Source: Thalassomonas haliotis
Lineage (GTDB): Bacteria; Pseudomonadota; Gammaproteobacteria; Enterobacterales; Alteromonadaceae
NCBI RefSeq assembly: GCF_028657945.1
Contig: NZ_CP059693.1
Location: forward strand, 3,472,001-3,536,000
DNA length: 64,000 bases
Direction: 5' to 3'
Positions 1 through 64,000 of this stretch are shown here, in pieces (the stretch's first letter is position 1; the number at the start of each line of letters is the position of its first letter). Under the pieces are notes generated by a model. It was not told the DNA's origin and did no database searches. It saw only the letters and a program-made list of their open reading frames with translations. Both the position numbers and the translations under genes were made by a program.

Positions 1-92
1 AAGTTAGTGTCAAATTCAACATTACTGAATTTGCAGGCATAGCCATAAGTGCTGATAACAAACAGCTGGCAGAAAATTAAAAATCGAAACAT
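1..92 (-). CDS. N-terminal end of a secreted protein, cut by window edge
   Basis: An open frame starts at an ATG at 92 and runs off the left edge for 30 codons. The translation has a short N-terminus, a hydrophobic stretch (FLIFCQLFVIS) and a Gly-Tyr-Ala-Cys stretch, which resembles a Sec signal peptide. An AGGTG ribosome-binding site lies just upstream. It is co-directional with the TonB-receptor gene at 186-3194, but a terminator hairpin separates them. The mature protein is unseen, so no function is assigned. On the plus strand a short frame ending at 80 is also open and could instead be the tail of another gene. Confidence 0.4.
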   Translation of the reverse strand, partial: MFRFLIFCQLFVISTYGYACKFSNVEFDTN

Positions 93-134
93 TACACACC
101 TGTTCTTTTTTCGAAAATACATAAAAGACTTGTT

Positions 135-158
135 AAAAAAGACCCGCAATTGCGGGTC
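135..158 (-). terminator. Rho-independent terminator of the TonB-receptor gene
   Basis: A perfect self-complementary GACCCGCAATTGCGGGTC at 141-158 is followed on the minus strand by six T (plus-strand A run 135-140). It lies 27 bp beyond the stop of the receptor gene at 186. Confidence 0.8.
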
Positions 159-185
159 AATGAGTTGGGAAATCATTCACGCTTA

Positions 186-3100
186 CTAAAACTTCTTATT
201 CACATTCATATAGAAATAACGTCCCAGGCTCGAATGCACGCTGGAGTTATAACCAAAGGTTTCATCGGCAATCGGCGGCGCTTTATCGCCGATATTTTTA
301 ATGCCGAAGGTCACTTTGGTTTTATCCAGCACATCTTTAGGCAAACGGTAGTTTACATAAGCATCAAACTTCGAGAAGCTTTTCACCTGATATTTAAAGT
401 CTTCTTCACCTATGCTGTAGTCCAGGCTGGTATCTTCAAAACCGCCGACATAACGGTATTTCAAACCGGCTCCCCAGGCGCCGTTTTTCCAGCCAATTGA
501 CGAAGTCATCCGCCACTCGGGACGGCCGTCCTGCTCTACCAGGTCGCCGCTGCCGGTAATGGTAACGTCTTCCCCCTGGTATTGCAGCGCCTCCACCAGG
601 GCGGCATCACCTGAGTTTTGCGCGGCAATCACCTGCGCGGTGATATCGTCGGCAGCCTGGTAAAACTTGGTTAATCTTGCGGCATTGGCTTTAAACTTAA
701 AATCGCCCCAGCCGGTGTCCAGGTCGTAGCTGATGCTAAAGTCGATCCCGGCCGCTTCCCTGTCCTGCAGATTGATATAATCATTCACCACGGCCACCAC
801 TTCATTGTCATCGCCGCCACGGGTAACCACAGGATTACCACCACCGTTTGGATCCTGATGGCGCAGCATGGCATCGTATAACAGCTGGGTTTGCGAGTGG
901 ATAAGACCTACGGTATCACTTTGCTCCAATTGCCACCAGTCCGCCGTCAGGGTCAGACTTTGCGTCGGTTGCACCACAAAACCCCAGCTTAAACTTTCGC
1001 TTTCTTCCGGTTTTAAGGTATCGCTGCCGCTGCGCACTTCCAACACGCCATAACGGCTATCGGTAATAGGATCGTTGCGGTTATTAACCCGGGAAATATC
1101 TACCGCGACCACCTGGGGCAAACCCGGCGCTTTAAAGCCTTCGGCATAAGAAGCACGAAACTGCACATAATCATTGATGATCCACGACAAGGCGGCTTTA
1201 GGTTTTAAAATATCGCCGACATCGGAAAAACGTTCATAACGCGCCGCCAACTGCATATCCAGGCGTTCAACAAAAGGTAAACCTTCAAGCAAAGGAATGG
1301 CAAATTCACTATAAGCCGAAAATACATTACGGCTGCCGCTGGCATCCGGGGTCGGGCTGCTGCCAAGTACAACACTGGCATATTGATCGACATCTTTGGC
1401 GCCGCCAACAATATCCAGGAAAGACTCACTGGTATTTAAGGCATCGGAGCGCACATCGGAAAAACTCTCATAGCGGTATTCTATACCGGCGGCAAAACCG
1501 ACATCCCCCGCCGGTAATTCAAAGATATCACCTTTAGAGATTTTAAAATCAACCAAGGCCAGCTCAGTTTCACTGTCGCGTACCACATCGATCATAAAGT
1601 TGTCGATCACCGTCTGGCTGTTGCCGGTCGGGTCACCGACATTGGTATTATTAACATCGGCGCCGTTGAAAACATCATAGGCGGTGGCCTGATCTGTGCT
1701 GTTAATCGCTTGCTGGAATCTTTGGCTGTGAATACGGTTCGCTTTATCTTCTGTGGTCGCTTTAGAATAAAGTACCGCACTGTCCCAGTCCCAGTCGTTA
1801 AAGTAGCCCCGCAGGCCGGTTAGCAGCCGGTAGCTTTTATCGGTGACTTCAATATTACGCGGCCCGGTATCCACGGGGCGGTATTTTCTCAAATCAACGG
1901 TTTCGCCAAAGGGATTATAAAATGCGTCGGCGGCTATGGTAAAGCGCTGCGAAGTTAAATTGGCGGTCTGCTCACGCACCCGTTCGGCTTCGGCATAATA
2001 ATACAGGGCTTCGGCATAAAGCTCGGTGCTCTCGCTGAGTTCATGGGTAAGCAGGCCGTAAAAATTCGCCCTTTCTATGCCTGAGCTTAATGAGCGTTCA
2101 CTGTTCCTGTCATAACCGTCGCTTGTTGGTTGGCTGCCGCCATCAACGCAAACCCCTTCAACATTAAGAGTCGTGGTCGGGTTGCCGACATCCGCCGAGT
2201 CTTCACAGCCCGATAAACTATCCGGTTGCAAATGGAAAGTCCCTAAAGTGGAAGTGCGAAACTCACCCCAGGGGGTAGAAGAGTTCAAACCGTTTAAATC
2301 ACTGTTATAAATCGGATTTCCGTCATCATCGGTGCCGGTAATGCCCACTTCATCGGGAAAACGGCTGTTGCCGCGCAAATCTGAGCTGGCCGAGTAAGAC
2401 TTTTCGCTGGCCATGATCATTTCCCGCTTATAATAACCGCCAGAAAGAGATAGATGACTCTTGTTATCGTTAAAATAAAACCCGCTTGCGCCGCTCAGGT
2501 TGAGGGTATCCCGGGCAGTACCTTCTTCACTGCCGTAATTGACATTAAGCTCTGAGCCTTCGTAATCATCTTTAAGGGCATAATTAACCACACCGGCAAC
2601 CGCATCTGAGCCATAGATGGCAGCAGCGCCGTCACGTAATACTTCTACCCTTTTTAAACCGCGCACCGGCAAGGTGTTGGCATTTGCCGTGGTTACCGGC
2701 ACAAAATTTTCCGATTGTGTGCCCGGATGTAATACCAGGCGGCGGCCGTTAAGCAACACCAAAGTATTACCCGTGCCCAGGCCGCGCAGGTTATAAGACG
2801 ACACATCACCGCGGGCATCGTTAACACCGCCAACCACGCGGGAGCTGTTAAAGGCAACATCTCCCTGCTGCGGGATTTCAGCCAATAATTCTGCGCCGGA
2901 AACCGCGCCGCTGTTTTCTATATCTTCTGCTGAAATAGCGGTTACCGGCAAAGCGCCGGTATCATGATTCACTTTGATATGTGAGCCGATCACACTGATG
3001 CGTTCAACCTTCTTTTCTGCGGCGCTTGTTTGCTGGTTATCTGTTTGCTGGCTGTCGGCCTGTTGGGCATAGGCCTGCCCTACTACACTTGCCTGGGCTG

Positions 3101-3194
3101 CTAACGCGGAAATTACACATAAGCTAAGATGCTTTAAGTTATGTTTATATTTAGGTACAGGTACAGAGCTTTGTTTCATCATTGTCACCGCCAT
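186..3194 (-). CDS. TonB-dependent outer-membrane receptor
   Basis: This 1002-residue protein has a signal peptide (about residues 1-43, ending AYAQ), an N-terminal plug domain (about 75-215, with the conserved plug segments LRGLG, LLNGRR, EVLRDGAAAIYGSDAVAGVVN) and a long C-terminal beta-barrel ending in an aromatic residue (VNKKF). Such receptors take up large or scarce solutes across the outer membrane with energy from TonB-ExbBD. The substrate cannot be read from the sequence. Its position divergent from gltS and next to D-glutamate catabolism genes, with a shared operator-like dyad in the gap, suggests a role in importing glutamate-containing or peptidoglycan-derived compounds (inference). 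The exact start is uncertain: in-frame ATGs lie at 3194, 3182 and 3179 and none has a strong ribosome-binding site. Confidence 0.9.
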   Translation of the reverse strand: MAVTMMKQSSVPVPKYKHNLKHLSLCVISALAAQASVVGQAYAQQADSQQTDNQQTSAAEKKVERISVIGSHIKVNHDTGALPVTAISAEDIENSGAVSGAELLAEIPQQGDVAFNSSRVVGGVNDARGDVSSYNLRGLGTGNTLVLLNGRRLVLHPGTQSENFVPVTTANANTLPVRGLKRVEVLRDGAAAIYGSDAVAGVVNYALKDDYEGSELNVNYGSEEGTARDTLNLSGASGFYFNDNKSHLSLSGGYYKREMIMASEKSYSASSDLRGNSRFPDEVGITGTDDDGNPIYNSDLNGLNSSTPWGEFRTSTLGTFHLQPDSLSGCEDSADVGNPTTTLNVEGVCVDGGSQPTSDGYDRNSERSLSSGIERANFYGLLTHELSESTELYAEALYYYAEAERVREQTANLTSQRFTIAADAFYNPFGETVDLRKYRPVDTGPRNIEVTDKSYRLLTGLRGYFNDWDWDSAVLYSKATTEDKANRIHSQRFQQAINSTDQATAYDVFNGADVNNTNVGDPTGNSQTVIDNFMIDVVRDSETELALVDFKISKGDIFELPAGDVGFAAGIEYRYESFSDVRSDALNTSESFLDIVGGAKDVDQYASVVLGSSPTPDASGSRNVFSAYSEFAIPLLEGLPFVERLDMQLAARYERFSDVGDILKPKAALSWIINDYVQFRASYAEGFKAPGLPQVVAVDISRVNNRNDPITDSRYGVLEVRSGSDTLKPEESESLSWGFVVQPTQSLTLTADWWQLEQSDTVGLIHSQTQLLYDAMLRHQDPNGGGNPVVTRGGDDNEVVAVVNDYINLQDREAAGIDFSISYDLDTGWGDFKFKANAARLTKFYQAADDITAQVIAAQNSGDAALVEALQYQGEDVTITGSGDLVEQDGRPEWRMTSSIGWKNGAWGAGLKYRYVGGFEDTSLDYSIGEEDFKYQVKSFSKFDAYVNYRLPKDVLDKTKVTFGIKNIGDKAPPIADETFGYNSSVHSSLGRYFYMNVNKKF

Positions 3195-3305
3195 CAGTTG
3201 TATGTTTGCGTTTTATTGCCGGCTGTTAAGTCAGCCGATTATTGTTATAACCAACACCTTGCCCAATAATTTGCCTCAGCACCATTGACTCTTCGTTAAC
3301 ACCCC

Positions 3306-3320
3306 ATAACCTGAAGTTAT
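3306..3320. promoter_or_regulatory. Candidate LysR-type operator, ATAAC-N5-GTTAT
   Basis: The 389-bp gap between the divergent receptor gene and gltS contains the perfect dyad ATAAC-CTGAA-GTTAT. LysR regulators typically bind interrupted dyads of this size (T-N11-A). The same half-sites with the same spacing occur at 5911-5925, in front of dgcN. That makes binding by the local LysR protein plausible. I see no other strong element in this gap. Confidence 0.5.
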
Positions 3321-3583
3321 ACAAACAGCGTCACTGCTATCAATATAGCCTCCAGGAGCCTGTACCGGACAAGTTTTTCGAAAAAACTCCCGCGAACGCC
3401 ATTTTCAACCGGCTAATAACGCCAGCTACAACTTTTGGTTATGGCTTTGCCAATAATATGAACTGCAGCTCCATTGAGCATGCCGGTACACTCGTCTCCT
3501 TATGCCTGGTTGATAAAAACCATAACAACCCGACTGCTCATTAGTCCCCTTACGCACCAGTAATAAAAAACGGAGCTGCGCTT

Positions 3584-4795
3584 ATGACGATAGACATTGC
3601 GACGACCGAAACCTTATTGATTTCACTGCTCATTCTTTTTGCCGGTTATGGCTTGAACAGTAAAATCCCCTTTTTGAAAAACAATAACATTCCAGAGCCT
3701 GTGGTCGGCGGTATCTTATTTTCCCTGTTGCTAGCGGTAGGCCACAGCGGTTTTAACCTCAATATTCAATTCGATATGGCGTTAAAAACCCCGCTGATGA
3801 CACTGTTTTTCACCACAGTCGGCCTGGGTGCCAGTTATAGCCTGCTGCTTAAAGGCGGCCCTAAAGTCGCCCTTTTCCTGGGTGTCGCCACGGTATATTT
3901 ACTACTGCAAAATGCCCTCGGCATCTCAATAGCCGCCGCAGCCGGATTAGAACCTTTAATGGGACTGCTTGGCGGCTCGGTCACCCTTTCCGGCGGCCAT
4001 GGCAACGGCGCTACCTATGCCGAATTGTTTATCAGCGAATACAAGATGCCCGGCAATATTTTCGAACTGGCGATGGCGGCCGCAACCTTTGGCCTGATCC
4101 TGGGCGGACTGGCAGGCGGCCCGGTCAGCAAAAGGCTGATTGAAAAACATCAACTTAAAGCCCCGGATTACCGCGAAGCTCTTGACGATACCGTCACCTT
4201 TGATCCTGAAGATCATGATCACGTTACCCCGAAAAAAATGATGGAAACCCTGTTTATCATCCTGCTGTGTATGGCGATAGGCCAGGTGGCCTACCTGGAA
4301 CTGAAATCTATGGCTATCGTATTACCGGCCTTTTTAGTGCCGTTGCTTTTTGGCGTACTGGCAACTAACATCGCCGAAGCCACTAAGTTTTATAAGATCA
4401 GCCGTGCCTGTATCGATCTCTGGGGCACCATGGCCTTGTCTATCTTTTTAGCTATGGCATTAATGTCGTTAAAAGTCTGGGAGTTAGCCAGCTTAGCCGG
4501 CCCTATGATGTTGATGATCTTAGCGCAAACCGCTATGTTGATGTTATTTGCCTATTTCATTACGTTTAGAATCATGGGGAAAAATTACGATGCCGCGATT
4601 ATGGCGGGCGGCCATTGCGGTTTTGGCTTGGGGGCCACACCGACGGCGGTGGCCAATATGGAAGCCCTGGTGAGCCGACACGGCCCTTCGCCGCAGGCTT
4701 TTCTTGTGGTGCCTATGGTGGGTGCCTTTTTTATTGATATCACCAATGCCTTGATTATTCAGCTATATTTGAGTTTACCCTTTATTGGCAACTAG
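3584..4795 (+). CDS. gltS: Sodium/glutamate symporter GltS
   Basis: The 403-residue protein has the length and sequence style of the GltS (ESS) family: about ten hydrophobic helices, the conserved pore-loop segments GGSVTLSGGHG (about residues 129-140) and GGHCGFGLGATPTAVANM (about 342-359), and a hydrophilic central loop. Family members import glutamate with Na+ across the inner membrane; E. coli GltS accepts D- as well as L-glutamate. Its place beside the LysR/dgcN/dgcA genes suggests it supplies D-glutamate to that pathway (inference). The start codon follows a CGGAG ribosome-binding site. Confidence 0.93.
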   Translation: MTIDIATTETLLISLLILFAGYGLNSKIPFLKNNNIPEPVVGGILFSLLLAVGHSGFNLNIQFDMALKTPLMTLFFTTVGLGASYSLLLKGGPKVALFLGVATVYLLLQNALGISIAAAAGLEPLMGLLGGSVTLSGGHGNGATYAELFISEYKMPGNIFELAMAAATFGLILGGLAGGPVSKRLIEKHQLKAPDYREALDDTVTFDPEDHDHVTPKKMMETLFIILLCMAIGQVAYLELKSMAIVLPAFLVPLLFGVLATNIAEATKFYKISRACIDLWGTMALSIFLAMALMSLKVWELASLAGPMMLMILAQTAMLMLFAYFITFRIMGKNYDAAIMAGGHCGFGLGATPTAVANMEALVSRHGPSPQAFLVVPMVGAFFIDITNALIIQLYLSLPFIGN

Positions 4796-4820
4796 TTGGC
4801 GGTTAACATTTGATAACACC

Positions 4821-4986
4821 TATACCCAATCCACCTCAAGATGCAGGTTCAGAGTTCAGCGAGGTAATCAGAGCAAGGCGCAGCACGAAGAGAATGCTTG
4901 TTCCATTGTCGAGTGTTGCAACGCTGCAGGGATTTCTCGCTGAGCTCGCCTTGCTGAAATCTGCATCTTGAGGTGGATTGGGTATA
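4821..4986. repeat. MITE-like palindromic element with 26-bp perfect terminal inverted repeats
   Basis: The segment 4821-4846 (TATACCCAATCCACC... ending ATGCAG) is the exact reverse complement of 4961-4986. About 114 bp lie between, themselves partly self-complementary (AGCGAG at 4858-4863 against CTCGCT near 4936). There is no coding frame. It occupies most of the gltS-dgcR gap. The structure fits a small non-autonomous palindromic repeat; no second copy was found in this window. Confidence 0.7.
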
Positions 4987-5017
4987 TATTTAAACAAAGA
5001 TTTCCTGAGGACGTTAA

Positions 5018-5902
5018 ATGCGCTTAAGACATATAGAAATTTTCCATGCCATTTATACCACCGGCTCCATCACCAATGCTGCCAAGATGCTGCATGTTTC
5101 CCAGCCTTCGGTCAGTAAAGTCTTGTCCCATGCCGAATTGCAGCTGGGCTTTAATTTGTTTGAGCGGGTCAAGGGCCGGTTGATCCCCACCGACGAGGCG
5201 GAAATGCTGTTCGATGAAGTCGATAAAATCTACCAGCAGATGCGGGCAATAAAAAACACCGCCGAAAACATCAAAAAATCCGAGTTCGGCGCCATCAGCC
5301 TGGGCGTTACCCCGGCGCTTGGCTTTGATGCCATCCCCAATGTCATTGCCGATTACCACAAGAGCTACCCCAATGTGACGTTTGATATCCAGACCCTGCA
5401 CAACGAGGCCGTACTCCAGGCCCTGCTTGAGCATAAATGCGATCTCGCGGTGCTGTTCTCCCCCAACAGCATGCCGGGGGTCAGCACAAAAACCTTGTCC
5501 CAATCTGAGCTGGTCATGGTTTATCCCAAGGAAAAATTTCCCGAGTGCCCGGACAAGCTGACCTTAAACCAGGTATGCGAGGATGAGTTTATCGATATCA
5601 GCGACAGCGGCCCGCTGGGAGATATGCTGTGGGCGCGTATCATGGAAGAAAATATCAGCTTTAACTCATCCATTAAAGTGCAAACCTACTTTATCGCCGC
5701 ACGCCTGGTCGCCCGCGGATTGGGCATTTGCGTGGTGGATCGTTTCACCGCTCAGGGCAACCTGGCAGACAATGTCGCCATTGCTTCCTTTGATCCGCCA
5801 CTGACCTTTACCGTCAGCGCCGTGCATCTTGAAAACCGCAGTTTATCGAAAGTCACCGAGGAGTTCCTGCCATACTTAAGTAAAGGAATTTCAATAACTT
5901 AA
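5018..5902 (+). CDS. dgcR: LysR-family regulator, probable DgcR-type activator of D-glutamate catabolism
   Basis: The 294-residue protein has an N-terminal winged helix-turn-helix (about residues 2-60: MRLRHIEIF... SITNAAKMLHVSQPSVSKVL) and a C-terminal periplasmic-binding-protein-like effector domain (about 90-290). LysR proteins act as tetramers at interrupted dyads near the genes they control. In Pseudoalteromonas a LysR regulator next to dgcN and dgcA activates them in response to D-glutamate; the identical order here supports the same role. The gene lies 108 bp upstream of dgcN, and an ATAAC-N5-GTTAT dyad sits in that gap. The family call is sure; the specific role is inferred from context. 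Confidence 0.8.
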   Translation: MRLRHIEIFHAIYTTGSITNAAKMLHVSQPSVSKVLSHAELQLGFNLFERVKGRLIPTDEAEMLFDEVDKIYQQMRAIKNTAENIKKSEFGAISLGVTPALGFDAIPNVIADYHKSYPNVTFDIQTLHNEAVLQALLEHKCDLAVLFSPNSMPGVSTKTLSQSELVMVYPKEKFPECPDKLTLNQVCEDEFIDISDSGPLGDMLWARIMEENISFNSSIKVQTYFIAARLVARGLGICVVDRFTAQGNLADNVAIASFDPPLTFTVSAVHLENRSLSKVTEEFLPYLSKGISIT

Positions 5903-5910
5903 GCAAGTTC

Positions 5911-5925
5911 ATAACCCGGGGTTAT
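5911..5925. promoter_or_regulatory. Candidate DgcR operator upstream of dgcN
   Basis: The 17-bp palindrome CATAACCCGGGGTTATG (5910-5926) contains ATAAC-N5-GTTAT, the same half-sites as the dyad at 3306-3320. It lies 8 bp beyond the regulator stop codon and about 100 bp before the dgcN start, a usual place for a LysR activator site. Confidence 0.6.
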
Positions 5926-6026
5926 GATCGAAAAAAGCCTTCTTACTTTTAATGCCTGCCCACAGGAGTAAGCTCACAAATAACACTAACTCTGTTATTT
6001 ACGCTTTTACTTTTAGGAACCTCATT

Positions 6027-7073
6027 ATGCACATAGCTTCTCCTTACCTGTTGTTTATCGGTGACGCCACAGATCAACTTTCCATCAAGATGGCACGCGG
6101 CGTAGCTCACTGGCGCCCCGAATTGTGTATAGCTGAATACAGTGTCGACGGCTGCACCGTCACCACAGGCCTGGAAAAGCTCGATATCAAGCAGGCAGCG
6201 GCCCGGGGCGCTAAATCTTTTGTCTTGGGATTTGCCAACAGCGGCGGCGTACTGGATAAAAAATGGCTGCCCTTTATCTTAGAGGCCCTGGAAAATGGCA
6301 TGGATATCGTCAGCGGCTTGCACGATAAACTTAGCGATTTCCCCGAAGTTGCCGAAAAAGCGAAAGCATGCAAGCGACAATTATTGGATATCCGCCATCC
6401 CAAAGCAGAATTTATTACCGGCACCGGGGTTAAACGCCCGGGAAAACGTTTACTGACAGTCGGCACGGACTGCTCGGTGGGCAAAATGTACACTTCATTA
6501 AGCCTGGAAAAATCCATGAAAAAAGCCGGTATTAACGTAGATTTTCGCGCTACCGGGCAATGCGGCATCTTGATCGCCGGTACAGGTGTTGCTATAGATT
6601 GTGTGATATCCGATTTTTTATCCGGCGCCAGCGAGTCCCTTTCCCCACCTGCAGATGAAGAGCACTGGGATATAATCGAAGGCCAGGGCTCCTTATCCCA
6701 TCCGGCTTTTGCCGGTGTCAGCCTGGGATTATTACACGGCTCCCAGCCCGATGCCCTGGTGATTTGCCATGATCTCAACCGCGATCATATGCGCGGCCTG
6801 CCGGGCAGCCAGCTGCCGAGCATAGCAAAAACCATTCAGCTCAACCTGGAAGCGGCAAAGCTTACCAACCCGGATGTTAAGGTGATCGGCATCACAGTCA
6901 ATACTTCCAGTGTCAGCAGTGATGAAGGCAAAACCATCTGTGCGCGGCTGAGCGAGCAGTTTTCCCTGCCTTGCGTTGATCCGGTGCGTGACAGCGCAGA
7001 CAGCATAGTCGCCGCCCTGACTGCGGATAAAAACACGATCCCAAGTGCGGCAACAGAGGCGATAAAAGCATGA
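6027..7073 (+). CDS. dgcN: DUF1611 family protein, D-glutamate N-acetyltransferase DgcN
   Basis: This 348-residue protein belongs to DUF1611: an N-terminal Rossmann-like part and a C-terminal P-loop part with GTDCSVGKM at residues 146-154. In Pseudoalteromonas the homologue DgcN acetylates D-glutamate to N-acetyl-D-glutamate, the first step of a D-glutamate degradation route. The next gene, dgcA, overlaps by 4 bp (ATGA), so the two are translationally coupled. I start at 6027 because AGGAAC precedes that ATG by 6 bp; an upstream in-frame ATG at 5952 lacks a ribosome-binding site and adds 25 non-conserved residues. The symbol is unrelated to the diguanylate cyclase DgcN of E. coli. Confidence 0.85.
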   Translation: MHIASPYLLFIGDATDQLSIKMARGVAHWRPELCIAEYSVDGCTVTTGLEKLDIKQAAARGAKSFVLGFANSGGVLDKKWLPFILEALENGMDIVSGLHDKLSDFPEVAEKAKACKRQLLDIRHPKAEFITGTGVKRPGKRLLTVGTDCSVGKMYTSLSLEKSMKKAGINVDFRATGQCGILIAGTGVAIDCVISDFLSGASESLSPPADEEHWDIIEGQGSLSHPAFAGVSLGLLHGSQPDALVICHDLNRDHMRGLPGSQLPSIAKTIQLNLEAAKLTNPDVKVIGITVNTSSVSSDEGKTICARLSEQFSLPCVDPVRDSADSIVAALTADKNTIPSAATEAIKA

Positions 7074-8158
7074 AGGTGACGATAAAAGATAACCAAGCCG
7101 GCACGGGATTAAGTATTCAGGTCTTTAATGAGCAATTGCCGTTAAAGTCGGTTTTTCGCATCGCCCGCGGCGCTAAAACCCGGGCCGAAGTCGTCCTGGT
7201 GGCGATATCCGACGGCCAGTATACCGGCTGGGGGGAAGCCGTGCCCTATGGCCGCTACCACGAATCGGTGGCCGGGGTAAGCCAACAAATAAAGACCCTG
7301 CCCCTTGACGGTTTTAACCGTGAAAACCCGGCAGATGCGGACGCTGCCGATAAAAACCTTGCAGAGCTGATTGCCACCCTGCCTGCTGGTGCGGCGCGTA
7401 ATGCCCTGGATTGTGCCTGGTGGGATCTTAAAGCCAAACGCCGGCAAAACACGGTGGCAGCACTGTTATCCCTGCCCCCGGCAACTCCCTGCATCAGCGC
7501 ACAAACCTTAAGTATCGACACGCCTCAGGCGATGGCATCAGCCGTGGCCAAGCTGGATAATCCGCCGCTGGTCAAGGTAAAACTCGATAACGACAATATT
7601 ATCGGTAAGATGACCGCCATCAAGCAGGCGGCGCCAGACAGTCAGTTTATTGTTGATGCCAATGAAGGCTGGTCGCTTGAGGATTTACAAAACTGCTGCG
7701 GGGCGTTAAAGGCCTTAGATGTTGTGTTAATCGAACAGCCTTTGCCTGCCGGAAACGATCAGGCCTTGATTGATTTTAACTGCCCCATTCCTTTGTGTGC
7801 AGATGAGTCCTGCCATACCCGGGCAGAGCTGGAATACCTTAAGAACCGCTACCAGGCGGTCAATATCAAACTGGATAAAACCGGCGGCCTGAGCGAAGCG
7901 GTATTATTGGCCCAAGAGGCCAGAGCCATGGGCTTTGACATTATGCTCGGCTGCATGGTGGCAAGCTCCCTGGCGATGGCACCACTGTCCTTATTATCCC
8001 CCTATGCGCAATATGTCGACCTGGACGGACCTTTATTGATAAGCAGTGACCGTCACTACGGCTTTAAATTTAACCAGGGCTTGATGCAACCGTTAAACAC
8101 TAGGCTGTGGGGTGGTCCCGACGTAAATGATGAGTTATTAAACTTGTTGCAGCAATAA
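7070..8158 (+). CDS. dgcA: Enolase-superfamily epimerase, N-acetyl-D-glutamate racemase DgcA
   Basis: The 362-residue protein has the muconate-lactonizing/dipeptide-epimerase fold. Visible catalytic features are the K-x-K pair at 169/171, metal ligands D196 (VDANEGW), E222 (EQPLP) and D245 (CADES), and the opposing K267 (VNIKLDKTGG). Relatives include L-Ala-D/L-Glu epimerase (YcjG). Coupling to a DUF1611 gene fits DgcA, which converts N-acetyl-D-glutamate to the L form. A deacetylase would then yield L-glutamate; none is encoded next door. Dipeptide epimerase activity remains the alternative, and would link the pair to peptidoglycan peptides. Confidence 0.85.
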   Translation: MKVTIKDNQAGTGLSIQVFNEQLPLKSVFRIARGAKTRAEVVLVAISDGQYTGWGEAVPYGRYHESVAGVSQQIKTLPLDGFNRENPADADAADKNLAELIATLPAGAARNALDCAWWDLKAKRRQNTVAALLSLPPATPCISAQTLSIDTPQAMASAVAKLDNPPLVKVKLDNDNIIGKMTAIKQAAPDSQFIVDANEGWSLEDLQNCCGALKALDVVLIEQPLPAGNDQALIDFNCPIPLCADESCHTRAELEYLKNRYQAVNIKLDKTGGLSEAVLLAQEARAMGFDIMLGCMVASSLAMAPLSLLSPYAQYVDLDGPLLISSDRHYGFKFNQGLMQPLNTRLWGGPDVNDELLNLLQQ

Positions 8159-8243
8159 CAGCTAAAGTTTTTCAGGCTGAGTGTATATCCGCCTGAAACG
8201 CATAAAATTCCTGCTTTTCCATACCCGTTCCCGTCAATATATC

Positions 8244-8282
8244 ACCGGCTAATAGAAGGTTTTCACGCTTATATTAGCCGGT
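8244..8282 (+). terminator. Hairpin downstream of dgcA
   Basis: An 11-bp perfect inverted repeat (ACCGGCTAATA at 8244-8254 against 8272-8282) with a 17-base loop lies 85 bp beyond the dgcA stop. The T tract after it is weak, so termination efficiency is uncertain. A second, weaker hairpin (TTCAGGC/GCCTGAA) lies near 8170-8200. Confidence 0.45.
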
Positions 8283-8376
8283 TTCAAGCAACTAAAAGCT
8301 AACAAAAACAGGCGTTTTATCAAATCACTGTTACACTAAATTGCATGGATTGATCTGCTAAAATAGAGCCAGAGTG

Positions 8377-8925
8377 ATGCCAAATAAAAAAAAACTTGAA
8401 AAGGAACAGCAATCAAAGACAACTGCACCGGAAGCTTCAATACCGCCCCCCCCGACACCAGAAGATGAACTCGAACAGCTGAGACAACTTGTCTTTGGTG
8501 CTGCCCAGCAAAGCTTAGTCACGCACATCAGCTCAATACACAATGAACTTAAGCAAGCCCTGAGCACACAAGAGCAAAATTTTTCCAACCGTATCGATAA
8601 GCTGCAGCAAAGCATTGAGCAGCAATTTTCGCAGCTGGAGCGTCGGATACAGTTACTGGATAAAAGCCATGATAATACCGAAGCCGACTTGCAAAAAAGC
8701 CTTGCCGGTCTGGCCGCCACGACAGCACATGACTTTGAAGAGATGGATAAATCCCTCAACAATGAAAGCACCTTGCTGGCCAACAACTTTAACGAAAAAC
8801 TCGAACAGTTAAACAGCCACCTTGAAGAGGTCTCGAAAGAGCTCAGTACCTCGAAAACCGACCGTAAAACCCTGGCGAAACTGCTGGCAACCATGGCAAC
8901 CAACCTAGAAGACGACCAGTTGTAA
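8377..8925 (+). CDS. Coiled-coil protein, first gene of the GTPase/OmpA cluster
   Basis: The protein has 182 residues and no recognised family. A short Lys-rich N-terminus and a Pro-rich spacer (IPPPPTPEDE, about residues 24-33) are followed by a long helical region (about 34-180) rich in Gln, Glu, Leu and Lys with heptad-like spacing, suggesting a dimeric cytoplasmic coiled coil. There is no signal peptide or membrane segment. The stop codon overlaps the next start by one base (TAATG at 8923-8927), so it is coupled to the OmpA-like gene and probably its partner (inference). GTG at 8374 is directly before the chosen ATG; either could start translation. Confidence 0.75.
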   Translation: MPNKKKLEKEQQSKTTAPEASIPPPPTPEDELEQLRQLVFGAAQQSLVTHISSIHNELKQALSTQEQNFSNRIDKLQQSIEQQFSQLERRIQLLDKSHDNTEADLQKSLAGLAATTAHDFEEMDKSLNNESTLLANNFNEKLEQLNSHLEEVSKELSTSKTDRKTLAKLLATMATNLEDDQL

Positions 8926-10697
8926 TGCCCAAAAAACCGTCACCAGAGCAGGTAGAACCGCAGCAGGACATAGCACAAGTCAGGGCGCTGATACTGGGAA
9001 AAGAAAACCGTTTAGTCACTGACACCATCAAAAAGGAAGCCCGCAATACCGTCGCCAGTGTGCTGACGGAGGCATTACACGACAGGCAAAACAAGGACGG
9101 CTCGGTTGACAAGGTTTTACAGCCCCTGGTGGAAGAAGCCGTCAAACATTCCGTCAGCCATAACCGCGAACGCTTGGTCAGCTCTTTATACCCTTTAGTC
9201 GGCAGTTTAGTGAGAAAGTCTGTCACCGCTTTTCTAGCCGACTTTATGGAAAAAACCAATCAGCTGATAGAAAACAGCCTGACGATTAAAGGGATAAAGT
9301 GGCGCATCAAAGCCTGGCAGTCCGGGGTCAGCTTTGCCCAATATGCCGCCTCGCAAACCTTTGTTTACCGTGTTGAACATATACTGCTTATTCACCGGGA
9401 AACCGGCCTATTGCTCAAAGCCGTTGATTTACACGACGGCGGCAAAAGTGATCCCGACCTGGTCTCTTCCATGCTGACGGCAATCAATGATTTTGTCGGC
9501 GATTCGTTTTTGGCCAATGAAGACGGCTTAAAAGAGCAGCTGCAATCGGTCAATACGGACAATTTCAGCCTGTTGATCAAACCAGGTCCCTGCGCTTTGG
9601 TAGTTGCCGCGGTGATCGGCAATGCGCCGCAAAAAGTCAGCGACCAGCTGCAACTGACACTGGAAGAAATTCATCGCTTATATATAGATGAACTCAATAA
9701 CTTCGACGGCGATGACCAGGGCTTTGAAAATTCTGAAAACCTGCTGCGGGACTGTTTATTGTCCGAGCAAAAAACGCTGGAAGCCGGCGTAAAAAAAATA
9801 ACCTGGCCAGCCTGGCTTTTGCTGTTGCTTGCCCTCATATTCGCAGGATTTCAGGCAATAACCTGGTTTGGCAACAAGCAGCTGGCAGAAAAGATCCTCC
9901 AGCTGGATCAGCAACCCGGCATCATGATCAACCAAGTTAACGTTGTCGGCAAAAATGAAGTGGTGCTTGATGTTTTTCGCGATCCCGATGCTGTCGCCAT
10001 AGAGACCTGGTTTCAGGAAAACGGCTTGACGATTGGCGGGCTCAAGCTCAGCCAGCGCCATTACTACTCTCTTGATCCCGCCATTTTATTGATACGCGCC
10101 CAAAAGCTTCTGGCGCCATACCCGGACATAAACATCAACTGGCAAAACAATATCCTGAGCCTGTCGGGTACCCTGGAGCTGATTAAAACAGAAAAACTGT
10201 TCAATGCCTTGTCGACAGCCGGATTTAGCCAGGGGGTAAATTTAAACACCCAGGCATTACACTTGGTTTCAGCAATAACAGCCGCCACCGAAAAAGAAAT
10301 CAAACAGCAAGTATTTAACACCCTGATTGGCCGTATCTCTTCAATTCAACTCGACTTTGCCGTGGCAAGTGAAGCAGTAACCCCGAATATGCAACTCTCG
10401 CTGCAAAGCATTTATCAAGATATCTCCCGGTTAACTTTATTGGCTCAAGCGCTGGAATTAAATTTAGGACTGATCATTACCGGCAGCAGCGATAATACCG
10501 GCAATAAGACAACAAACCAGGCATTAAGTCTTAAAAGAGCCGAAAATATCGCACAAGCTTTAAACCAACTGGGACTGGATAAAAGCAAGATGTTTGTCAC
10601 CGGGTTAGGACAGATTAATATTGCCGGGGTCAGCAATACCGCCAGAAAAGTAATGTTTAACGTGATAGTGACCGACAAGGGCAAAAAGCCAAAGTGA
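8925..10697 (+). CDS. Membrane-anchored OmpA-like protein with large cytosolic N-terminal part
   Basis: The 590-residue protein has no signal peptide. Residues 1-290 look soluble, a single transmembrane helix lies at about 295-315 (WPAWLLLLLALIFAGF), and the C-terminus (about 500-588) is an OmpA/MotB-type peptidoglycan-binding domain (TGSSDNTG, SLKRAENIAQALNQLG, VTGLGQ). Topology would be N-in, C-periplasmic. Residues about 148-260 have predicted strand-turn-strand, helix, strand-strand, helix order (HILLIHRETGLLLKAV ... FSLLIKPGPCALVVAAVIG ... long helix), which resembles the roadblock/longin folds that serve as small-GTPase platforms. This is pattern reading, not a proven hit. A Ras-like GTPase gene follows 124 bp downstream. 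Confidence 0.8.
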   Translation: MPKKPSPEQVEPQQDIAQVRALILGKENRLVTDTIKKEARNTVASVLTEALHDRQNKDGSVDKVLQPLVEEAVKHSVSHNRERLVSSLYPLVGSLVRKSVTAFLADFMEKTNQLIENSLTIKGIKWRIKAWQSGVSFAQYAASQTFVYRVEHILLIHRETGLLLKAVDLHDGGKSDPDLVSSMLTAINDFVGDSFLANEDGLKEQLQSVNTDNFSLLIKPGPCALVVAAVIGNAPQKVSDQLQLTLEEIHRLYIDELNNFDGDDQGFENSENLLRDCLLSEQKTLEAGVKKITWPAWLLLLLALIFAGFQAITWFGNKQLAEKILQLDQQPGIMINQVNVVGKNEVVLDVFRDPDAVAIETWFQENGLTIGGLKLSQRHYYSLDPAILLIRAQKLLAPYPDININWQNNILSLSGTLELIKTEKLFNALSTAGFSQGVNLNTQALHLVSAITAATEKEIKQQVFNTLIGRISSIQLDFAVASEAVTPNMQLSLQSIYQDISRLTLLAQALELNLGLIITGSSDNTGNKTTNQALSLKRAENIAQALNQLGLDKSKMFVTGLGQINIAGVSNTARKVMFNVIVTDKGKKPK

Positions 10698-10821
10698 AAG
10701 AGCCGCGTTAATGGCAACGGGATGACTTGCCAACGGGCAGCGACAACGAAAAATGCACCAGCATGCGCTACACTTGGCATATTACATAAAATAACAGATT
10801 AGCCGGGATGGAGAGGAGACA

Positions 10822-11337
10822 TTGATCCAAAAGAAAATCTGTTTGTTAGGCGCCTCCAGCGTAGGCAAAACCAGTTTAGTTAAACAATTTGTTGAAGGAA
10901 TTTTTAACGAAAAATACCTGACCAGCATTGGTGTGAAAGTCGATAAAAAAATGGTTTCCCTAGCCGACGAACAGGTGCAACTAATGCTGTGGGATATTGA
11001 AGGACATGACCGTTATCATGTTTTCCAGGAACGATATTTGCGGGGCGCCGCAGCCTATATCATAGTGGTCGACCAAACCCGGGCGTCGTCACTGTTAGAA
11101 GGCGTTGACATACACGCCCTCGCCCGCCAAACCATTAACGGCCCCGCCATTCTTGCCATCAATAAAAATGACTTAATCCCGGCCTGGCACCTGGATGACA
11201 GCGAATATAAAAGCTTTGCTCCCCTGTTCGACCTGCAATTTTCCACCAGCGCCAAAACCGGGGAGCAAGTTGAAGCGATGTTTTTAGCCATAACCGAACT
11301 GCTGCACAGGAACAAAAAAGATGACATCACAACTTAA
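10822..11337 (+). CDS. Ras-like small GTPase
   Basis: The 171-residue protein is a compact Ras/Rab-type GTPase with all G motifs: G1 GASSVGKT (10-17), a G2 region LTSIGVKV (33-40), G3 WDIEGHD (57-63), G4 NKND (114-117) and G5 SAK (143-145). The position of the Ras catalytic Gln61 is His62. There is no C-terminal prenylation Cys and no membrane segment. Bacterial relatives (MglA and the diverse Rup group) switch polarity or other cell-surface processes, usually with a roadblock-domain regulator. The start is TTG at 10822, preceded by GAGAGGAG. Its last 17 bp overlap the GGDEF-EAL gene, so the two are coupled. Partner and role are inferred only. Confidence 0.88.
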   Translation: MIQKKICLLGASSVGKTSLVKQFVEGIFNEKYLTSIGVKVDKKMVSLADEQVQLMLWDIEGHDRYHVFQERYLRGAAAYIIVVDQTRASSLLEGVDIHALARQTINGPAILAINKNDLIPAWHLDDSEYKSFAPLFDLQFSTSAKTGEQVEAMFLAITELLHRNKKDDITT

Positions 11338-13459
11338 CCATGTGCTTAATGCGATGGACCAGCTTGTGCTTGAAGTCGTCGACAGTAAAGCTGGCTCAGT
11401 AAAGTTAATTGGCGGCGACAGCGACTGGGTTTGGGCCTTATTTCCCAAACTATGCCCTCAACAAATTTTTGTGCTCACTGATGATACGCCGTTTTTACTC
11501 GACTTTTTACATGACGCCAGGCAAATTTGGCAGGGTCCGGGCGATGCCCGGCTCAGATCCGGCTTTTGGACCGAAATCACCGAAAACAACACCGAATTAC
11601 ACTTAGAAGCCATAGCGATCAAAAAAGAGCAAAAAAACTTACTGGTGATCGCCAACCAATTCGAAGCGTTCAAACTTCAACAACATACCAAACAATTGGC
11701 GCGGGAATTACTGCTCTCCAATGACCGGCTGTTTTTACAAAACGAATACCTGCACACCCGCCTGCTTGCCATTTTTAAACAGCCGCCGGAGCAAAGTACC
11801 CTGCCGGCAACACTGACCAAGATCATCGAGAATGCCGAATTTTCCGTGATCATAACCGACAGTGAGTTAATTCCCCTGGTAGAAAACTCGGCGGCCAGGA
11901 GCTTATTCAAAGAAGACAAGCCCTTTCAAATCCAGCCGGACAAACCCATAGATATCATCTTAAAGCTGATGAAAAATCAACTGCCTGAATATAACAGGAT
12001 ATTATCCACCAAATCTCACTGGGACGGCGAGTTATGCTGGATGTCTCCGCCGGCAACATTAAAATGGTTAAAGATATCTTTCTACCCGGTTAAAACCAAA
12101 CTGAACCAAGTCGAAAACTGGATAGTGTTTGCCAACGACATCAGTACCATTAAATATTTAGTGCAGCGTAACGAGCAACTGGCCTTGCAGGATATGCTCA
12201 CCGAATTGCCCAATCGTTTTTCTTTCTGGCAAACCCTGGAAAAGCATATAAGCTCAACCAAAGACTTCTATTTGTTATATGTCGATATTAACAACTTCAG
12301 ACGACACAACGAATTTTACGGCCATGATGAAGGTGATAAGCTGCTGATAGAATGCGGTAAACGCATTGAAAGCGTGCTCAAGACATCCGATTTTATCGCC
12401 AGGATCGGCGGCGATGAATTTGCCATTATCTTAACCGACATTGATAACCGTAAAGCCTGCGAAATAGCGATACAGCGCATTATCAAGCATATCAAAAAGC
12501 CCTTCACCACCACTAAGGGAGAAACCTTCACCATCAGCATCAGCATCGGCGCGGCAAACTTTCCCGGCGATGCGCAAACGGCTGAAGACTTGATGAAGTT
12601 CATTGATTTAAGCGCCTATAACGGCAAGAAAAATAACAAAAATTCAATACAGTTTTATTCCCAGTCAATGAGGGACACGTCGCACCAGCTGATACAGTTG
12701 GAGCATGAATTAAGACTGGCCATCCAAAATAATGAATTTGAATTATTCCTGCAACCAATCGTTGATTTGGCAAAAAACACCATAACCAAGGCCGAAGCCC
12801 TGATCCGCTGGAACCACCCCACAAAAGGCATGATAGCGCCGGATAACTTTATCCCGGTGGCAGAAAAAAGTGACCTGATTATTGCCGTGGGGGAGTGGGT
12901 CATCCAGAGAACCTGCCAGATGGTAAAAAAACTCGCTAAGCTCGGCTATGACATTAAAATTTCCATGAACCTCTCTTCCGCACAGGTTACCGACAGCAGT
13001 TTATTTTCCTACCTACACAACTGCGTACAAAATTATAAAATCGACCCTTGCCTGCTGGAGCTGGAAGTCACCGAAGGTGTGCTGGTGGATGATTATTCTG
13101 TTGCCAATAAACTACTCAGTAAAGTCAGGACCATAGGCATGAGTGTCGCCGTTGATGATTTTGGTACCGGCTATAGCTCGTTAAGCTATCTTAAACAACT
13201 GCCGTTGGACTTTTTAAAAATCGATCGCTCATTTATCAATGATATTGCCACCGACGACAACGACAAGGCGATAGTACGGGCGGTTATTGCCCTGGCACAT
13301 AACCTTAATTTATGCGTGATCGCCGAAGGCGTCGAAACCAAGGAGCAATTAAATTTTCTAACCGAAAACTCCTGCAATTCCGTGCAGGGCTATCTGTTCA
13401 GCCGCCCGGTGCAATTTAAGGCTTTCATAGCGCTGCTGCAAGAGCAACAAAATACATAA
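11321..13459 (+). CDS. PAS-GGDEF-EAL cyclic-di-GMP signalling protein
   Basis: The 712-residue protein has an N-terminal domain of unknown fold (1-125), a helical linker (about 125-155), a PAS-like domain (about 160-285), a GGDEF domain with intact GGDEF at 363-367, and an EAL domain with EAL at 492-494, DDFGTGYSS from 612 and EGVET near the end. Key catalytic residues of both output domains look intact, so it may make and degrade c-di-GMP; PDE activity is the more common net result in such hybrids. No membrane segment is seen, so it is cytosolic. The start overlaps the GTPase gene, suggesting the GTPase state is read out through this enzyme (inference). Confidence 0.92.
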   Translation: MTSQLNHVLNAMDQLVLEVVDSKAGSVKLIGGDSDWVWALFPKLCPQQIFVLTDDTPFLLDFLHDARQIWQGPGDARLRSGFWTEITENNTELHLEAIAIKKEQKNLLVIANQFEAFKLQQHTKQLARELLLSNDRLFLQNEYLHTRLLAIFKQPPEQSTLPATLTKIIENAEFSVIITDSELIPLVENSAARSLFKEDKPFQIQPDKPIDIILKLMKNQLPEYNRILSTKSHWDGELCWMSPPATLKWLKISFYPVKTKLNQVENWIVFANDISTIKYLVQRNEQLALQDMLTELPNRFSFWQTLEKHISSTKDFYLLYVDINNFRRHNEFYGHDEGDKLLIECGKRIESVLKTSDFIARIGGDEFAIILTDIDNRKACEIAIQRIIKHIKKPFTTTKGETFTISISIGAANFPGDAQTAEDLMKFIDLSAYNGKKNNKNSIQFYSQSMRDTSHQLIQLEHELRLAIQNNEFELFLQPIVDLAKNTITKAEALIRWNHPTKGMIAPDNFIPVAEKSDLIIAVGEWVIQRTCQMVKKLAKLGYDIKISMNLSSAQVTDSSLFSYLHNCVQNYKIDPCLLELEVTEGVLVDDYSVANKLLSKVRTIGMSVAVDDFGTGYSSLSYLKQLPLDFLKIDRSFINDIATDDNDKAIVRAVIALAHNLNLCVIAEGVETKEQLNFLTENSCNSVQGYLFSRPVQFKAFIALLQEQQNT

Positions 13460-13491
13460 CCCCGTTAGCGGGGCCAGATAATGCTCTGCGT

Positions 13492-15603
13492 TCAAAGCGA
13501 GTCAAATGTCAGTAAAACGGCTTGCTCAACAAAGCGGTCTACCCCCAAATAAGAAGCCTGACGGCTGTCAATATTATAAAAATTTGGCCTTGGCGTTTGG
13601 CTATAGGCGCTTTGCCATTCAATCAGGGCAAAATCATCAATATCTACCCGGGCCTTGTCGCCGTTTTCCAACACTAACTCCGCCAGTACCCGGTAACTTC
13701 TATAACCGACACGAGGGGAGTTGAATTCCAGCTCGCCATGCTGCCAGCCAGGCCCACCGGTTAGTTCAACAGTGCCGATCAGCTGCTTTTTGCCATGGCT
13801 TAAGGCATCAAACAGTTTTTGGGAGCGTTTCCTGCCCTGCCAGTAAAAATTCACCCGTACCGCCGAGCTGGTTTTAAACTTAGCCGTCACTGTCATGGCA
13901 CTGCTGGCGTTATACACCCTGCGAAAACTTTGCATGCCAAAAACACTTGGCTTTTTCTTCGTTAACGCCAGCGACAAACTTTTTGAGCCACTGACGCCAA
14001 AGTCATTTACCTGGGTGGTGTCTCGCTCAAACAGCCAGCCCCGCTCCGGGCTGTTAAAAGTGGCAAAACTTTCAAAATCACTGCCGTTGATTAAATTGGT
14101 GCCCAGGCGATAAGCAGCGGCTTTATCCGGCAAGTTAATAGCCGTGAGCTGTTGCTGCCAGGGCAAATGGTACAAGCTTGCTACTCTGGCTCCTTGCTCA
14201 AACATCAGCGCCTGCTGTGGCTTTCTCTTCTTATTTTCTCCCTTGAGCATGGCGTCTTTGGAGATATTGGCGGCAGCTATCACCCCGTGGCCACCAGATT
14301 GGCCAATAAAAGTATCGCGGATTTTCGATAACTGGCGCAGGCGTTTCATCACGGTATAACGCTGCATGCCGGTGGCCGGGGTCGGCTTATAGCCTTTGAC
14401 ATAAATCGGCACTATCTCCGCCCGGTGAAACTTGCCGTTATCGAGCCAGACATATAAAAGAAAACTGTGCTGGGTAGCGCTGAAGTTCTGATCAAAAATA
14501 AAGTTGCCCATGGAATAGGCGATAAGCTTATTGTTATAAAGCTCCAGTCCCTGGCTGACATGGGGATGGTGGGCAATGGCCAGCGCCGCGCCGGCATCAA
14601 GGGATGACTTCAACCTTTGCTCGGTTACCCCGGTCGGGCCGTCGGCATATTCCAGGCTGCCGTGATACTGCACGATTGCTATCCGGTTTTTTTCAACTTC
14701 AGCCGCAACTGAACCGAGCATATTTGCCATAGAACCATAGGCGGCGCCGCCGTGATCATGACTTGCCGTTTGTGTCGGGTTAGCGCTGCCTTCCCAGCCG
14801 ACATAACCCAGCATAGAAAAATCATTACCTTTGATCTGCTGCCTGTGGGCCTTTAATGCCGCCTGTTCATTCGCTCCGGCCCCGGAATAGCCCAGCTCGC
14901 TTTTTTCAAGGAAGGCCAGGGTTGAGCTTAACCCTGACTCTTTATAGTCATAGGTATGGTTATTGCCCAGGGAAACATAATCAATACCGGCCCAGCTTAG
15001 GGCATCAAGCACTTCCGGGTGGGAGTAAAAAGTCACCGATTTAGGCGCCCGCTCCCCCGGAGTTTTGTCGGCAACCTGAGTTTCAAGGTTAACGGCGGCA
15101 TAATCGGCAAGGCTCATATAAGGTTTGATATGTTCGACAATGTCCCGGCTGTCGGACTGTTTAAACGCGGGGCGGATCAGCACTTGGTCACCAAAATAAG
15201 GTTTGTAATATCGCCGTCCCATCATCACATCACCGCCAAAGGCCAGCATCACCCGGCTTTTCATCCGGGGCACCAGGCTGATGCCATTAAGCAGGGATGC
15301 GGCGTTTTGCTCAAGCTCATAATGACTAAAGCTTTGGATGACAGGAAAATAATCGGGGTGCGAAAACTTAAGCTGATAGGTTTCGGCTGCAACAGCTTTT
15401 AATATAAAAGTACCGTCGGCGTCAGTGACGCCAGCAGCATCAGAGGTGGAGACTTTGGCTCCGGCTACCGGTGTGCCTTGTTCGTCCACTAAACTGCCCG
15501 CCAGGGTAAAATTCGACTCCCCTTTGCCCTTGGCAAAACTGTTAACACTTAAACCCGGCTGCAAAACCAGTAAACAAGCGATTAGAAAATACCGCATTAT
15601 CAT
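13492..15603 (-). CDS. CapA-family (PGA_cap) metallophosphatase-like secreted protein
   Basis: The 703-residue protein has a Sec signal peptide (1-24), an Ig-like carboxypeptidase-regulatory repeat (about 32-105), a CapA/PGA_cap domain (about 115-395, with FGGDVMMGRRYY, LGNNHTYDY, VQYHGSLEY and IAHHPHVSQGLE) and a C-terminal beta-sandwich-like region (about 510-690). CapA-type proteins take part in poly-gamma-glutamate or capsule production in Bacillus; in gammaproteobacteria most are uncharacterised. No capB or capC homologue is adjacent, so the substrate is unknown. The metal-binding residues of the calcineurin-like fold (GGD, GNNH, HxH) are present. Confidence 0.85.
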   Translation of the reverse strand: MIMRYFLIACLLVLQPGLSVNSFAKGKGESNFTLAGSLVDEQGTPVAGAKVSTSDAAGVTDADGTFILKAVAAETYQLKFSHPDYFPVIQSFSHYELEQNAASLLNGISLVPRMKSRVMLAFGGDVMMGRRYYKPYFGDQVLIRPAFKQSDSRDIVEHIKPYMSLADYAAVNLETQVADKTPGERAPKSVTFYSHPEVLDALSWAGIDYVSLGNNHTYDYKESGLSSTLAFLEKSELGYSGAGANEQAALKAHRQQIKGNDFSMLGYVGWEGSANPTQTASHDHGGAAYGSMANMLGSVAAEVEKNRIAIVQYHGSLEYADGPTGVTEQRLKSSLDAGAALAIAHHPHVSQGLELYNNKLIAYSMGNFIFDQNFSATQHSFLLYVWLDNGKFHRAEIVPIYVKGYKPTPATGMQRYTVMKRLRQLSKIRDTFIGQSGGHGVIAAANISKDAMLKGENKKRKPQQALMFEQGARVASLYHLPWQQQLTAINLPDKAAAYRLGTNLINGSDFESFATFNSPERGWLFERDTTQVNDFGVSGSKSLSLALTKKKPSVFGMQSFRRVYNASSAMTVTAKFKTSSAVRVNFYWQGRKRSQKLFDALSHGKKQLIGTVELTGGPGWQHGELEFNSPRVGYRSYRVLAELVLENGDKARVDIDDFALIEWQSAYSQTPRPNFYNIDSRQASYLGVDRFVEQAVLLTFDSL

Positions 15604-15865
15604 TCCCGTCGTTAATTTTTACTGCCAGTATATAGTTTTTACCCGCCTGACTTTTATTCCTATCGCTGGCTAGCCCATAACTTGAAGGTATAGCTCAAGG
15701 TATCGCCAGGAACATAACAACCAAAACCAATAGCTCACTCGCAGCCTAAGTTCACGGCAGGCTTATGCCAAAAAAATCCCCCTAAACTTAGCGATCAACT
15801 TGCAACGCGCTGTATATTGTATAATATATGTTTAACAAAATAATAACACTTAGAAGGAGCAGCGA

Positions 15866-16294
15866 ATGACCAGTGCCGAGCAACTGTTACAGTTTAATGA
15901 GTTTATTCGGACTGAACCTGTATTACCTTTCACTCTGGCTCCTGTTAAACCGCTGGAGAAACTTACGGCTAAAGATCTTTTTTTCATTCATAAACTGGAT
16001 AAGATCACCGACGAACACCATCATGATCTGCTTTTCAACAGCACAATTGCCGGTAAATTGCTCGCCACCAGCCAGCGGCAGCTGCACCGTAAACTTACTG
16101 AGCTGTTCCAGAGAAACTTCACCCAGTACCTTAGCCATTACCGCCTGGCCCGCGCACTGCCGTTATTAAAAACCGGCCTGCAAATTGTGCTGATATGCGA
16201 TATGGTCGGCTTTTCTTCCCCTTCCTATTTTGCCAAGTGCTTTAAGAAAACTTACGGCTTAACCCCTAAACAATTTCAGCAAGGCATATGTTAA
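15866..16294 (+). CDS. Short AraC-type DNA-binding protein
   Basis: The 142-residue protein consists mainly of an AraC-type double helix-turn-helix (about 50-140: IAGKLLATSQRQLHRKL ... DMVGFSSPSYFAKCFKKTYGLTPKQF). The usual N-terminal sensing domain is missing, so it may respond through its level or an external partner. AAGGAG at 15854-15859 precedes the ATG. It lies 136 bp upstream of the two secreted cysteine-peptide genes in the same direction and may control them (inference from position only). Confidence 0.8.
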   Translation: MTSAEQLLQFNEFIRTEPVLPFTLAPVKPLEKLTAKDLFFIHKLDKITDEHHHDLLFNSTIAGKLLATSQRQLHRKLTELFQRNFTQYLSHYRLARALPLLKTGLQIVLICDMVGFSSPSYFAKCFKKTYGLTPKQFQQGIC

Positions 16295-16430
16295 AAATGG
16301 CCGACCAGTGATATTTTTTGGCGAACCTGTTTTACCGCCTGTTGGAAAACCTCAGTAGACTGATCGGGTCTGCATGGCTTCAAACACCGCTATGCAGATC
16401 TGTCACTACGAGTTACTAAAAGGATTGAAA

Positions 16431-16625
16431 ATGAAATCTTCAACAATAAGAAAAACATTATTAGCACTTAGTTTGGGGCTGGGCTTAAGCGGCCTGGCAT
16501 CCAGTGTTGCGGTTGCCGGCCCGGGGGAAAGAGAGTGCCAATACCTGGAGCAAAGATGCCTTAACGGCGATGCCGGAGCCTGTGATACCCATGATCGTTT
16601 ATGCTGGCGCTGGGATCCGCGCTAA
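16431..16625 (+). CDS. Small secreted four-cysteine peptide, copy 1
   Basis: The 64-residue product has a signal peptide ending VAVAG (about residue 29) and a mature part of about 35 residues with cysteines spaced C-x6-C-x7-C-x6-C (CQYLEQRC, CLNGDAGAC, CDTHDRLC). I recognise no family. The start at 16431 is chosen because AAAAGGA lies 6-12 bp upstream and a signal peptide begins there. The second copy (16692-16880) shares the leader and cysteine spacing. The spacing would put each Cys pair about two helical turns apart, as in a disulfide-stapled helical hairpin. Confidence 0.7.
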   Translation: MKSSTIRKTLLALSLGLGLSGLASSVAVAGPGERECQYLEQRCLNGDAGACDTHDRLCWRWDPR

Positions 16626-16691
16626 CCGGACCAGCAAACAAGGGTAAGTCTTGCGACTTAGTTATTATTATCAAGATTAAAAGGAGTTTGT

Positions 16692-16880
16692 ATGAAATCA
16701 GCAAGTATCAAAAAAATATTTCTGGCACTTAGCCTGGGCTTTGGCCTGAGCGGCCTGGCCTCTGTTAACGCTATTGCCGGTCCGGCTTACTCTTGCCATG
16801 AGCTGGAAGACCAGTGTCGTTTGGGTGATCGTAATGCCTGTTATCAGCTTGAACGCTACTGCGGTATCGGTGCTCCGTAA
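16692..16880 (+). CDS. Small secreted four-cysteine peptide, copy 2
   Basis: The 62-residue paralogue of the previous gene begins MKSASIKKIFLALSLGFGL and has a signal peptide ending AIAG. The mature part keeps C-x6-C-x7-C-x6-C (CHELEDQC, CRLGDRNAC, CYQLERYC). Leader regions are nearly identical between copies while mature residues outside the cysteines differ, which suggests duplication followed by divergence of the exported part. AAAAGGAG precedes the ATG by 6 bp. Function unknown; secreted toxin, effector, metal binder or structural peptide are all possible. Confidence 0.7.
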   Translation: MKSASIKKIFLALSLGFGLSGLASVNAIAGPAYSCHELEDQCRLGDRNACYQLERYCGIGAP

Positions 16881-16900
16881 AGCCCCTGAGGATACTTATA

Positions 16901-16959
16901 GGGCATGCAGACAAAACCCGGCCTATGTTGTTTAACACCTAAGCCGGGGCTGCTTGCCC
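16901..16959. terminator. Nested hairpin between convergent genes
   Basis: Three nested arms pair: GGGCA/TGCCC, GCAG/CTGC and CCCGGC/GCCGGG, around a 20-base loop. It lies between the cysteine-peptide gene (plus) and the beta-helix gene (minus) and probably ends transcription from one or both sides. T tracts are weak. Confidence 0.45.
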
Positions 16960-16993
16960 ATACAAGCATATAACTCATCTTTTCACCTTTACA

Positions 16994-18163
16994 TCAGTTT
17001 CTAATGATGTGGTGATTGTTCTGCTCGTCTCTGAGCACATCATTATTCAAATAATGGATAAACCTGGCCTCACCATACTGATTGGGCAAACCATCGTTGA
17101 TCATAGTATTTCCCCGGACCAGATTTGCACCATAGGTTAACCGCACATAACTGCGGATCCCTTCCTCGGCAGAATCAATAATAGTGTTGTTAATATACTG
17201 ATGCGGTAAGCCCGCCTGCCCCGGTTGCGTATCTGCCGGCGGACGGTTGTCGGCAAAAATACCATAACTGCCCGCGTTAATAATGGTGTTGTTTTTAATG
17301 CGGATATCCTGGCCAATGGCAATAACACCGTTGCCTGAGCCGGTATTGATGACATTATTTTCTAAAACAACCTGGTTGCCGCCGATTTGGATGCCGTTAT
17401 TTTGGTAGACGGCAAAAGGATCCTGCCCGTAGTAGGACACCTGGTTATCACTGATCAGGGTGTCCCGGCTTAAGGCATTGGCCTGAATGCCTTCCGACGC
17501 AGTATTGTGTACCAGATTATGCTGAACCCGCAGGCCCTGCAAATCGTGAGGGTAAACCTGCTGCTCGACACCATCACATACTAAGGTACGATAAAGGCCG
17601 GTGTAGCCCAAATACATACCTTCACCCCTTTGGGTATTGTGGATCCAGTTATGATGGATATTGAGGTTAGCCAAAGTGAAGTTGCCTGCCTGGGTATCTG
17701 ACTCACAAGTAGGATCAGTTTTTGCCATAATACCGGCAAAATCTGCCTGGTATATTTCGATGTTATTCACTTCAATATCCGTCGAGCGTTTCTCTATGCC
17801 TAATGTACCGCCAAGACGAATACCATAATGATTATCGGCATCACCTGTGCCCGATAAATTAACATGGCTCGACTGCTGAATGCTGATGGCATAATGGTAG
17901 GGCATGGTTTCTAAGACCCCGCCGCAGTTTTTAACAACAACAGGTTCGTTTGCTGTGCCGTGAATATTAGTTAACTTCATCGGACCGCGCTGACCGGCGG
18001 CAAGGCACAGGGTTTGCCCGGGCATAATCCCCTGCTCTGCGCCGTCAAAAGCATAATGGCTTAAAGGCAGGGTAAAGTCGCAGCCACAGTCTTCACTGGC
18101 AATAGCCCCGCCTGAGAACAGCCCGGATGTGATCAACACACCGATAAATTTATATTGCATCAT
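16994..18163 (-). CDS. Secreted right-handed parallel beta-helix protein
   Basis: The 389-residue product has a signal peptide (about 1-22) and then many short repeats of the beta-helix type (Asn-rich turns such as NNIEIYQADF, HHNWIHN, QHNLVHN, ENNVINTG, KNNTIINAG, INNTIID), typical of pectate-lyase-like or NosD/DUF1565 folds. I see no catalytic signature that names a substrate. The start at 18163 follows AAGGAG by 4 bp; a longer in-frame start at 18196 lacks this. Three cysteines near the mature N-terminus (CGC, C) may form disulfides. Probably periplasmic or extracellular and possibly polysaccharide-binding. Confidence 0.75.
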   Translation of the reverse strand: MMQYKFIGVLITSGLFSGGAIASEDCGCDFTLPLSHYAFDGAEQGIMPGQTLCLAAGQRGPMKLTNIHGTANEPVVVKNCGGVLETMPYHYAISIQQSSHVNLSGTGDADNHYGIRLGGTLGIEKRSTDIEVNNIEIYQADFAGIMAKTDPTCESDTQAGNFTLANLNIHHNWIHNTQRGEGMYLGYTGLYRTLVCDGVEQQVYPHDLQGLRVQHNLVHNTASEGIQANALSRDTLISDNQVSYYGQDPFAVYQNNGIQIGGNQVVLENNVINTGSGNGVIAIGQDIRIKNNTIINAGSYGIFADNRPPADTQPGQAGLPHQYINNTIIDSAEEGIRSYVRLTYGANLVRGNTMINDGLPNQYGEARFIHYLNNDVLRDEQNNHHIIRN

Positions 18164-18440
18164 GTAACTCCTTTTAAACATATCTCTTGATTTCACCGGT
18201 ATGAATCAAGGTAAGAGGACAAATTTCCAAAAGTCTAAATGAATCCTGGCCGCAGACAAGTCTGCCAGCCCTCCCTGACTGGGGGGGATAAAAATAAAAA
18301 AGCCAGAAAACAGGCGTAAAATGGACTGAGTTAACAATGCCTGTCGGGAGAAAATCGCCATGAATATACCGGCCATTTGAACAGTGAAAATGTACGGCGA
18401 CGCGTGGATGAATGCTCATGTCAAGGCCAGCGGCAGCGAA

Positions 18441-19091
18441 TTATTGGCTTTTTCGGTATACCCCAAAATGAACAAAATCATACTCTGTACGTTTACCGGG
18501 ACGCACTTTTCTCGGTACCACATGTTTCACCGGCGGCAACGACAGTAAATAGGCGGCAATAGCAATGGCATCATCGTCTGTTATTTTCGCGTATGCCGGC
18601 CAGGGCATAACAGACAAGGTATGTTGGCCATACTGGTTAACCCCGCTGCGCAGCATTTCAATGATATCACTCTCGTTCCAAAGCCCTATGCCGGTATCGG
18701 GATCTGAGGTCAGATTGCCGGGAAACACCACGCCGGGATTAGCTTGTGTCAAGGGATCAGAGAAGGCAATACCGGTTCGCGATCCCGCCAGCAAGCGGTG
18801 AAGATTAGGAGAGCCAACAAGCGCACCGTCGGTATGGCAAGTACTGCACCCCAGTAACTCAACCATATATTTGCCGTGCGCGACCTGCTCTTTGGAGTAA
18901 TAGCGCTCGGTTAACACCACAGGTTCAGGTGCAGAAAGCATAGTGGAAGGTTCGAGTAACTCATAATCGGGTTTGTCGGTGCCCGTGGTGGTACAGGCAG
19001 CGACTAAAATAAACAACATAAAAAGAAGCAAATCGGCGGCGGTTCTGCCGGCAGACATTTGCGGGGGAGTGATGGCGACCCTAGAATTCAT
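18441..19091 (-). CDS. Lipoprotein c-type cytochrome
   Basis: The 216-residue protein has a lipobox LVAAC with the lipid-bearing Cys at 33 and one heme-binding motif CSTCH at 82-86. A later Met in SVMPWPAY is the likely sixth ligand. The fold is that of a mono-heme class I cytochrome c, as in the small subunits of alcohol or sorbitol dehydrogenases. It would be anchored in the periplasm as an electron carrier. No dehydrogenase is adjacent, so the partner is unknown. GGAG precedes the chosen ATG by 6 bp; another ATG at 19109 is possible. Confidence 0.85.
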   Translation of the reverse strand: MNSRVAITPPQMSAGRTAADLLLFMLFILVAACTTTGTDKPDYELLEPSTMLSAPEPVVLTERYYSKEQVAHGKYMVELLGCSTCHTDGALVGSPNLHRLLAGSRTGIAFSDPLTQANPGVVFPGNLTSDPDTGIGLWNESDIIEMLRSGVNQYGQHTLSVMPWPAYAKITDDDAIAIAAYLLSLPPVKHVVPRKVRPGKRTEYDFVHFGVYRKSQ

Positions 19092-19109
19092 GGTTATCTC
19101 CGTTACCAA

Positions 19110-19525
19110 AAATAATTGCTAGTAGAATAAAACTAGTGATTAAAGTGCTTCGGTTCAAACCCGATTGGCAAAATAAGGAGGGTTTTCATTATTTAGTTGT
19201 TTTATATCAAATTTACTCGCCAATTCGACTTATGGCATTTGTGGAGCGTCCATCTAATCACCCAAACATGCGTTAGCAAAAAACTGCTGCCTACTCCCTG
19301 ATATCCAGGTAATGAATTACCTGATAAAGCGCAGAGGAAACCGGTGGCTTGTAGATGTACAGCACCCCATACAATAATGAAGAATGAGCCTAAAACAATA
19401 TCTAAACATAACCTGATTTATCTTGTGATTTGGTCTTTTATTAATAGTGCTATCCAAGCCAAAAAGGAGAGCGCTATTTCAATACAGCTTATCAGTTAAC
19501 CGCTGCCCTAAAAGCAGCAAGCAAA
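19110..19525. other. Intergenic region without a recognised gene
   Basis: Between the cytochrome gene and the symE/symR unit there is no convincing reading frame, hairpin or repeat. Base composition is AT-richer than the neighbouring genes. Confidence 0.5.
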
Positions 19526-19600
19526 GTCGCAACCCCTGAGTGATGAAGACACCCAGAGGTCGCTAACCACAACGAACTAAACAGGAGTACGTCATGGCTG
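19526..19600 (-). ncRNA. symR: Candidate SymR-like antisense RNA
   Basis: On the minus strand a TATGAT -10 box (19607-19612) would start a transcript near 19600. It covers the symE start codon and ribosome-binding site and ends with a stem-loop at 19526-19563 (CCCCTGAGTG paired imperfectly with ACACCCAGAGG). The stretch GTGGTTAGCGA followed by a hairpin resembles what I recall of E. coli SymR. SymR blocks translation of the SymE toxin by pairing. The -35 box is poor and the T tract weak, so this rests on position and resemblance. Confidence 0.5.
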
Positions 19601-19887
19601 AATATCATCATACGTCAGAGCCAGGCTCGGCAAAAGTAAAATATCCCATTTATCGGCAACTTACCGTGCAGGAAACCATTTGCGGCACGGCAGCGAAAAG
19701 CCGCGGTATCGGGATTAACTATGTGCCGGTAAAGCTTGAACCCTGTATTGTGCTCAGGGGAAAGTGGCTCAAGCTGGCCGGTTTTTCCATTGGGGAAAAA
19801 ATCTCTATTGCGGTAAATCAGGGAGAAATTGTCATCACACCTAAACATGTGACAACGGTCGATACTAGCCAAGCTACAGAGAGCTAG
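19594..19887 (+). CDS. symE: SymE-like type I toxin
   Basis: The 97-residue protein has the SymE signature in its C-terminal half (LRGKWLKLAGFSIGEKISIAV ... GEIVI, about residues 54-82), which has an AbrB-like swapped-hairpin origin. SymE in E. coli is an SOS-induced protein that condenses the nucleoid or acts on RNA and is restrained by the antisense RNA SymR. Here CAGGAG precedes the ATG and a candidate SymR lies across it. A hairpin follows the gene. No clear LexA box was seen upstream. Confidence 0.8.
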   Translation: MAEYHHTSEPGSAKVKYPIYRQLTVQETICGTAAKSRGIGINYVPVKLEPCIVLRGKWLKLAGFSIGEKISIAVNQGEIVITPKHVTTVDTSQATES

Positions 19888-19905
19888 TACCAGTAAAGGG
19901 AAACT

Positions 19906-19939
19906 AAGCTGTTGTGCTACAAAGGAGGCACAACAGCTT
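19906..19939 (+). terminator. Hairpin after symE
   Basis: A 12-bp perfect stem (AAGCTGTTGTGC at 19906-19917 with 19928-19939) and a 10-base loop follow the symE stop by 18 bp. There is no strong T tract. It could also serve the convergent membrane-gene operon. Confidence 0.5.
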
Positions 19940-19983
19940 GTATTGTAAAGATACAATTCCAGACACCCAAGTGCGTACCTCCA

Positions 19984-20457
19984 TTAGTGTTTTTTCCTGC
20001 CTAACTCTTTTTCTACAGCCTCTTTTGCTTCTTGAATATCAGCAAAAAACTCCCATTGGTATTGCACGAATGCCGTATACTGCTTCCCCGAAAGTAAATA
20101 AATTGCCGCAAATAATATCAATATATCGATAAAACAAAAGATTAAGGCAGCATCAGAGCTTTGCAGCAATAATGCGGGTAAACCAATAACGACTAAAATT
20201 ACCGCGTAATATTTCAGCACCTTAGCAGCAATAAATGAACCTTTAATCACTCTAAAATTTGTAATACTGAAAAAGATCACGAGCGCGGCAAGTAAACCAA
20301 GGCTCCACTGTGCAGATAATTTATAGTAGGTATTGATAATAACTGATAAAGAAATTCCCGTACCGGCAATAAGCAGCATAGTGGTCAATAGAAAAAGGCC
20401 AATGTTTTTTCTCGGCGAAAGTAAACCAACGACTTCATTGTCTTTATATTCTGACAT
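19984..20457 (-). CDS. Four-helix membrane protein of unknown function
   Basis: The 157-residue product has four hydrophobic segments (about 18-40, 52-70, 88-104, 107-127) and a charged C-terminal tail (EAKEAVEKELGRKKH). No family is recognised. It is the last gene of a minus-strand set of three that is visibly more AT-rich than the flanking genes and looks acquired. A 96-bp gap separates it from the preceding gene. Confidence 0.6.
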   Translation of the reverse strand: MSEYKDNEVVGLLSPRKNIGLFLLTTMLLIAGTGISLSVIINTYYKLSAQWSLGLLAALVIFFSITNFRVIKGSFIAAKVLKYYAVILVVIGLPALLLQSSDAALIFCFIDILILFAAIYLLSGKQYTAFVQYQWEFFADIQEAKEAVEKELGRKKH

Positions 20458-20553
20458 TCCTGCACCAACTCTTCATAAATAACAAAGGCAAGCGTACTTC
20501 CCTATATAGCCACAGTAAATAGCATCTACACGTAAATAAAAGGCTTAAATCAG

Positions 20554-21018
20554 CTATTTTCCCTTCCGACCTTCGAGGCTTTCCTTGCCAGGCGATATTT
20601 GTTCTAATTGAGTTTGAACATCATCTTTCAAAGTGGTGTTTTTAATGACTTGACTGGTCACTGCCATATACAACTTCTGAACTTGCTCACTCGAAAGGTT
20701 TCCTTCTTTATTTGCTTTGGCAATTGATTGAAAAAGTTCTTCTATCTCAGGCCTAAATTGATGCTTATTAAAAAAAACGCCAATAAGTCCCCGAAGATTA
20801 ACGACCAATACACAGCCCAAAATAAGATTCCAAGCATTAAGTGCTTCTTTACTGACAAAGGTCCATGTTGCGACAAGAGGCGAAAATATCTGACTTAACG
20901 CCCAAAGGCCTCCTCCTAAAATAGTTCCGTAAGCGGTTTTATCCCAGTGCCTAAGTAAAAATAAGTTGGTTGCTCTAAATATCGCTGCTGACACCTTATT
21001 CCTCAAACTCTCAGCCAT
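20554..21018 (-). CDS. Two-helix membrane protein of unknown function
   Basis: The 154-residue product has two hydrophobic segments (about 30-56 and 60-83) followed by a hydrophilic C-terminal half rich in Glu, Gln and Lys (about 84-154), probably cytosolic. No family is recognised. It starts 2 bp after the stop of the upstream gene, so the two are in one operon. Confidence 0.6.
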   Translation of the reverse strand: MAESLRNKVSAAIFRATNLFLLRHWDKTAYGTILGGGLWALSQIFSPLVATWTFVSKEALNAWNLILGCVLVVNLRGLIGVFFNKHQFRPEIEELFQSIAKANKEGNLSSEQVQKLYMAVTSQVIKNTTLKDDVQTQLEQISPGKESLEGRKGK

Positions 21019-21020
21019 AA

Positions 21021-21677
21021 TTATCTTCCTTGAAATTCAAATACGGGTTTGTTCACTAACACTGAACTTTCAATTTCTTTCAAGTCTTCAGCAGAAATAA
21101 TCTTTTTGCCTTTACCGCCATCAGTGAAGTCAATATTTTTTTGATTATCCAATACAAACTGGATTATTAAACGAGACTCATGCTCATTATTACCAAAATA
21201 TCCCATTTGAATACGATATCGCATCACTTCATCACGAAAGTTGATGAGTACCAATAAAGTAATAATAAAAAAATTAGGAATGAACAAAGTAAGCGCTGAA
21301 ACTGATACATTATCGAACAAGTAAGGTATTAATACATTCATTAATAACAGCAAGGTTAATAAAGTAATAGTAATAAATAGAGTTTTACGTGACTGCCTAG
21401 AATTCATAATAAAAGCAATACTTTTATTGGAATATTTATTATACAAATCAATATTTTTTAATGCCTTAGTTTTTATATCTGATGCCACTCTAATCCAAGC
21501 TATAACAGCAAAAAAACCTGCGACTTGCACGATTTGACTTGTCCAGGACTCAGCGTCAAACTGACTATTGATACTCAAAAAAAAGATTAATATGAATAAC
21601 ATGACAAATCGACGGCCGAAGAGACCAACTATTTTAATTAAAAACTTATCCCAATAAGTTTTAAGACTTTGTCTCAC
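21021..21677 (-). CDS. Four-helix membrane protein of unknown function
   Basis: The 218-residue product has hydrophobic segments at about 22-38, 48-66, 97-121 and 127-147 and a soluble C-terminal part of about 70 residues. It is first in the three-gene minus-strand set with the genes at 20554 and 19984. No family is recognised. AT-rich codons and Phe/Ile/Leu/Asn-rich composition differ from neighbours. The layout of small co-transcribed membrane proteins next to a toxin gene would fit an accessory defence or stress island, but nothing in the sequence proves it. Confidence 0.6.
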   Translation of the reverse strand: MRQSLKTYWDKFLIKIVGLFGRRFVMLFILIFFLSINSQFDAESWTSQIVQVAGFFAVIAWIRVASDIKTKALKNIDLYNKYSNKSIAFIMNSRQSRKTLFITITLLTLLLLMNVLIPYLFDNVSVSALTLFIPNFFIITLLVLINFRDEVMRYRIQMGYFGNNEHESRLIIQFVLDNQKNIDFTDGGKGKKIISAEDLKEIESSVLVNKPVFEFQGR

Positions 21678-21999
21678 TTAGAATTCCTTATCCACTAGCA
21701 AAGCACCATATATTAGCGGTGGCCCCTGAACTTCACAAGTGGCGATAAAGCCCCCCTTATGTTTTTGAATGGAATTACTTTCATTATTTAACCAACCCAG
21801 AAAGAAAACGGAGTCATTGGCTCATATTTAAATGATTTAAAAATATAAATATCACTTGCGTATTGCGTCAAACTTCGGCAAAAGCGATAATCAACGCCAT
21901 TATTGCCGTGACTATTTTCTAAAAAATAACCACATTGGCCGATCATTTAGCTCACTTTGTACTGCAAACATGATCCCTTAAAAAGAATCAAAAAACCAT
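21678..21999. other. Divergent intergenic region, nothing specific seen
   Basis: This AT-rich gap of 322 bp must hold the promoters of sbcB (plus) and of the three-gene operon (minus). I could not identify either with confidence, nor any repeat. Confidence 0.5.
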
Positions 22000-23439
22000 A
22001 TGACCTACGACTCCAACACCCCTTCCATCTTGTGGCATGACTACGAAACCTGGGGAGTGTCTCCCAAATACGATAAGCCTTCGCAGTTCGCCGGCATCCG
22101 CACCGATTTAGATCTCAATATTATTTCCGAACCTGAGGTGTTTTATTGCCAGCCGCCGCAAGATTATCTGCCGCAACCGGAAGCCTGTTTGGTCACCGGC
22201 ATCACGCCGCAAAAAGCGCAGCGCGAAGGTTTAACCGAAGCGGAGTTTGCCAGCCGTATCCATGCACTTTTCAGCCAGCCCAATACCTGCGTTGCCGGTT
22301 ATAACAACATTCGCTTTGACGATGAAGTTACCCGTTATATGTTTTACCGTAACTTTTATGACCCCTACGCCCGCGAATGGCAGCATGGCAACAGCCGCTG
22401 GGATATTATCGATATGGTGCGTGCCTGTTACGCCCTGCGCCCTGAGGGCATTAACTGGCCGACAAACGATGAAGGTAAGGTCAGTTTCCGCCTGGAATTA
22501 CTGACCAAAGCCAATGGCATCAGCCATGAAGCGGCACATGATGCCATGAGTGATGTTTATGCCACTATCGCCATGGCAAAACTCATTAAAGAAAAGCAGC
22601 CGAAACTCTATGACTTTATTTTTAATCTCAAAAATAAACGCCAGGTGGCGGAGCTGATTGATGTTTATAATATGACGCCGATTGTGCACACTTCCAGCCG
22701 GATATCATCCGAGCATGGCTGCACCAGTTGGTTTGCGCCGGTGAGCTATCACCCCACCAATAAAAATGCCGTTATTGCCGTTGACCTGGCACAAGATCCC
22801 GAGCCGTTATTAAACCTGAGCAGCGAAGACATCAAAGCGCGTTTATATACCAAACGCCAGGATTTGGCCGAAGGCGAATTGCCTATCCCGGTGAAACTGA
22901 TTCATATCAATAAGTGCCCTGTTGTCTCTCCGGCGAAAACCTTGTTGCCGGAAAATGCCGCCCGGCTCAAGATCCCCCGGGAACAGTGTCTGGCAAACTT
23001 AGCCAAGCTCAAGGGTCATGATGTCCTCAGGGATAAACTCAGCGATGTCTTTATGCCGGATTTTGAGGGCGAAGAAACGCCGGATGCCGAACATGCCCTT
23101 TACGGCGGTGAGTTTTTCTCCGCCAGCGACAAGGCGCAGATGGAAGTATTACATGCCATGGAGGTGGAACAACTGGCAGGCCATGATTTCCAGTTTCAGG
23201 ATCCGCGCCTGCCTACCCTGCTGTTTAGGTATCGTGCCCGTAATTTCCCGCTGACCTTAACCAGTGAAGAATTGCAAAAATGGCAGCAGTACAGCAGCAA
23301 TAAACTGCAATACGGCGGCCAGGGCATTTTAAGTCTGGACGAGTTTATGATGAAGCTGGAAAACCTGGCGATGGAGCATGAAAATAACCCGGAAAAAATG
23401 GCGGTGTTAAAGGCGCTCTACCAATACGTGCAAAACTGA
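22000..23439 (+). CDS. sbcB: Exodeoxyribonuclease I
   Basis: The 479-residue protein matches ExoI in length and order: an N-terminal DEDDh exonuclease domain (HDYETWG with D14 and E16; HDAMSDVYATI near 176-186), then the SH3-like and C-terminal helical parts (WFAPVSYHP ... LLFRYRARNFP, LSLDEFM). It degrades single-stranded DNA 3' to 5' and acts in recombination and mismatch repair. It is transcribed alone, with a strong terminator after it. Confidence 0.96.
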   Translation: MTYDSNTPSILWHDYETWGVSPKYDKPSQFAGIRTDLDLNIISEPEVFYCQPPQDYLPQPEACLVTGITPQKAQREGLTEAEFASRIHALFSQPNTCVAGYNNIRFDDEVTRYMFYRNFYDPYAREWQHGNSRWDIIDMVRACYALRPEGINWPTNDEGKVSFRLELLTKANGISHEAAHDAMSDVYATIAMAKLIKEKQPKLYDFIFNLKNKRQVAELIDVYNMTPIVHTSSRISSEHGCTSWFAPVSYHPTNKNAVIAVDLAQDPEPLLNLSSEDIKARLYTKRQDLAEGELPIPVKLIHINKCPVVSPAKTLLPENAARLKIPREQCLANLAKLKGHDVLRDKLSDVFMPDFEGEETPDAEHALYGGEFFSASDKAQMEVLHAMEVEQLAGHDFQFQDPRLPTLLFRYRARNFPLTLTSEELQKWQQYSSNKLQYGGQGILSLDEFMMKLENLAMEHENNPEKMAVLKALYQYVQN

Positions 23440-23463
23440 TCTAAACATAGCCAAAGCCGTATC

Positions 23464-23503
23464 AAAAAATGCCCGTTCAGGTAATTCCTGCCGGGCATTT
23501 TTT
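23464..23503. terminator. Bidirectional terminator between sbcB and the dehydrogenase gene
   Basis: AAAAAATGCCCG pairs perfectly with CGGGCATTTTTT over 12 bp, with an inner CAGG/CCTG stem. A and T runs on both sides allow termination in either direction, as expected between convergent genes. Confidence 0.85.
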
Positions 23504-23571
23504 ATATTCGGGATGTTGGGCAGGCCATGCTCACATGAATGAGAAAGCATGGCTTTTTTAAAAAGCGCTCA

Positions 23572-24438
23572 CTATTTTTTAAAGCGGGAAATTAAGCTGG
23601 ACGTATCCCAGCGGTTGCCGCCGTTTTCCTGCACTTCCTGATAAAAGCCATCGACCATTTTCGTCATCGGCAAATCCAGGTTATGCTTTTTCGCTTCTTC
23701 AAAGGCAATAGCCAAATCTTTACGCATCCAGTCAACGGCAAAGCCAAAGTCATACTCACCGGCAAACATGGTTTTGTAGCGGTTTTCCATTTGCCAGGAG
23801 CCTGCCGCCCCCTTGGCAATAGTTTCCACCAGGGCATCGGGATCTAAGCCCACCTGCTCGGCAAAATGGAAACCTTCCGCCAATCCCTGCACCACACCGG
23901 CAATACAAATTTGATTGACCATTTTCGCCAGCTGGCCGCTGCCCACAGGACCCATCAGTTTGCTAAAGCGTGCATAAGCATCCATCACCGGCGCTACCTG
24001 TTCGTATATGTCCTGCTCACCGCCTAACATCACCGTCAGTACGCCATTTTCGGCGCCTGCCTGGCCGCCGGATACCGGAGCATCTAAAAAGTGTTTGCCC
24101 TGCTCTTCGGCAATCACGTCCAGTTCACGGGCAAGCTCAGCCGATGCCGTAGTATGGTCCACTAAAATTGCCCCCTCAGCCAGTCCGGCGAAAATACCGT
24201 CTTCCCCCAGTACCACCTGACGCACATCGTCGTCATTACCGACACAGCTAAACACCAGCTCACATCCTTTTGCCGCCAATGCCGGAGTTTGTGCGCTTGT
24301 GCCGCCATATTGCTGACACCACTGCTGTGCTTTTTCACTGCTGCGGTTATAGACACAAACCTGATATCCGGCTTTTTGTAAGTGACCGGCCATGGGATAA
24401 CCCATTACCCCAAGACCGATAAATGCAACTTTTTTCAT
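23572..24438 (-). CDS. NAD(P)-dependent beta-hydroxyacid dehydrogenase
   Basis: The 288-residue protein belongs to the 3-hydroxyisobutyrate/6-phosphogluconate dehydrogenase superfamily. It has the Rossmann motif GLGVMGYPMA (8-17), the substrate-binding segment DAPVSGGQAGAENG (about 118-131) and the catalytic Lys in GQLAKMVNQ (about 168-176). Likely substrates are 2-hydroxy-3-oxopropionate, succinate semialdehyde or 3-hydroxyisobutyrate; the sequence alone does not decide. It stands alone, so pathway context is missing. Confidence 0.88.
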   Translation of the reverse strand: MKKVAFIGLGVMGYPMAGHLQKAGYQVCVYNRSSEKAQQWCQQYGGTSAQTPALAAKGCELVFSCVGNDDDVRQVVLGEDGIFAGLAEGAILVDHTTASAELARELDVIAEEQGKHFLDAPVSGGQAGAENGVLTVMLGGEQDIYEQVAPVMDAYARFSKLMGPVGSGQLAKMVNQICIAGVVQGLAEGFHFAEQVGLDPDALVETIAKGAAGSWQMENRYKTMFAGEYDFGFAVDWMRKDLAIAFEEAKKHNLDLPMTKMVDGFYQEVQENGGNRWDTSSLISRFKK

Positions 24439-24673
24439 GGTGAACTCCTTAACTGACTATCAATCTAATGACTGAGGGCTAAATTTTTATGGCAGCAGTC
24501 TACTGAAATTTTGCCCCCGGCACTACCACAGCTTTCGTTTTTGCCAGTATTTTTTATCTGCGACAGACAATGCATGCAGCAGGCACAGATGATGTTTGTT
24601 TTTCAGGCAAAATATTGCCAGGTAGCTTGCTTTAATATACTTTTTGAACTAGATTTCCCATAATTAAATAGCC

Positions 24674-24688
24674 TATAATTAAATTGCG
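24674..24688 (+). promoter_or_regulatory. Candidate OhrR operator upstream of the peroxidase gene
   Basis: TATAATT-A-AATTGCG at 24674-24688 matches 12 of 15 positions of the known OhrR-type box TACAATT-A-AATTGTA. A partial second copy of the same core (ATAATTAAAT) lies about 14 bp upstream. The gene pair downstream encodes a peroxidase and an OhrR-like sensor, so autoregulation by peroxide is plausible. The rest of the gap from 24439 shows nothing specific. Confidence 0.4.
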
Positions 24689-24749
24689 CACAACCTATGT
24701 CGAACGATATCAAATTCCACAGTGCGCCCCAAAGCCAACAGGAAAACAC

Positions 24750-25232
24750 ATGAGTCAGAGTATTTATGATTTTAGCGCCCAAGACTATAAAGGCGACCAG
24801 GTAGAGTTGAAGGATTATCAAGGCAAGGTGATGTTGATTGTCAATACCGCCAGTGCCTGTGGTTTCACGCCTCAGTATCAGGGTTTGCAGGAGTTGTATG
24901 CCAAACACCAGCAACAGGGCTTAGAGGTACTTGCCTTTCCCTGTAACCAGTTCCGCGAGCAGGAAAAAGGCGATAATGCAGAAATCAAGGCATTTTGCGA
25001 TCTGCAGTTTAATATCAAGTTCCCGCTATTCGGTAAAATTGATGTTAACGGCGATAACGCCCACCCGCTATTTAACTTCCTAAAAGAACAGGCGCCGGGC
25101 ATTTTAGGCAGTAAAAGCATCAAGTGGAACTTCACCAAGTTTTTAGTAAGCAAAGAAGGCAAAGTGATCAAACGTTATGCCCCGGCCACTAAGCCGCAAG
25201 CGATTGAAGCAGACATTGAAAAGCTGCTATGA
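24750..25232 (+). CDS. Glutathione peroxidase (thiol-dependent type)
   Basis: The 160-residue protein has the GPx fold with the peroxidatic Cys37 in NTASACGFTPQ, then the conserved FPCNQF motif (about 70-75) and WNF (about 133-135). It reduces hydrogen or organic peroxides in the cytosol; such bacterial Cys-type enzymes often use thioredoxin. The start at 24750 follows AGGAAA and skips a 22-residue extension that begins at 24684. It overlaps ohrR by 4 bp (ATGA). Confidence 0.93.
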   Translation: MSQSIYDFSAQDYKGDQVELKDYQGKVMLIVNTASACGFTPQYQGLQELYAKHQQQGLEVLAFPCNQFREQEKGDNAEIKAFCDLQFNIKFPLFGKIDVNGDNAHPLFNFLKEQAPGILGSKSIKWNFTKFLVSKEGKVIKRYAPATKPQAIEADIEKLL

Positions 25233-25663
25233 GCGACAACCTGCAGCTGGAAAAACAGCTTTGTTTTCGCCTTTACAGTGTCAACAAGGCCATGAACCGC
25301 TTATATGCGCCATTGCTTAAAGAGCTGGGCTTGACCTATCCCCAGTACCTGGTGATGCTGGCCTTGTGGGATAAACCCCAAGCAGTAACGGTAAAGCAGC
25401 TGGGAGAGTTACTGGATCTGGACTCGGGCACGCTCTCGCCGCTGTTAAAGCGCATGGAAAAACAAGAGTTATTGCATCGCAGCCGCAGTGCGTCCGACGA
25501 ACGCAGCGTGCAAGTATCCTTAAGCGCCCACGGTAAAAACATCCGCGCTAAGGCTAAACTGATCCCGGCAAAGATGTTTGCCAAAACCGGCCTGCCCATG
25601 GATGAATTCCTGGCGTTAAATAATCAGTTGGATCAATTGTTAGCTAAAATTAGCGACAGTTAA
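25229..25663 (+). CDS. MarR-family peroxide sensor, OhrR-like
   Basis: The 144-residue protein has a MarR winged helix-turn-helix and the OhrR-type N-terminal sensing Cys12 in QLCFRLYS, with Tyr residues nearby that help activate it (YAPLL, TYPQYL). OhrR repressors lose DNA binding when this Cys is oxidised by organic hydroperoxide. Coupling to a glutathione peroxidase gene, rather than to ohr, is the notable point. It probably represses its own operon via the box at 24674. Confidence 0.88.
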   Translation: MSDNLQLEKQLCFRLYSVNKAMNRLYAPLLKELGLTYPQYLVMLALWDKPQAVTVKQLGELLDLDSGTLSPLLKRMEKQELLHRSRSASDERSVQVSLSAHGKNIRAKAKLIPAKMFAKTGLPMDEFLALNNQLDQLLAKISDS

Positions 25664-25734
25664 GCGCAATTTTCCCGGCTTTGCCCTGTGCCCGAATAAA
25701 GGTTTAGGCTCACCGGGATATTTCACTCACGCCA

Positions 25735-27114
25735 TTAAAAAAGGGTATTGTGCAGCTGCTCAACCACAGTATTGGCATCGCTTTGCGGCACCAGAAAACA
25801 CAGATTGTTATCACTGGCGCCGTGGCAAATCATGCGGATATTAAAGTCATTGATCTTATCGAAGATATTGCTGCCGAGTCCTTTCGCGGCATGCAGACCA
25901 TTGCCTATCACCGCCACCAGCGACAAACCGTGTTCTACCGAAACTTCACACAGCTGCTCCAATTCCGCCACTACCGTGCTGGTAAGCAGCGCCTGGGTAG
26001 TGCCAGTGGGGTTATCAAAGGTCAGGGCAACGCTGATCTCACTGGTGGTGATCAAATCAACACTGAGTTCATGCTTGGCTAAAATTGAAAATACCTTGGC
26101 CAGAAAACCGCTGGCATGGAGCATAGCCGGGCTTTTTACCGTCACCAGGGTTTGCTCTTTTCTCAGCGCTATCGAGCGGTAAGTCGGGTTTGATTCTACC
26201 TGCTGCTTGATTAAGGTACCGCCTTTTTCCGGCTCTTTGCTGGAGCCGACAAAAACCGGGATATTTTGCCGCATCGCCGGGATCAAGGTGGCCGGATGCA
26301 GGATTTTTGCCCCGAAGGTGGCCATTTCCGCCGCCTCACCAAAGCTGATTTCTTTAATCGCCCGTGCCTGATCGGTAATGCGCGGATCTGTGGTGAAGAT
26401 ACCGACCACATCGGTCCAAATCGCCAGGTTATCGCCGTTAAGGGCTTCGGTGAGCAAGGCCGCACTATAATCCGAACCACCCCGACCTAAGGTCGTAGTA
26501 TGACCTAAACTGTCGCTGCCGATAAAACCTTGGGTGACGATTACTTGTTTTGCCAGCTCAGGCACCAACAGCTCCTGGCAACTATGTTTCAGCCGGGTTA
26601 AATCCACCACCGCCTTACCGTATAAACTGTTGGTTTTCATCACCCGGCGCACATCAAAGCAGCTGGCGGCGATATCTAAAGACTGCAATACCCGGGAAAA
26701 AAGCAGTGAGCTGAACTGCTCGCCATAGGATAAGATGGCGTCTGCCGTCTGGGCTTTATATTCATTAGCCTGCTGCTCGGCAAGGGTTTCCAGCTCAGCA
26801 ATCAAGGTTTGCAACATCTGATCAAGCCCGGCTTCTTCCGGCAACTCCCGGCGGATATTAAACTGAATTTGCGAGATGGCTGTGATAATTTGCTCCCGCT
26901 CTTGAGTGCCGACATTTTCCTGGCTTAAACGCACCAGATAATTGGTCACCCCGGCGCTGGCAGAAACCACCACCACTTTATTGGCAAGATCGTTTTTGAT
27001 AATAGTGGCGCAGCGCAGCATCGCCTGGTAATCGGCAACACTGGTGCCGCCAAATTTTGCCACAGTTAAAGTATTTACCGCATCCTGGTTTGAAGCATTT
27101 CCCGTTAGTGACAT
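25735..27114 (-). CDS. lysC: Aspartate kinase, lysine-sensitive type
   Basis: The protein has about 459 residues from the ATG at 27114. It has the amino-acid kinase domain (KFGGTSV near the N-terminus, SYGEQFSS, TLGRGGSDYSA) and two C-terminal ACT domains (VTVKSPAMLHASGFLAKVF ... VAVIGNG). It phosphorylates aspartate, the first step to lysine, threonine, methionine and diaminopimelate. It is monofunctional, like E. coli LysC. A lysine riboswitch in its leader supports the lysine-regulated isozyme. An upstream in-frame TTG at 27141 would add nine residues; the ATG is preferred. Confidence 0.92.
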   Translation of the reverse strand: MSLTGNASNQDAVNTLTVAKFGGTSVADYQAMLRCATIIKNDLANKVVVVSASAGVTNYLVRLSQENVGTQEREQIITAISQIQFNIRRELPEEAGLDQMLQTLIAELETLAEQQANEYKAQTADAILSYGEQFSSLLFSRVLQSLDIAASCFDVRRVMKTNSLYGKAVVDLTRLKHSCQELLVPELAKQVIVTQGFIGSDSLGHTTTLGRGGSDYSAALLTEALNGDNLAIWTDVVGIFTTDPRITDQARAIKEISFGEAAEMATFGAKILHPATLIPAMRQNIPVFVGSSKEPEKGGTLIKQQVESNPTYRSIALRKEQTLVTVKSPAMLHASGFLAKVFSILAKHELSVDLITTSEISVALTFDNPTGTTQALLTSTVVAELEQLCEVSVEHGLSLVAVIGNGLHAAKGLGSNIFDKINDFNIRMICHGASDNNLCFLVPQSDANTVVEQLHNTLF

Positions 27115-27372
27115 GAGACCCCCGCATAAACAAGGTTGCAAACATTGCTGCTGTTAGCCCTACTATAGGCGACAAAAGGCTTGATAATAAAAGATTTAAT
27201 AAAAGAAAACATATAACTTCTCCCTAACAGGCATAAACCTGAAAACATTAAGGAAGAGCGTGACTGAGCAGAGAGGTATTCATGAAGAATTGTGACCTTA
27301 CATTTTCAGCCAGAAGCTCTCCACCGAATAGCAAGCTAAGGTATTTAAAAATACCTAAACGTTTGCCAAAAA

Positions 27373-27520
27373 CGAGTGACAGTCCCAGGGATTCAACCCT
27401 GGTAACCGAGTACTATTGACCACAAGCAATAGCGCTCTCGGCGTTAGTCCCCCTCGATAACCGTCACAGGAAATGTGGCTCCTCGTGTTATCTACCTGGC
27501 TAACGCGCCTCTTCTGGTGC
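27373..27520 (-). promoter_or_regulatory. Lysine riboswitch (L box)
   Basis: Read on the minus strand, this segment contains the conserved L-box blocks in order: AGAGGCGCGTTA, GAGGAGCCAC, GAGGGGGACTAACGCCGAG, and the closing GGGTTGAATCCCTGGGACTGTCA. These form the five-helix lysine-binding core as known from gammaproteobacterial lysC leaders. The transcript then has about 260 bases of leader before lysC, including a small stem at 27339-27357 (AGGTATTT repeat), so control may act on translation or on a terminator I cannot define. A separate 12-bp hairpin (GCTGTTGCTTTA) lies just upstream, about 27521-27558. Confidence 0.9.
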
Positions 27521-27707
27521 TGTTGCTTTAAAACACTTATGCGATAAAGCAACAGCGAAGTCATTACAGCTTATTTTTTACTTAATTGCAATAGCCTTTT
27601 AGACGTCTATGTAATTTTATTTCAAAAAAAGGCAAAGCTTATGATTAACGGGGGGAAAATTGCTATAGTGAGCGAAAATAACTAATAGAACACATTCAAG
27701 CCCCAAG

Positions 27708-28469
27708 ATGGATTTATTTCTCCTTAAAAAAGTGATCGGCCTGTTGCTGATGCCGGTTAATATCATTTTATTGCTGCTTTTTTTCAGCCTGATCTTTTAT
27801 AAGCTCAAACCGGGCCTTAGTTTCAAATGCCTGCTCTTGGGCTGCTTCACCCTGCTACTGTCAAGCCTGCCGCCGATCAGCGATAAAATGATGAGGCCGA
27901 TAGAAAATCAATACGAGCCCTTTAGGCAATCAAGCAAACCGGTAGATTATATTGTTATCTTGGGCTGCAGCCACAGCAACGACGATGCCCTGCCCGCCAT
28001 TGCCCAGCTGGAATATTGCTCACTGCAGCGTTTGGCGGAAGCGATAAGGATATTTAAGTTACATCCCGAAGCCACCTTAGTGTCCACCGGCAGTGCCGTA
28101 ACTCAGGGGACCACCAATGCCGAAAAGGTCAGGCAAGCCGCCATCAGTTTGGGCATACCTGAGCATAAAATTATCAATGAAAATAATGCCCGGGATACCG
28201 AAGAAGAAGCCGAGCTAATCGCCCCCAGGGTACAAGGCAAACATATGGTGTTAGTCACCAATGCCGATCATATGCCAAGGGCTATGGCCTATTTTAAAAC
28301 ACAAGGATTAAACCCGACGCCGGCACCGGCAGCTTTTTGGGTCAAGGGAGAAGAGCAAAACAAAGAATGGCATTATTATTTTCCCCATGCCAAAACCCTG
28401 GTGCAAACCACCCGGGCCTGGTATGAGTATTTAGGCCAGTTGGCCTTATGGTTTAAATCCCTGGTTTAA
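27708..28469 (+). CDS. elyC: ElyC/SanA/YdcF-family (DUF218) membrane protein
   Basis: The 253-residue protein has two N-terminal membrane helices (about 8-27, 37-55) and a DUF218 domain (about 80-230: VDYIVILGCSHSNDD, STGSAVTQGTTNAEK, NARDTEEEAEL, VTNADHMPRAM). E. coli ElyC (YcbC) has this layout and supports peptidoglycan and envelope biogenesis at low temperature. The match in length and topology favours ElyC over YdcF. It stands alone between lysC and the Nif3-family gene. Confidence 0.85.
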   Translation: MDLFLLKKVIGLLLMPVNIILLLLFFSLIFYKLKPGLSFKCLLLGCFTLLLSSLPPISDKMMRPIENQYEPFRQSSKPVDYIVILGCSHSNDDALPAIAQLEYCSLQRLAEAIRIFKLHPEATLVSTGSAVTQGTTNAEKVRQAAISLGIPEHKIINENNARDTEEEAELIAPRVQGKHMVLVTNADHMPRAMAYFKTQGLNPTPAPAAFWVKGEEQNKEWHYYFPHAKTLVQTTRAWYEYLGQLALWFKSLV

Positions 28470-28520
28470 CTTCCAGCGATAGAAGCCTGTTGCTTTAAGG
28501 CAGTATTTCCCCTTGCTTAA

Positions 28521-29279
28521 CTACACCGGGTTGTCGATATCGATAAACTCCACCGCCAAGTCGGTACACTTTGTCAAATGCGCCGCCAGGGCTTTAGCGC
28601 CATATCGCTCGGTGGCATGGTGGCCGGCGGCAAAAAAATGAATATCCATTTCATGGGCAACATGGGTGGTTTGCTCCGAAGCTTCGCCGGTAATAAAGGC
28701 ATCGATACCCTGCTCTGCCGCCAACTCGATATAACCCTGACCGCCACCGGTACACCAGGCCACGCTACGTATTGGCTTATTCGACGGCGGCGCTATATGC
28801 AGACACTGGCGGTTAAGGGTTTCGCTGATACGTGTTGATAAGGCTTCACCGCTAAGCTCACCGGCAAATTGCCCCTGCATGCCGACACTCAGCGGATTCC
28901 CCAGCTCCAAGGGTCCCGTGGTTTCAATGTCCAGTAGTTTGGCCAGTTGCGCGTTATTGCCCAGCTCGGGATGAATATCCAGCGGCAGGTGATAGGCAAA
29001 TAAATTAATATTATTATCCAACAGCGCTTTAATACGGTCATACTTCATGCCGCGGATCACATAAGATTCGTTTTTCCAGAAAAAGCCATGGTGTACCACC
29101 AATGCATCGGCTTTATGGGCAATGGCCTGGTCAATAAGCGCTTTGCTGGCGGTAACGCCGGTTATAACCTTGTTAATGTCATTTGTTCCCTGTATCTGCA
29201 AACCATTAGGGCAAAAGTCTTTAATTTGTTCCGGTTTTAACAGCTGGTTCAGCTGCTGCTCAAGTTCATTGCGTAGCAT
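28521..29279 (-). CDS. Nif3-like dinuclear metal-centre protein (YbgI family)
   Basis: The 252-residue protein matches the YbgI/Nif3 family, which forms hexameric rings with two metal ions per subunit. Visible ligand motifs are VVHHGFFWKN (His pair, about 61-70), LPLDIHPELGNN (about 97-108) and the C-terminal AAGHHATERYGAK (about 216-228). It has been called GTP cyclohydrolase I type 2, but its role in bacteria is not settled. Confidence 0.92.
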   Translation of the reverse strand: MLRNELEQQLNQLLKPEQIKDFCPNGLQIQGTNDINKVITGVTASKALIDQAIAHKADALVVHHGFFWKNESYVIRGMKYDRIKALLDNNINLFAYHLPLDIHPELGNNAQLAKLLDIETTGPLELGNPLSVGMQGQFAGELSGEALSTRISETLNRQCLHIAPPSNKPIRSVAWCTGGGQGYIELAAEQGIDAFITGEASEQTTHVAHEMDIHFFAAGHHATERYGAKALAAHLTKCTDLAVEFIDIDNPV

Positions 29280-29767
29280 AATAAGTTGTCTTTTTAGAAT
29301 TGCTGGTCATCTATTGCCTGAATAATAAAGTATTTACCTAAGCCTCGGCAATATCCGTGCAGGGTCAGCGTTACAATTCTTACCCGATATCCGACCAACG
29401 AAACCCATTATTAACGAAAACAAAAACCAACAGACGATAAATAGAACAACAATCGCAGACTTTTTGAACGCCGGTTAAAGTCAGTTAAGAAAAGTTCCAA
29501 TTTGTTTTATAACAAAATATTTCTAACTATAACCTTTTCACGTGTTTTTTATTTCTTTATTTTCAAACAGATAGAAAATAAAGAAAGGAAAAACCAACAA
29601 ATATGCTTTAAATGTATAACTTTCTTACCGATTCTTTCATTGCCAAATGAAACGTTTTTCGCTAAAACTTGGGCGGTAAAATGACTTTTAGAACAAGATG
29701 TTAAAAGAGTGTTACTTTGACTGGAAACTTTCAAGGTATAAATAATAACAAAGTAAAGGGAACGGAA
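29280..29767. other. Long AT-rich leader of the second TonB-receptor gene
   Basis: The 488-bp gap between divergent genes is strongly AT-rich. It contains a 13-bp perfect inverted repeat (29552-29586) and ends with a purine-rich ribosome-binding region before 29768. No reading frame here is convincing. Confidence 0.5.
29552..29586. repeat. 13-bp perfect inverted repeat in the receptor leader
   Basis: TTTCTTTATTTTC (29552-29564) is the exact reverse complement of 29574-29586, with a 9-base centre. It lies about 180 bp upstream of the receptor start. It may be an operator or an AT-rich RNA hairpin. Confidence 0.6.
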
Positions 29768-32446
29768 ATGGAAAAGACCAAGTTATTTACTAAACGTACG
29801 TCTCTCGCCTTAAGTGTTGCAACTGCTGTCTTGGCGCTGCCAAGTTATCAGGCGCTCGCCGCAGAGCAAGAAGTTGAACGTATTGAAGTCACCGGCTCAC
29901 ATATCAAACGCCAGGATATGGAAGGCCCCTCCCCCATCACCTCATTAAGTGCCAAGGATATCGCCGATACCGGTGTGACCGATCTGATCGGCCTATTTAC
30001 CAAGTTGCCTATGGCGGGTCAGGGAACTTTCTCTACCCAAGGTAACAGCAGTGACGGCACCAGTAATGGTGGTTCCAGTGTGTCGCTGCGCGGGTTAGGC
30101 GCAGATTCAACCTTGATCCTGATTAACGGCCGCCGGGTATCGGTATCACCTTTTGCCAACACCATAGACACGGCATTCGTTGATATCAACAACATCCCGA
30201 TTTCCGCCATTAAACGGGTCGATGTGCTTAAAGACGGCGCGTCCGCCACCTATGGCTCGGATGCGATTGCCGGTGTTATCAACATTATCATCAAGGATGA
30301 TTTTGAAGGGGTAGAAGTTTCCGCTAAAGCCGGTGATACCGCAGACGGCGGTGGGCGTGAAGAAAGCATCAGCCTGTTATGGGGCAGCCACAACGAAACT
30401 ACCAGCCATACCTTTATCGTTGATTATTTCGACCGCGAAGAGGTACTGTTTGGCGACCGCGATTATTCCAAGTCGGCGAACCAGGCGGCGTTGAGACCTA
30501 ACGATCCCTATGCCACAGATTTTCGCAGTTCATCCGGTTACCCGGGTACTATTGCATTAAGAAGTGACAGTACCAACCGTATGCCGGATACCTTTGGCAA
30601 TGACGTTTGTGCCGCTGAAGATATCGACAGCGAAAATAACTTGTGTCGTTACGATTATGCGCCTATGTCCAGCTCTACCCCGGCATCGCAGCGTTTCAGT
30701 ATTATTTACACCGGCAAGCATGAGATCAGTGATAGCCTGAGGGCTTTTGCCGAGTTTAACGGCCAAAATTCTAAAACCACTATCCGCGGCGCTGCCAGCC
30801 CAAGTTTTAACGAGTTCTTCATGGACGGCGACAACGTCAATCATCCGTTTGCCGATGATCCGACACACGAGTTCTACCAGCAAGACTTAACCATGCGCCG
30901 CCGTATGGTAGAATTGGGCAATCGCGAAAAACGCGTAGATTCAGACTACTATCGCACGGTATTAGGCCTGGAAGGTGAAATCGGCGACTGGAGCTGGGAA
31001 GCGGCCTATAGCTATATCAAAAGTGACTCAATGGAAAAAGGCGTTAATGGTTTTGCCAATATGCGCCGTGTCCAGGAGTCCATTGATAACGGCAACTGGA
31101 ACCCGTTTGAGCCGTCAATGAACTCACAGGAAACCCTGGATTATATCGAAACCAGCACCACACGTTATGGTAAATCCACCAATAAATCCGTTGATTTAAC
31201 TGTGTCCGGTCCGATCATGGAAATGCCGGCCGGTGAGCTGATGTTAGCCGTGGGCGCCGAATACCGCGAAGAAAGCATTAGCGATAACCCGGACGATCAA
31301 TATATCCGCGGTGAAATTTTCGGCACCGAGGCAACACAAGCCTCTGCCAGCCGGGACAATACCTCGGTTTATGCCGAATTGGCGGTCCCGGTAACAGAAG
31401 AGCTTGAACTTCAGCTCGCCCTTCGCCATGAAGATTACAGCGATTTCGGTACGACAACCGATCCTAAAGTCGCCTTCTTATGGAACCCGACCGATGAATT
31501 ATCTTTCAGGGGGTCATACGGTACCGCTTTTCGTGCACCGTCCCTGCACCAAATCAGCTTAGGGAATACCGACGAGTCGCCTTCCCTGGTAGATAACGCC
31601 CGTTGTGCCGCCATTGGCAACATTAACAAGGCCTGTGAGCCGCAAGAATATACTGCGATCTTATCCGGTAACAAAGACTTGGGTCCTGAAGAGTCAACCA
31701 GTTATAACCTGGGTATGATTTATCAGGTTACAGAAGATCTTTCTTTCTCTCTGGATTATTACAGCTATGATATTGAAGATATCATCACCAAAGATACCCA
31801 GTACAAGTTAGATACAGATCCAAACTCGGTGCTGCGCCTCCCCTCAGACATCGCCGGCGATCCAGGTGAAATTGTCGAAGTTTATGACCAGTTTGAAAAC
31901 ATAGGTAATGTTGAAACCACAGGTTTAGATCTTGATCTGAGCTACGATTACAACAATGCCTGGGGTGACTTCAAGTTCTCTTACGTAGTTAACTATGTAC
32001 TTAAATATGAAGACACCCGCCCAACCGCCAATGCCGACGGTACTCCGGGACCACGTCGCCTGGATACCCAGGAAGGTGATTTCGAACAACCGGAAGTACG
32101 TTGGTCGTTTGCCACCAACTGGGTAAAAGATGACTGGAATGCCAACTTTGCCGTGAATTATATCGGTGAGTTCAAGCAAGACAGTTCAGTGCGTATTCAA
32201 AACATCGACACAGATGGCGACGGTGAAAACGATAGCCAGGTCACCTTAGGCGACATTGATTCCATGGTAACGGTTGATACTGCTATCAACTATACCGGGT
32301 TTGAAAATACCACCTTGACCTTAGGCGCCACCAACCTGTTCGATGAAGAACCGCCCTTTAGCTACCATGATTACATGGGTTATGCGCAGAATATTCATAA
32401 TGCCCAGGGACGTTTTGCCTATGTTAAGGCAAGTTATAAGTTCTAA
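29768..32446 (+). CDS. TonB-dependent outer-membrane receptor
   Basis: This 892-residue protein has a signal peptide ending ALAAEQ, an N-terminal segment VERIEVTGSHIKR typical of marine TonB receptors, a plug domain (about 50-175, with LRGLG, LINGRR, DVLKDGASATYGSDAIAGVIN) and a large barrel ending KASYKF. It resembles the receptor at 186-3194 in the plug. The substrate is unknown. The ATG at 29768 is preferred to an upstream TTG at 29717 because of the signal peptide and the GGAACGGA just upstream. Confidence 0.92.
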   Translation: MEKTKLFTKRTSLALSVATAVLALPSYQALAAEQEVERIEVTGSHIKRQDMEGPSPITSLSAKDIADTGVTDLIGLFTKLPMAGQGTFSTQGNSSDGTSNGGSSVSLRGLGADSTLILINGRRVSVSPFANTIDTAFVDINNIPISAIKRVDVLKDGASATYGSDAIAGVINIIIKDDFEGVEVSAKAGDTADGGGREESISLLWGSHNETTSHTFIVDYFDREEVLFGDRDYSKSANQAALRPNDPYATDFRSSSGYPGTIALRSDSTNRMPDTFGNDVCAAEDIDSENNLCRYDYAPMSSSTPASQRFSIIYTGKHEISDSLRAFAEFNGQNSKTTIRGAASPSFNEFFMDGDNVNHPFADDPTHEFYQQDLTMRRRMVELGNREKRVDSDYYRTVLGLEGEIGDWSWEAAYSYIKSDSMEKGVNGFANMRRVQESIDNGNWNPFEPSMNSQETLDYIETSTTRYGKSTNKSVDLTVSGPIMEMPAGELMLAVGAEYREESISDNPDDQYIRGEIFGTEATQASASRDNTSVYAELAVPVTEELELQLALRHEDYSDFGTTTDPKVAFLWNPTDELSFRGSYGTAFRAPSLHQISLGNTDESPSLVDNARCAAIGNINKACEPQEYTAILSGNKDLGPEESTSYNLGMIYQVTEDLSFSLDYYSYDIEDIITKDTQYKLDTDPNSVLRLPSDIAGDPGEIVEVYDQFENIGNVETTGLDLDLSYDYNNAWGDFKFSYVVNYVLKYEDTRPTANADGTPGPRRLDTQEGDFEQPEVRWSFATNWVKDDWNANFAVNYIGEFKQDSSVRIQNIDTDGDGENDSQVTLGDIDSMVTVDTAINYTGFENTTLTLGATNLFDEEPPFSYHDYMGYAQNIHNAQGRFAYVKASYKF

Positions 32447-32489
32447 GCGAATGGAAGTCAGTTAAAAACAAACTGATTTTTATCCTATT

Positions 32490-32518
32490 AAAAAGCCCGT
32501 GCTATTAACGGGCTTTTT
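32490..32518. terminator. Bidirectional terminator after the TonB-receptor gene
   Basis: AAAAAGCCCGT pairs with ACGGGCTTTTT over 11 bp with a 7-base loop. It lies between convergent genes and has A and T runs on both sides. Confidence 0.88.
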
Positions 32519-32559
32519 GTTATTTGCTTTTAAAGCTTACTTTTACTGCCAAAGCGACA

Positions 32560-33378
32560 CTAGCGCTTCATTTTAGGAGAGTTCATCGTAGAAACTTTCA
32601 CCGGCTGAAAACTTGGCCGCAGCTGCCATTTAGGCTTGATCGGCGTTAACGGCAATACCCGTTTTTTGGCTATGATCACATATACAGAACCCAAGCTGGT
32701 GAGATAATTATTGGCAAAGCTTTGCCAGTAGCCACTCAGCTTGCCCTGCCTGACATTTGTTGCCAGTGAGTGATGCAGGCACCTGTGATCGGCAATAATT
32801 TCATACCCCATTAAATGCAGCCAGTCCTTTACCCGCATCGGCGAAAAAAACCGCTCATTCCACGGGTTTTTATTTTTCCGGTAAGGGATAAGTTTGTTGA
32901 TCCCCGCCAGGCTAAAGGGATTAAAGCCGGTGATCACCAGGTACCCGTTGGGCATCAGCACCCGGTTCGCTTCCCTGACCACATGGTGGGGGTCGAGGGA
33001 AAACTCCAGCGCATGACTGAGCACACAAACATCGACACTTTGCTTTAACAACGGCAAATCGTCAATATCGGCAATAATATCTCCCTGCCCGGCAAATTCA
33101 TCAGCAGACTGGTCGCTTTGCCTGCCTGCTTGCTGGTTTTCCTGTTGTCTTGCCAGCTGACTTGTCTGCTGAGTAACAGTCAGCTGTTGCGGGATAGGCG
33201 AATCATCACAGCTGATAGCACCGCTTAACGCACCTATCTTCAACAAGTAATAACCAAAAAACTTGGGCCACCAGGGTTCAAGCTGCTTATTGATCGCCGA
33301 CAGGATCAGCTCTCCGTTGGGCAAAGACTGCCAGGATTTGGGATAATGGGGTTGTCTAAATGCTAAAGCCGGTTTCAT
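32560..33378 (-). CDS. SAM-dependent methyltransferase, YafS-like
   Basis: The 272-residue protein has the class I methyltransferase region of YafS (DVCVLSHALEFSLDPHHVVREANRVLMPNGYLVITGFNP, about 115-153). It is divergent from gloB, the same arrangement as yafS/gloB in E. coli. A Gln/Ser/Ala-rich low-complexity insertion (about 64-96) interrupts the N-terminal part, where motif I would be expected in most methyltransferases. The substrate is unknown. Confidence 0.8.
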   Translation of the reverse strand: MKPALAFRQPHYPKSWQSLPNGELILSAINKQLEPWWPKFFGYYLLKIGALSGAISCDDSPIPQQLTVTQQTSQLARQQENQQAGRQSDQSADEFAGQGDIIADIDDLPLLKQSVDVCVLSHALEFSLDPHHVVREANRVLMPNGYLVITGFNPFSLAGINKLIPYRKNKNPWNERFFSPMRVKDWLHLMGYEIIADHRCLHHSLATNVRQGKLSGYWQSFANNYLTSLGSVYVIIAKKRVLPLTPIKPKWQLRPSFQPVKVSTMNSPKMKR

Positions 33379-33438
33379 TAAGTTTCAATATAAGTAAATA
33401 TCGGTATAATTTGAGTCAGGCACCATTAAGGATCGGTT

Positions 33439-34290
33439 ATGACGAATAATAGCGGCAAAATAGATACACAGAGCGCAAAAGCGGTTAGCGCCACAGCGAC
33501 TGTTACAGCAATCAAAGCCTTCTCAGATAACTATATCTGGTCTATCGGCTCAAAGGCAAGTAATGAAATCGCTTTAGTCGATCCCGGCGATGCCGAGGTA
33601 TGTATTGAATTTATAGAAAGAAATCAGCTCCAGCTGACCAATATTTTAATCACTCACCATCATAGCGATCATGTCGGCGGCATTAATGCCCTGGTTGAAT
33701 ATTGTCGGCAACATGACTGGCCGTTAACGGTATACGGTCCGGCAACAGAGAATATCCCCCACTGCAAGGTGAAGTTAAGCGAAGGTGATCAGGTCTGTCT
33801 CAAAGCCCCAAAACTAAGCTTACAGGTGCTTGATGTCCCCGGCCATACCGCAGGCCATATCGCCTATATCGGAGCCAGTAATAGTGAAAATTATTTGTTT
33901 TGCGGCGATACCTTATTCTCCGGCGGCTGTGGCCGTTTGTTCGAAGGCACCGCGGCGCAAATGTCAGCCTCTTTGGCAAAACTGGCGGCCTTGCCGGAAA
34001 ATACCCAGGTTTTTTGTGCCCATGAATATACCCGGGCGAATCTGGACTTTGCCGTATCAGTCGAGCCGGACAACAAGGATTTAATACATTATCTTCACCA
34101 GGTAAAAGATCGCCGGACACAAGGGCTGTCGACCATTCCCAGCTCTATCGGCTTAGAGCTTAAAATCAACCCTTTTCTGCGTTGCCACAGCCCGCAGATC
34201 ATTGACAGTGCCCGGGCGTTTTCCCCTGATGAGCCTCCTTCACAGGTAGCAACTTTTTCGGCAATACGCGCCTTAAAAGATCAGTTTTAA
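33439..34290 (+). CDS. gloB: Hydroxyacylglutathione hydrolase (glyoxalase II)
   Basis: The 283-residue metallo-beta-lactamase-fold protein has the signature THHHSDHVGG (72-81), FCGDTLFSGGCGRLFEG (about 154-170) and CAHEYTRAN (about 193-201), which supply the two-metal site and name glyoxalase II. It hydrolyses S-lactoylglutathione to lactate and glutathione in methylglyoxal detoxification. AAGGATCG precedes the ATG. It begins about 60 bp from the divergent yafS and is followed by mltD, a conserved gammaproteobacterial order. An extra 25-residue N-terminus compared with E. coli is Ser/Ala/Thr-rich. Confidence 0.95.
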   Translation: MTNNSGKIDTQSAKAVSATATVTAIKAFSDNYIWSIGSKASNEIALVDPGDAEVCIEFIERNQLQLTNILITHHHSDHVGGINALVEYCRQHDWPLTVYGPATENIPHCKVKLSEGDQVCLKAPKLSLQVLDVPGHTAGHIAYIGASNSENYLFCGDTLFSGGCGRLFEGTAAQMSASLAKLAALPENTQVFCAHEYTRANLDFAVSVEPDNKDLIHYLHQVKDRRTQGLSTIPSSIGLELKINPFLRCHSPQIIDSARAFSPDEPPSQVATFSAIRALKDQF

Positions 34291-34372
34291 CCTTTAACCA
34301 CGACGGCAAATACTTGAATATCGCCTGCAAATAGGTAAGACTTGCCCCTACGAACAAAAAAACAGAATTTTC

Positions 34373-36019
34373 ATGAAACATTTATTACTCTCACTCCCGG
34401 CTTCTTTATTGCTGCTCGGTTGTCAAAATACGCCATTTTCCCAAGAGCAGGAAATCCCCGAGGCCACCAATACCGAATTAGCCGCCAATATTGCCAGCCC
34501 GGTAGAAATCAGCCAGGCACTGTTAGCGGATGAAGCCGTTGACGTTATCCACCCGGTGGCAGATGTCGAGATCACTTTGTCTGAAAACGATACCCATGTC
34601 TCTGACGATATCTGGCAGCGTATCCGCGATGGACTCACTTTCGACGTGCCTGAAAACAAACGTGTGCTGGCACAACGTAACTGGTATGCCAAACACCCCA
34701 AATATCTCGATCGGGTTGCCAAGCGAGCCGAGCCTTTTATTTACTATATTGTCCAAGAATTAGAAGCCAATGACATGCCGATCGAGATGGCGCTGCTGCC
34801 GATCGTCGAAAGTGCATTTGATCCCTTTGCCTATTCCCACGGCCGGGCATCTGGCATGTGGCAGTTTGTCCCCGGCACAGGCACCCGGTTTGGCATGAAG
34901 CAAAACTGGTGGTATGACGGACGCCGGGACGTGGTCGCCTCCACCAAAGGCGCCATCAGCTACCTGAAATACCTGCACAAGTATTTCGACGGCGACTGGC
35001 TATTGGCCCTGGCCGCTTATAATTCCGGCGAAGGTCGGGTGAAACGTGCAGTGAAAAATAACGCCCGCAAGAACAGAAAAACCGATTTCTGGTCGCTGGA
35101 TTTACCAAAAGAAACCCGTGCCTATGTGCCTAAATTGCTGGCGCTGGCAGATCTGGTAAAACGGCCGGAAGATTTTAATATCAAACTTTATGAAATTGAA
35201 AATAAAGCGGTGATCTCCCAGGTCGATATCGGCTCCCAGCTTGATCTCGCCAAAGCCGCCAGTTTGGCGGGATTGTCCCTGGCGGAGCTGCAAAGGTTAA
35301 ACCCGGGCTTTAACCGCTGGGCCACAGATCCCGACGGTCCCCACTACCTGTTGTTACCCAGCCATAAAGAAGCGGATTTCACCGCCAGCTTAAATAAACT
35401 CAGTGAGCAGGACAGGTTAGCCTGGCAGCGTTATAAAATTAAATCCGGCGACAGTTTGATCAAAATCGCGAATAAGTTTCATACCACGCCGGCATTAATC
35501 AAACAGGTTAATAATGTTAAAGGCACCCGCATCCGCGCCGGCAAACATCTGTTGATCCCGGTTGCCGCGACGTCACTGGATCACTATATTTTATCCCAGG
35601 ACCAACGCCTGGCCAGTACCCAAAACAGGAAACAGGCCGGGGTTAAAACCATACATACCGTCAGATCCGGCGATACCCTGTGGGATATCAGCCAGAGCTA
35701 TAAGGTAAGCAGCCGCAATATCGCCAAATGGAACGGCATAGCGCCGCGCGATACCATCAAGCCCGGCCAGCAACTGGTGATCTGGCAAAATGCCAAACTT
35801 ACCAGCGCCAAACTCGCCAATGCCACAGGCCCGGGCGAGCAGGCTGTAATGCGTAATATCACCTATAGAGTACGCCGTGGCGACTCTTTTGCCCGCATTG
35901 CCGACAAGTTTAATGTCAGCATCCGGGACATTGAACGCTGGAATAGCCTCAGCCGCAAGAAATACCTGCAGCCGGGACAAATCTTAAAACTTTCGGTGGA
36001 TGTAACCAATAACATCTGA
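34373..36019 (+). CDS. mltD: Membrane-bound lytic murein transglycosylase D
   Basis: The 548-residue lipoprotein has a signal peptide with lipid-bearing Cys17 (LLLLGC), a SLT lysozyme-like domain (about 120-270) with catalytic Glu146 in VESAFDP and the GMWQFVPGTG motif, and three LysM repeats starting near 354, 427 and 497. It cleaves peptidoglycan glycan strands to 1,6-anhydro-muropeptides at the outer-membrane inner face. E. coli MltD has two LysM repeats, so three is slightly more than usual. Confidence 0.95.
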   Translation: MKHLLLSLPASLLLLGCQNTPFSQEQEIPEATNTELAANIASPVEISQALLADEAVDVIHPVADVEITLSENDTHVSDDIWQRIRDGLTFDVPENKRVLAQRNWYAKHPKYLDRVAKRAEPFIYYIVQELEANDMPIEMALLPIVESAFDPFAYSHGRASGMWQFVPGTGTRFGMKQNWWYDGRRDVVASTKGAISYLKYLHKYFDGDWLLALAAYNSGEGRVKRAVKNNARKNRKTDFWSLDLPKETRAYVPKLLALADLVKRPEDFNIKLYEIENKAVISQVDIGSQLDLAKAASLAGLSLAELQRLNPGFNRWATDPDGPHYLLLPSHKEADFTASLNKLSEQDRLAWQRYKIKSGDSLIKIANKFHTTPALIKQVNNVKGTRIRAGKHLLIPVAATSLDHYILSQDQRLASTQNRKQAGVKTIHTVRSGDTLWDISQSYKVSSRNIAKWNGIAPRDTIKPGQQLVIWQNAKLTSAKLANATGPGEQAVMRNITYRVRRGDSFARIADKFNVSIRDIERWNSLSRKKYLQPGQILKLSVDVTNNI

Positions 36020-36046
36020 TCCGGTTTTTTAACGGCTTAAACAAGA

Positions 36047-36077
36047 GCGGATGCTGGCAGCAGCATCCGCTTTTTTT
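36047..36077 (+). terminator. Rho-independent terminator of mltD
   Basis: A 10-bp GC-rich stem (GCGGATGCTG/CAGCATCCGC) with a GCAG loop is followed by seven T, 28 bp past the mltD stop. Confidence 0.92.
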
Positions 36078-36221
36078 ATGCCCGGGATGACAGGTGTATT
36101 GTGGTGACAGGGATATCAAAGAGCAATAATATCCAGAATGATCGGTCTTTGTCACCGCCATCGCCAGTAAAGCGCTATGTCCCCCTGCTTTGCTCTGCTT
36201 AGGGGGACAAATAGAAAGTCA

Positions 36222-37442
36222 TTAAATACCTGCCAGTGCGGCGCTGATCATCGCCTTAACCTGGCTGGTAATTTTTTTACTTGCATCCGCCTGGTAGCCG
36301 GAGATTTTAGGCGTATGGATATGACCTACAGGAATTAGCGGCGCATATTGCTCGCGCAGTAATAAACTGCGATAGGAAATTTCATTGGATAAATAACCGC
36401 CACCGGATCCCTCCACCGATATTTGTCCCTGCAATGCCGCCAGTGACGGGGCAATAATGTTGCCGTCCAGTGTTTGCACTTTACGGTTATCATTCACCCG
36501 GTAACCGCCGGAAACCGCCTGCATCGCTGCGGCCGGTAAGCTGAATTCCAGAAACTCAGGTCCTGTCAGCGGCTTTCCCCCAAATTCAGGCAACAAAGGC
36601 GCCTGCTCAGTCGCCCCGGTGTAAACATTAAGGTTATCCGGGGCTGAGGCACTGCGGCGCAGGGCCGGGAAACGTTCCAAATCAAAATGCTCCCTGCCCA
36701 TGGAAATAGTGATCAGCATATCAATTTGGTTATTTTTAAAATAAGGGGCTAGCAAGGTTTCGACCATTCCCAGATCAAAGTCATGAAAACGCACCGGCAA
36801 GATCACACTTTCAATTTCAGCACTGCTGCCTTTAAAGGACAAGGATAAACCGTCCAGTGCCAGGGCAATGGCCCCCGACGGATTTGATTGTGTTATCTTA
36901 CGGTCAAGAAAAAAGGGATCAAAGCCGGTGATCAGCACCTTCTTCTTTGCTTTACGGTTAAACTTAATGTCTTGCTGGCCCCGGGATAATAGCTCAAACT
37001 GCCAAAGCAGTTTTTGTTGTTGCGCCGGGAGCAAGGTTGCAAAAACAGGCGCCTGCCGGATGGCTCGGGTCATTTTTAACCGCGCCCAATAAAGCACCCG
37101 GTCATCATTATCCTGTTGCTGATCGAAGCCGGTAACCGCATCCCGCCAAAGCCCGCTGCCATGTCGCAGCACCAGCTGGGTAAAAGCGGTCATGTTGCGT
37201 GCCCGGGATAATTGTTCGGTAAAAAGGGCGATCCTCGGCTCTAATATCCGGGTTAACCCCGGCATGACAGTCATAGCCTTAGGCAAGCGTAGTTCTTCAA
37301 CACTGAGCCGATTAGCTGTTGTAGACGATACCATGGCATTTTCCCGGGTAAAAGCCGCTGCGCCGCTGCCCGGCAACAAGAAACAAAGTTGTAAAGGACA
37401 AAGCAGCAACACGGCTCTCAGCCAATATTTTTTCTTGTCCAT
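36222..37442 (-). CDS. Secreted pyroglutamyl-peptidase (C15) homologue with Ser in place of the catalytic Cys
   Basis: The 406-residue protein has an N-terminal signal sequence (about 1-30), a helical extension (about 40-165) and a peptidase C15-like domain (about 166-400: VLITGFDPF, NPSGAIAL). Of the Glu/Cys/His triad, Glu256 (LERF) and His374 (GHIHTP) can be placed, but the position usually held by Cys (as in YVCNH) reads YLSNE, with Ser352. It may be inactive, a serine-type variant or a binding protein. Normal cytosolic Pcp is about 215 residues; this is longer and apparently exported. The gene stops short of the next start by 47 bp in the same direction as the ABC exporter. Confidence 0.7.
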   Translation of the reverse strand: MDKKKYWLRAVLLLCPLQLCFLLPGSGAAAFTRENAMVSSTTANRLSVEELRLPKAMTVMPGLTRILEPRIALFTEQLSRARNMTAFTQLVLRHGSGLWRDAVTGFDQQQDNDDRVLYWARLKMTRAIRQAPVFATLLPAQQQKLLWQFELLSRGQQDIKFNRKAKKKVLITGFDPFFLDRKITQSNPSGAIALALDGLSLSFKGSSAEIESVILPVRFHDFDLGMVETLLAPYFKNNQIDMLITISMGREHFDLERFPALRRSASAPDNLNVYTGATEQAPLLPEFGGKPLTGPEFLEFSLPAAAMQAVSGGYRVNDNRKVQTLDGNIIAPSLAALQGQISVEGSGGGYLSNEISYRSLLLREQYAPLIPVGHIHTPKISGYQADASKKITSQVKAMISAALAGI

Positions 37443-37489
37443 AATAAAATATCCTGCCTGTTATTTAACGCCTGCGTTTTTCGCTACAA

Positions 37490-39271
37490 TTATGGCTGCG
37501 ATTGCTGTATTTGCCACATTTTTTGGTAATGGCCGGCTTGTGCCAGCAACTGGTTATGTTGCCCCTGCTCCACCACTTTACCTTGATTCATAACAATAAT
37601 ATGATCGGCATCTATGATGGTCGATAACCTGTGGGCGATGACAACACTGGTACGTTCGCGCGCTACTTCTTTGATAGCAGATAAAATAGCCTGTTCCGAG
37701 TGGCTGTCCAGTGACGAAGTTGCCTCATCAAATACTAAGATTGCCGGATCTTTTAAAATAGTGCGGGCAATGGCCACCCTTTGTTTTTCACCGCCAGAGA
37801 GTTTTAAGCCCCGCTCCCCCACCAGGGTATCAACCCCTTCAGGTAAAGAAGCAACAAAAGCATTCAGGTGTGCCAACTCTATCGCCTTATAAACTTCGCT
37901 TTCACTTGCCTCTGGATTACCGTAATGAACATTTTCAAATAATGAATCGTTAAACAATACCGTATCTTGCGGTACTATGCCGATATTATGACGCAGAGAG
38001 TGCTGGGTAACTTGCGTGATATCTTGCCCGTCTATGGCAATGTTGCCGCTTGAAACATCATAAAAACGAAACAGCATCTTAACCAGGGTGGATTTGCCCG
38101 AGCCGCTTTCACCGACAATCGCAACTTTCTGGCCTGCTCCGACCGTAAAGGAAACCTGTTGTAATATCGGCCGCTTGTCGTCATAGGCAAAGCATATATC
38201 GTTGATTTCAATATGACCACCATTGATCCGCAACTCCCCTGCATCGGCTTTATCCTGCACTTCAGGCTCTTTCTTCAATAAATCAAACATATGTTCAATA
38301 TTGGCCAACGAGCCTTTAATTTCACGATAAACAAAACCGAGAAAATTAAGCGGGATAAAAAGTTGCATCATAAAGGCGGTGATCAGCACAAAATCCCCCA
38401 GGGTCATTTCCCCATAGGTTACCTGATAGGCCGATAATGCCAGCATGGCCGTCATCGACAAGGAAATAATCAGCCCCTGACCACCGTTTAAGGCAAACAA
38501 GGATAAACGGTTCTGCGCCCTGGCCTTCTCCCACACCGCCAATTGTTCATCATAAGCCTTGGCCTCATAATCTTCATTGGTAAAATACTTCACGGTCTCA
38601 AAATTAATCAGGCTGTCGATGGCCCGGGTATTACTGGAAGAGTCTGCTTTGTTGGCAGCACGGATATAGCGGGTACGTCGCTCGGTAGCCAACACCGAAA
38701 AGGCGATGTAGCAAAAAATAGAAGCCAGGGTGATCAGCGCGAACCAGATACCGTAATTAACCAGTAATATAGACACCACCATGATGATCTCTATCAGGGT
38801 CGGTACAATATTAAATACCATAAACCTGAGCAAAAAACTGATGCCGGCAGTGCCGCGATCTATATCCCGGGATAAGCCGCCGGTTTGCCGGTTGAGGTGA
38901 AAATCAAGATCCAGGCGGTGCAGATGGCGAAAAACCTGCAAGCCGATACGGCGCATCGCCCGCTCGGTCACCCTGCCAAACAGGGTATCGCGAATTTCGG
39001 CAAATAGCACCACACAAAAACGCACCAAACCATAAGCCGCCACCAGCGCAAAAGGCACCAGATAAAGGCGGTTATCTTGATTGTTATCCAGGGTATCGAC
39101 GATGTCTTTAAGCACAAAGGGTAAATAAACACTGGCAAGTTTGGTTAAAATCAAACAGGCAATGGCCAAACTTATTCTCGTTTTAAATTCTAGTAGGTAA
39201 GGCCAGAGCGTTTTCACCACGGCCCAGTTGATTTTAGTGACATCACGCTCCTGATACTGGCTGCTGCGCAT
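37490..39271 (-). CDS. ABC exporter, Atm1/HMT1-like half-transporter
   Basis: The 593-residue protein fuses an N-terminal six-helix ABC transmembrane domain (about 20-315) to an ATPase domain with Walker A GESGSGKST (387-395), signature LSGGEKQR and Walker B ILVFDEATSS. The sequence style (NINLR-free TM part with RDIDRGT, NFETVKYFTNE) is that of the Atm1/ABCB7 group, which exports glutathione-linked or sulfur compounds. It would work as a homodimer in the inner membrane. The gene lies upstream of the secreted C15-like gene and may share its transcript. Confidence 0.9.
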   Translation of the reverse strand: MRSSQYQERDVTKINWAVVKTLWPYLLEFKTRISLAIACLILTKLASVYLPFVLKDIVDTLDNNQDNRLYLVPFALVAAYGLVRFCVVLFAEIRDTLFGRVTERAMRRIGLQVFRHLHRLDLDFHLNRQTGGLSRDIDRGTAGISFLLRFMVFNIVPTLIEIIMVVSILLVNYGIWFALITLASIFCYIAFSVLATERRTRYIRAANKADSSSNTRAIDSLINFETVKYFTNEDYEAKAYDEQLAVWEKARAQNRLSLFALNGGQGLIISLSMTAMLALSAYQVTYGEMTLGDFVLITAFMMQLFIPLNFLGFVYREIKGSLANIEHMFDLLKKEPEVQDKADAGELRINGGHIEINDICFAYDDKRPILQQVSFTVGAGQKVAIVGESGSGKSTLVKMLFRFYDVSSGNIAIDGQDITQVTQHSLRHNIGIVPQDTVLFNDSLFENVHYGNPEASESEVYKAIELAHLNAFVASLPEGVDTLVGERGLKLSGGEKQRVAIARTILKDPAILVFDEATSSLDSHSEQAILSAIKEVARERTSVVIAHRLSTIIDADHIIVMNQGKVVEQGQHNQLLAQAGHYQKMWQIQQSQP

Positions 39272-39542
39272 AGGTGAATAGACTCTCTAATGTAATGGAA
39301 AATTGCCGCGGCATTGACATCGGGAAACCGGCTTATACAAGGCTGAAATAGCTGAACCGGCTCTTTTAGGCTCAGCATGCACGCCAGCGGTGACTTCTTA
39401 ATAGTATTGCTGGCGGTGAAATCATAAAAGCCAGGTAAGAGGAAGTCTAGCTTTATCTGGACTTATCAGGTACTTAGTTAGCTCACAATCAAGTTGACGC
39501 TAAGGCCAACACTGCTGCCGGCCACGGGATATCAACGATTTA

Positions 39543-39569
39543 ACAAAAAAATCAGCCCGCAGGCTGATT
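39543..39569 (-). terminator. Terminator of azoR
   Basis: AATCAGCC/GGCTGATT forms an 8-bp stem with a CGCA loop. On the minus strand it is followed by a run of seven T. It lies 18 bp past the azoR stop. The rest of the gap back to 39272 shows nothing specific. Confidence 0.85.
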
Positions 39570-39586
39570 GTTAACAATATTACCGC

Positions 39587-40186
39587 TTATACGGTTTGCT
39601 CAAGTTGCTCATTTGCTGCTATCCAAGCTTTTTCGGCAATTTCTTCTCCCATATTCAGTCCTTCGGCATAAATAAAATCAATATCGCTGACCCCCATCAT
39701 GCCATAAATACCTTTAATAAAACCGGTTTGGGTATCCATAGGAGTTCCCTGATACATGCCGCCGCGGGCAGCAAGCACCACAACCTTAGTATTTTTAACT
39801 AAACCTTGCGGGCCATTTTCGCTATAACTGAAGGTTTTACCGGCGCGGGCAATACGGTCGATATAAGCTTTAAAAGTAGAAGGCACCCCCAGGTTATACA
39901 TAGGCATGCCAATGACGATGATGTCATGGGCCATCAGCTCGTCGATCAATTCATCCGATAAACTGGCCAATTGCTGTTGCTGCGCCGTTTGCTGCTCCGC
40001 CGGGGTCATCCAGGCCTGCATTTCCTGAGCACTTAAATGAGGCAATTGCTCATCATGGAGATCACGCACAGAGACTTCATCTTTCAATCCCGATGATTTT
40101 CGGATATCCAGGTACATTTGGGTGAATTTATTGGAATTACTTTGTTCGCCATTCAGGCCGGTATTTAATACTAGAATCTTAGACAT
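39587..40186 (-). CDS. azoR: FMN-dependent NADH-azoreductase
   Basis: The 199-residue flavodoxin-like protein matches AzoR: N-terminal KILVLNTGLNGEQSNSNK phosphate-binding loop, PMYNLGVPSTFKAYIDRIARAGKTF (about 95-119) and AARGGMYQG near 140. It is a cytosolic homodimer that reduces azo bonds and quinones and protects against thiol stress. It is transcribed alone. Confidence 0.93.
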   Translation of the reverse strand: MSKILVLNTGLNGEQSNSNKFTQMYLDIRKSSGLKDEVSVRDLHDEQLPHLSAQEMQAWMTPAEQQTAQQQQLASLSDELIDELMAHDIIVIGMPMYNLGVPSTFKAYIDRIARAGKTFSYSENGPQGLVKNTKVVVLAARGGMYQGTPMDTQTGFIKGIYGMMGVSDIDFIYAEGLNMGEEIAEKAWIAANEQLEQTV

Positions 40187-40483
40187 TTGCTACTCCTCAA
40201 ATTTGTGAAGTCATTTTATCTGTCGATTATTAAGATTAAAAATACAAAAAAACTAAGATATCATCCTATTTATTAGGATGATTTTATTGATAGCTTGCCG
40301 TTACCTGATCCGGATAATTTTCATTGCTTTAGAACTGAATGTTAGCCATTGATATATATGTAAATAACTTTATGAGTGGATTTCTCGTATATTGAGATTA
40401 ATCACGTATAATAATAATTGTTCAAGGGCTTGACAGGAACAGTCCTTGCCTAAAGAGCGATACTATGCCAAAAGATACTGCTT

Positions 40484-41026
40484 ATGCCTAAAATGCTAGC
40501 CACCTTAATTGATCGTTGTTTGTTTACGGTCTTTTTTATCCTTGGGTTACAGTTGCCCGAATTTATGCAGCAATATATGCAAAGATTATCCGGCCATTTA
40601 CACGAAGCCCATTACCAGCTGGATCAATTCCAGGCCATCGCCGATAGCCAGTTTCAGGGAAATTTACAGGCCCTGATCGAGCGTTATCAAAGCAATAGCG
40701 ATAATGTTTTCCAACAGACAGGACAAATGATAGAAAACCTGGTGCTGCGTATCGATGGCTTCAACCAGAGTCTGACGAACCTGCAGCAAGGAGATTACCT
40801 TAACCGTTTATATTATTTTGTCACCCAAATCGACCCTGAGCTGGCCACTGCCACGCTCAAGCAATATCAACTGGCGGTCCCGCTGGATATGCATGCCTTA
40901 GCCACAGGGGCAAGTTTTGCCATTGTCTTACTTTTGCTGATCAGTTTACTGGCAGTTGTATTTAAACGCTTAATCCGCAGATTCTCAACAGACAATCAAG
41001 TTATCACCCGGGGGCCGCTGACTTAG
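40484..41026 (+). CDS. DUF2937 family membrane protein
   Basis: The 180-residue protein has an N-terminal hydrophobic segment (about 8-24), a central amphipathic helical part that may be coiled (28-110), and a C-terminal membrane helix (about 143-165). Length and layout fit DUF2937, a family without known function. No strong ribosome-binding site is seen; a second ATG lies three codons in. Confidence 0.75.
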   Translation: MPKMLATLIDRCLFTVFFILGLQLPEFMQQYMQRLSGHLHEAHYQLDQFQAIADSQFQGNLQALIERYQSNSDNVFQQTGQMIENLVLRIDGFNQSLTNLQQGDYLNRLYYFVTQIDPELATATLKQYQLAVPLDMHALATGASFAIVLLLLISLLAVVFKRLIRRFSTDNQVITRGPLT

Positions 41027-41152
41027 GCCTGGCCAGGATAAAGCCATTAACAATATTTGTGTCGGGCAGGAGGTCAGGAGCAGGCATGTAAGCGTTTTTC
41101 GATAATAAGCTGACTGGCGGTCATAAACCGATAAAACAGCCTCTATAACGTA

Positions 41153-41177
41153 ATAAAGGCCGCAATGCGGCCTTTAT
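41153..41177. terminator. Bidirectional terminator upstream of the ihfA 3' end
   Basis: ATAAAGGCCGC pairs perfectly with GCGGCCTTTAT (11 bp, 3-base loop) between the convergent DUF2937 and ihfA genes. Confidence 0.75.
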
Positions 41178-41237
41178 CGGGATGTCCATATCAAAAGTCT
41201 GGGTGATAAAGTGTAAACATTATCACGAGAGAATCAG

Positions 41238-41534
41238 CTAACTGTCCTGATTTCCCGCTTCTACGCGACTTTTTAATTTTTGTCCCGGTCTGAAAGTAAC
41301 TACCTTACGTGCTGAGATAGGAATATCTTCACCGGTTTTTGGGTTACGCCCGGGCCGTTCACTTTTCTCACGAAGATCAAAGTTACCAAATCCGGAAAGT
41401 TTAACCTGCTCGCCGCTTTCTAAGGTTCCACGTATTTCTTCAAAGAATACTTCAACCATTTCTTTGGCGTCGCGCTTGCTTAACCCGACTTTTTCAAATA
41501 AATGTTCTGCTACTTCTGCTTTGGTCAGCGCCAT
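41238..41534 (-). CDS. ihfA: Integration host factor subunit alpha
   Basis: The 98-residue protein starts [25 protein letters not shown] and carries the DNA-bending arm signature [22 protein letters not shown], which identifies IHF-alpha rather than HU or IHF-beta. It follows pheT by 3 bp in the same direction, as in E. coli. The dimer with IHF-beta bends DNA by about 160 degrees in recombination and sigma-54 regulation. Confidence 0.97.
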
Positions 41535-41537
41535 TGC

Positions 41538-43940
41538 TTAATCCCTCAGTGATGCATTTAGTTCAACTTTTAACGTATCAACCACGCGATTAACGACTTC
41601 GTTAATATCTTTCTCTTCAAGAGTCTTGTCATGATCTTGTAGTATCATGGCAATCGCTAGGCTCTTAAAGCCGGGTGCTATACCCTTGCCCTGATATACA
41701 TCGAACAAGTTTAGATCAACTAAATAATTTCCGCCAACCTTTTCAATAAGTTGTAACACTTTATTAGCATTTATTTGCTCTTCAACCACCACGGCAATGT
41801 CACGTCGGTTTGACGGGAAGCGAGATAAATCGCGCGCCTCAGGAAGTTTTTGAGTTAATACTTCAGACAATAATAATTCAAACATTAATGTTCGGCCATT
41901 AAGTCCTAATTTCCTTTCTAATTCAGGATGTAAGGTGCCAACGTGTCCAACAAGTTTACCATTTTTATGGATCGCAGCCGTTTGTCCCGGATGTAAAGCA
42001 TCTATTTCTGCCTGGGAAAATTCATATGCGCTGGCATCAGATGTTAATGATAATAAGGCTTCAACATCACCTTTGATATCATAAAAATCACTGGCAGCTT
42101 TTTCCATTTGCCAATGTTCATCGCTGCGCTGACCAGAGATAACACCGGCAAGCATTTCTTCCTGGCGCACGCCATTTTCAACACTTTCATCCGGAATGAA
42201 TCGTAAGCCGGTTTCAAATAAGCGTACCCGGTTTTGCTGACGGTTCTGGTTATATGACATTGCCTGTAATAAGCCGGTCCACATGCTCAGGCGCATAACC
42301 GACATTTCAGAGGAAATAGGATGTGGTAAGGTCATCACTTCCTGGCCGGGATGTAATAATTCCTGAGTTTTAGGGTCAACAAAACTGTAGGTAATAGCTT
42401 CCTGATAACCGCGATTCACTAAAGTATTACGTAATTTCGCCACCGATAACTTGGCTTCACGATGCGCTGGCATGGTCAGTTTGGCGGTTGGAGAAACATT
42501 CGGGATATTGTTGTAACCAAAAATACGTGCCACTTCTTCAATTAAATCCACTTCAATTGAAATATCGAAACGATACGCTGGCACAACCACCTGCCAGCTG
42601 TCGGTGCCAAAATCTACGGTGAAACCTAAACGTTCTAAAATCTCGGTCACGGTATTGTCTTCGATATGAAAACCGATACGGCCGTCGAGTTTTTCGCGGC
42701 GCAGGCTTATGTTTTTCTGGGCCGGGATATGTGCTTCATGTTTGGCTTCAATCACAGGTCCAGCCTGGCCGCCAACGATCTCTAACAATAAGGCTGTGGC
42801 ACGTTCCATTGCCTGGTGCTGCAACTGAGGATCGACACCACGCTCATAGCGGTGAGAGGCATCGGTATGTAAGCCGTATTGACGGGCTTTCCCTAAAATG
42901 GCCAAAGGTGCAAAGAAGGCGCTTTCCAGGAAAATGTCCTGGCTAGTCGATGTAACACCTGAATGTAAACCACCAAAAATCCCCGCCATGGCAAGGGCTT
43001 TACCGTTATTTTCACCGCTACCGCTATCAGCAATCACTAAGGTATTGCTTGATAAGGTAACTTCATTTTCATCCAGTAATACCAGCTTCTCGCCTTCGGC
43101 GGCGAAACGTACGTCGATACCGCCGTCGATTTTCGCTAAATCAAAAGCATGCATCGGGTGGCCCAGTTCAAGCAGGACATAGTTAGTGACATCGACCACA
43201 GGGTCAATGGCGCGCACGCCACAACGGCGTAACTTTTCCACTAACCATAATGGCGATTCGGCATTCACGTTAATGCCCTTAATGACACGGCCTAAATAAC
43301 GTGGACATGCTTCACCGGCACTGATGGTAATTTCACGCTTGTCATCTATGCTTGGCGATACCGACGGGGTCTCAACTTCATTGACGGCAAGTGAGTTTAA
43401 TACGCCAACTTCACGGGCCAGGCCTTTAATGCCTAAGCAGTCGCCGCGGTTGGCCGTTAAGTCGACATCGATAGTAACATCGTCTAAGTTCAGGTACTCG
43501 CGCACACAGGTGCCGATTGGCGCATCTGATGGTAATTCAATAATACCGTCTGAGGTTTCTTCCAGGCCAAGCTCAGATTCAGAGCACAGCATGCCAAACG
43601 AGGGTTGACCGCGTAATTTGGCTTTTTTGATCTTAAAGTTGCCCGGCAATACCGCACCTACGGTGGCTACGGCGACTTTTAATCCTAAACGACAGTTTTT
43701 GGCGCCACAAACGATATCTACGATTTCATCGCCTAAATTAACTTTGGTTACCTGAAGTTTGTCCGCATCCGGATGTTGGCCGCATTCAACCACTTCACCC
43801 ACTTTTACACCGGTAAATTCACCGGCAACAGCATCAACACCGTCAACTTCCAGACCCGCCATGGTAATTTGGTGGGTTAATTCTTCTGATGAAATGGCAG
43901 GATTGACCCATTCACGTAACCAGGATTCACTAAATTTCAT
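41538..43940 (-). CDS. pheT: Phenylalanyl-tRNA synthetase beta subunit
   Basis: The 800-residue protein has the full PheT order: N-terminal EMAP-II-like tRNA-binding domain (about 40-150), B3/4 editing domain (about 215-390), B5 (about 400-475) and a C-terminal anticodon-binding domain (about 705-798). It joins PheS in an alpha2-beta2 enzyme. It starts 11 bp after pheS and is 3 bp from ihfA, one operon. Confidence 0.98.
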
Positions 43941-43951
43941 TGTTGGCTTTC

Positions 43952-45046
<1,095 letters not shown>

Positions 45047-45108
45047 TCAGTAAAATTTTTACTTAAAGCATAAAAAAGCAAGTATTTGTGAGCTAACCGG
45101 CTGGTTGG

Positions 45109-45318
45109 TTAAGGCAGATCTTGACCATTTTGCGCACTCGTCCTGACATGAATGGTGAGAGTTTTCAGGTTTGTTTCCGCCAAGGCGTTAACGGTTTTTA
45201 ACTCATTGTTCTTTGCTTTACGCCCGGACCAGGCATAAGGAGCGGTTAATAAAGAAAACGACACTGCCAGGGGAAGCAATGGCCAGGAGTAAAAAACCAT
45301 AAGCAGCAAAAACAACAC
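45109..45318 (-). CDS. Possible small membrane protein
   Basis: A 69-codon frame in an otherwise empty gap between purC and pheS encodes a hydrophobic N-terminus (FLLLMVFYSWPLLPLAVSF) and a charged tail. The first codon is GTG, with an ATG six codons in. No ribosome-binding site or family support, so it may be chance. Confidence 0.25.
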   Translation of the reverse strand: MLFLLLMVFYSWPLLPLAVSFSLLTAPYAWSGRKAKNNELKTVNALAETNLKTLTIHVRTSAQNGQDLP

Positions 45319-45394
45319 AGAATTGATTTGTTAGGCCTAATTCATATAAACACGACCCGGGTTATCAGATTTCCACTACCTGATAGCCAATAAT

Positions 45395-45422
45395 AATAAA
45401 CCCCGCACAGGCGGGGTTTATT
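45395..45422. terminator. Terminator of purC
   Basis: AATAAACCCCGC pairs perfectly with GCGGGGTTTATT (12-bp stem, 4-base loop), 38 bp past the purC stop. Confidence 0.88.
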
Positions 45423-45459
45423 AAAGTTCTAACAGCAAAGTCTCCCCTGCTCACAGTTG

Positions 45460-46563
45460 TTAATCAATTAGCTGGTATTGTTCACGCAAGATAGTAATGA
45501 TTTCGGCTTTGGGATTCTCCGACAGGGTAATTTTTTCCCCGGTAATTTTCTCGGCAATGGCCGTATAGGTATTGGAAACTTGCATCAGCACGGACTCGGG
45601 CAATTCATTATCACGGGCCAGGGCTTCACGCTCGGCCATACGGTCTTTGTTAAGCAGAATATCCGGATCAGGGAAGTGATTTAGCAGCAACTGGCGGAAA
45701 CCTTCTTTGGAATTTTCAACCACTTTACCAGCGCGGTATTGCTCGCCGTCCCAAATACGGGAAGAATCCGGCGTGCCGACTTCGTCCATGTAGATAAGTT
45801 TGTCATTACCGTTTTTATCTTTTACATAACCAAATTCAAACTTGGTATCGACAAAGATTTGGTCCAGTTTAGCCAGGGCATCGGAAATCACATCAAAGCC
45901 TTCGGTTAATAACTTCTCATACAAACTGATGTCTTCAAGGGATTTAAAGTTAAAGTCCTGGTAGTTATCTTCGATATTTTTGCGGGTAATGTTAACGTCA
46001 TCCACCGCCGGCACGCCGGGGATACCTTCTAAGATCCCTTTGGTTGACGGCGTTTGTAACAGCTCAGGCAATTTGCTGTCTTTTTCCAGCCCTTCGGGTA
46101 AGGCAATACCGCAGAAATCACGCTCGCCTTTGGTATAAGAGCGCCACATGGAGCCGGTAATGTATTGACGACAGATGGCTTCAATCATCACAGGTTTTGC
46201 TTTTTGTACGATCCACACGAACGGATGGGGAATATCCAGGATATGGCTGTCGGCCAGGCCGTTTTCTTTGAAGAGTTTGAACCAGTGGTTGGAAATGGCA
46301 TTAAGTGCCGCCCCTTTGCCCGGGACACCTTTCATGCCGCCCTCGCCTTGCCAGATGCAATCAAAGGCTGAAATACGGTCGCTGATCACCATGATCGCCA
46401 GCGGAGTATCTTCGCTGACATCATAAGATTTTTCTTTGATTAAACGGCGGCTGTCTTCATCCGTTAACCAATAAACAGAGCGTACCTTACCGCTGTGCAC
46501 AGCACTGTCGGTACGAATGGGAAGATCGTTATTTACTGCTAATACTTTATCCGCAAGACTCAT
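45460..46563 (-). CDS. purC: Phosphoribosylaminoimidazole-succinocarboxamide synthase
   Basis: The 367-residue protein has SAICAR synthetase motifs ([40 protein letters not shown]-like [21 protein letters not shown]). It is the long form, as found in Alteromonadales, rather than the 237-residue E. coli type. It joins aspartate to CAIR in purine synthesis. It lies between rplT and pheS, an insertion into the usual order, and has its own terminator. Confidence 0.96.
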
Positions 46564-46725
46564 GACTTCAGTCCTTTCCAGGTTGATATTGAAATTGAAA
46601 TAAAAAGTAACGGATAATATCTTCGCTTACCTTAAGGTAAGTTCACAAAATAACATCCGTTACTTTATTCAATTAAAATATCGGTAACTGGCAGGTCAAG
46701 CCACTAAGGTTAAGCTCTTAGGGTT

Positions 46726-46752
46726 AAGAAAAAGGACGCCGAAGCGTCCTTT
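46726..46752 (-). terminator. Terminator of the thrS-infC-rpmI-rplT operon
   Basis: AAAGGACGC pairs with GCGTCCTTT (9 bp, CGAA loop) and is followed on the minus strand by TTTTTCTT, 23 bp beyond the rplT stop. Confidence 0.9.
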
Positions 46753-46774
46753 ACCTAAAGTCTTGGTTTCTCAA

Positions 46775-47131
46775 TTAAGCCAAAGAAGCTTGCGCTTTTT
46801 CAACTAGGAATGAGAAGGCTGCTTTGTCGTATACAGCGATGTCAGCCAGGATCTTACGGTCGATTTCAATAGAAGCCTTTTTCAGACCATTAATGAAACG
46901 GCTATAAGATAAACCATTTTGACGGGCTGCTGCGTTAATACGAGCAATCCAAAGTTGACGGAATTGACGCTTACGTTGACGACGGTCACGGTAGGCGTAT
47001 TGGCCGGCTTTAGTTACAGCTTGAAAAGCAACGCGATAAACGCGACTACGGGCACCGTAGTAACCTTTAGCTTGCTTTAGAACTTTTTTATGACGCGCTC
47101 TTGCGACTACACCACGTTTTACTCTTGCCAT
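46775..47131 (-). CDS. rplT: 50S ribosomal protein L20
   Basis: The 118-residue basic protein ([19 protein letters not shown] ...) is L20, needed early in 50S assembly and, in E. coli, a translational repressor of rpmI-rplT. It starts 15 bp after rpmI with AGGAGAG upstream. Confidence 0.98.
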
Positions 47132-47146
47132 TTTATATCTCTCCTA

Positions 47147-47341
47147 TTAACCGTGACGTAAAAGTTTTTTAACTGACTTGATGTCAGAAGCAGCGATTTG
47201 ACACTTAGCACGTAAGTGACGCTTAACTTTAGTACGACGCTTAGTCAAGATATGACGAAGACCCGCTTGTTTGAATTTGTAGCCAGAAGCTGTCTTTTTA
47301 AAGCGCTTTGCAGCACCTTTATTGGTTTTCATTTTAGGCAT
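47147..47341 (-). CDS. rpmI: 50S ribosomal protein L35
   Basis: The 64-residue basic protein begins [20 protein letters not shown], the L35 signature. It lies 168 bp after infC. In E. coli L20 controls this gene through an RNA pseudoknot; the infC-rpmI gap here could hold such a site but I could not fold it by eye. Confidence 0.98.
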
Positions 47342-47509
47342 GTTAATAACTCCGCATTGTTATGCCAAATATTAAGCAGTAGAGGCGAAGATACTCGCGA
47401 ATATAAATACCCGCCGATCTTACTTGTAGGCCCGTACTACCGGTTCATAGTGATAATAATGGTGAGCCGGAAGGAATAAATTCATCCCGACTACTTTTCA
47501 AACCAGTTA

Positions 47510-48052
47510 TTATCCTTTTTTAGGGGCTAAGACCATCACCATTTGGCGACCTTCCGCTCTGCGAGGGAAGAACTCCACTACGGTCAATTCTTCCAGGTCG
47601 GTTTTAACGCGACTTAAAAGTTCTAACCCCAGTTCCTGGTGTGCCATTTCACGGCCACGGAAACGTAATGTTACCTTGACCTTGTCGCCACCTTCTAAAA
47701 AGCGCTTCAGGTTGCGTAGTTTGACCTGATAGTCGCCTTCATCTGTGCCAGGACGGAATTTAATTTCCTTAACCTGGATTTGTTTCTGCTTTTTACGTTG
47801 TTCTTTCTGTTCTTTACTCTTTTCGTAAAGAAACTTACCGTAATCCATTACGCGACAAACAGGAGGCTTAGCCGTTGGGCTAATTTCAACGAGATCAACA
47901 CCCGCTTTTTCAGCTTCATCCATGGCATCGTTTAATGACACGATCCCCATGGGTTCGCCGTCAAGGCCAATCAAACGTATTTCTTCTGCTGTAATTAACT
48001 CATTTAAACGATGTGCCGGCTCTTTTTGCCCGCCTCGTTGACCACCTTTAAT
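47510..48052 (-). CDS. infC: Translation initiation factor IF-3, probable AUU start
   Basis: The protein (about 180 residues) has the full IF-3 N and C domains ([23 protein letters not shown]-like core; [23 protein letters not shown]). An ATG stands at 48058, but GGAGG is only 3 bp from it. ATT at 48052, giving ATT-AAA-GGT, lies 9 bp from the same site and matches the E. coli infC start (ATT AAA GGC), which IF-3 uses to repress its own translation. I therefore place the start at ATT. It follows thrS by about 55 bp in the same operon. Confidence 0.93.
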
Positions 48053-48112
48053 AGCCATGTTCCTCCAAAGAACTTTGTACCAAATTTAAATATGTATTTG
48101 GATTAAAAAAAA

Positions 48113-50023
48113 TTATGCCCGTGTATTAACTTCTTCAGTTAATTTTGCAACAAACGCATCTACAGACATTTTACCTAAATCTTCTCCACCTCGGGTACGC
48201 ACCGCAATTTCACCATTGGCCATTTCTTGATCGCCAACAACTAACAAATACGGCACCCTCTTCAAAGTGTGCTCGCGGATTTTAAAGCCTATCTTCTCAT
48301 TTCTCAAGTCTAGTTTGGCTCTAAATCCATTTTCTTTCAGTTTTTTGACTACTTTTTCACAATATTCGCCCTGTTTGTCGGTAATATTCATTACCGTTGC
48401 CTGAATCGGCGACAACCAGGTGGGGAATTTGCCTGTGTATTCTTCGATCAAAATACCGATAAAACGCTCTAATGAACCTAAAATAGCCCTGTGGATCATC
48501 ACCGGGGTATAACGCTCATTGTCTTCACCGACATATGTAGCGCCTAAACGCTCAGGTAAAGCAAAATCAAGTTGTACCGTTCCGCACTGCCAGGCACGCC
48601 CTAAACAGTCCATCAGGGTAAATTCGATTTTAGGACCGTAGAAAGCCCCTTCTCCCGGCAAATATTCAAACTCGATATTAGAGTCTGTTAATACCTGGGC
48701 CAAGCCCTGCTCCGCCTTGTCCCAGATTTCATCGCTGCCGATACGCTTTTCTGGACGGGTAGAAAGTTTTACGACGATTTCTTCAAAACCGAACGAGCCG
48801 TAGACATCGTATACCATCTGGATACATTTACTGACTTCTTGTGCCACTTGATCTTCGGTACAGAAAATATGGGCGTCATCCTGGGTAAAGCCGCGTACCC
48901 GCATCAAGCCGTGTAAAGAGCCAGAAGGTTCGTTACGGTGACAACAGCCAAACTCGGCGATACGTAAGGGTAAATCACGGTATGACTTTAAGCCTTGGTT
49001 AAATATCTGCACATGACCCGGGCAATTCATGGGTTTTATGGCGTATTCACGTTTTTCCGACTCTGTGGTAAACATGGCATCGGCGTATTTGTCCCAGTGA
49101 CCGGATTTCTCCCACAGGGATCTGTCCATCATCATCGGCGCTTTGACTTCGTCGTAATCATATTCGTGTAATTTTTCACGAACAAACTTTTCCAGTTCGG
49201 TATAGATAGTCCAGCCGTCATTGTGCCAGAATACCATGCCCGGCGCTTCTTCCTGCCAGTGGAATAAATCCAGGGTCTTACCTATTTTACGGTGATCGCG
49301 CTTTTCAGCTTCCGCTAAACGCTGGATATAAGCTTTTAACTGCTTTTTATCCGCCCAGGCGGTGCCGTAAACCCGTTGCAGCATTTTATTGTCTGAATCG
49401 CCACGCCAGTAGGCGCCGGCCACTTTCATCAGTTTAAAGTGGTGGCAGTGACGCATGCTCGGCACATGCGGGCCGCGGCACATATCGATGTATTCTTCGT
49501 GATGATATAACGCCGGTTTGTCGTCACGGTCGATATTTTCATCTAAAATTTCAATTTTATAGCTTTCGCCGCGCGCTTCAAAGGCATCGCGGGCCTCTTG
49601 CCATGAACCGGTTTTCTTCACTACCTGATAGTTGGTTTTCGCCAGTTCCATCATGCGCTTTTCCAGCAGCACTAAATCGTCTTCTGTGATGGAATGCTCA
49701 AGATCAACATCATAATAGAAGCCGTTATCGATCACAGGACCTATGGCCATCTTGGTATCCGGCCATAATTGCTTGATGGCATGCCCTAATAAATGCGCGC
49801 AAGAGTGACGGATAATTTCTACGCCTTCTTGATCTTTACTGGTGATTAACTGCAGCGCCGCGTCTTGGCTGATTAATTCACAGGCATCGACCAGCTGGCC
49901 GTCGATACGACCGGCAATGGTGGCTTTGGCTAAACCCGGACCGATATCCAGGGCGACATCCATTACCGATACGGCACTTTCGAAACTACGTTGACTTCCG
50001 TCAGGGAGAGTAATTACAGGCAT
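48113..50023 (-). CDS. thrS: Threonyl-tRNA synthetase
   Basis: The 636-residue protein has TGS (1-61), editing with HxxxH ([10 protein letters not shown], near 73), class II catalytic (about 240-535, [17 protein letters not shown]-like block) and anticodon-binding domains. AAAGGA precedes ATG 50023 by 6 bp; an in-frame start nine codons upstream lacks support. It heads the operon with infC, rpmI and rplT. Confidence 0.98.
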
Positions 50024-50521
50024 GAAATTTCCTTTATACAGTGGTGGCACATACCAAGTGTCACTTGCTTATCTATATTATTCTTAAAAAGCAGCTAGTT
50101 AACTCTAGCTACTCAGTGTCATTTTCAAAATTTGCTACAACAGTTGATACAAGATGAAAATTTTTATTTTTGCTTCTTTGCTACTTCAAAGAGATCTTCA
50201 TTAAAAGCCCTACATATATAAGGCAACAAAACGGGGCTTATAATAAGCCGATGGATATCAAAGGACAACAGCTTTTAATGAATTATTAAAGAATGGCCGC
50301 AATAAAGCATAAAACCGGCTAAAAGCAGCATTATTGATCTTGCAGGAACGCCATTAGCTCTATGGAACAAAACACGGCCGGCACTGGATAAAGCCTTAAC
50401 CCCTATAGTCTGAATCTGTGATCTGATTTGCAGGGCAATTTCCCAATATATTTATGACAAACGATCCCTTAAAATAAAATATAACTAAATTGACCCCTCA
50501 TCCCTATTGTGGAGCCAGCAT
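50024..50521. other. Divergent intergenic region, thrS leader side
   Basis: About 500 bp between thrS and the START-domain gene hold no convincing frame. The thrS leader operator known from E. coli could lie near 50050-50200 but I cannot assign it. The region is AT-rich with no clear repeats. Confidence 0.45.
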
Positions 50522-51229
50522 TTGTTTAATTATTTTTCATCCCTGCTGTTATCTCTGGTTGTAATTATGCTCAGTCCCCGGCTGGTCGCAGCTCCCTTTT
50601 TAGCGTTAACAGGCGCTGCAGCAGATGATTCGCAGCAACAAAGCTCTTGGCAAGTGTGGCGGGAAAATGAATATTCACAAGTCAGATACCGCCCGCTCAA
50701 AGATAGCCCGCTGATAGAGATTTCGGCAAGGCTGAAGGTCAACTCGACCTTATCGGGTTTTCTTTTGTTTTTACAGGATTACTCCAATATCCCTAACTGG
50801 CTAAGCAATGCCCGGGAAGCCCGCTTACTGGCACAGTTATCGGGACGTGAAAACATTTTCATCACACATTTTGACGGTTTTTGGCCGGTAAAAGCCAGAG
50901 AGATGCTGATTCATTCCACTTACTGGCAAAACCCTGACTTATCCGTTGAAATTGCCGCCAGCGATGCAAGCCATAAGATAGAGAGCAGCACCAGGACTAT
51001 TCGCATCAAGATCCATAAAGCCCATTGGCAACTTTTACCGCTAACAGACAAGCAGCTTGAAGTACACTACAACCTGATTGCCAGCCCCGAAGGTAAGCTG
51101 CCGTTATGGCTGGCAAATAAACTCTCACTCAGGGCCATGTGGAAAACCCTGCAAGCCCTGCATAAACAGCTTCCCTTGTCCAAATGGCAACAAAAAAGCA
51201 TTCCTGACATCAAAGAATATGGCCAATAA
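50522..51229 (+). CDS. START-domain lipid-binding-like protein, exported
   Basis: The 235-residue product has a signal sequence (SSLLLSLVVIMLSPRLVAA) and a START-like domain (about 45-225, WRENEYSQVRYRPLKDSP ... LQDYSNIPNWLSNAREARLL). Bacterial START proteins bind lipids or hydrophobic ligands; the ligand here is unknown. The start is taken as TTG 50522 because GGAG at 50511-50514 is 7 bp upstream; a TTG at 50507 would put that site inside the gene. Confidence 0.8.
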   Translation: MFNYFSSLLLSLVVIMLSPRLVAAPFLALTGAAADDSQQQSSWQVWRENEYSQVRYRPLKDSPLIEISARLKVNSTLSGFLLFLQDYSNIPNWLSNAREARLLAQLSGRENIFITHFDGFWPVKAREMLIHSTYWQNPDLSVEIAASDASHKIESSTRTIRIKIHKAHWQLLPLTDKQLEVHYNLIASPEGKLPLWLANKLSLRAMWKTLQALHKQLPLSKWQQKSIPDIKEYGQ

Positions 51230-51336
51230 CGGCTTTTATATAAATAAACCGTAATAACCTCCTTGGATAGGCTACACTAATCAAAGAGTAACGATTTTAC
51301 CTGACAGATATTGCAATAAGCTTCAGTGGTGGTTAT

Positions 51337-52209
51337 ATGTGGCAAAGTATCGGGCAGGCCATAGCATCAGAAACCGGCCAATCCTTTTCTATCAAAGATA
51401 AAAAGCCCATTTCCGGCGGTGACATTAATCTCGCCTTTAAAGTTTATGATGAAGAGCACAGCTATTTTATCAAACTCAATGATAAAAGCCGCCTGAGCCA
51501 TTTTGAAGCAGAAGCCTACTCTTTAGGCCAGCTTAAGGCAATGCAAACTTTCATAACACCGCAATGTATTGCCCTGGGCACTACCCTGGATAAAAGTTAT
51601 ATCGTGCTCTCCCACATCGATTTTTGCAACGACAATGCCGCTCTTTGGTATCAGCTGGGACAGCAACTTGCCCAAATGCATAAAAACTCCAGCCACGGGC
51701 AGTTTGGCTGGCAATATGATAATTATCTGGGCAACACCCGTCAGCCCAACGACTGGCAAAGTAACTGGCGCAGTTTTTTTGCCGAACAAAGGATCGGCTG
51801 GCAATTACAATTATTAAGCGAACGATCCGTGTATATGGGAGATATAGAGCATATCATTGATATGTGCCATAACGGCCTGGCTCATCACCAGGTAAAACCC
51901 AGCCTGGTCCATGGCGACCTGTGGCAGGGTAATATTGGTTTTTGTGCCCAAGGCCCGGTAATTTTTGATCCCGCCTGTTATTACGGCGACCGGGAAGTTG
52001 ATATTGCCATGAGCGAGCTTTTCGGCCAGTTTCCCGGTGAGTTTTACCGGGGATACCAAGAGCTCTATCCTTTATCTGAAGGTTATGAACGCCGCAAAAA
52101 CATCTATAACTTTTACCATATACTCAACCATGCCAACCTCTTTGGCGGTATCTATATTGACCAGGCAAAAGCCCTGTTAGGCCGCTTATTTGCCCTCGCC
52201 ATTCATTAA
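51337..52209 (+). CDS. Fructosamine/ketosamine-3-kinase family protein
   Basis: The 290-residue protein matches the bacterial fructosamine-kinase family (YniA-like), with an aminoglycoside-phosphotransferase fold: SGGDINLAFKVYDEEHSYFIKLN (N-lobe), LVHGDLWQGNIGF (catalytic loop, about 190-202) and FDPACYYGDREVDIAMSELFG (Mg-binding, about 209-229). Such enzymes phosphorylate glycated amines to trigger deglycation. Confidence 0.92.
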   Translation: MWQSIGQAIASETGQSFSIKDKKPISGGDINLAFKVYDEEHSYFIKLNDKSRLSHFEAEAYSLGQLKAMQTFITPQCIALGTTLDKSYIVLSHIDFCNDNAALWYQLGQQLAQMHKNSSHGQFGWQYDNYLGNTRQPNDWQSNWRSFFAEQRIGWQLQLLSERSVYMGDIEHIIDMCHNGLAHHQVKPSLVHGDLWQGNIGFCAQGPVIFDPACYYGDREVDIAMSELFGQFPGEFYRGYQELYPLSEGYERRKNIYNFYHILNHANLFGGIYIDQAKALLGRLFALAIH

Positions 52210-52465
52210 CGGCAGTTAAAACCAATTTGAAAATAAGTTTATTTTCCGCAATAGCAAGCATTTACCGCTGTCCCCATATCATTAAAGGAGCAGCGGCTCG
52301 CACTTTGGTCAAAAGCGTTCATAATGAGATAAAGTTAATGGCTAAATTAAGTCAGGCAACAAACAGGAAAAATCGGGTTATTCAATTACAAACGGTGTAA
52401 ATAATGACGCATTGTATTGAATATCTCATGCCTTGCTCTTATTGGCGTTAAATCTGGGAGGCCTT

Positions 52466-52672
52466 ATGCTCCAGGATATTTCCGAACAACGCATTCGTTG
52501 TCCGCATTGCGGCCATCACCTGCATGTTACATTAGATACCACCTCAGGTGATCAGGACTATTATGACGAGTGTCCCGCCTGCTGCAGCGATATTCATTTT
52601 AATTTGCATATAGACGAATACCGGCAAAAAATTCAACTGGCAGTAGACAGTGATGATGAGCAGGTCTTTTAA
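52466..52672 (+). CDS. CPXCG-motif small zinc-ribbon-like protein
   Basis: The 68-residue protein has two Cys pairs, CPHCG (about 12-16) and CPACC (about 36-40), fitting the CPXCG cysteine-rich family (function unknown, zinc site likely). The start at 52466 follows GGGAGG by 4 bp; a TTG-start extension to 52433 is not needed. Confidence 0.85.
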   Translation: MLQDISEQRIRCPHCGHHLHVTLDTTSGDQDYYDECPACCSDIHFNLHIDEYRQKIQLAVDSDDEQVF

Positions 52673-52767
52673 TTGTTGCAACGATAATCATCGCCGGTGA
52701 CAAGCAGCTGTCGATATCACTCACAGATGCCTTTTACCGGCACTCAGTTGGCTTATTCACACTAAAC

Positions 52768-53385
52768 TCATGCCAAATTCATTCGTTCCAGCGTTGTCAC
52801 TATCGTGATCGTTTGTTGATCAAACTCCAGGTTCACCTTGTCGTCAACAGACAGCTGATTTAAATTGGTCCGAGCCAGGGTTTCCGGAATAAGATGTACG
52901 CTAAATTGATTATCGACCACTTCCCCCAAAGTTAGGCTGATACCATTTATGGCAATAAAACCTTTAGGCAAAATGTATTTCATCCAGTCAGCCGCACAGG
53001 CAAACACCAGCCGACAATTACTTGAAGTTGCATGTTTTTCAATTAACTCCGCCTGGCAATGAACATGGCCACTGACCGTATGCCCGCCAAGTTCATCGCC
53101 CACTTTTAAAGAACGCTCAATATTAACCCTGTCATTAGGGGTCAATACCCCAAGATTGGTTACCGCTAAAGTTTCATCGATAACATCAAAACTGATATAG
53201 GCATGATTTTTATCTACAGACGCAAACTCTACCACAGTTAAACAAACACCGTTTACTGCGATACTGGCGCCAAGCTCAAGTTGTTCTATATCTTTTAGCG
53301 CTGTAGCTAGGGTTAAACGACATAAATTATTTTTTGTTTTTATTGCTAAAACTTCAGCTTGTGATTGCACTATGCCCGTAAACAT
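52768..53385 (-). CDS. ribE: Riboflavin synthase alpha chain
   Basis: The 205-residue protein starts MFTGIVQSQAEV and has two lumazine-binding repeats (each with a SIAVNGVCLTV or FIAINGISLTL segment). It converts two 6,7-dimethyl-8-ribityllumazine molecules to riboflavin. It is divergent from the MATE gene, as ribC and mdtK are in E. coli. Confidence 0.96.
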   Translation of the reverse strand: MFTGIVQSQAEVLAIKTKNNLCRLTLATALKDIEQLELGASIAVNGVCLTVVEFASVDKNHAYISFDVIDETLAVTNLGVLTPNDRVNIERSLKVGDELGGHTVSGHVHCQAELIEKHATSSNCRLVFACAADWMKYILPKGFIAINGISLTLGEVVDNQFSVHLIPETLARTNLNQLSVDDKVNLEFDQQTITIVTTLERMNLA

Positions 53386-53455
53386 ATATTATCCGTCAGG
53401 TTAAGTCAGTAAAGCGTCATAGTAGCAAACTCAAGTCTTCGTAATAAGTACCCGG

Positions 53456-54823
53456 ATGAATTTAAATAATTTCCTCGAACAAAGCAAAAGCCTGCTCAAG
53501 CTGGCCTACCCTATTTTAATTGCTCAACTTATCCAAAACTTAATGGGGTTTTCCGATACCGTTATGGCCGGACGTGTCAGCGCAACCGATATGGCCGCCG
53601 TGGCCGTTGCCAGCAGTGTCTGGTTGCCCTTGATTTTAACGATTTATGGCCTGATCATGGCCCTGGCCACCATAGTATCCCAGCTTGCCGGGGCAGATAA
53701 ATATCACCAGGTCGCCCGGGCAAGTTTTCAAACCGGGTGGATAGCTCTGGTATTAGGCTTATCTTTGATTATCTTATACTACCTGCTGGCCCCTTATCTT
53801 TATCCTCTGGTCACCCTGGAAAGCAACTTAAAACAACTGATGTTTGACTATCTGGGTTATATCATCTGGGGCGGGCCGGGGTTTTGTTTATATTTAGTCC
53901 TGAGAAACTATTCCGAAGGTTTATCCCATACCAAGCCGACCATGATCATCAGTATTATTGGCTTAGTGATCAATATTCCGGCCAATTATATCTTTATTTA
54001 TGGTGAACTCGGTATGCCGGCATTAGGCGGTGCCGGCTGTGGTATCGCCACCGCCATTGTTTATTGGGTGATGTTCTTCAGTATGCTGGTGTACGTTTTA
54101 GTGTCTAAAAAATTAAAACATGCGCCGCTGTTTAAGCAATTTTATTGGCCCCAGTGGTCGGAAATTAAAGGCATCCTCACCCTGGGTGTGCCAATTGCCC
54201 TGTCTTTATTATTTGAAGTGAGTTTGTTTGCCGTGGTTGCCGTGATTCTGGCCCCTTTTGGCGCCAATGTTGTCGCCAGCCACCAGATAGCCATTAACTT
54301 TTCCGGCCTGGTGTTTATGGTGCCTTTAAGCCTGGCGCTGGCGGTTACCATCAAAGTCGGGTTTGCCGTTGGTAATAAAGATTACCAGCAAGCCAAGACC
54401 ATTTGCCGCTATTCGGTGATATTGGGCCTGATGATCGCCTTTTTCACGGCAGCGCTGACCCTGATTTTTAAAAGCCAAATTGCCGCCATCTATACTACAG
54501 ACACTAAAGTTATCGAATTGGCCGCCAGCTTAATGTTTTTAGCGGCATTATTTCAGTTCTCAGATGCGATTCAGGTGATATCCGCCGGGGCATTACGCGG
54601 CTATAAAGACACTAAGTCAATTTTAGTGATCACTTTTATCGCCTACTGGCTAATAGGCCTGAGTTTAGGCTTAATTCTGGGGGTGACCGACTGGCTAATG
54701 CCCGCCATCGGCGCTTATGGCTTCTGGATTGGCTTTATTTCAGGTTTAACCACCGCAGCTTTTTTCCTGACATGGCGGCTGCGTATAATACAGCAACGAT
54801 TTGAACAGACATCAAGTGTCTAA
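53456..54823 (+). CDS. mdtK: MATE-family multidrug efflux pump (MdtK/NorM)
   Basis: The 455-residue protein has twelve membrane helices and the MATE signatures (FSDTVMAGRVSATDMAAVAVASS; PMVPLSLALAVTIKVGFAVGN-like block). It exports cationic drugs and dyes in exchange for Na+ or H+. It is divergent from ribE. Confidence 0.93.
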   Translation: MNLNNFLEQSKSLLKLAYPILIAQLIQNLMGFSDTVMAGRVSATDMAAVAVASSVWLPLILTIYGLIMALATIVSQLAGADKYHQVARASFQTGWIALVLGLSLIILYYLLAPYLYPLVTLESNLKQLMFDYLGYIIWGGPGFCLYLVLRNYSEGLSHTKPTMIISIIGLVINIPANYIFIYGELGMPALGGAGCGIATAIVYWVMFFSMLVYVLVSKKLKHAPLFKQFYWPQWSEIKGILTLGVPIALSLLFEVSLFAVVAVILAPFGANVVASHQIAINFSGLVFMVPLSLALAVTIKVGFAVGNKDYQQAKTICRYSVILGLMIAFFTAALTLIFKSQIAAIYTTDTKVIELAASLMFLAALFQFSDAIQVISAGALRGYKDTKSILVITFIAYWLIGLSLGLILGVTDWLMPAIGAYGFWIGFISGLTTAAFFLTWRLRIIQQRFEQTSSV

Positions 54824-54890
54824 AATAAATGCTGTTTGTTGCTTTAACAAACAAATGGTTGTTGGTTTAAGGAAATTTGCATAAAAGTAC

Positions 54891-54919
54891 TTGCAACAAC
54901 AAAAACAGATCGCTAGTAT
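54891..54919 (+). promoter_or_regulatory. Strong promoter of the first tRNA-Val gene
   Basis: A -35 box TTGCAA (54891-54896), a 17-bp spacer and a -10 box TAGTAT (54914-54919) are followed by a GC-rich discriminator (AGCGCCCC), typical of stringently controlled stable-RNA promoters. The same layout occurs at 55473-55501. Confidence 0.8.
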
Positions 54920-54998
54920 AGCGCCCCGTTAAGGCAACGAGATGTTTAAAGGAATTCTAGATAGAATACCCTGTTCTCGATAATTGCCCAAAGATTTT

Positions 54999-55075
54999 GG
55001 GAGCGTAGCTCAGTTGGTTAGAGCGCATCGTTGACATCGATGAGGTCGCTGATTCGAATTCAGTCGCACCCACCA
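54999..55075 (+). tRNA. tRNA-Val (GAC), copy 1
   Basis: The 77-base gene folds as a cloverleaf: D arm GCTC/GAGC, anticodon stem CATCG/CGATG with loop TTGACAT (anticodon GAC, valine), T arm CTGA/TCAG around TTCGAAT, and an encoded CCA end. The acceptor stem GGGAGCG/CGCACCC has one mismatch, A4 opposite A69. Confidence 0.93.
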
Positions 55076-55082
55076 TATAGAG

Positions 55083-55117
55083 AAAATAGCTGCCTCAGGG
55101 CGGCTATTTTTCTTTCT
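55083..55117 (+). terminator. Terminator of tRNA-Val copy 1
   Basis: AAAATAGCTGCC pairs with GGCGGCTATTTT (loop TCAG), followed by TCTTTCT, 8 bp past the CCA end. Confidence 0.85.
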
Positions 55118-55472
55118 ACGCTTTTAAAATTTCAAACAGCATCTTCTACCCTGGCCCTCAATAAGCCATGACGATAAAAGCCGTTCTCTTGGCTAATTAC
55201 AAATACCCTGTTTAACAAATCTATTACTGTAAAGCATACTGATATCTATTCCTGCTTTATAAACTTTTTGTGCTTAGCATCCAAGCGAACTCAATACCTT
55301 TCATAAATATTTTGACCTGGTTCGTTAACCTGATAAGTTGCAGCGGTAACCTGCCCGACAACCACAGGCAATAGCTAGAACAAATAAAACACTACAAGTT
55401 GCTCAAATCAACCACAGTCTGTTGATTTAACAGACAAAACAGTGTTTTTTTATGTTATTTCCAGAAAAAGGC

Positions 55473-55501
55473 TTGCAACAGGGAAAACAGATCGCTAGTA
55501 T
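55473..55501 (+). promoter_or_regulatory. Strong promoter of the second tRNA-Val gene
   Basis: TTGCAA (55473-55478), a 17-bp spacer and TAGTAT (55496-55501) are followed by AGCGCCCC. Bases from AAAACAGATCGC through the discriminator equal those of the first copy. The 355 bp between the first terminator and this promoter show no gene. Confidence 0.8.
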
Positions 55502-55587
55502 AGCGCCCCGTTGAGAGGCAAAGAGATATACCCGCCCTTAGCAAGTGGAACTGCATCCAGGCTTATAAAGCAAACGCACAAAATTTT

Positions 55588-55664
55588 GGGAGCGTAGCTC
55601 AGTTGGTTAGAGCGCATCGTTGACATCGATGAGGTCGCTGATTCGAATTCAGTCGCACCCACCA
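55588..55664 (+). tRNA. tRNA-Val (GAC), copy 2
   Basis: This 77-base gene is identical to copy 1, including the A4/A69 acceptor mismatch and encoded CCA. It has its own promoter and terminator, so the duplication includes regulatory sequence. Confidence 0.93.
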
Positions 55665-55671
55665 TACAGTG

Positions 55672-55699
55672 AAAGCCGCCTTTGGGCGGCTTTTTCTTT
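55672..55699 (+). terminator. Terminator of tRNA-Val copy 2
   Basis: AAAGCCGCC pairs with GGCGGCTTT (loop TTTG), followed by a T-rich run, 7 bp past the CCA end. Confidence 0.88.
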
Positions 55700-55716
55700 A
55701 CTCATCATACATTTTT

Positions 55717-56755
55717 GGCTGTGTTCCATAATATTGTTGTCACCCATAAGCTGCTACCAATATTTGCTGTTTATCTAGCTTTGCGTGGCTTTCTTTAAAC
55801 CACGCAAGATAATTTGATAAGTATTTGGTGGCAACTCCTTTCATTTTTCCGTTAACCCAACCTTTAAAGTGAGCTATCGCGCCATTAACCGTTTGGATAT
55901 GGTAAACCTTATCTATCACCCTTACTTGGTTGTTTATCAGACGTTTATGGTCACAATTTTTTTGCTTGGCTATTTCCACATATGACCAGGAGCCATCGCT
56001 GCATAAGACCGAATTTTCTGTAATATTCTCAGTCAAGTGAGCCGCTATTTCTGCCCTAGTATCAGCAGATAAAATTGCATTAATCATATGGTTACTGCGA
56101 TCAATAGATAAAAGCACGGTCACCTGACCTTCTTTCGTTCTTTTATCAAGGTTACCGCCGCGTTTTCTAGGCTTCTTTTGGTGTGCCAATGTTTTTGAGC
56201 CTTTTTCGGAGCGAGCAAGAAAAAACTCATCAACTTCAATAATGCCCGACAACTTATCCTGGTTTTTGCCTGCCTGGGCCATTAAGAAACGATGACGCCA
56301 TAAAAAAGCGGTTTTAAGATTAATGCCGCAAATATCTGCCGCTTCTCTTAACGTTAATTTCAACACCATACAGCGCGCATATTCTTCCCACAGATGGCAC
56401 TTATGTAGCTTAGCTAAAGGCGTATTGGTCTTGTTATTAAAGGTTTTCTGGCAATCCTTGCAACGGTACCTCTGTATGGCGCCTGACTTCCCCCATTTTT
56501 TTAAATGACGGGAATGGCAGTGCGGGCATTGAGATGACACATCAAAAAGTGGCTGAATGAGCTCATCTGTGCTGATTTCAGCATCTAATGCTTGAATTGA
56601 CTGATGAACTTTCTCCCTTTGCGCTGGTGTCATAGAGAAAAGTGCTTTCGTTATCTGGTTAAGCTTACCTACAAATGATTTTGTATTCATCGCTATTACC
56701 TTCAATAAGTTAGTCGCACTTATCAGTATAGACAACAATTTTCTACAACAGAGCC
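55717..56755 (-). mobile_element. Complete IS1595-family insertion sequence, 1039 bp
   Basis: The element is bounded by 25-bp imperfect terminal inverted repeats (55717-55741 and 56731-56755, 20 of 25 matching, outer GGCT). It is flanked on both sides by the identical 8-bp sequence ACATTTTT (55709-55716 and 56756-56763), the expected target duplication. It carries one transposase gene whose stop overlaps the left repeat. The insertion lies just after the second tRNA-Val terminator. Confidence 0.93.
55740..56690 (-). CDS. IS1595-family transposase
   Basis: The 316-residue protein has an N-terminal zinc ribbon (CPHCHSRHLKKWG ... RYRCKDCQKTF, about 50-80) and an ISXO2-like DDE domain (IIEVDEFFLARSEKG, VLLSIDRS, CSDGSWSY, HIQTVNGAIAHFKGWVNGKMKGV). 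The ATG at 56690 follows GAAGGTAA; an upstream extension to 56759 would run through the inverted repeat. No frameshift is seen, so it may be active. Confidence 0.93.
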   Translation of the reverse strand: MNTKSFVGKLNQITKALFSMTPAQREKVHQSIQALDAEISTDELIQPLFDVSSQCPHCHSRHLKKWGKSGAIQRYRCKDCQKTFNNKTNTPLAKLHKCHLWEEYARCMVLKLTLREAADICGINLKTAFLWRHRFLMAQAGKNQDKLSGIIEVDEFFLARSEKGSKTLAHQKKPRKRGGNLDKRTKEGQVTVLLSIDRSNHMINAILSADTRAEIAAHLTENITENSVLCSDGSWSYVEIAKQKNCDHKRLINNQVRVIDKVYHIQTVNGAIAHFKGWVNGKMKGVATKYLSNYLAWFKESHAKLDKQQILVAAYG

Positions 56756-56911
56756 ACATTTTTATTCCCTTAGCCTGATTGAAGCAAAACCTTCTTACCT
56801 GACGCGACCTATAGCTAAACGAACTTCCACGCTATCCCTGCTGAGCTGTTACACAAGTACTATACTTAGATCACCGTGAGTTAACGTCTGCTAAAATGCA
56901 CGGGAGCTAGC

Positions 56912-57124
56912 ATGGCTATTTCAATCAATCATGTTCAAACACAATTATCTGTCACCCCTGCCGACCGTCAACAGCAAGCCGAACGGGCCGCGCAAGAACG
57001 CCGCGAGCAAGAAGCAATCCAGCAGCAAAGGCAACAAGCCCAGGTACAACAAAGAGAAAGAGAAGAAGAAAACCGTACTGCCGCACAAGAAAGAAATGCA
57101 CGCACTATCGATGTGATCGTTTAA
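56912..57124 (+). CDS. Small Gln/Glu/Arg-rich protein of unknown function
   Basis: The 70-residue product has a short N-terminal part (MAISINHVQTQLSVTP), a highly charged helical stretch (about 17-62, rich in Gln, Arg, Glu) and a hydrophobic end (TIDVIV). GGGAG precedes the ATG by 6 bp. Similar short proteins with a flagellin-like or RebB-like style exist, but I recognise no family. Confidence 0.55.
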   Translation: MAISINHVQTQLSVTPADRQQQAERAAQERREQEAIQQQRQQAQVQQREREEENRTAAQERNARTIDVIV

Positions 57125-57135
57125 CTCCCGACAGG

Positions 57136-57191
57136 GAGGCAGAGCAGGATATCAATAAAAATATCGATATCCCTCGTCCTGCCTTTGCCTC
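57136..57191. terminator. Long imperfect hairpin between convergent genes
   Basis: GAGGCAGAGCAGGATATC pairs imperfectly with the segment ending GCCTTTGCCTC (57166-57191) around an AT-rich loop. It sits between the small charged-protein gene and the barrel-protein gene, so it may end both transcripts. Confidence 0.45.
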
Positions 57192-57232
57192 GTGAGCAGT
57201 CGGTAGCGACAAAGCAAATCTGATAAGTTTGT

Positions 57233-58165
57233 TTAAAATGTCACAATAGCTTCAATGGCAAATAAGTCCTTGTCACCATTAGATAATAAGTTGTTTTCCG
57301 TTTCGGAATATTCAAAAACAAGCAATAAGTCATCAGAGACTTTATAAGAAGGCGAAATGGTCCATTTTTCAATATCCGTGATCTCAAAGTCGGCTTCATT
57401 TTCAACTTCCAGGGCGCTGGTCCTCAGCGTTAAGCCTATTTTGCTGGTAAATTCATAATTTGCCATAACCAGCCAACCATCCCCTTCATAATCTTTACCG
57501 CCCCAATCTTCAAGATGATTATATTCTGCCGCCAGGGTTAAACCATTTTTGCTATAGCTGGCCCAAAGGTTAGTTAACGCCTGATCATAATTAGCAATTT
57601 CTTCTGTGGTATAACCCAGATGGATGGTAACGTCCGGGATAGATTTCACCTTAACCGCAAAGTCATAGGCATTATCATCTGTTTCTGTATCTTTGGAATC
57701 CCAGGCACTGGCAACTATCGCGCCGTGAAGGGTAAAATCATCATTACTGTAGGTAACACTCGCGCCGTTCATCATGCCCGGATATACTAAGGTTGCAGAT
57801 GTGGAAAACTGATATAGATCAGGGGCATGAAAAGCTTCCCACCCCTGGATACTCAGGAATTTTCCGGCAACGATATTGAGGTTTTTATTTACCTGGTAAT
57901 TCAGGTGTGCCTGTTCCAGTTCAAAGTCTTCGTCACTGCTGCCGCGAACGTGCGCTACAACACTTAAGTTATCTTTGCCCTGATATAAAAACCTTAATTC
58001 CAGCGCATCCAGGGTAAAGTCATCTTTGGTGTTGTCGTCAACATCCTCCGAAACAAAAGAAGCATCCAGGTAACCCGAAAACGAAATCGGATCATGGGTT
58101 GCCGCAAGGGACTGCGCTGAAATCAATGCCAGGCTTGATAAGGTTAAACACGTATATGCTCTCAT
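57233..58165 (-). CDS. Outer-membrane beta-barrel (porin-like) protein
   Basis: The 310-residue product has a signal peptide ending SLAAT, alternating amphipathic strands throughout and a C-terminal Phe (AIEAIVTF), as in outer-membrane barrels. A FSGYLDASFV start and many Asp/Asn-rich turns fit a putative porin family of marine gammaproteobacteria. Four repeats lie in its upstream region (58217-58350). The neighbouring ABC-type binding protein suggests a shared small-solute uptake role, but no transporter membrane genes are present. Confidence 0.75.
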   Translation of the reverse strand: MRAYTCLTLSSLALISAQSLAATHDPISFSGYLDASFVSEDVDDNTKDDFTLDALELRFLYQGKDNLSVVAHVRGSSDEDFELEQAHLNYQVNKNLNIVAGKFLSIQGWEAFHAPDLYQFSTSATLVYPGMMNGASVTYSNDDFTLHGAIVASAWDSKDTETDDNAYDFAVKVKSIPDVTIHLGYTTEEIANYDQALTNLWASYSKNGLTLAAEYNHLEDWGGKDYEGDGWLVMANYEFTSKIGLTLRTSALEVENEADFEITDIEKWTISPSYKVSDDLLLVFEYSETENNLLSNGDKDLFAIEAIVTF

Positions 58166-58216
58166 ATATTAAGTCCTCTCCAAAAATTACCTAAGTTAAG
58201 TTTTACCGCATTATTA

Positions 58217-58350
58217 TTACGACTCACTACGAGATAAGTTTTTCAGTATTTTTATAACGACTTACTACAAGTTAAGCTGCATCACTTTTTATTACGACTT
58301 ACTACAAGCTAGGGTTTACCATTTTCTTTACGACTTAGTACAAATTAAGC
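58217..58350. repeat. Four imperfect direct repeats, ~37-bp period
   Basis: Copies begin at 58217, 58255, 58292 and 58328. The shared core is TTACGACTTACTACAAGTTAAG with a few changes per copy; the spacing is 38, 37 and 36 bp. Each core has a CTTA-N8-TAAG half-dyad. The array is 52 bp upstream of the barrel gene start. No coding frame runs through it. The rest of the gap to 58518 shows nothing else. Confidence 0.75.
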
Positions 58351-58517
58351 TGTACGCCTTTGATATATTTTGACTCGTTAGCCTCTATCCTCTTTTATAC
58401 AAACATAGTCCAAGATATATATGATCACATCTTTATTCCCCTGAATGTCAGGCATAAAGATCAGCTGCAACGCAGAGTTTTTTTTACTGCTTGAGCAGTC
58501 CAGCGACTCCTGGAGCA

Positions 58518-59801
58518 CTAAGTCGGTACTCTTCTTCCCTTGATGTAATACTCACCGCCATTTTCACAGGTTTTACCGGGATCAATCTTAGGATTGAAAA
58601 CCATAGGCTCGACCAGGTTGGCCGACTCATCAAGAATATCGAATAACCCGGCATCATTTACCCGCCCTATCCTTGGCCTTAAGGCGGTATGTAAATTATT
58701 GCGGTTAACCCTGACTTTGCCTTCCGGAGCAGTAATTTCCATGCCCTTGCAAGCATTAACCAAGACCCCGGCCTCAAAACTCTTACTCCTTTGCGCTGCC
58801 TTGGCAAACATCAAGAAGCCGCTGTAGGCCGACTGCATCACACCAGAGGTCACCGCCGGCAGCAAAAACTGCTTTTTGTTGTTTTCAAGGAAGCTTTGGA
58901 ATTGGGAGACAAAGGCTTTATTTTCAGCAGAGTCTACGGTTTGAAAGTAAGTGGAGGAGGTATAATGACCGACACAGTTTTTGATACCGGCCGATAAAAC
59001 TTCCGGCTCGGTCATAGGATAAGATAAAATAGGCATATTACTGCTGTTAAGCCCTTGCTTGCTATATTCCTGCATAAAGGCATCACCGGACGCACCAACA
59101 ACATTGGATAATACCCAGTCAGGTTTTTTCGCTTTAATATCTTTAACTATGCTTGTGTATCCGGCAGTTGTCGTCACATTCAAGTCAACATACTTTTCCC
59201 CTACTACTCTACCGCCATTGGCAGATATCGCATGTTTTGCGGCCTTGTTCACAATACGGGGGTAGATATAGTTTGAACCTATCAAATAAATATTGTTCCC
59301 CGAGCGCTTAATCATCCAGGGGACAGAATTATCCACCTGCTGATTGGGGCAGGATCCGGTCATGATCATGTTATCGGTACATTCCCGGCCTTCGTAATAA
59401 GTAGGGTAAAACAATAACCCCCTGGCTTTTTGGATAATAGGCAATAAAGCTTCCCGGCTGGCGGAGGTATAACAGGAATGGAAAATAGACACCCCGCTTT
59501 CCACCAGCGCTTTTGCCTGTTTGGCATAATTTCCCCAATTACTGGCGGGATCCCGCATAACCGGTACGACTTTCTTGCCGTTAATGCCTCCTTTGCCGTT
59601 TACCTCCTCAATCGCCATCAACAAGACCGCAATCTGATAGGGCTCCACTATGCCCATAAAGCCGGTAGAGGAAAGAACTAAACCGATGCGGACTTCATCT
59701 GGGGATGACGCCGGCCGGGCAAAACATACAGGATGAGGCAACGCCAGCGCCAGGGCAGCAGCTGAACAGTTACGGACAAACCTGCGACGGGTAATACTCA
59801 T
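58518..59801 (-). CDS. Urea/short-chain-amide-type ABC substrate-binding protein
   Basis: The 427-residue protein has a twin-arginine export signal (SITRRRFVRNC, then a hydrophobic stretch to about 28) and a type I periplasmic binding fold of the UrtA/FmdD/AmiC group (IGLVLSSTGFMG, INGKKVVPVMRDPASNW, LFYPTYYEGRE, IYLIGSNYIYPR). No permease or ATPase genes follow. Next to it is a broken chemoreceptor gene, which suggests that it once served, or still serves, as a ligand sensor like AmiC or a chemotaxis adaptor rather than as a transporter part. Confidence 0.88.
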   Translation of the reverse strand: MSITRRRFVRNCSAAALALALPHPVCFARPASSPDEVRIGLVLSSTGFMGIVEPYQIAVLLMAIEEVNGKGGINGKKVVPVMRDPASNWGNYAKQAKALVESGVSIFHSCYTSASREALLPIIQKARGLLFYPTYYEGRECTDNMIMTGSCPNQQVDNSVPWMIKRSGNNIYLIGSNYIYPRIVNKAAKHAISANGGRVVGEKYVDLNVTTTAGYTSIVKDIKAKKPDWVLSNVVGASGDAFMQEYSKQGLNSSNMPILSYPMTEPEVLSAGIKNCVGHYTSSTYFQTVDSAENKAFVSQFQSFLENNKKQFLLPAVTSGVMQSAYSGFLMFAKAAQRSKSFEAGVLVNACKGMEITAPEGKVRVNRNNLHTALRPRIGRVNDAGLFDILDESANLVEPMVFNPKIDPGKTCENGGEYYIKGRRVPT

Positions 59802-59840
59802 GGAAAGCCTCCAAAAAATGTCATACTTTAAATTGGCATA

Positions 59841-60577
59841 CTATTTCTTTAACCTGCTGTGCCATTTGGCCTTGTCCGCCAAAGAATGGATTTCTTCCAT
59901 GGCTTGTCCCGCCACCTTAGTAGCGTCTTTAGCATGGCGTTTTACTTCATTGACGGAGACCGAAATCTCGGTGACTGAAGTCGCCACCATGCGAATTCCC
60001 TGGCTTTGCTCCAGGATGCCGGTTTTATTGTCTTCAGTGGCTTCTGACATTTTCAGCAATTCCCCCTGTTGCAAACTGGCAGTGCCTTCTATATTTTTTC
60101 AGGGCGGTGGAAAAATGCCCGAGCATGGAATTAAAGGCTTCCACCGCAAAACCACTTCATCCGCTTTTTCATAATTGACCCTGACTTTAAGATCTGAATG
60201 TTCTGCTGCGTTTTGTGCCGCATTCTTCATTAGCACTAACGGCGTCACAATAGAGCAGAGAATATAATAGGAGGTGGAAATAGCGATGGCGCCTAAGATC
60301 AGGGGGTAGAGGATAGACTGGCTAATGGCATCCTCTTGTATCTCTTGTATTGAGGTATCCAGGTTAGCTATAGTCTGTTTATCAATTTTCGCCATTTCCT
60401 GCTCCAACATCTGTATCGGCGCCTGAAACGGCCCATTAACGGTATCAAGCAATTCTAGGGCCTTCAAGCCGATGCCGGTAATGAAAGCTTGCCCCCGGAA
60501 AAACCTATAAAAACAAAAAAGAGGGTAACGACAAAAGAGAAGACATAGAGTTTGTTTTTTACCGAGGTGCTGTTCAT
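59841..60577 (-). pseudogene. Degenerate methyl-accepting chemotaxis receptor
   Basis: Pieces in different frames read in order: MNSTSVKNKLYVFSFVV with a first membrane helix (from ATG 60577), a ligand region and second membrane helix (ILYPLILGAIAISTSYYILCSIV), a HAMP-like part, and the first methylation helix (VATSVTEISVSVNEVKRHAKDATKVA). Frame changes fall at a G5 run near 60494, near 60152 and at an A6 run near 60104. The conserved signalling tip is absent; the last frame stops at 59841, 40 bp before the binding-protein gene. Such damage marks a pseudogene. Confidence 0.85.
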
Positions 60578-60925
60578 TTTCACGGCTGCCAGTGAAGAAG
60601 AATTATCCTTAAGAACCAGTATGAATGAATTACTTTTCAAGTGGCTTAAGTGTAGATGCTCTTCTTAGAAAGACAAATTAATCCTTTAAGCAAGTCAGCC
60701 AGGATAATGCCTGGCGGCAGATAATCTTACAGGAAAATTACCCGGAAAAATGGGTGTCACCACTTTTACAGAAAAAGACAGGAACAAAAAGCAATGTCGA
60801 TAGCCTAAGATGCCGGCCCGCAACCAGGCCGGCAGAAAGGCAATAAAAGCACTATTGACTATTGATTATTGCCTATTGATTATTGATTATTGATTATTGA
60901 TTATTGATTATTGATTATTGCAAGA
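60578..60925. other. Intergenic region with heptamer satellite
   Basis: Between the chemoreceptor remnant and slyD there is no gene. The main feature is the ATTGATT tandem array at 60854-60920. Confidence 0.6.
60854..60920. repeat. Tandem heptamer array, about 9.5 units of ATTGATT
   Basis: Nine full 7-bp units and a partial tenth run from 60854 to 60920. The last six full units are identical; the first three include ATTGACT and ATTGCCT variants. It begins 5 bp beyond the slyD stop codon. Such arrays arise by slippage and may differ in length between strains. Confidence 0.92.
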
Positions 60926-61408
60926 TTAGTGCTGGTGCCCGCCAACACCATGGGCATGGCCATGTTCAACTTCTTCTGCGGTGGCTTCTCGCACATCCAG
61001 CACTTCCAAATCAAAGGTCAGCACTTTACCGGCAAGAGGCGGGTTAATATCAACCGTCACCATAAATTTACCCACTTTAACAACAGTTACCTGGCGCTCG
61101 CCCTGCTCTGTGTGCACCAGGGCCGTCATGCCCGGCTGCCATTTCTCGGCTCCCTGCAGATGTTTAACCGGAACCCGCTGGATAGCATCTTCCTGGCGCT
61201 CACCGTAAGCCTCTTCAGGCTGGAGCGTAACAGAGAATTTATCACCGGCTGCTTTATCGGTTAACGCCTTCTCAACCCCCACCAGCATATTATTAAAACC
61301 GTGCAGGTAGGCAAGCGGATCCCCGCCCACTGAAGACTCGATCTCTTTACCTGCTTCATCTTTTAAGGTGTAATGAAACTGGACAACGGTTTTATCTGCA
61401 ATTTTCAT
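60926..61408 (-). CDS. slyD: FKBP-type peptidyl-prolyl isomerase, SlyD-like
   Basis: The 160-residue protein has the SlyD layout: split FKBP domain (VVQFHYTLKDEAGKEIESS at 8-26, then about 120-140) around an insert-in-flap chaperone domain (about 65-120, EEAYGERQEDAIQRVP), and a His-containing tail (HGHAHGVGGHQH) that could bind nickel or other metals. It assists protein folding in the cytosol. The metal-binding tail is shorter than in E. coli SlyD, closer to SlpA/FkpB-related paralogues. Confidence 0.88.
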   Translation of the reverse strand: MKIADKTVVQFHYTLKDEAGKEIESSVGGDPLAYLHGFNNMLVGVEKALTDKAAGDKFSVTLQPEEAYGERQEDAIQRVPVKHLQGAEKWQPGMTALVHTEQGERQVTVVKVGKFMVTVDINPPLAGKVLTFDLEVLDVREATAEEVEHGHAHGVGGHQH

Positions 61409-61519
61409 AGCAATTCCAAAATGTTCTTTTCGTTAATTTGGCGGCGAGTGTAGCAAAAAGCCCCTAAAATCCCTAATCTTTTATCCCTGATAAGCCGATG
61501 TTAACAGGGAAGGATCAAG

Positions 61520-62407
61520 TCAGGCCCAAAGCAATAGAATCACCACACTGGCAAGGACTAATAACATGCCTATATATTCAACTAAAGCAATTTTTTCTTT
61601 AAATAGCCGGTAGGTAAGCACTAAAGTAATAAAGAACTCCACCTGTCCCAGGGCTTTGACATAAGCGGCATTTTGCAAACTGGCGCCGGTAAACCAGCCG
61701 ATAGAGCCCAGCACGCTGGTGATACCAACAAACAGGCATAAACGCCAATGTTTAAGCATTAAGGGGAACTGGGTTTTATCCTGCAGCCATAAATACACCA
61801 GAGAGATCACCGATTGCACCGTGATCATAAAGACCAGGGTCAGCGCCGCACTCACCAATAAATTGGTTGCCAATGCCAGGCTCGACTGGCGGATAAGCAA
61901 AGTCGTGATCGCCAGCGCCAGCCCGGAAGCTAGCCCTAAACCGGCGCCGGGGTTGTTCCATAACTCCCTGAAGGAAAGCTTGATCTTAGATAAAATCAAC
62001 ACACCAAGCACACCTAAAATCACCGAAAACCAACCCCAAAGACTTAACGGGGCAGCAAAAAATAAAGCACCGACCAGCGCCACCTGAATAGCCTCGGTTT
62101 TAGATAAACTGGTGGCTACGGCAAAATTACGGTATTGAAACGCCGCCACCAGAAAAACCGTGCCCAGAATCTGTGTCACACAGGCAATGCTCGCATATTG
62201 TAAAAATGCCTGGTTTAACTGAGGAAGCGGCATTTGGTAGTGTTCGAGTAAGGCATATAGATACAGCCAGGCAAAAGGCAAGGCGTATAGATAACGGACA
62301 CCGGTTGTTGCCATCGCATTTAAATGACCCGACAACTGCTTCTGCCCTGCCGTGCGTATTGCCTGCATCAGGGCGGCAAGCAAGGTGAAATAAATCCAGG
62401 TTTGCAA
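61520..62407 (-). CDS. DMT-superfamily (EamA) transporter
   Basis: The protein has about 295 residues and ten hydrophobic helices in two EamA halves, with the internal duplication typical of drug/metabolite transporters. The substrate is unknown. AAGGAG lies 7 bp before TTG 62407, so that is taken as the start; a longer frame to 62434 would place the ribosome-binding site inside the gene. Confidence 0.85.
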   Translation of the reverse strand: MQTWIYFTLLAALMQAIRTAGQKQLSGHLNAMATTGVRYLYALPFAWLYLYALLEHYQMPLPQLNQAFLQYASIACVTQILGTVFLVAAFQYRNFAVATSLSKTEAIQVALVGALFFAAPLSLWGWFSVILGVLGVLILSKIKLSFRELWNNPGAGLGLASGLALAITTLLIRQSSLALATNLLVSAALTLVFMITVQSVISLVYLWLQDKTQFPLMLKHWRLCLFVGITSVLGSIGWFTGASLQNAAYVKALGQVEFFITLVLTYRLFKEKIALVEYIGMLLVLASVVILLLWA

Positions 62408-62500
62408 CTCGACACTCCTTAAAAATAACAACAAGCTGCCATCTATGCCAAAGGATAAAGGGCAAAGAACTTCCTGATGAGCAGGTTAAAACAGGCGACC

Positions 62501-64000
62501 TTAATGCTCAGGGGTATATTTGAACTGGCTTTGCAGTTCACTTACGCCCAGTCCATTGAATTTTTTCACTTTAATTTGAACCGCAATTCTTTCCTTTAAG
62601 GTTTCCACATGGCTGATCACCCCGATCATCTTGCCGCTGGCATTGAGGTTATCCAGGGCGTCCAGGGCAATTTCCAAGGTATCGTTATCTAAAGTGCCAA
62701 AGCCTTCATCCAGAAACAGGGAGTCGATACTGGTTTTGGCGCTCACCAAATCCGATAATGCCAGCGCCAGCGCCAGACTCACCAGAAAGCTTTCCCCGCC
62801 GGATAGCGTTTTGGTATCCCGGACAGTATCCCCCTGCCAGGTATCGAGTACTTCCAGCGCCAGGGCATCATTTTGCTGGCATTGCAGCTGATAGCGGCCA
62901 TGTAAGCGCTCAAGCTGTAAATTCGCCAGATAAACCAGGTGGGCCAAGGTTAGCCCTTGGGCAAAGCGCCGAAATTTCGCCCCGTCGGCAGAGCCTACCA
63001 TAGCATTGAGGCAGGACAAGTCTTCCAGCTGCTCTTGCTTATCCGCTATTTGCCGGAGAATATCCGCCTGTTGCTCCCGCAGCTGCCGGTCATGGGCAAG
63101 TTTCTGGTTAAGCTCTCCCTGCTTTTGCTGCAACTGCTTAAGCGCTTGCTGCAAGCTATCGAGTTGCTGCTGCAACACCTGGATATTATCCAGGTCTTCA
63201 CCAAAACCGGCTTTTGCGGCCAACAGTTTTTCATTCGCTTGCTGCCCCTGATTAACCAGGGTTTGCGCCTGCTGGATATCCTCAGTAATTTGCTGCTTTA
63301 ACCGGGTGAGCTCCCGGCGTTTTTCCTCTGGTAACAAAGCGGCAAGAAAATCACTTTCTGACCCGAACGGACTGGCTGTCAGCTGTGACTGCCATTGCCC
63401 CTGCACAGTTGAGAATTGCTCCTCTCCCTGCTGTAACTGTTGCTGGCTCACCTGCAACTGTCCCTGCAATAATTTCACCTGTTGCCGGACACCATTAAGA
63501 GCCTGCTGATAACTGAGTAACTGCTGCTCCAGTGCCTTACGCTGTCCCTGGATATCCGCCCTGACCTCGCTCACCCGCTGTTTACCAAACAACTCCTGCC
63601 GCTGAGCCTTTTTATGCCCAAGCAACGCTTGATGTTGGTTAAATAAAACTTGTGCCTGTTGCTGCTGCTCGCTTAAATATCGCACCTGCTCTTCCTGTAC
63701 CGCCAAACTTTGCTGATGTGCCCCCAGCTGCTCTTTTTGCACTCCCTGGCGGATGACGGCTTGTTGGTAGTTTTCTACCTTAGTGCTTTGCTGCTGCCAC
63801 CAGCTAGCAAAGGTTTCCTGCGCCGGATAGTCTAACTCGAATGCGTTCAGCTCATCGGTTAATACGCCCCTTATTTGCTCAAGCGATGCTTGCTGTTGCT
63901 GGTACTGCTCCTTCATCTGGACAAGGGCATTGACATCAAAGCTAACTTTCCCCGCCAATAAATCAAACTGGTTTTGCAGCGCCATCACCTGCTTGTCCAA
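62501..64000 (-). CDS. sbcC: Exonuclease SbcC, C-terminal part, cut by window edge
   Basis: The visible 499 residues contain Gln-rich coiled coil (about 1-340 of the fragment) and then the C-terminal ATPase half: signature LSGGESFLVSLALALALSDL, Walker B-like SLFLDEGFGTLD and the H-loop GVISHVETL. This is the Rad50-like subunit that joins SbcD in cutting DNA hairpins and double-strand ends. The N-terminal ATPase half lies beyond 64000. Not truncated by mutation as far as seen. Confidence 0.95.
   Translation of the reverse strand: MDKQVMALQNQFDLLAGKVSFDVNALVQMKEQYQQQQASLEQIRGVLTDELNAFELDYPAQETFASWWQQQSTKVENYQQAVIRQGVQKEQLGAHQQSLAVQEEQVRYLSEQQQQAQVLFNQHQALLGHKKAQRQELFGKQRVSEVRADIQGQRKALEQQLLSYQQALNGVRQQVKLLQGQLQVSQQQLQQGEEQFSTVQGQWQSQLTASPFGSESDFLAALLPEEKRRELTRLKQQITEDIQQAQTLVNQGQQANEKLLAAKAGFGEDLDNIQVLQQQLDSLQQALKQLQQKQGELNQKLAHDRQLREQQADILRQIADKQEQLEDLSCLNAMVGSADGAKFRRFAQGLTLAHLVYLANLQLERLHGRYQLQCQQNDALALEVLDTWQGDTVRDTKTLSGGESFLVSLALALALSDLVSAKTSIDSLFLDEGFGTLDNDTLEIALDALDNLNASGKMIGVISHVETLKERIAVQIKVKKFNGLGVSELQSQFKYTPEH

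What the first reader, a model, noticed from the sequence alone, without database searches (positions are those of the whole stretch)
8377..13459. Four-gene Ras-like GTPase / OmpA / c-di-GMP module
A coiled-coil protein, an OmpA-like membrane protein, a Ras-type small GTPase and a PAS-GGDEF-EAL protein stand in one direction. Start-stop overlaps link the first pair (1 bp) and the last pair (17 bp); 124 bp separate the pairs. Bacterial Ras-like GTPases such as MglA set cell polarity through roadblock partners, but a unit joining such a switch to a peptidoglycan-bound protein and to c-di-GMP turnover is not one I recognise. Proposed flow: the envelope protein senses or anchors, the GTPase switches, the c-di-GMP enzyme reports.
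Basis: partly seen in the sequence, partly recalled or inferred. Interest (0 to 1): 0.87.

Follow-up and report, generated by a model that had tools for sequence, protein, structure and literature searches.

The report
Rab-like GTPase module with hidden longin
Four neighbouring bacterial genes appear to form one envelope-linked switch, already predicted in 2014, in which a Rab-like GTPase sits between a wall-anchored membrane protein and an enzyme that breaks down the signal c-di-GMP; the new point is that the wall-anchored partner is predicted to hide a longin-type domain, the fold that eukaryotes use to control Rab GTPases.

Summary
In detail: four co-directional genes at 8377-13459, with the stated overlaps and gap. 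The unit is real: the window and 12 of 12 other genomes with a true GTPase orthologue carry all four in order; 72 of 80 named loci do. In 398 genomes of the phylum, GTPase and OmpA-type partner co-occur in 47, with 5 discordant.

It is not unknown: Wuichet and Sogaard-Andersen (2014, PMC4316618) described it as the neighbourhood of 'Group 1 Rup' GTPases, without experiments. The features tested here are met.

The parts
8377..8925 (+). Gene 1 (P0001): coiled-coil protein, 182 aa
   Evidence: ORF; homologue found in 76 of 80 loci
8479..8499 (+). LRQLVFG motif (residues 35-41) of gene 1, shared with gene 2
   Evidence: motif in 74 of 76 gene-1 homologues, 0.07 on average in shuffles
8851..8910 (+). 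conserved C-terminal SKTDRKTLAKLLATMATNLE segment of gene 1
   Evidence: alignment A4: K160 T161 D162 R163 K164 L166 A167 L169 A174 N176 L177 invariant in 13 of 13
8925..10697 (+). Gene 2 (P0002): predicted single-pass inner-membrane protein: cytoplasmic helical region + longin-like domain, TM, periplasmic OmpA domain, 590 aa
   Evidence: topology inferred
8979..8999 (+). VRALILG motif (residues 19-25), the same motif as in gene 1
   Evidence: 61 of 77 homologues, 0.3 on average in shuffles; hhalign of A5 and A4 aligns just this stretch, probability 32%
9360..9773 (+). predicted longin domain (residues 146-283)
9801..9869 (+). transmembrane segment (about residues 293-315)
   Evidence: hydrophobic run in the sequence; best 20-residue window within residues 240-420 has mean hydropathy 1.1-3.0 in the 66 homologues kept
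10431..10625 (+). OmpA-type peptidoglycan-binding domain (residues 503-567), with D523 and R538
   Evidence: PF00691 E 1.6e-9; R538 invariant and D523 nearly invariant in 12 sequences; that these two bind peptidoglycan is recalled
10822..11337 (+). Gene 3 (P0003): Rab-like small GTPase of the Rup Group 1 type, 171 aa
   Evidence: PF00071 E 1.3e-26; best solved matches Rab5A and Rab23
10993..11010 (+). G3 motif DIEGHD: aspartate kept, catalytic glutamine absent
   Evidence: sequence; Q at this place in 1 of 79 loci read
11321..13459 (+). Gene 4 (P0004): PAS-like domain, linker, GGDEF, EAL, 712 aa
11321..11767 (+). N-terminal PAS-like domain and signalling helix (residues 1-149)
11693..11695 (+). 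codon of invariant Gln125, proposed trans-acting residue for GTP hydrolysis
   Evidence: invariant in 57 of 57 (A6) and 67 of 67
12182..12643 (+). GGDEF domain; motif intact here but degenerate in most homologues
   Evidence: PF00990; GG[DE]EF intact in 22 of 67
12707..13408 (+). EAL phosphodiesterase domain, active site intact
   Evidence: PF00563 E 2.8e-76; eight catalytic residues (set recalled) identical in 67 of 67

Best explanation
This is a Group 1 Rup signalling operon: an envelope-anchored, Rab-like GTPase switch that controls c-di-GMP breakdown. Gene 2 is a single-pass inner-membrane protein whose outer end holds peptidoglycan and whose inner end carries a longin domain, which works as the docking and nucleotide-exchange platform for the gene 3 GTPase. 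Gene 1, a coiled coil with the same N-terminal LRxLLxG motif, helps to assemble this platform. A change at the cell wall alters the longin platform and so the GTP state of the switch. The GTP-bound switch binds the PAS-like N-terminal domain of gene 4; Gln125 of gene 4 supplies the glutamine that the GTPase lacks, so that reading the switch also turns it off, and the signalling helix passes the event to the EAL phosphodiesterase. Shown: gene content, order, co-occurrence and residue conservation. Predicted by computation: the longin and PAS-like folds. Inferred: every interaction, the exchange and GAP activities, the membrane topology and the direction of the signal.
Against: No experiment and no complex prediction was possible. 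The longin model is of middling confidence: mean pLDDT 65.8, and 47-60 over residues 171-210, which hold its first helix. Only 4 Foldseek matches reach E 0.001, with target TM-scores of about 0.4-0.6 for the first rows. Profile searches do not support it: no solved sequence at E up to 10, hhalign against Robl_LC7 8%, and the two longin-type Pfam families seen are among 48 sub-threshold ones. Some Rup genes stand with an output gene but without genes 1 and 2 (L098, L099, L103; second copies in G436 and G442), so the longin partner is not always needed nearby; and Alteromonas profundi (L077, apparently G768) has genes 1-3 but no recognisable gene 4, as has L105. In L097 genes 1 and 2 lie on the strand opposite to the GTPase. 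The gene 4 N-terminal profile was found in only 7 of 398 genomes, so the reader domain is less general than the GTPase and gene 2.
Confidence: 0.5

Rival explanations
1. The longin-like domain is only a dimerising or membrane-side scaffold, and the GTPase is regulated by another protein (gene 1 or an unlinked one).
For: Some roadblock/longin proteins have no GTPase role (PMC10933270, passages); orphan Rup genes without gene 2 nearby exist (L098, L099, L103); gene 1 is almost as constant as gene 2 (76 against 77 of 80 loci).
Against: The gene 2 domain and the GTPase co-occur in 47 of 398 genomes with 5 discordant, and in loci named outside Proteobacteria too (L097, L105, L106, L107), the pattern of direct partners.
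Confidence: 0.25
2. The Gln125 domain is a pure effector: the GTPase is turned off by an unlinked GAP or slowly by itself, and Q125 is structural, near the start of the signalling helix.
For: Gln125 lies early in the predicted long helix (residues 114-149), where a structural role is possible; the trans-glutamine idea is a proposal of PMC4316618 without test.
Against: Q125 is invariant in 57 of 57 rows that include outputs of three enzyme kinds, while the GTPase lacks its own Gln.
Confidence: 0.4
3. MglA/MglB-type polarity switch.
For: Both are prokaryotic Ras-superfamily GTPases; MglB is among the Foldseek rows for gene 2.
Against: [quoted passage not shown] no Robl_LC7 match in the genome; best solved matches are Rabs.
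Confidence: 0.05
4. The genes are merely neighbours, with independent roles.
For: A 124-bp gap parts the two pairs; no transcription data.
Against: The unit is kept in at least six different settings of flanking genes among 13 loci; short spacings in most of 76 and 75 loci.
Confidence: 0.03

Closest known systems
Group 1 Rup system (Wuichet and Sogaard-Andersen 2014, PMC4316618)
   Same: Four genes: coiled coil, unknown domain-TM-OmpA, Rup GTPase lacking G3 Gln, output protein with invariant N-terminal Gln
   Different: Nothing in gene content; here the unknown domain is predicted as longin, the output reader as PAS-like, and HD-GYP and class III cyclase outputs are added
MglA/MglB polarity module
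   Same: Small Ras-superfamily GTPase with a predicted longin/roadblock-type partner
   Different: GTPase is Rab-like with G3 Asp; partner is membrane-bound with an OmpA domain and longin-like rather than a Robl_LC7 protein
Actinobacterial conservons (CvnA-D)
   Same: Operon with a small GTPase and a membrane or sensor protein
   Different: Conservons use an MglB-type roadblock CvnB and a histidine-kinase-like CvnA (start of abstract); here an OmpA anchor and mostly a c-di-GMP enzyme
Eukaryotic longin Rab regulators (Mon1-Ccz1 with Ypt7/Rab7, Fuzzy-Inturned with Rab23, TRAPP with Rab1)
   Same: Rab-like GTPase with a longin-fold partner
   Different: Bacterial, single protein fused to TM and OmpA; exchange activity untested

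Membership tests
Group 1 Rup system | small GTPase of the Ras superfamily, not MglA | tested here: met
   PF00071 E 1.3e-26; Rab best solved matches
Group 1 Rup system | G3 glutamine absent | tested here: met
   DIEGHD here; Q in 1 of 79 loci read
Group 1 Rup system | no coupling to MglB (Robl_LC7) | tested here: met
   no match at E up to 0.001 in the own genome
Group 1 Rup system | neighbouring coiled-coil gene and domain-TM-OmpA gene | tested here: met
   the coiled coil itself was not scored by a predictor
Group 1 Rup system | output protein with invariant N-terminal glutamine | tested here: met
   Q125 in 57 of 57 and 67 of 67; that it is the same Gln as in the 2014 figure could not be seen
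Group 1 Rup system | placement in the Group 1 clade of the published tree | not tested
   no tree with the published sequences was built
Longin domain | longin fold (bbabbba plus C-terminal helix) | tested here: met
Longin domain | detectable sequence relationship to known longins | tested here: inconclusive
   only sub-threshold Pfam hits (Sybindin in 3, Fuz_longin_1 in 2 of 64 members); no PDB profile hit
Longin domain | binding to a small GTPase | not testable with these tools
   complex prediction not on offer
MglA family | G3 aspartate replaced | tested here: not met
   D58 invariant in 13 of 13; the family rule from PMC4316618 (passage) and the start of the abstract of PMC3000849
MglA family | cognate MglB (Robl_LC7) gene | tested here: not met
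EAL c-di-GMP phosphodiesterase | PF00563 with complete catalytic residue set | tested here: met
   the residue set is recalled knowledge of EAL enzymes
Diguanylate cyclase | GG[DE]EF motif | tested here: met
   GGDEF in the window protein; 22 of 67 in the set
PAS domain | PAS fold of gene 4 residues 1-113 | tested here: inconclusive

The most novel reading that the evidence does not exclude
Bacteria carry a true Rab-longin pair: the Rup GTPase is controlled by a longin domain built into a wall-anchored membrane protein. It would be the missing regulator of the Rup family, homologous to the longin platforms (Mon1-Ccz1, TRAPP, Fuzzy-Inturned) that control Rabs in eukaryotes, so that this pairing would be older than, or shared with, the eukaryotic membrane-traffic system, and in bacteria it would relay the state of the cell wall into c-di-GMP, cyclic nucleotide or phosphorelay outputs.
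Probability: 0.4. Interest if true: 0.82.

Novelty: new member of a known kind. Interest (0 to 1): 0.6.

Why it matters
Group 1 Rup GTPases are reported as very similar to eukaryotic Rab/Ran/Ras/Rho, and the 2014 paper said that no Rup member had been characterised and that the GAP was unknown (PMC4316618, passages). A predicted longin domain in their most constant partner gives a direct, testable candidate regulator and would connect bacterial envelope signalling with the origin of Rab-longin control. It also makes a clear prediction about c-di-GMP: in the GGDEF-EAL form the conserved output is degradation. And the same GTPase front end has been joined to four kinds of output enzyme.

Tried and rejected
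Rejected: MglA/MglB membership; chance neighbourhood. G031/L014 was dropped as a relative: an 883-aa frame with 26% identity and none of the partners. Negative or weak results kept in view: A5 profile against PDB sequences, 0 hits at E up to 10; hhalign of A5 with seven Robl_LC7 sequences, probability 8%; hhalign of A5 with A6, 0.6%; hhalign of A5 with A4, 32%, over the shared motif only; Pfam scans of all 64 A5 and 57 A6 members: window member none, 48 (25 shown) and 11 families at E up to 0.1 among the members, most of them unrelated to one another; none of the hits tabulated reaches its cut-off. To locate the weak Sybindin and Fuz_longin_1 hits I rescanned 36 of the 63 non-window members of A5, plus four gene-2 homologues from outside A5: Fuz_longin_1 was located in two, Sybindin in none. 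No MglB or Robl_LC7-type roadblock chain is among the 50 VIA rows (one row is the longin domain of a Lokiarchaeota roadblock-longin protein), which does not exclude that fold. Promoter and terminator scans were at the level of shuffles. The own genome has five further PF00071 matches, all in longer frames (305-896 aa); not examined. The weaker of the 34 class-wide GTPase matches were not checked for partners. Literature: in the rows listed, judged by titles and openings of abstracts, I saw no experimental study of a Group 1 Rup system and no statement of a longin domain in it (one search listed 20 of 3,782 papers); one search found no paper with phrases such as 'bacterial longin'. The library holds open-licence PMC papers only. 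Of PMC4316618 I saw the abstract, outline and passages, not the figures or supplement; of PMC10933270, PMC4917890, PMC3521125 and PMC7159879, passages; of PMC3000849 and the conservon paper PMC13343842 the start of the abstract in a search listing.

Full report
Observation. The four genes are where the finding puts them, on one strand, with exact 1-bp and 17-bp overlaps and a 124-bp gap. Gene 1 (182 aa) looks like a coiled coil; gene 2 (590 aa) ends in an OmpA domain; gene 3 (171 aa, TTG start) is a Ras-superfamily GTPase; gene 4 (712 aa) has GGDEF and EAL domains.

The unit is real. A search with gene 3 in 59 genomes, the own one included, found 14 with a match; 13 are true orthologues (the window's and 12 others, 50-89% identical to it), and all 13 carry genes 1, 2 and 4 in the same order and strand. 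In one (L021) gene 2 is split by a frame break. The flanking genes differ: the same-genus loci share theirs, L021, L022 and L024 share a ferrochelatase-like neighbour (by eye), L025 and L026 share histidine-type genes (by eye), and L018, L019, L020 and L023 each have others. A scan of named genomes found 377 relatives, of which the best 80 were kept. Of these, 72 carry all four families in the same order and strand (shortened or split frames in L039, L061, L066 and L076, and a gene 2 of only 340 aa in L107); 4 have genes 1-3 but no recognised gene 4 (L052 and L097 end at a contig end; L077 and L105 do not; in L097 genes 1 and 2 lie on the opposite strand); 3 have GTPase plus output only (L098, L099, L103); and 1 (L106, a 4.9-kb contig) has gene 2 and GTPase. 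Besides Gammaproteobacteria there are records named Rhodothermaceae (L097), Pyrinomonadaceae (L105), Acidobacteriota (L106), Dehalococcoidia (L107) and, as GTPase plus output only, Verrucomicrobiota (L103).

Wider draws. GTPase at E up to 1e-15 in 34 of 369 genomes of the class (partners not checked there). In 398 genomes of the phylum, gene 2 domain in 50, GTPase in 49, both in 47; relatedness of the genomes was not corrected for. Of 52 GTPase places, 47 have the gene 2 domain upstream on the same strand within 4 kb. Of the five others, two are second copies (G436, G442), each beside an output gene with the gene-4-type N-terminal domain (in G436 an HD-GYP protein); the other three have under 1 kb of contig upstream (G575 and G667; G665, 617 bases).

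It is known. Wuichet and Sogaard-Andersen (PMC4316618; [quoted passage not shown] I saw no later experiment in the rows listed (open-licence papers only, titles and openings of abstracts).

The window's genes meet the features tested. The G3 motif is DIEGHD; glutamine occurs at that place in 1 of 79 loci read, one further locus not being read by the pattern. D58 is invariant in 13 of 13. The genome has no Robl_LC7 match at E up to 0.001. The best solved relatives of the GTPase profile are Rab5A and Rab23 (E about 1e-31).

New: the output. Among 67 GGDEF-EAL proteins (window plus 66 loci; nine loci with short frames or other outputs left out) all eight catalytic EAL residues are identical in 67, whereas GG[DE]EF is intact in 22, the window among them. 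The conserved activity of this form is thus c-di-GMP breakdown, and HD-GYP, the output of several distant loci, also breaks c-di-GMP down as a rule (family knowledge). In one Alteromonas (L077, apparently the same genome as G768) genes 1-3 stand without any recognisable gene 4.

New: a shared motif. Genes 1 and 2 both carry, near the N-terminus, the motif [LIVM][RK]x[LIVM][LIVMF][LIVMF]G: 74 of 76 and 61 of 77 homologues, against means of 0.07 and 0.3 in shuffles; of the 16 exceptions in gene 2, 12 were printed, and 11 of these differ at one position by eye. A profile comparison aligns just this stretch, with probability 32%. It suggests that both proteins dock to the same surface, or to each other.

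Mechanism. The simplest reading is a relay from wall to cytoplasm: OmpA end on peptidoglycan, longin end as platform of the Rab-like switch, gene 1 as assembly factor, gene 4 as effector that both reads and resets the switch. All links between proteins are inferred; none was tested. Rivals are that the longin domain is only structural, and that Gln125 is structural rather than catalytic.

Verdict. A correct observation of a known but, as far as I could see, unstudied kind of system, with a new and testable structural lead. The novel reading not excluded is a bacterial Rab-longin pair homologous to those of eukaryotes.

Noticed in passing
5018-8158: LysR regulator, DUF1611 protein and an enolase-superfamily gene (dipeptide-epimerase-like by recall) stand directly upstream on the same strand; the last ends 218 bp before gene 1. 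Among the 13 loci they are seen beside the module only in the same-genus ones.
   Followed up: partly
13492-15603: Convergent gene with a PGA_cap (capsule synthesis type) domain and a carboxypeptidase-regulatory-like N-terminus; also seen in the same-genus relatives.
   Followed up: partly
L098 8001-9508, L099 7977-9566, L103 7875-9610: Orphan Rup GTPases next to an HD-GYP or histidine kinase gene, without genes 1 and 2 in the flanks held; Paraglaciecola arctica A3R16 has both a full module (L064) and such an orphan pair (L099).
   Followed up: partly
L151, L155-L158: In other proteobacterial families the output gene of the module is a class III adenylate/guanylate cyclase with a different N-terminal domain.
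   Followed up: partly
L077 8001-9470 (Alteromonas profundi; contig length equal to that of G768:C17): Genes 1-3 present, gene 4 missing: no recognisable output frame between the GTPase and the next gene.
   Followed up: partly
L021 4415-6182 (apparently = L061 6210-7977): Gene 2 is split into two overlapping frames in one Paraglaciecola MAG; error or pseudogene, not resolved.
   Followed up: no
16374-16625: Short reading frame whose predicted protein has, by eye, a signal-peptide-like start and a cysteine-rich end, just downstream of an AraC-like frame (by eye); not examined.
   Followed up: no
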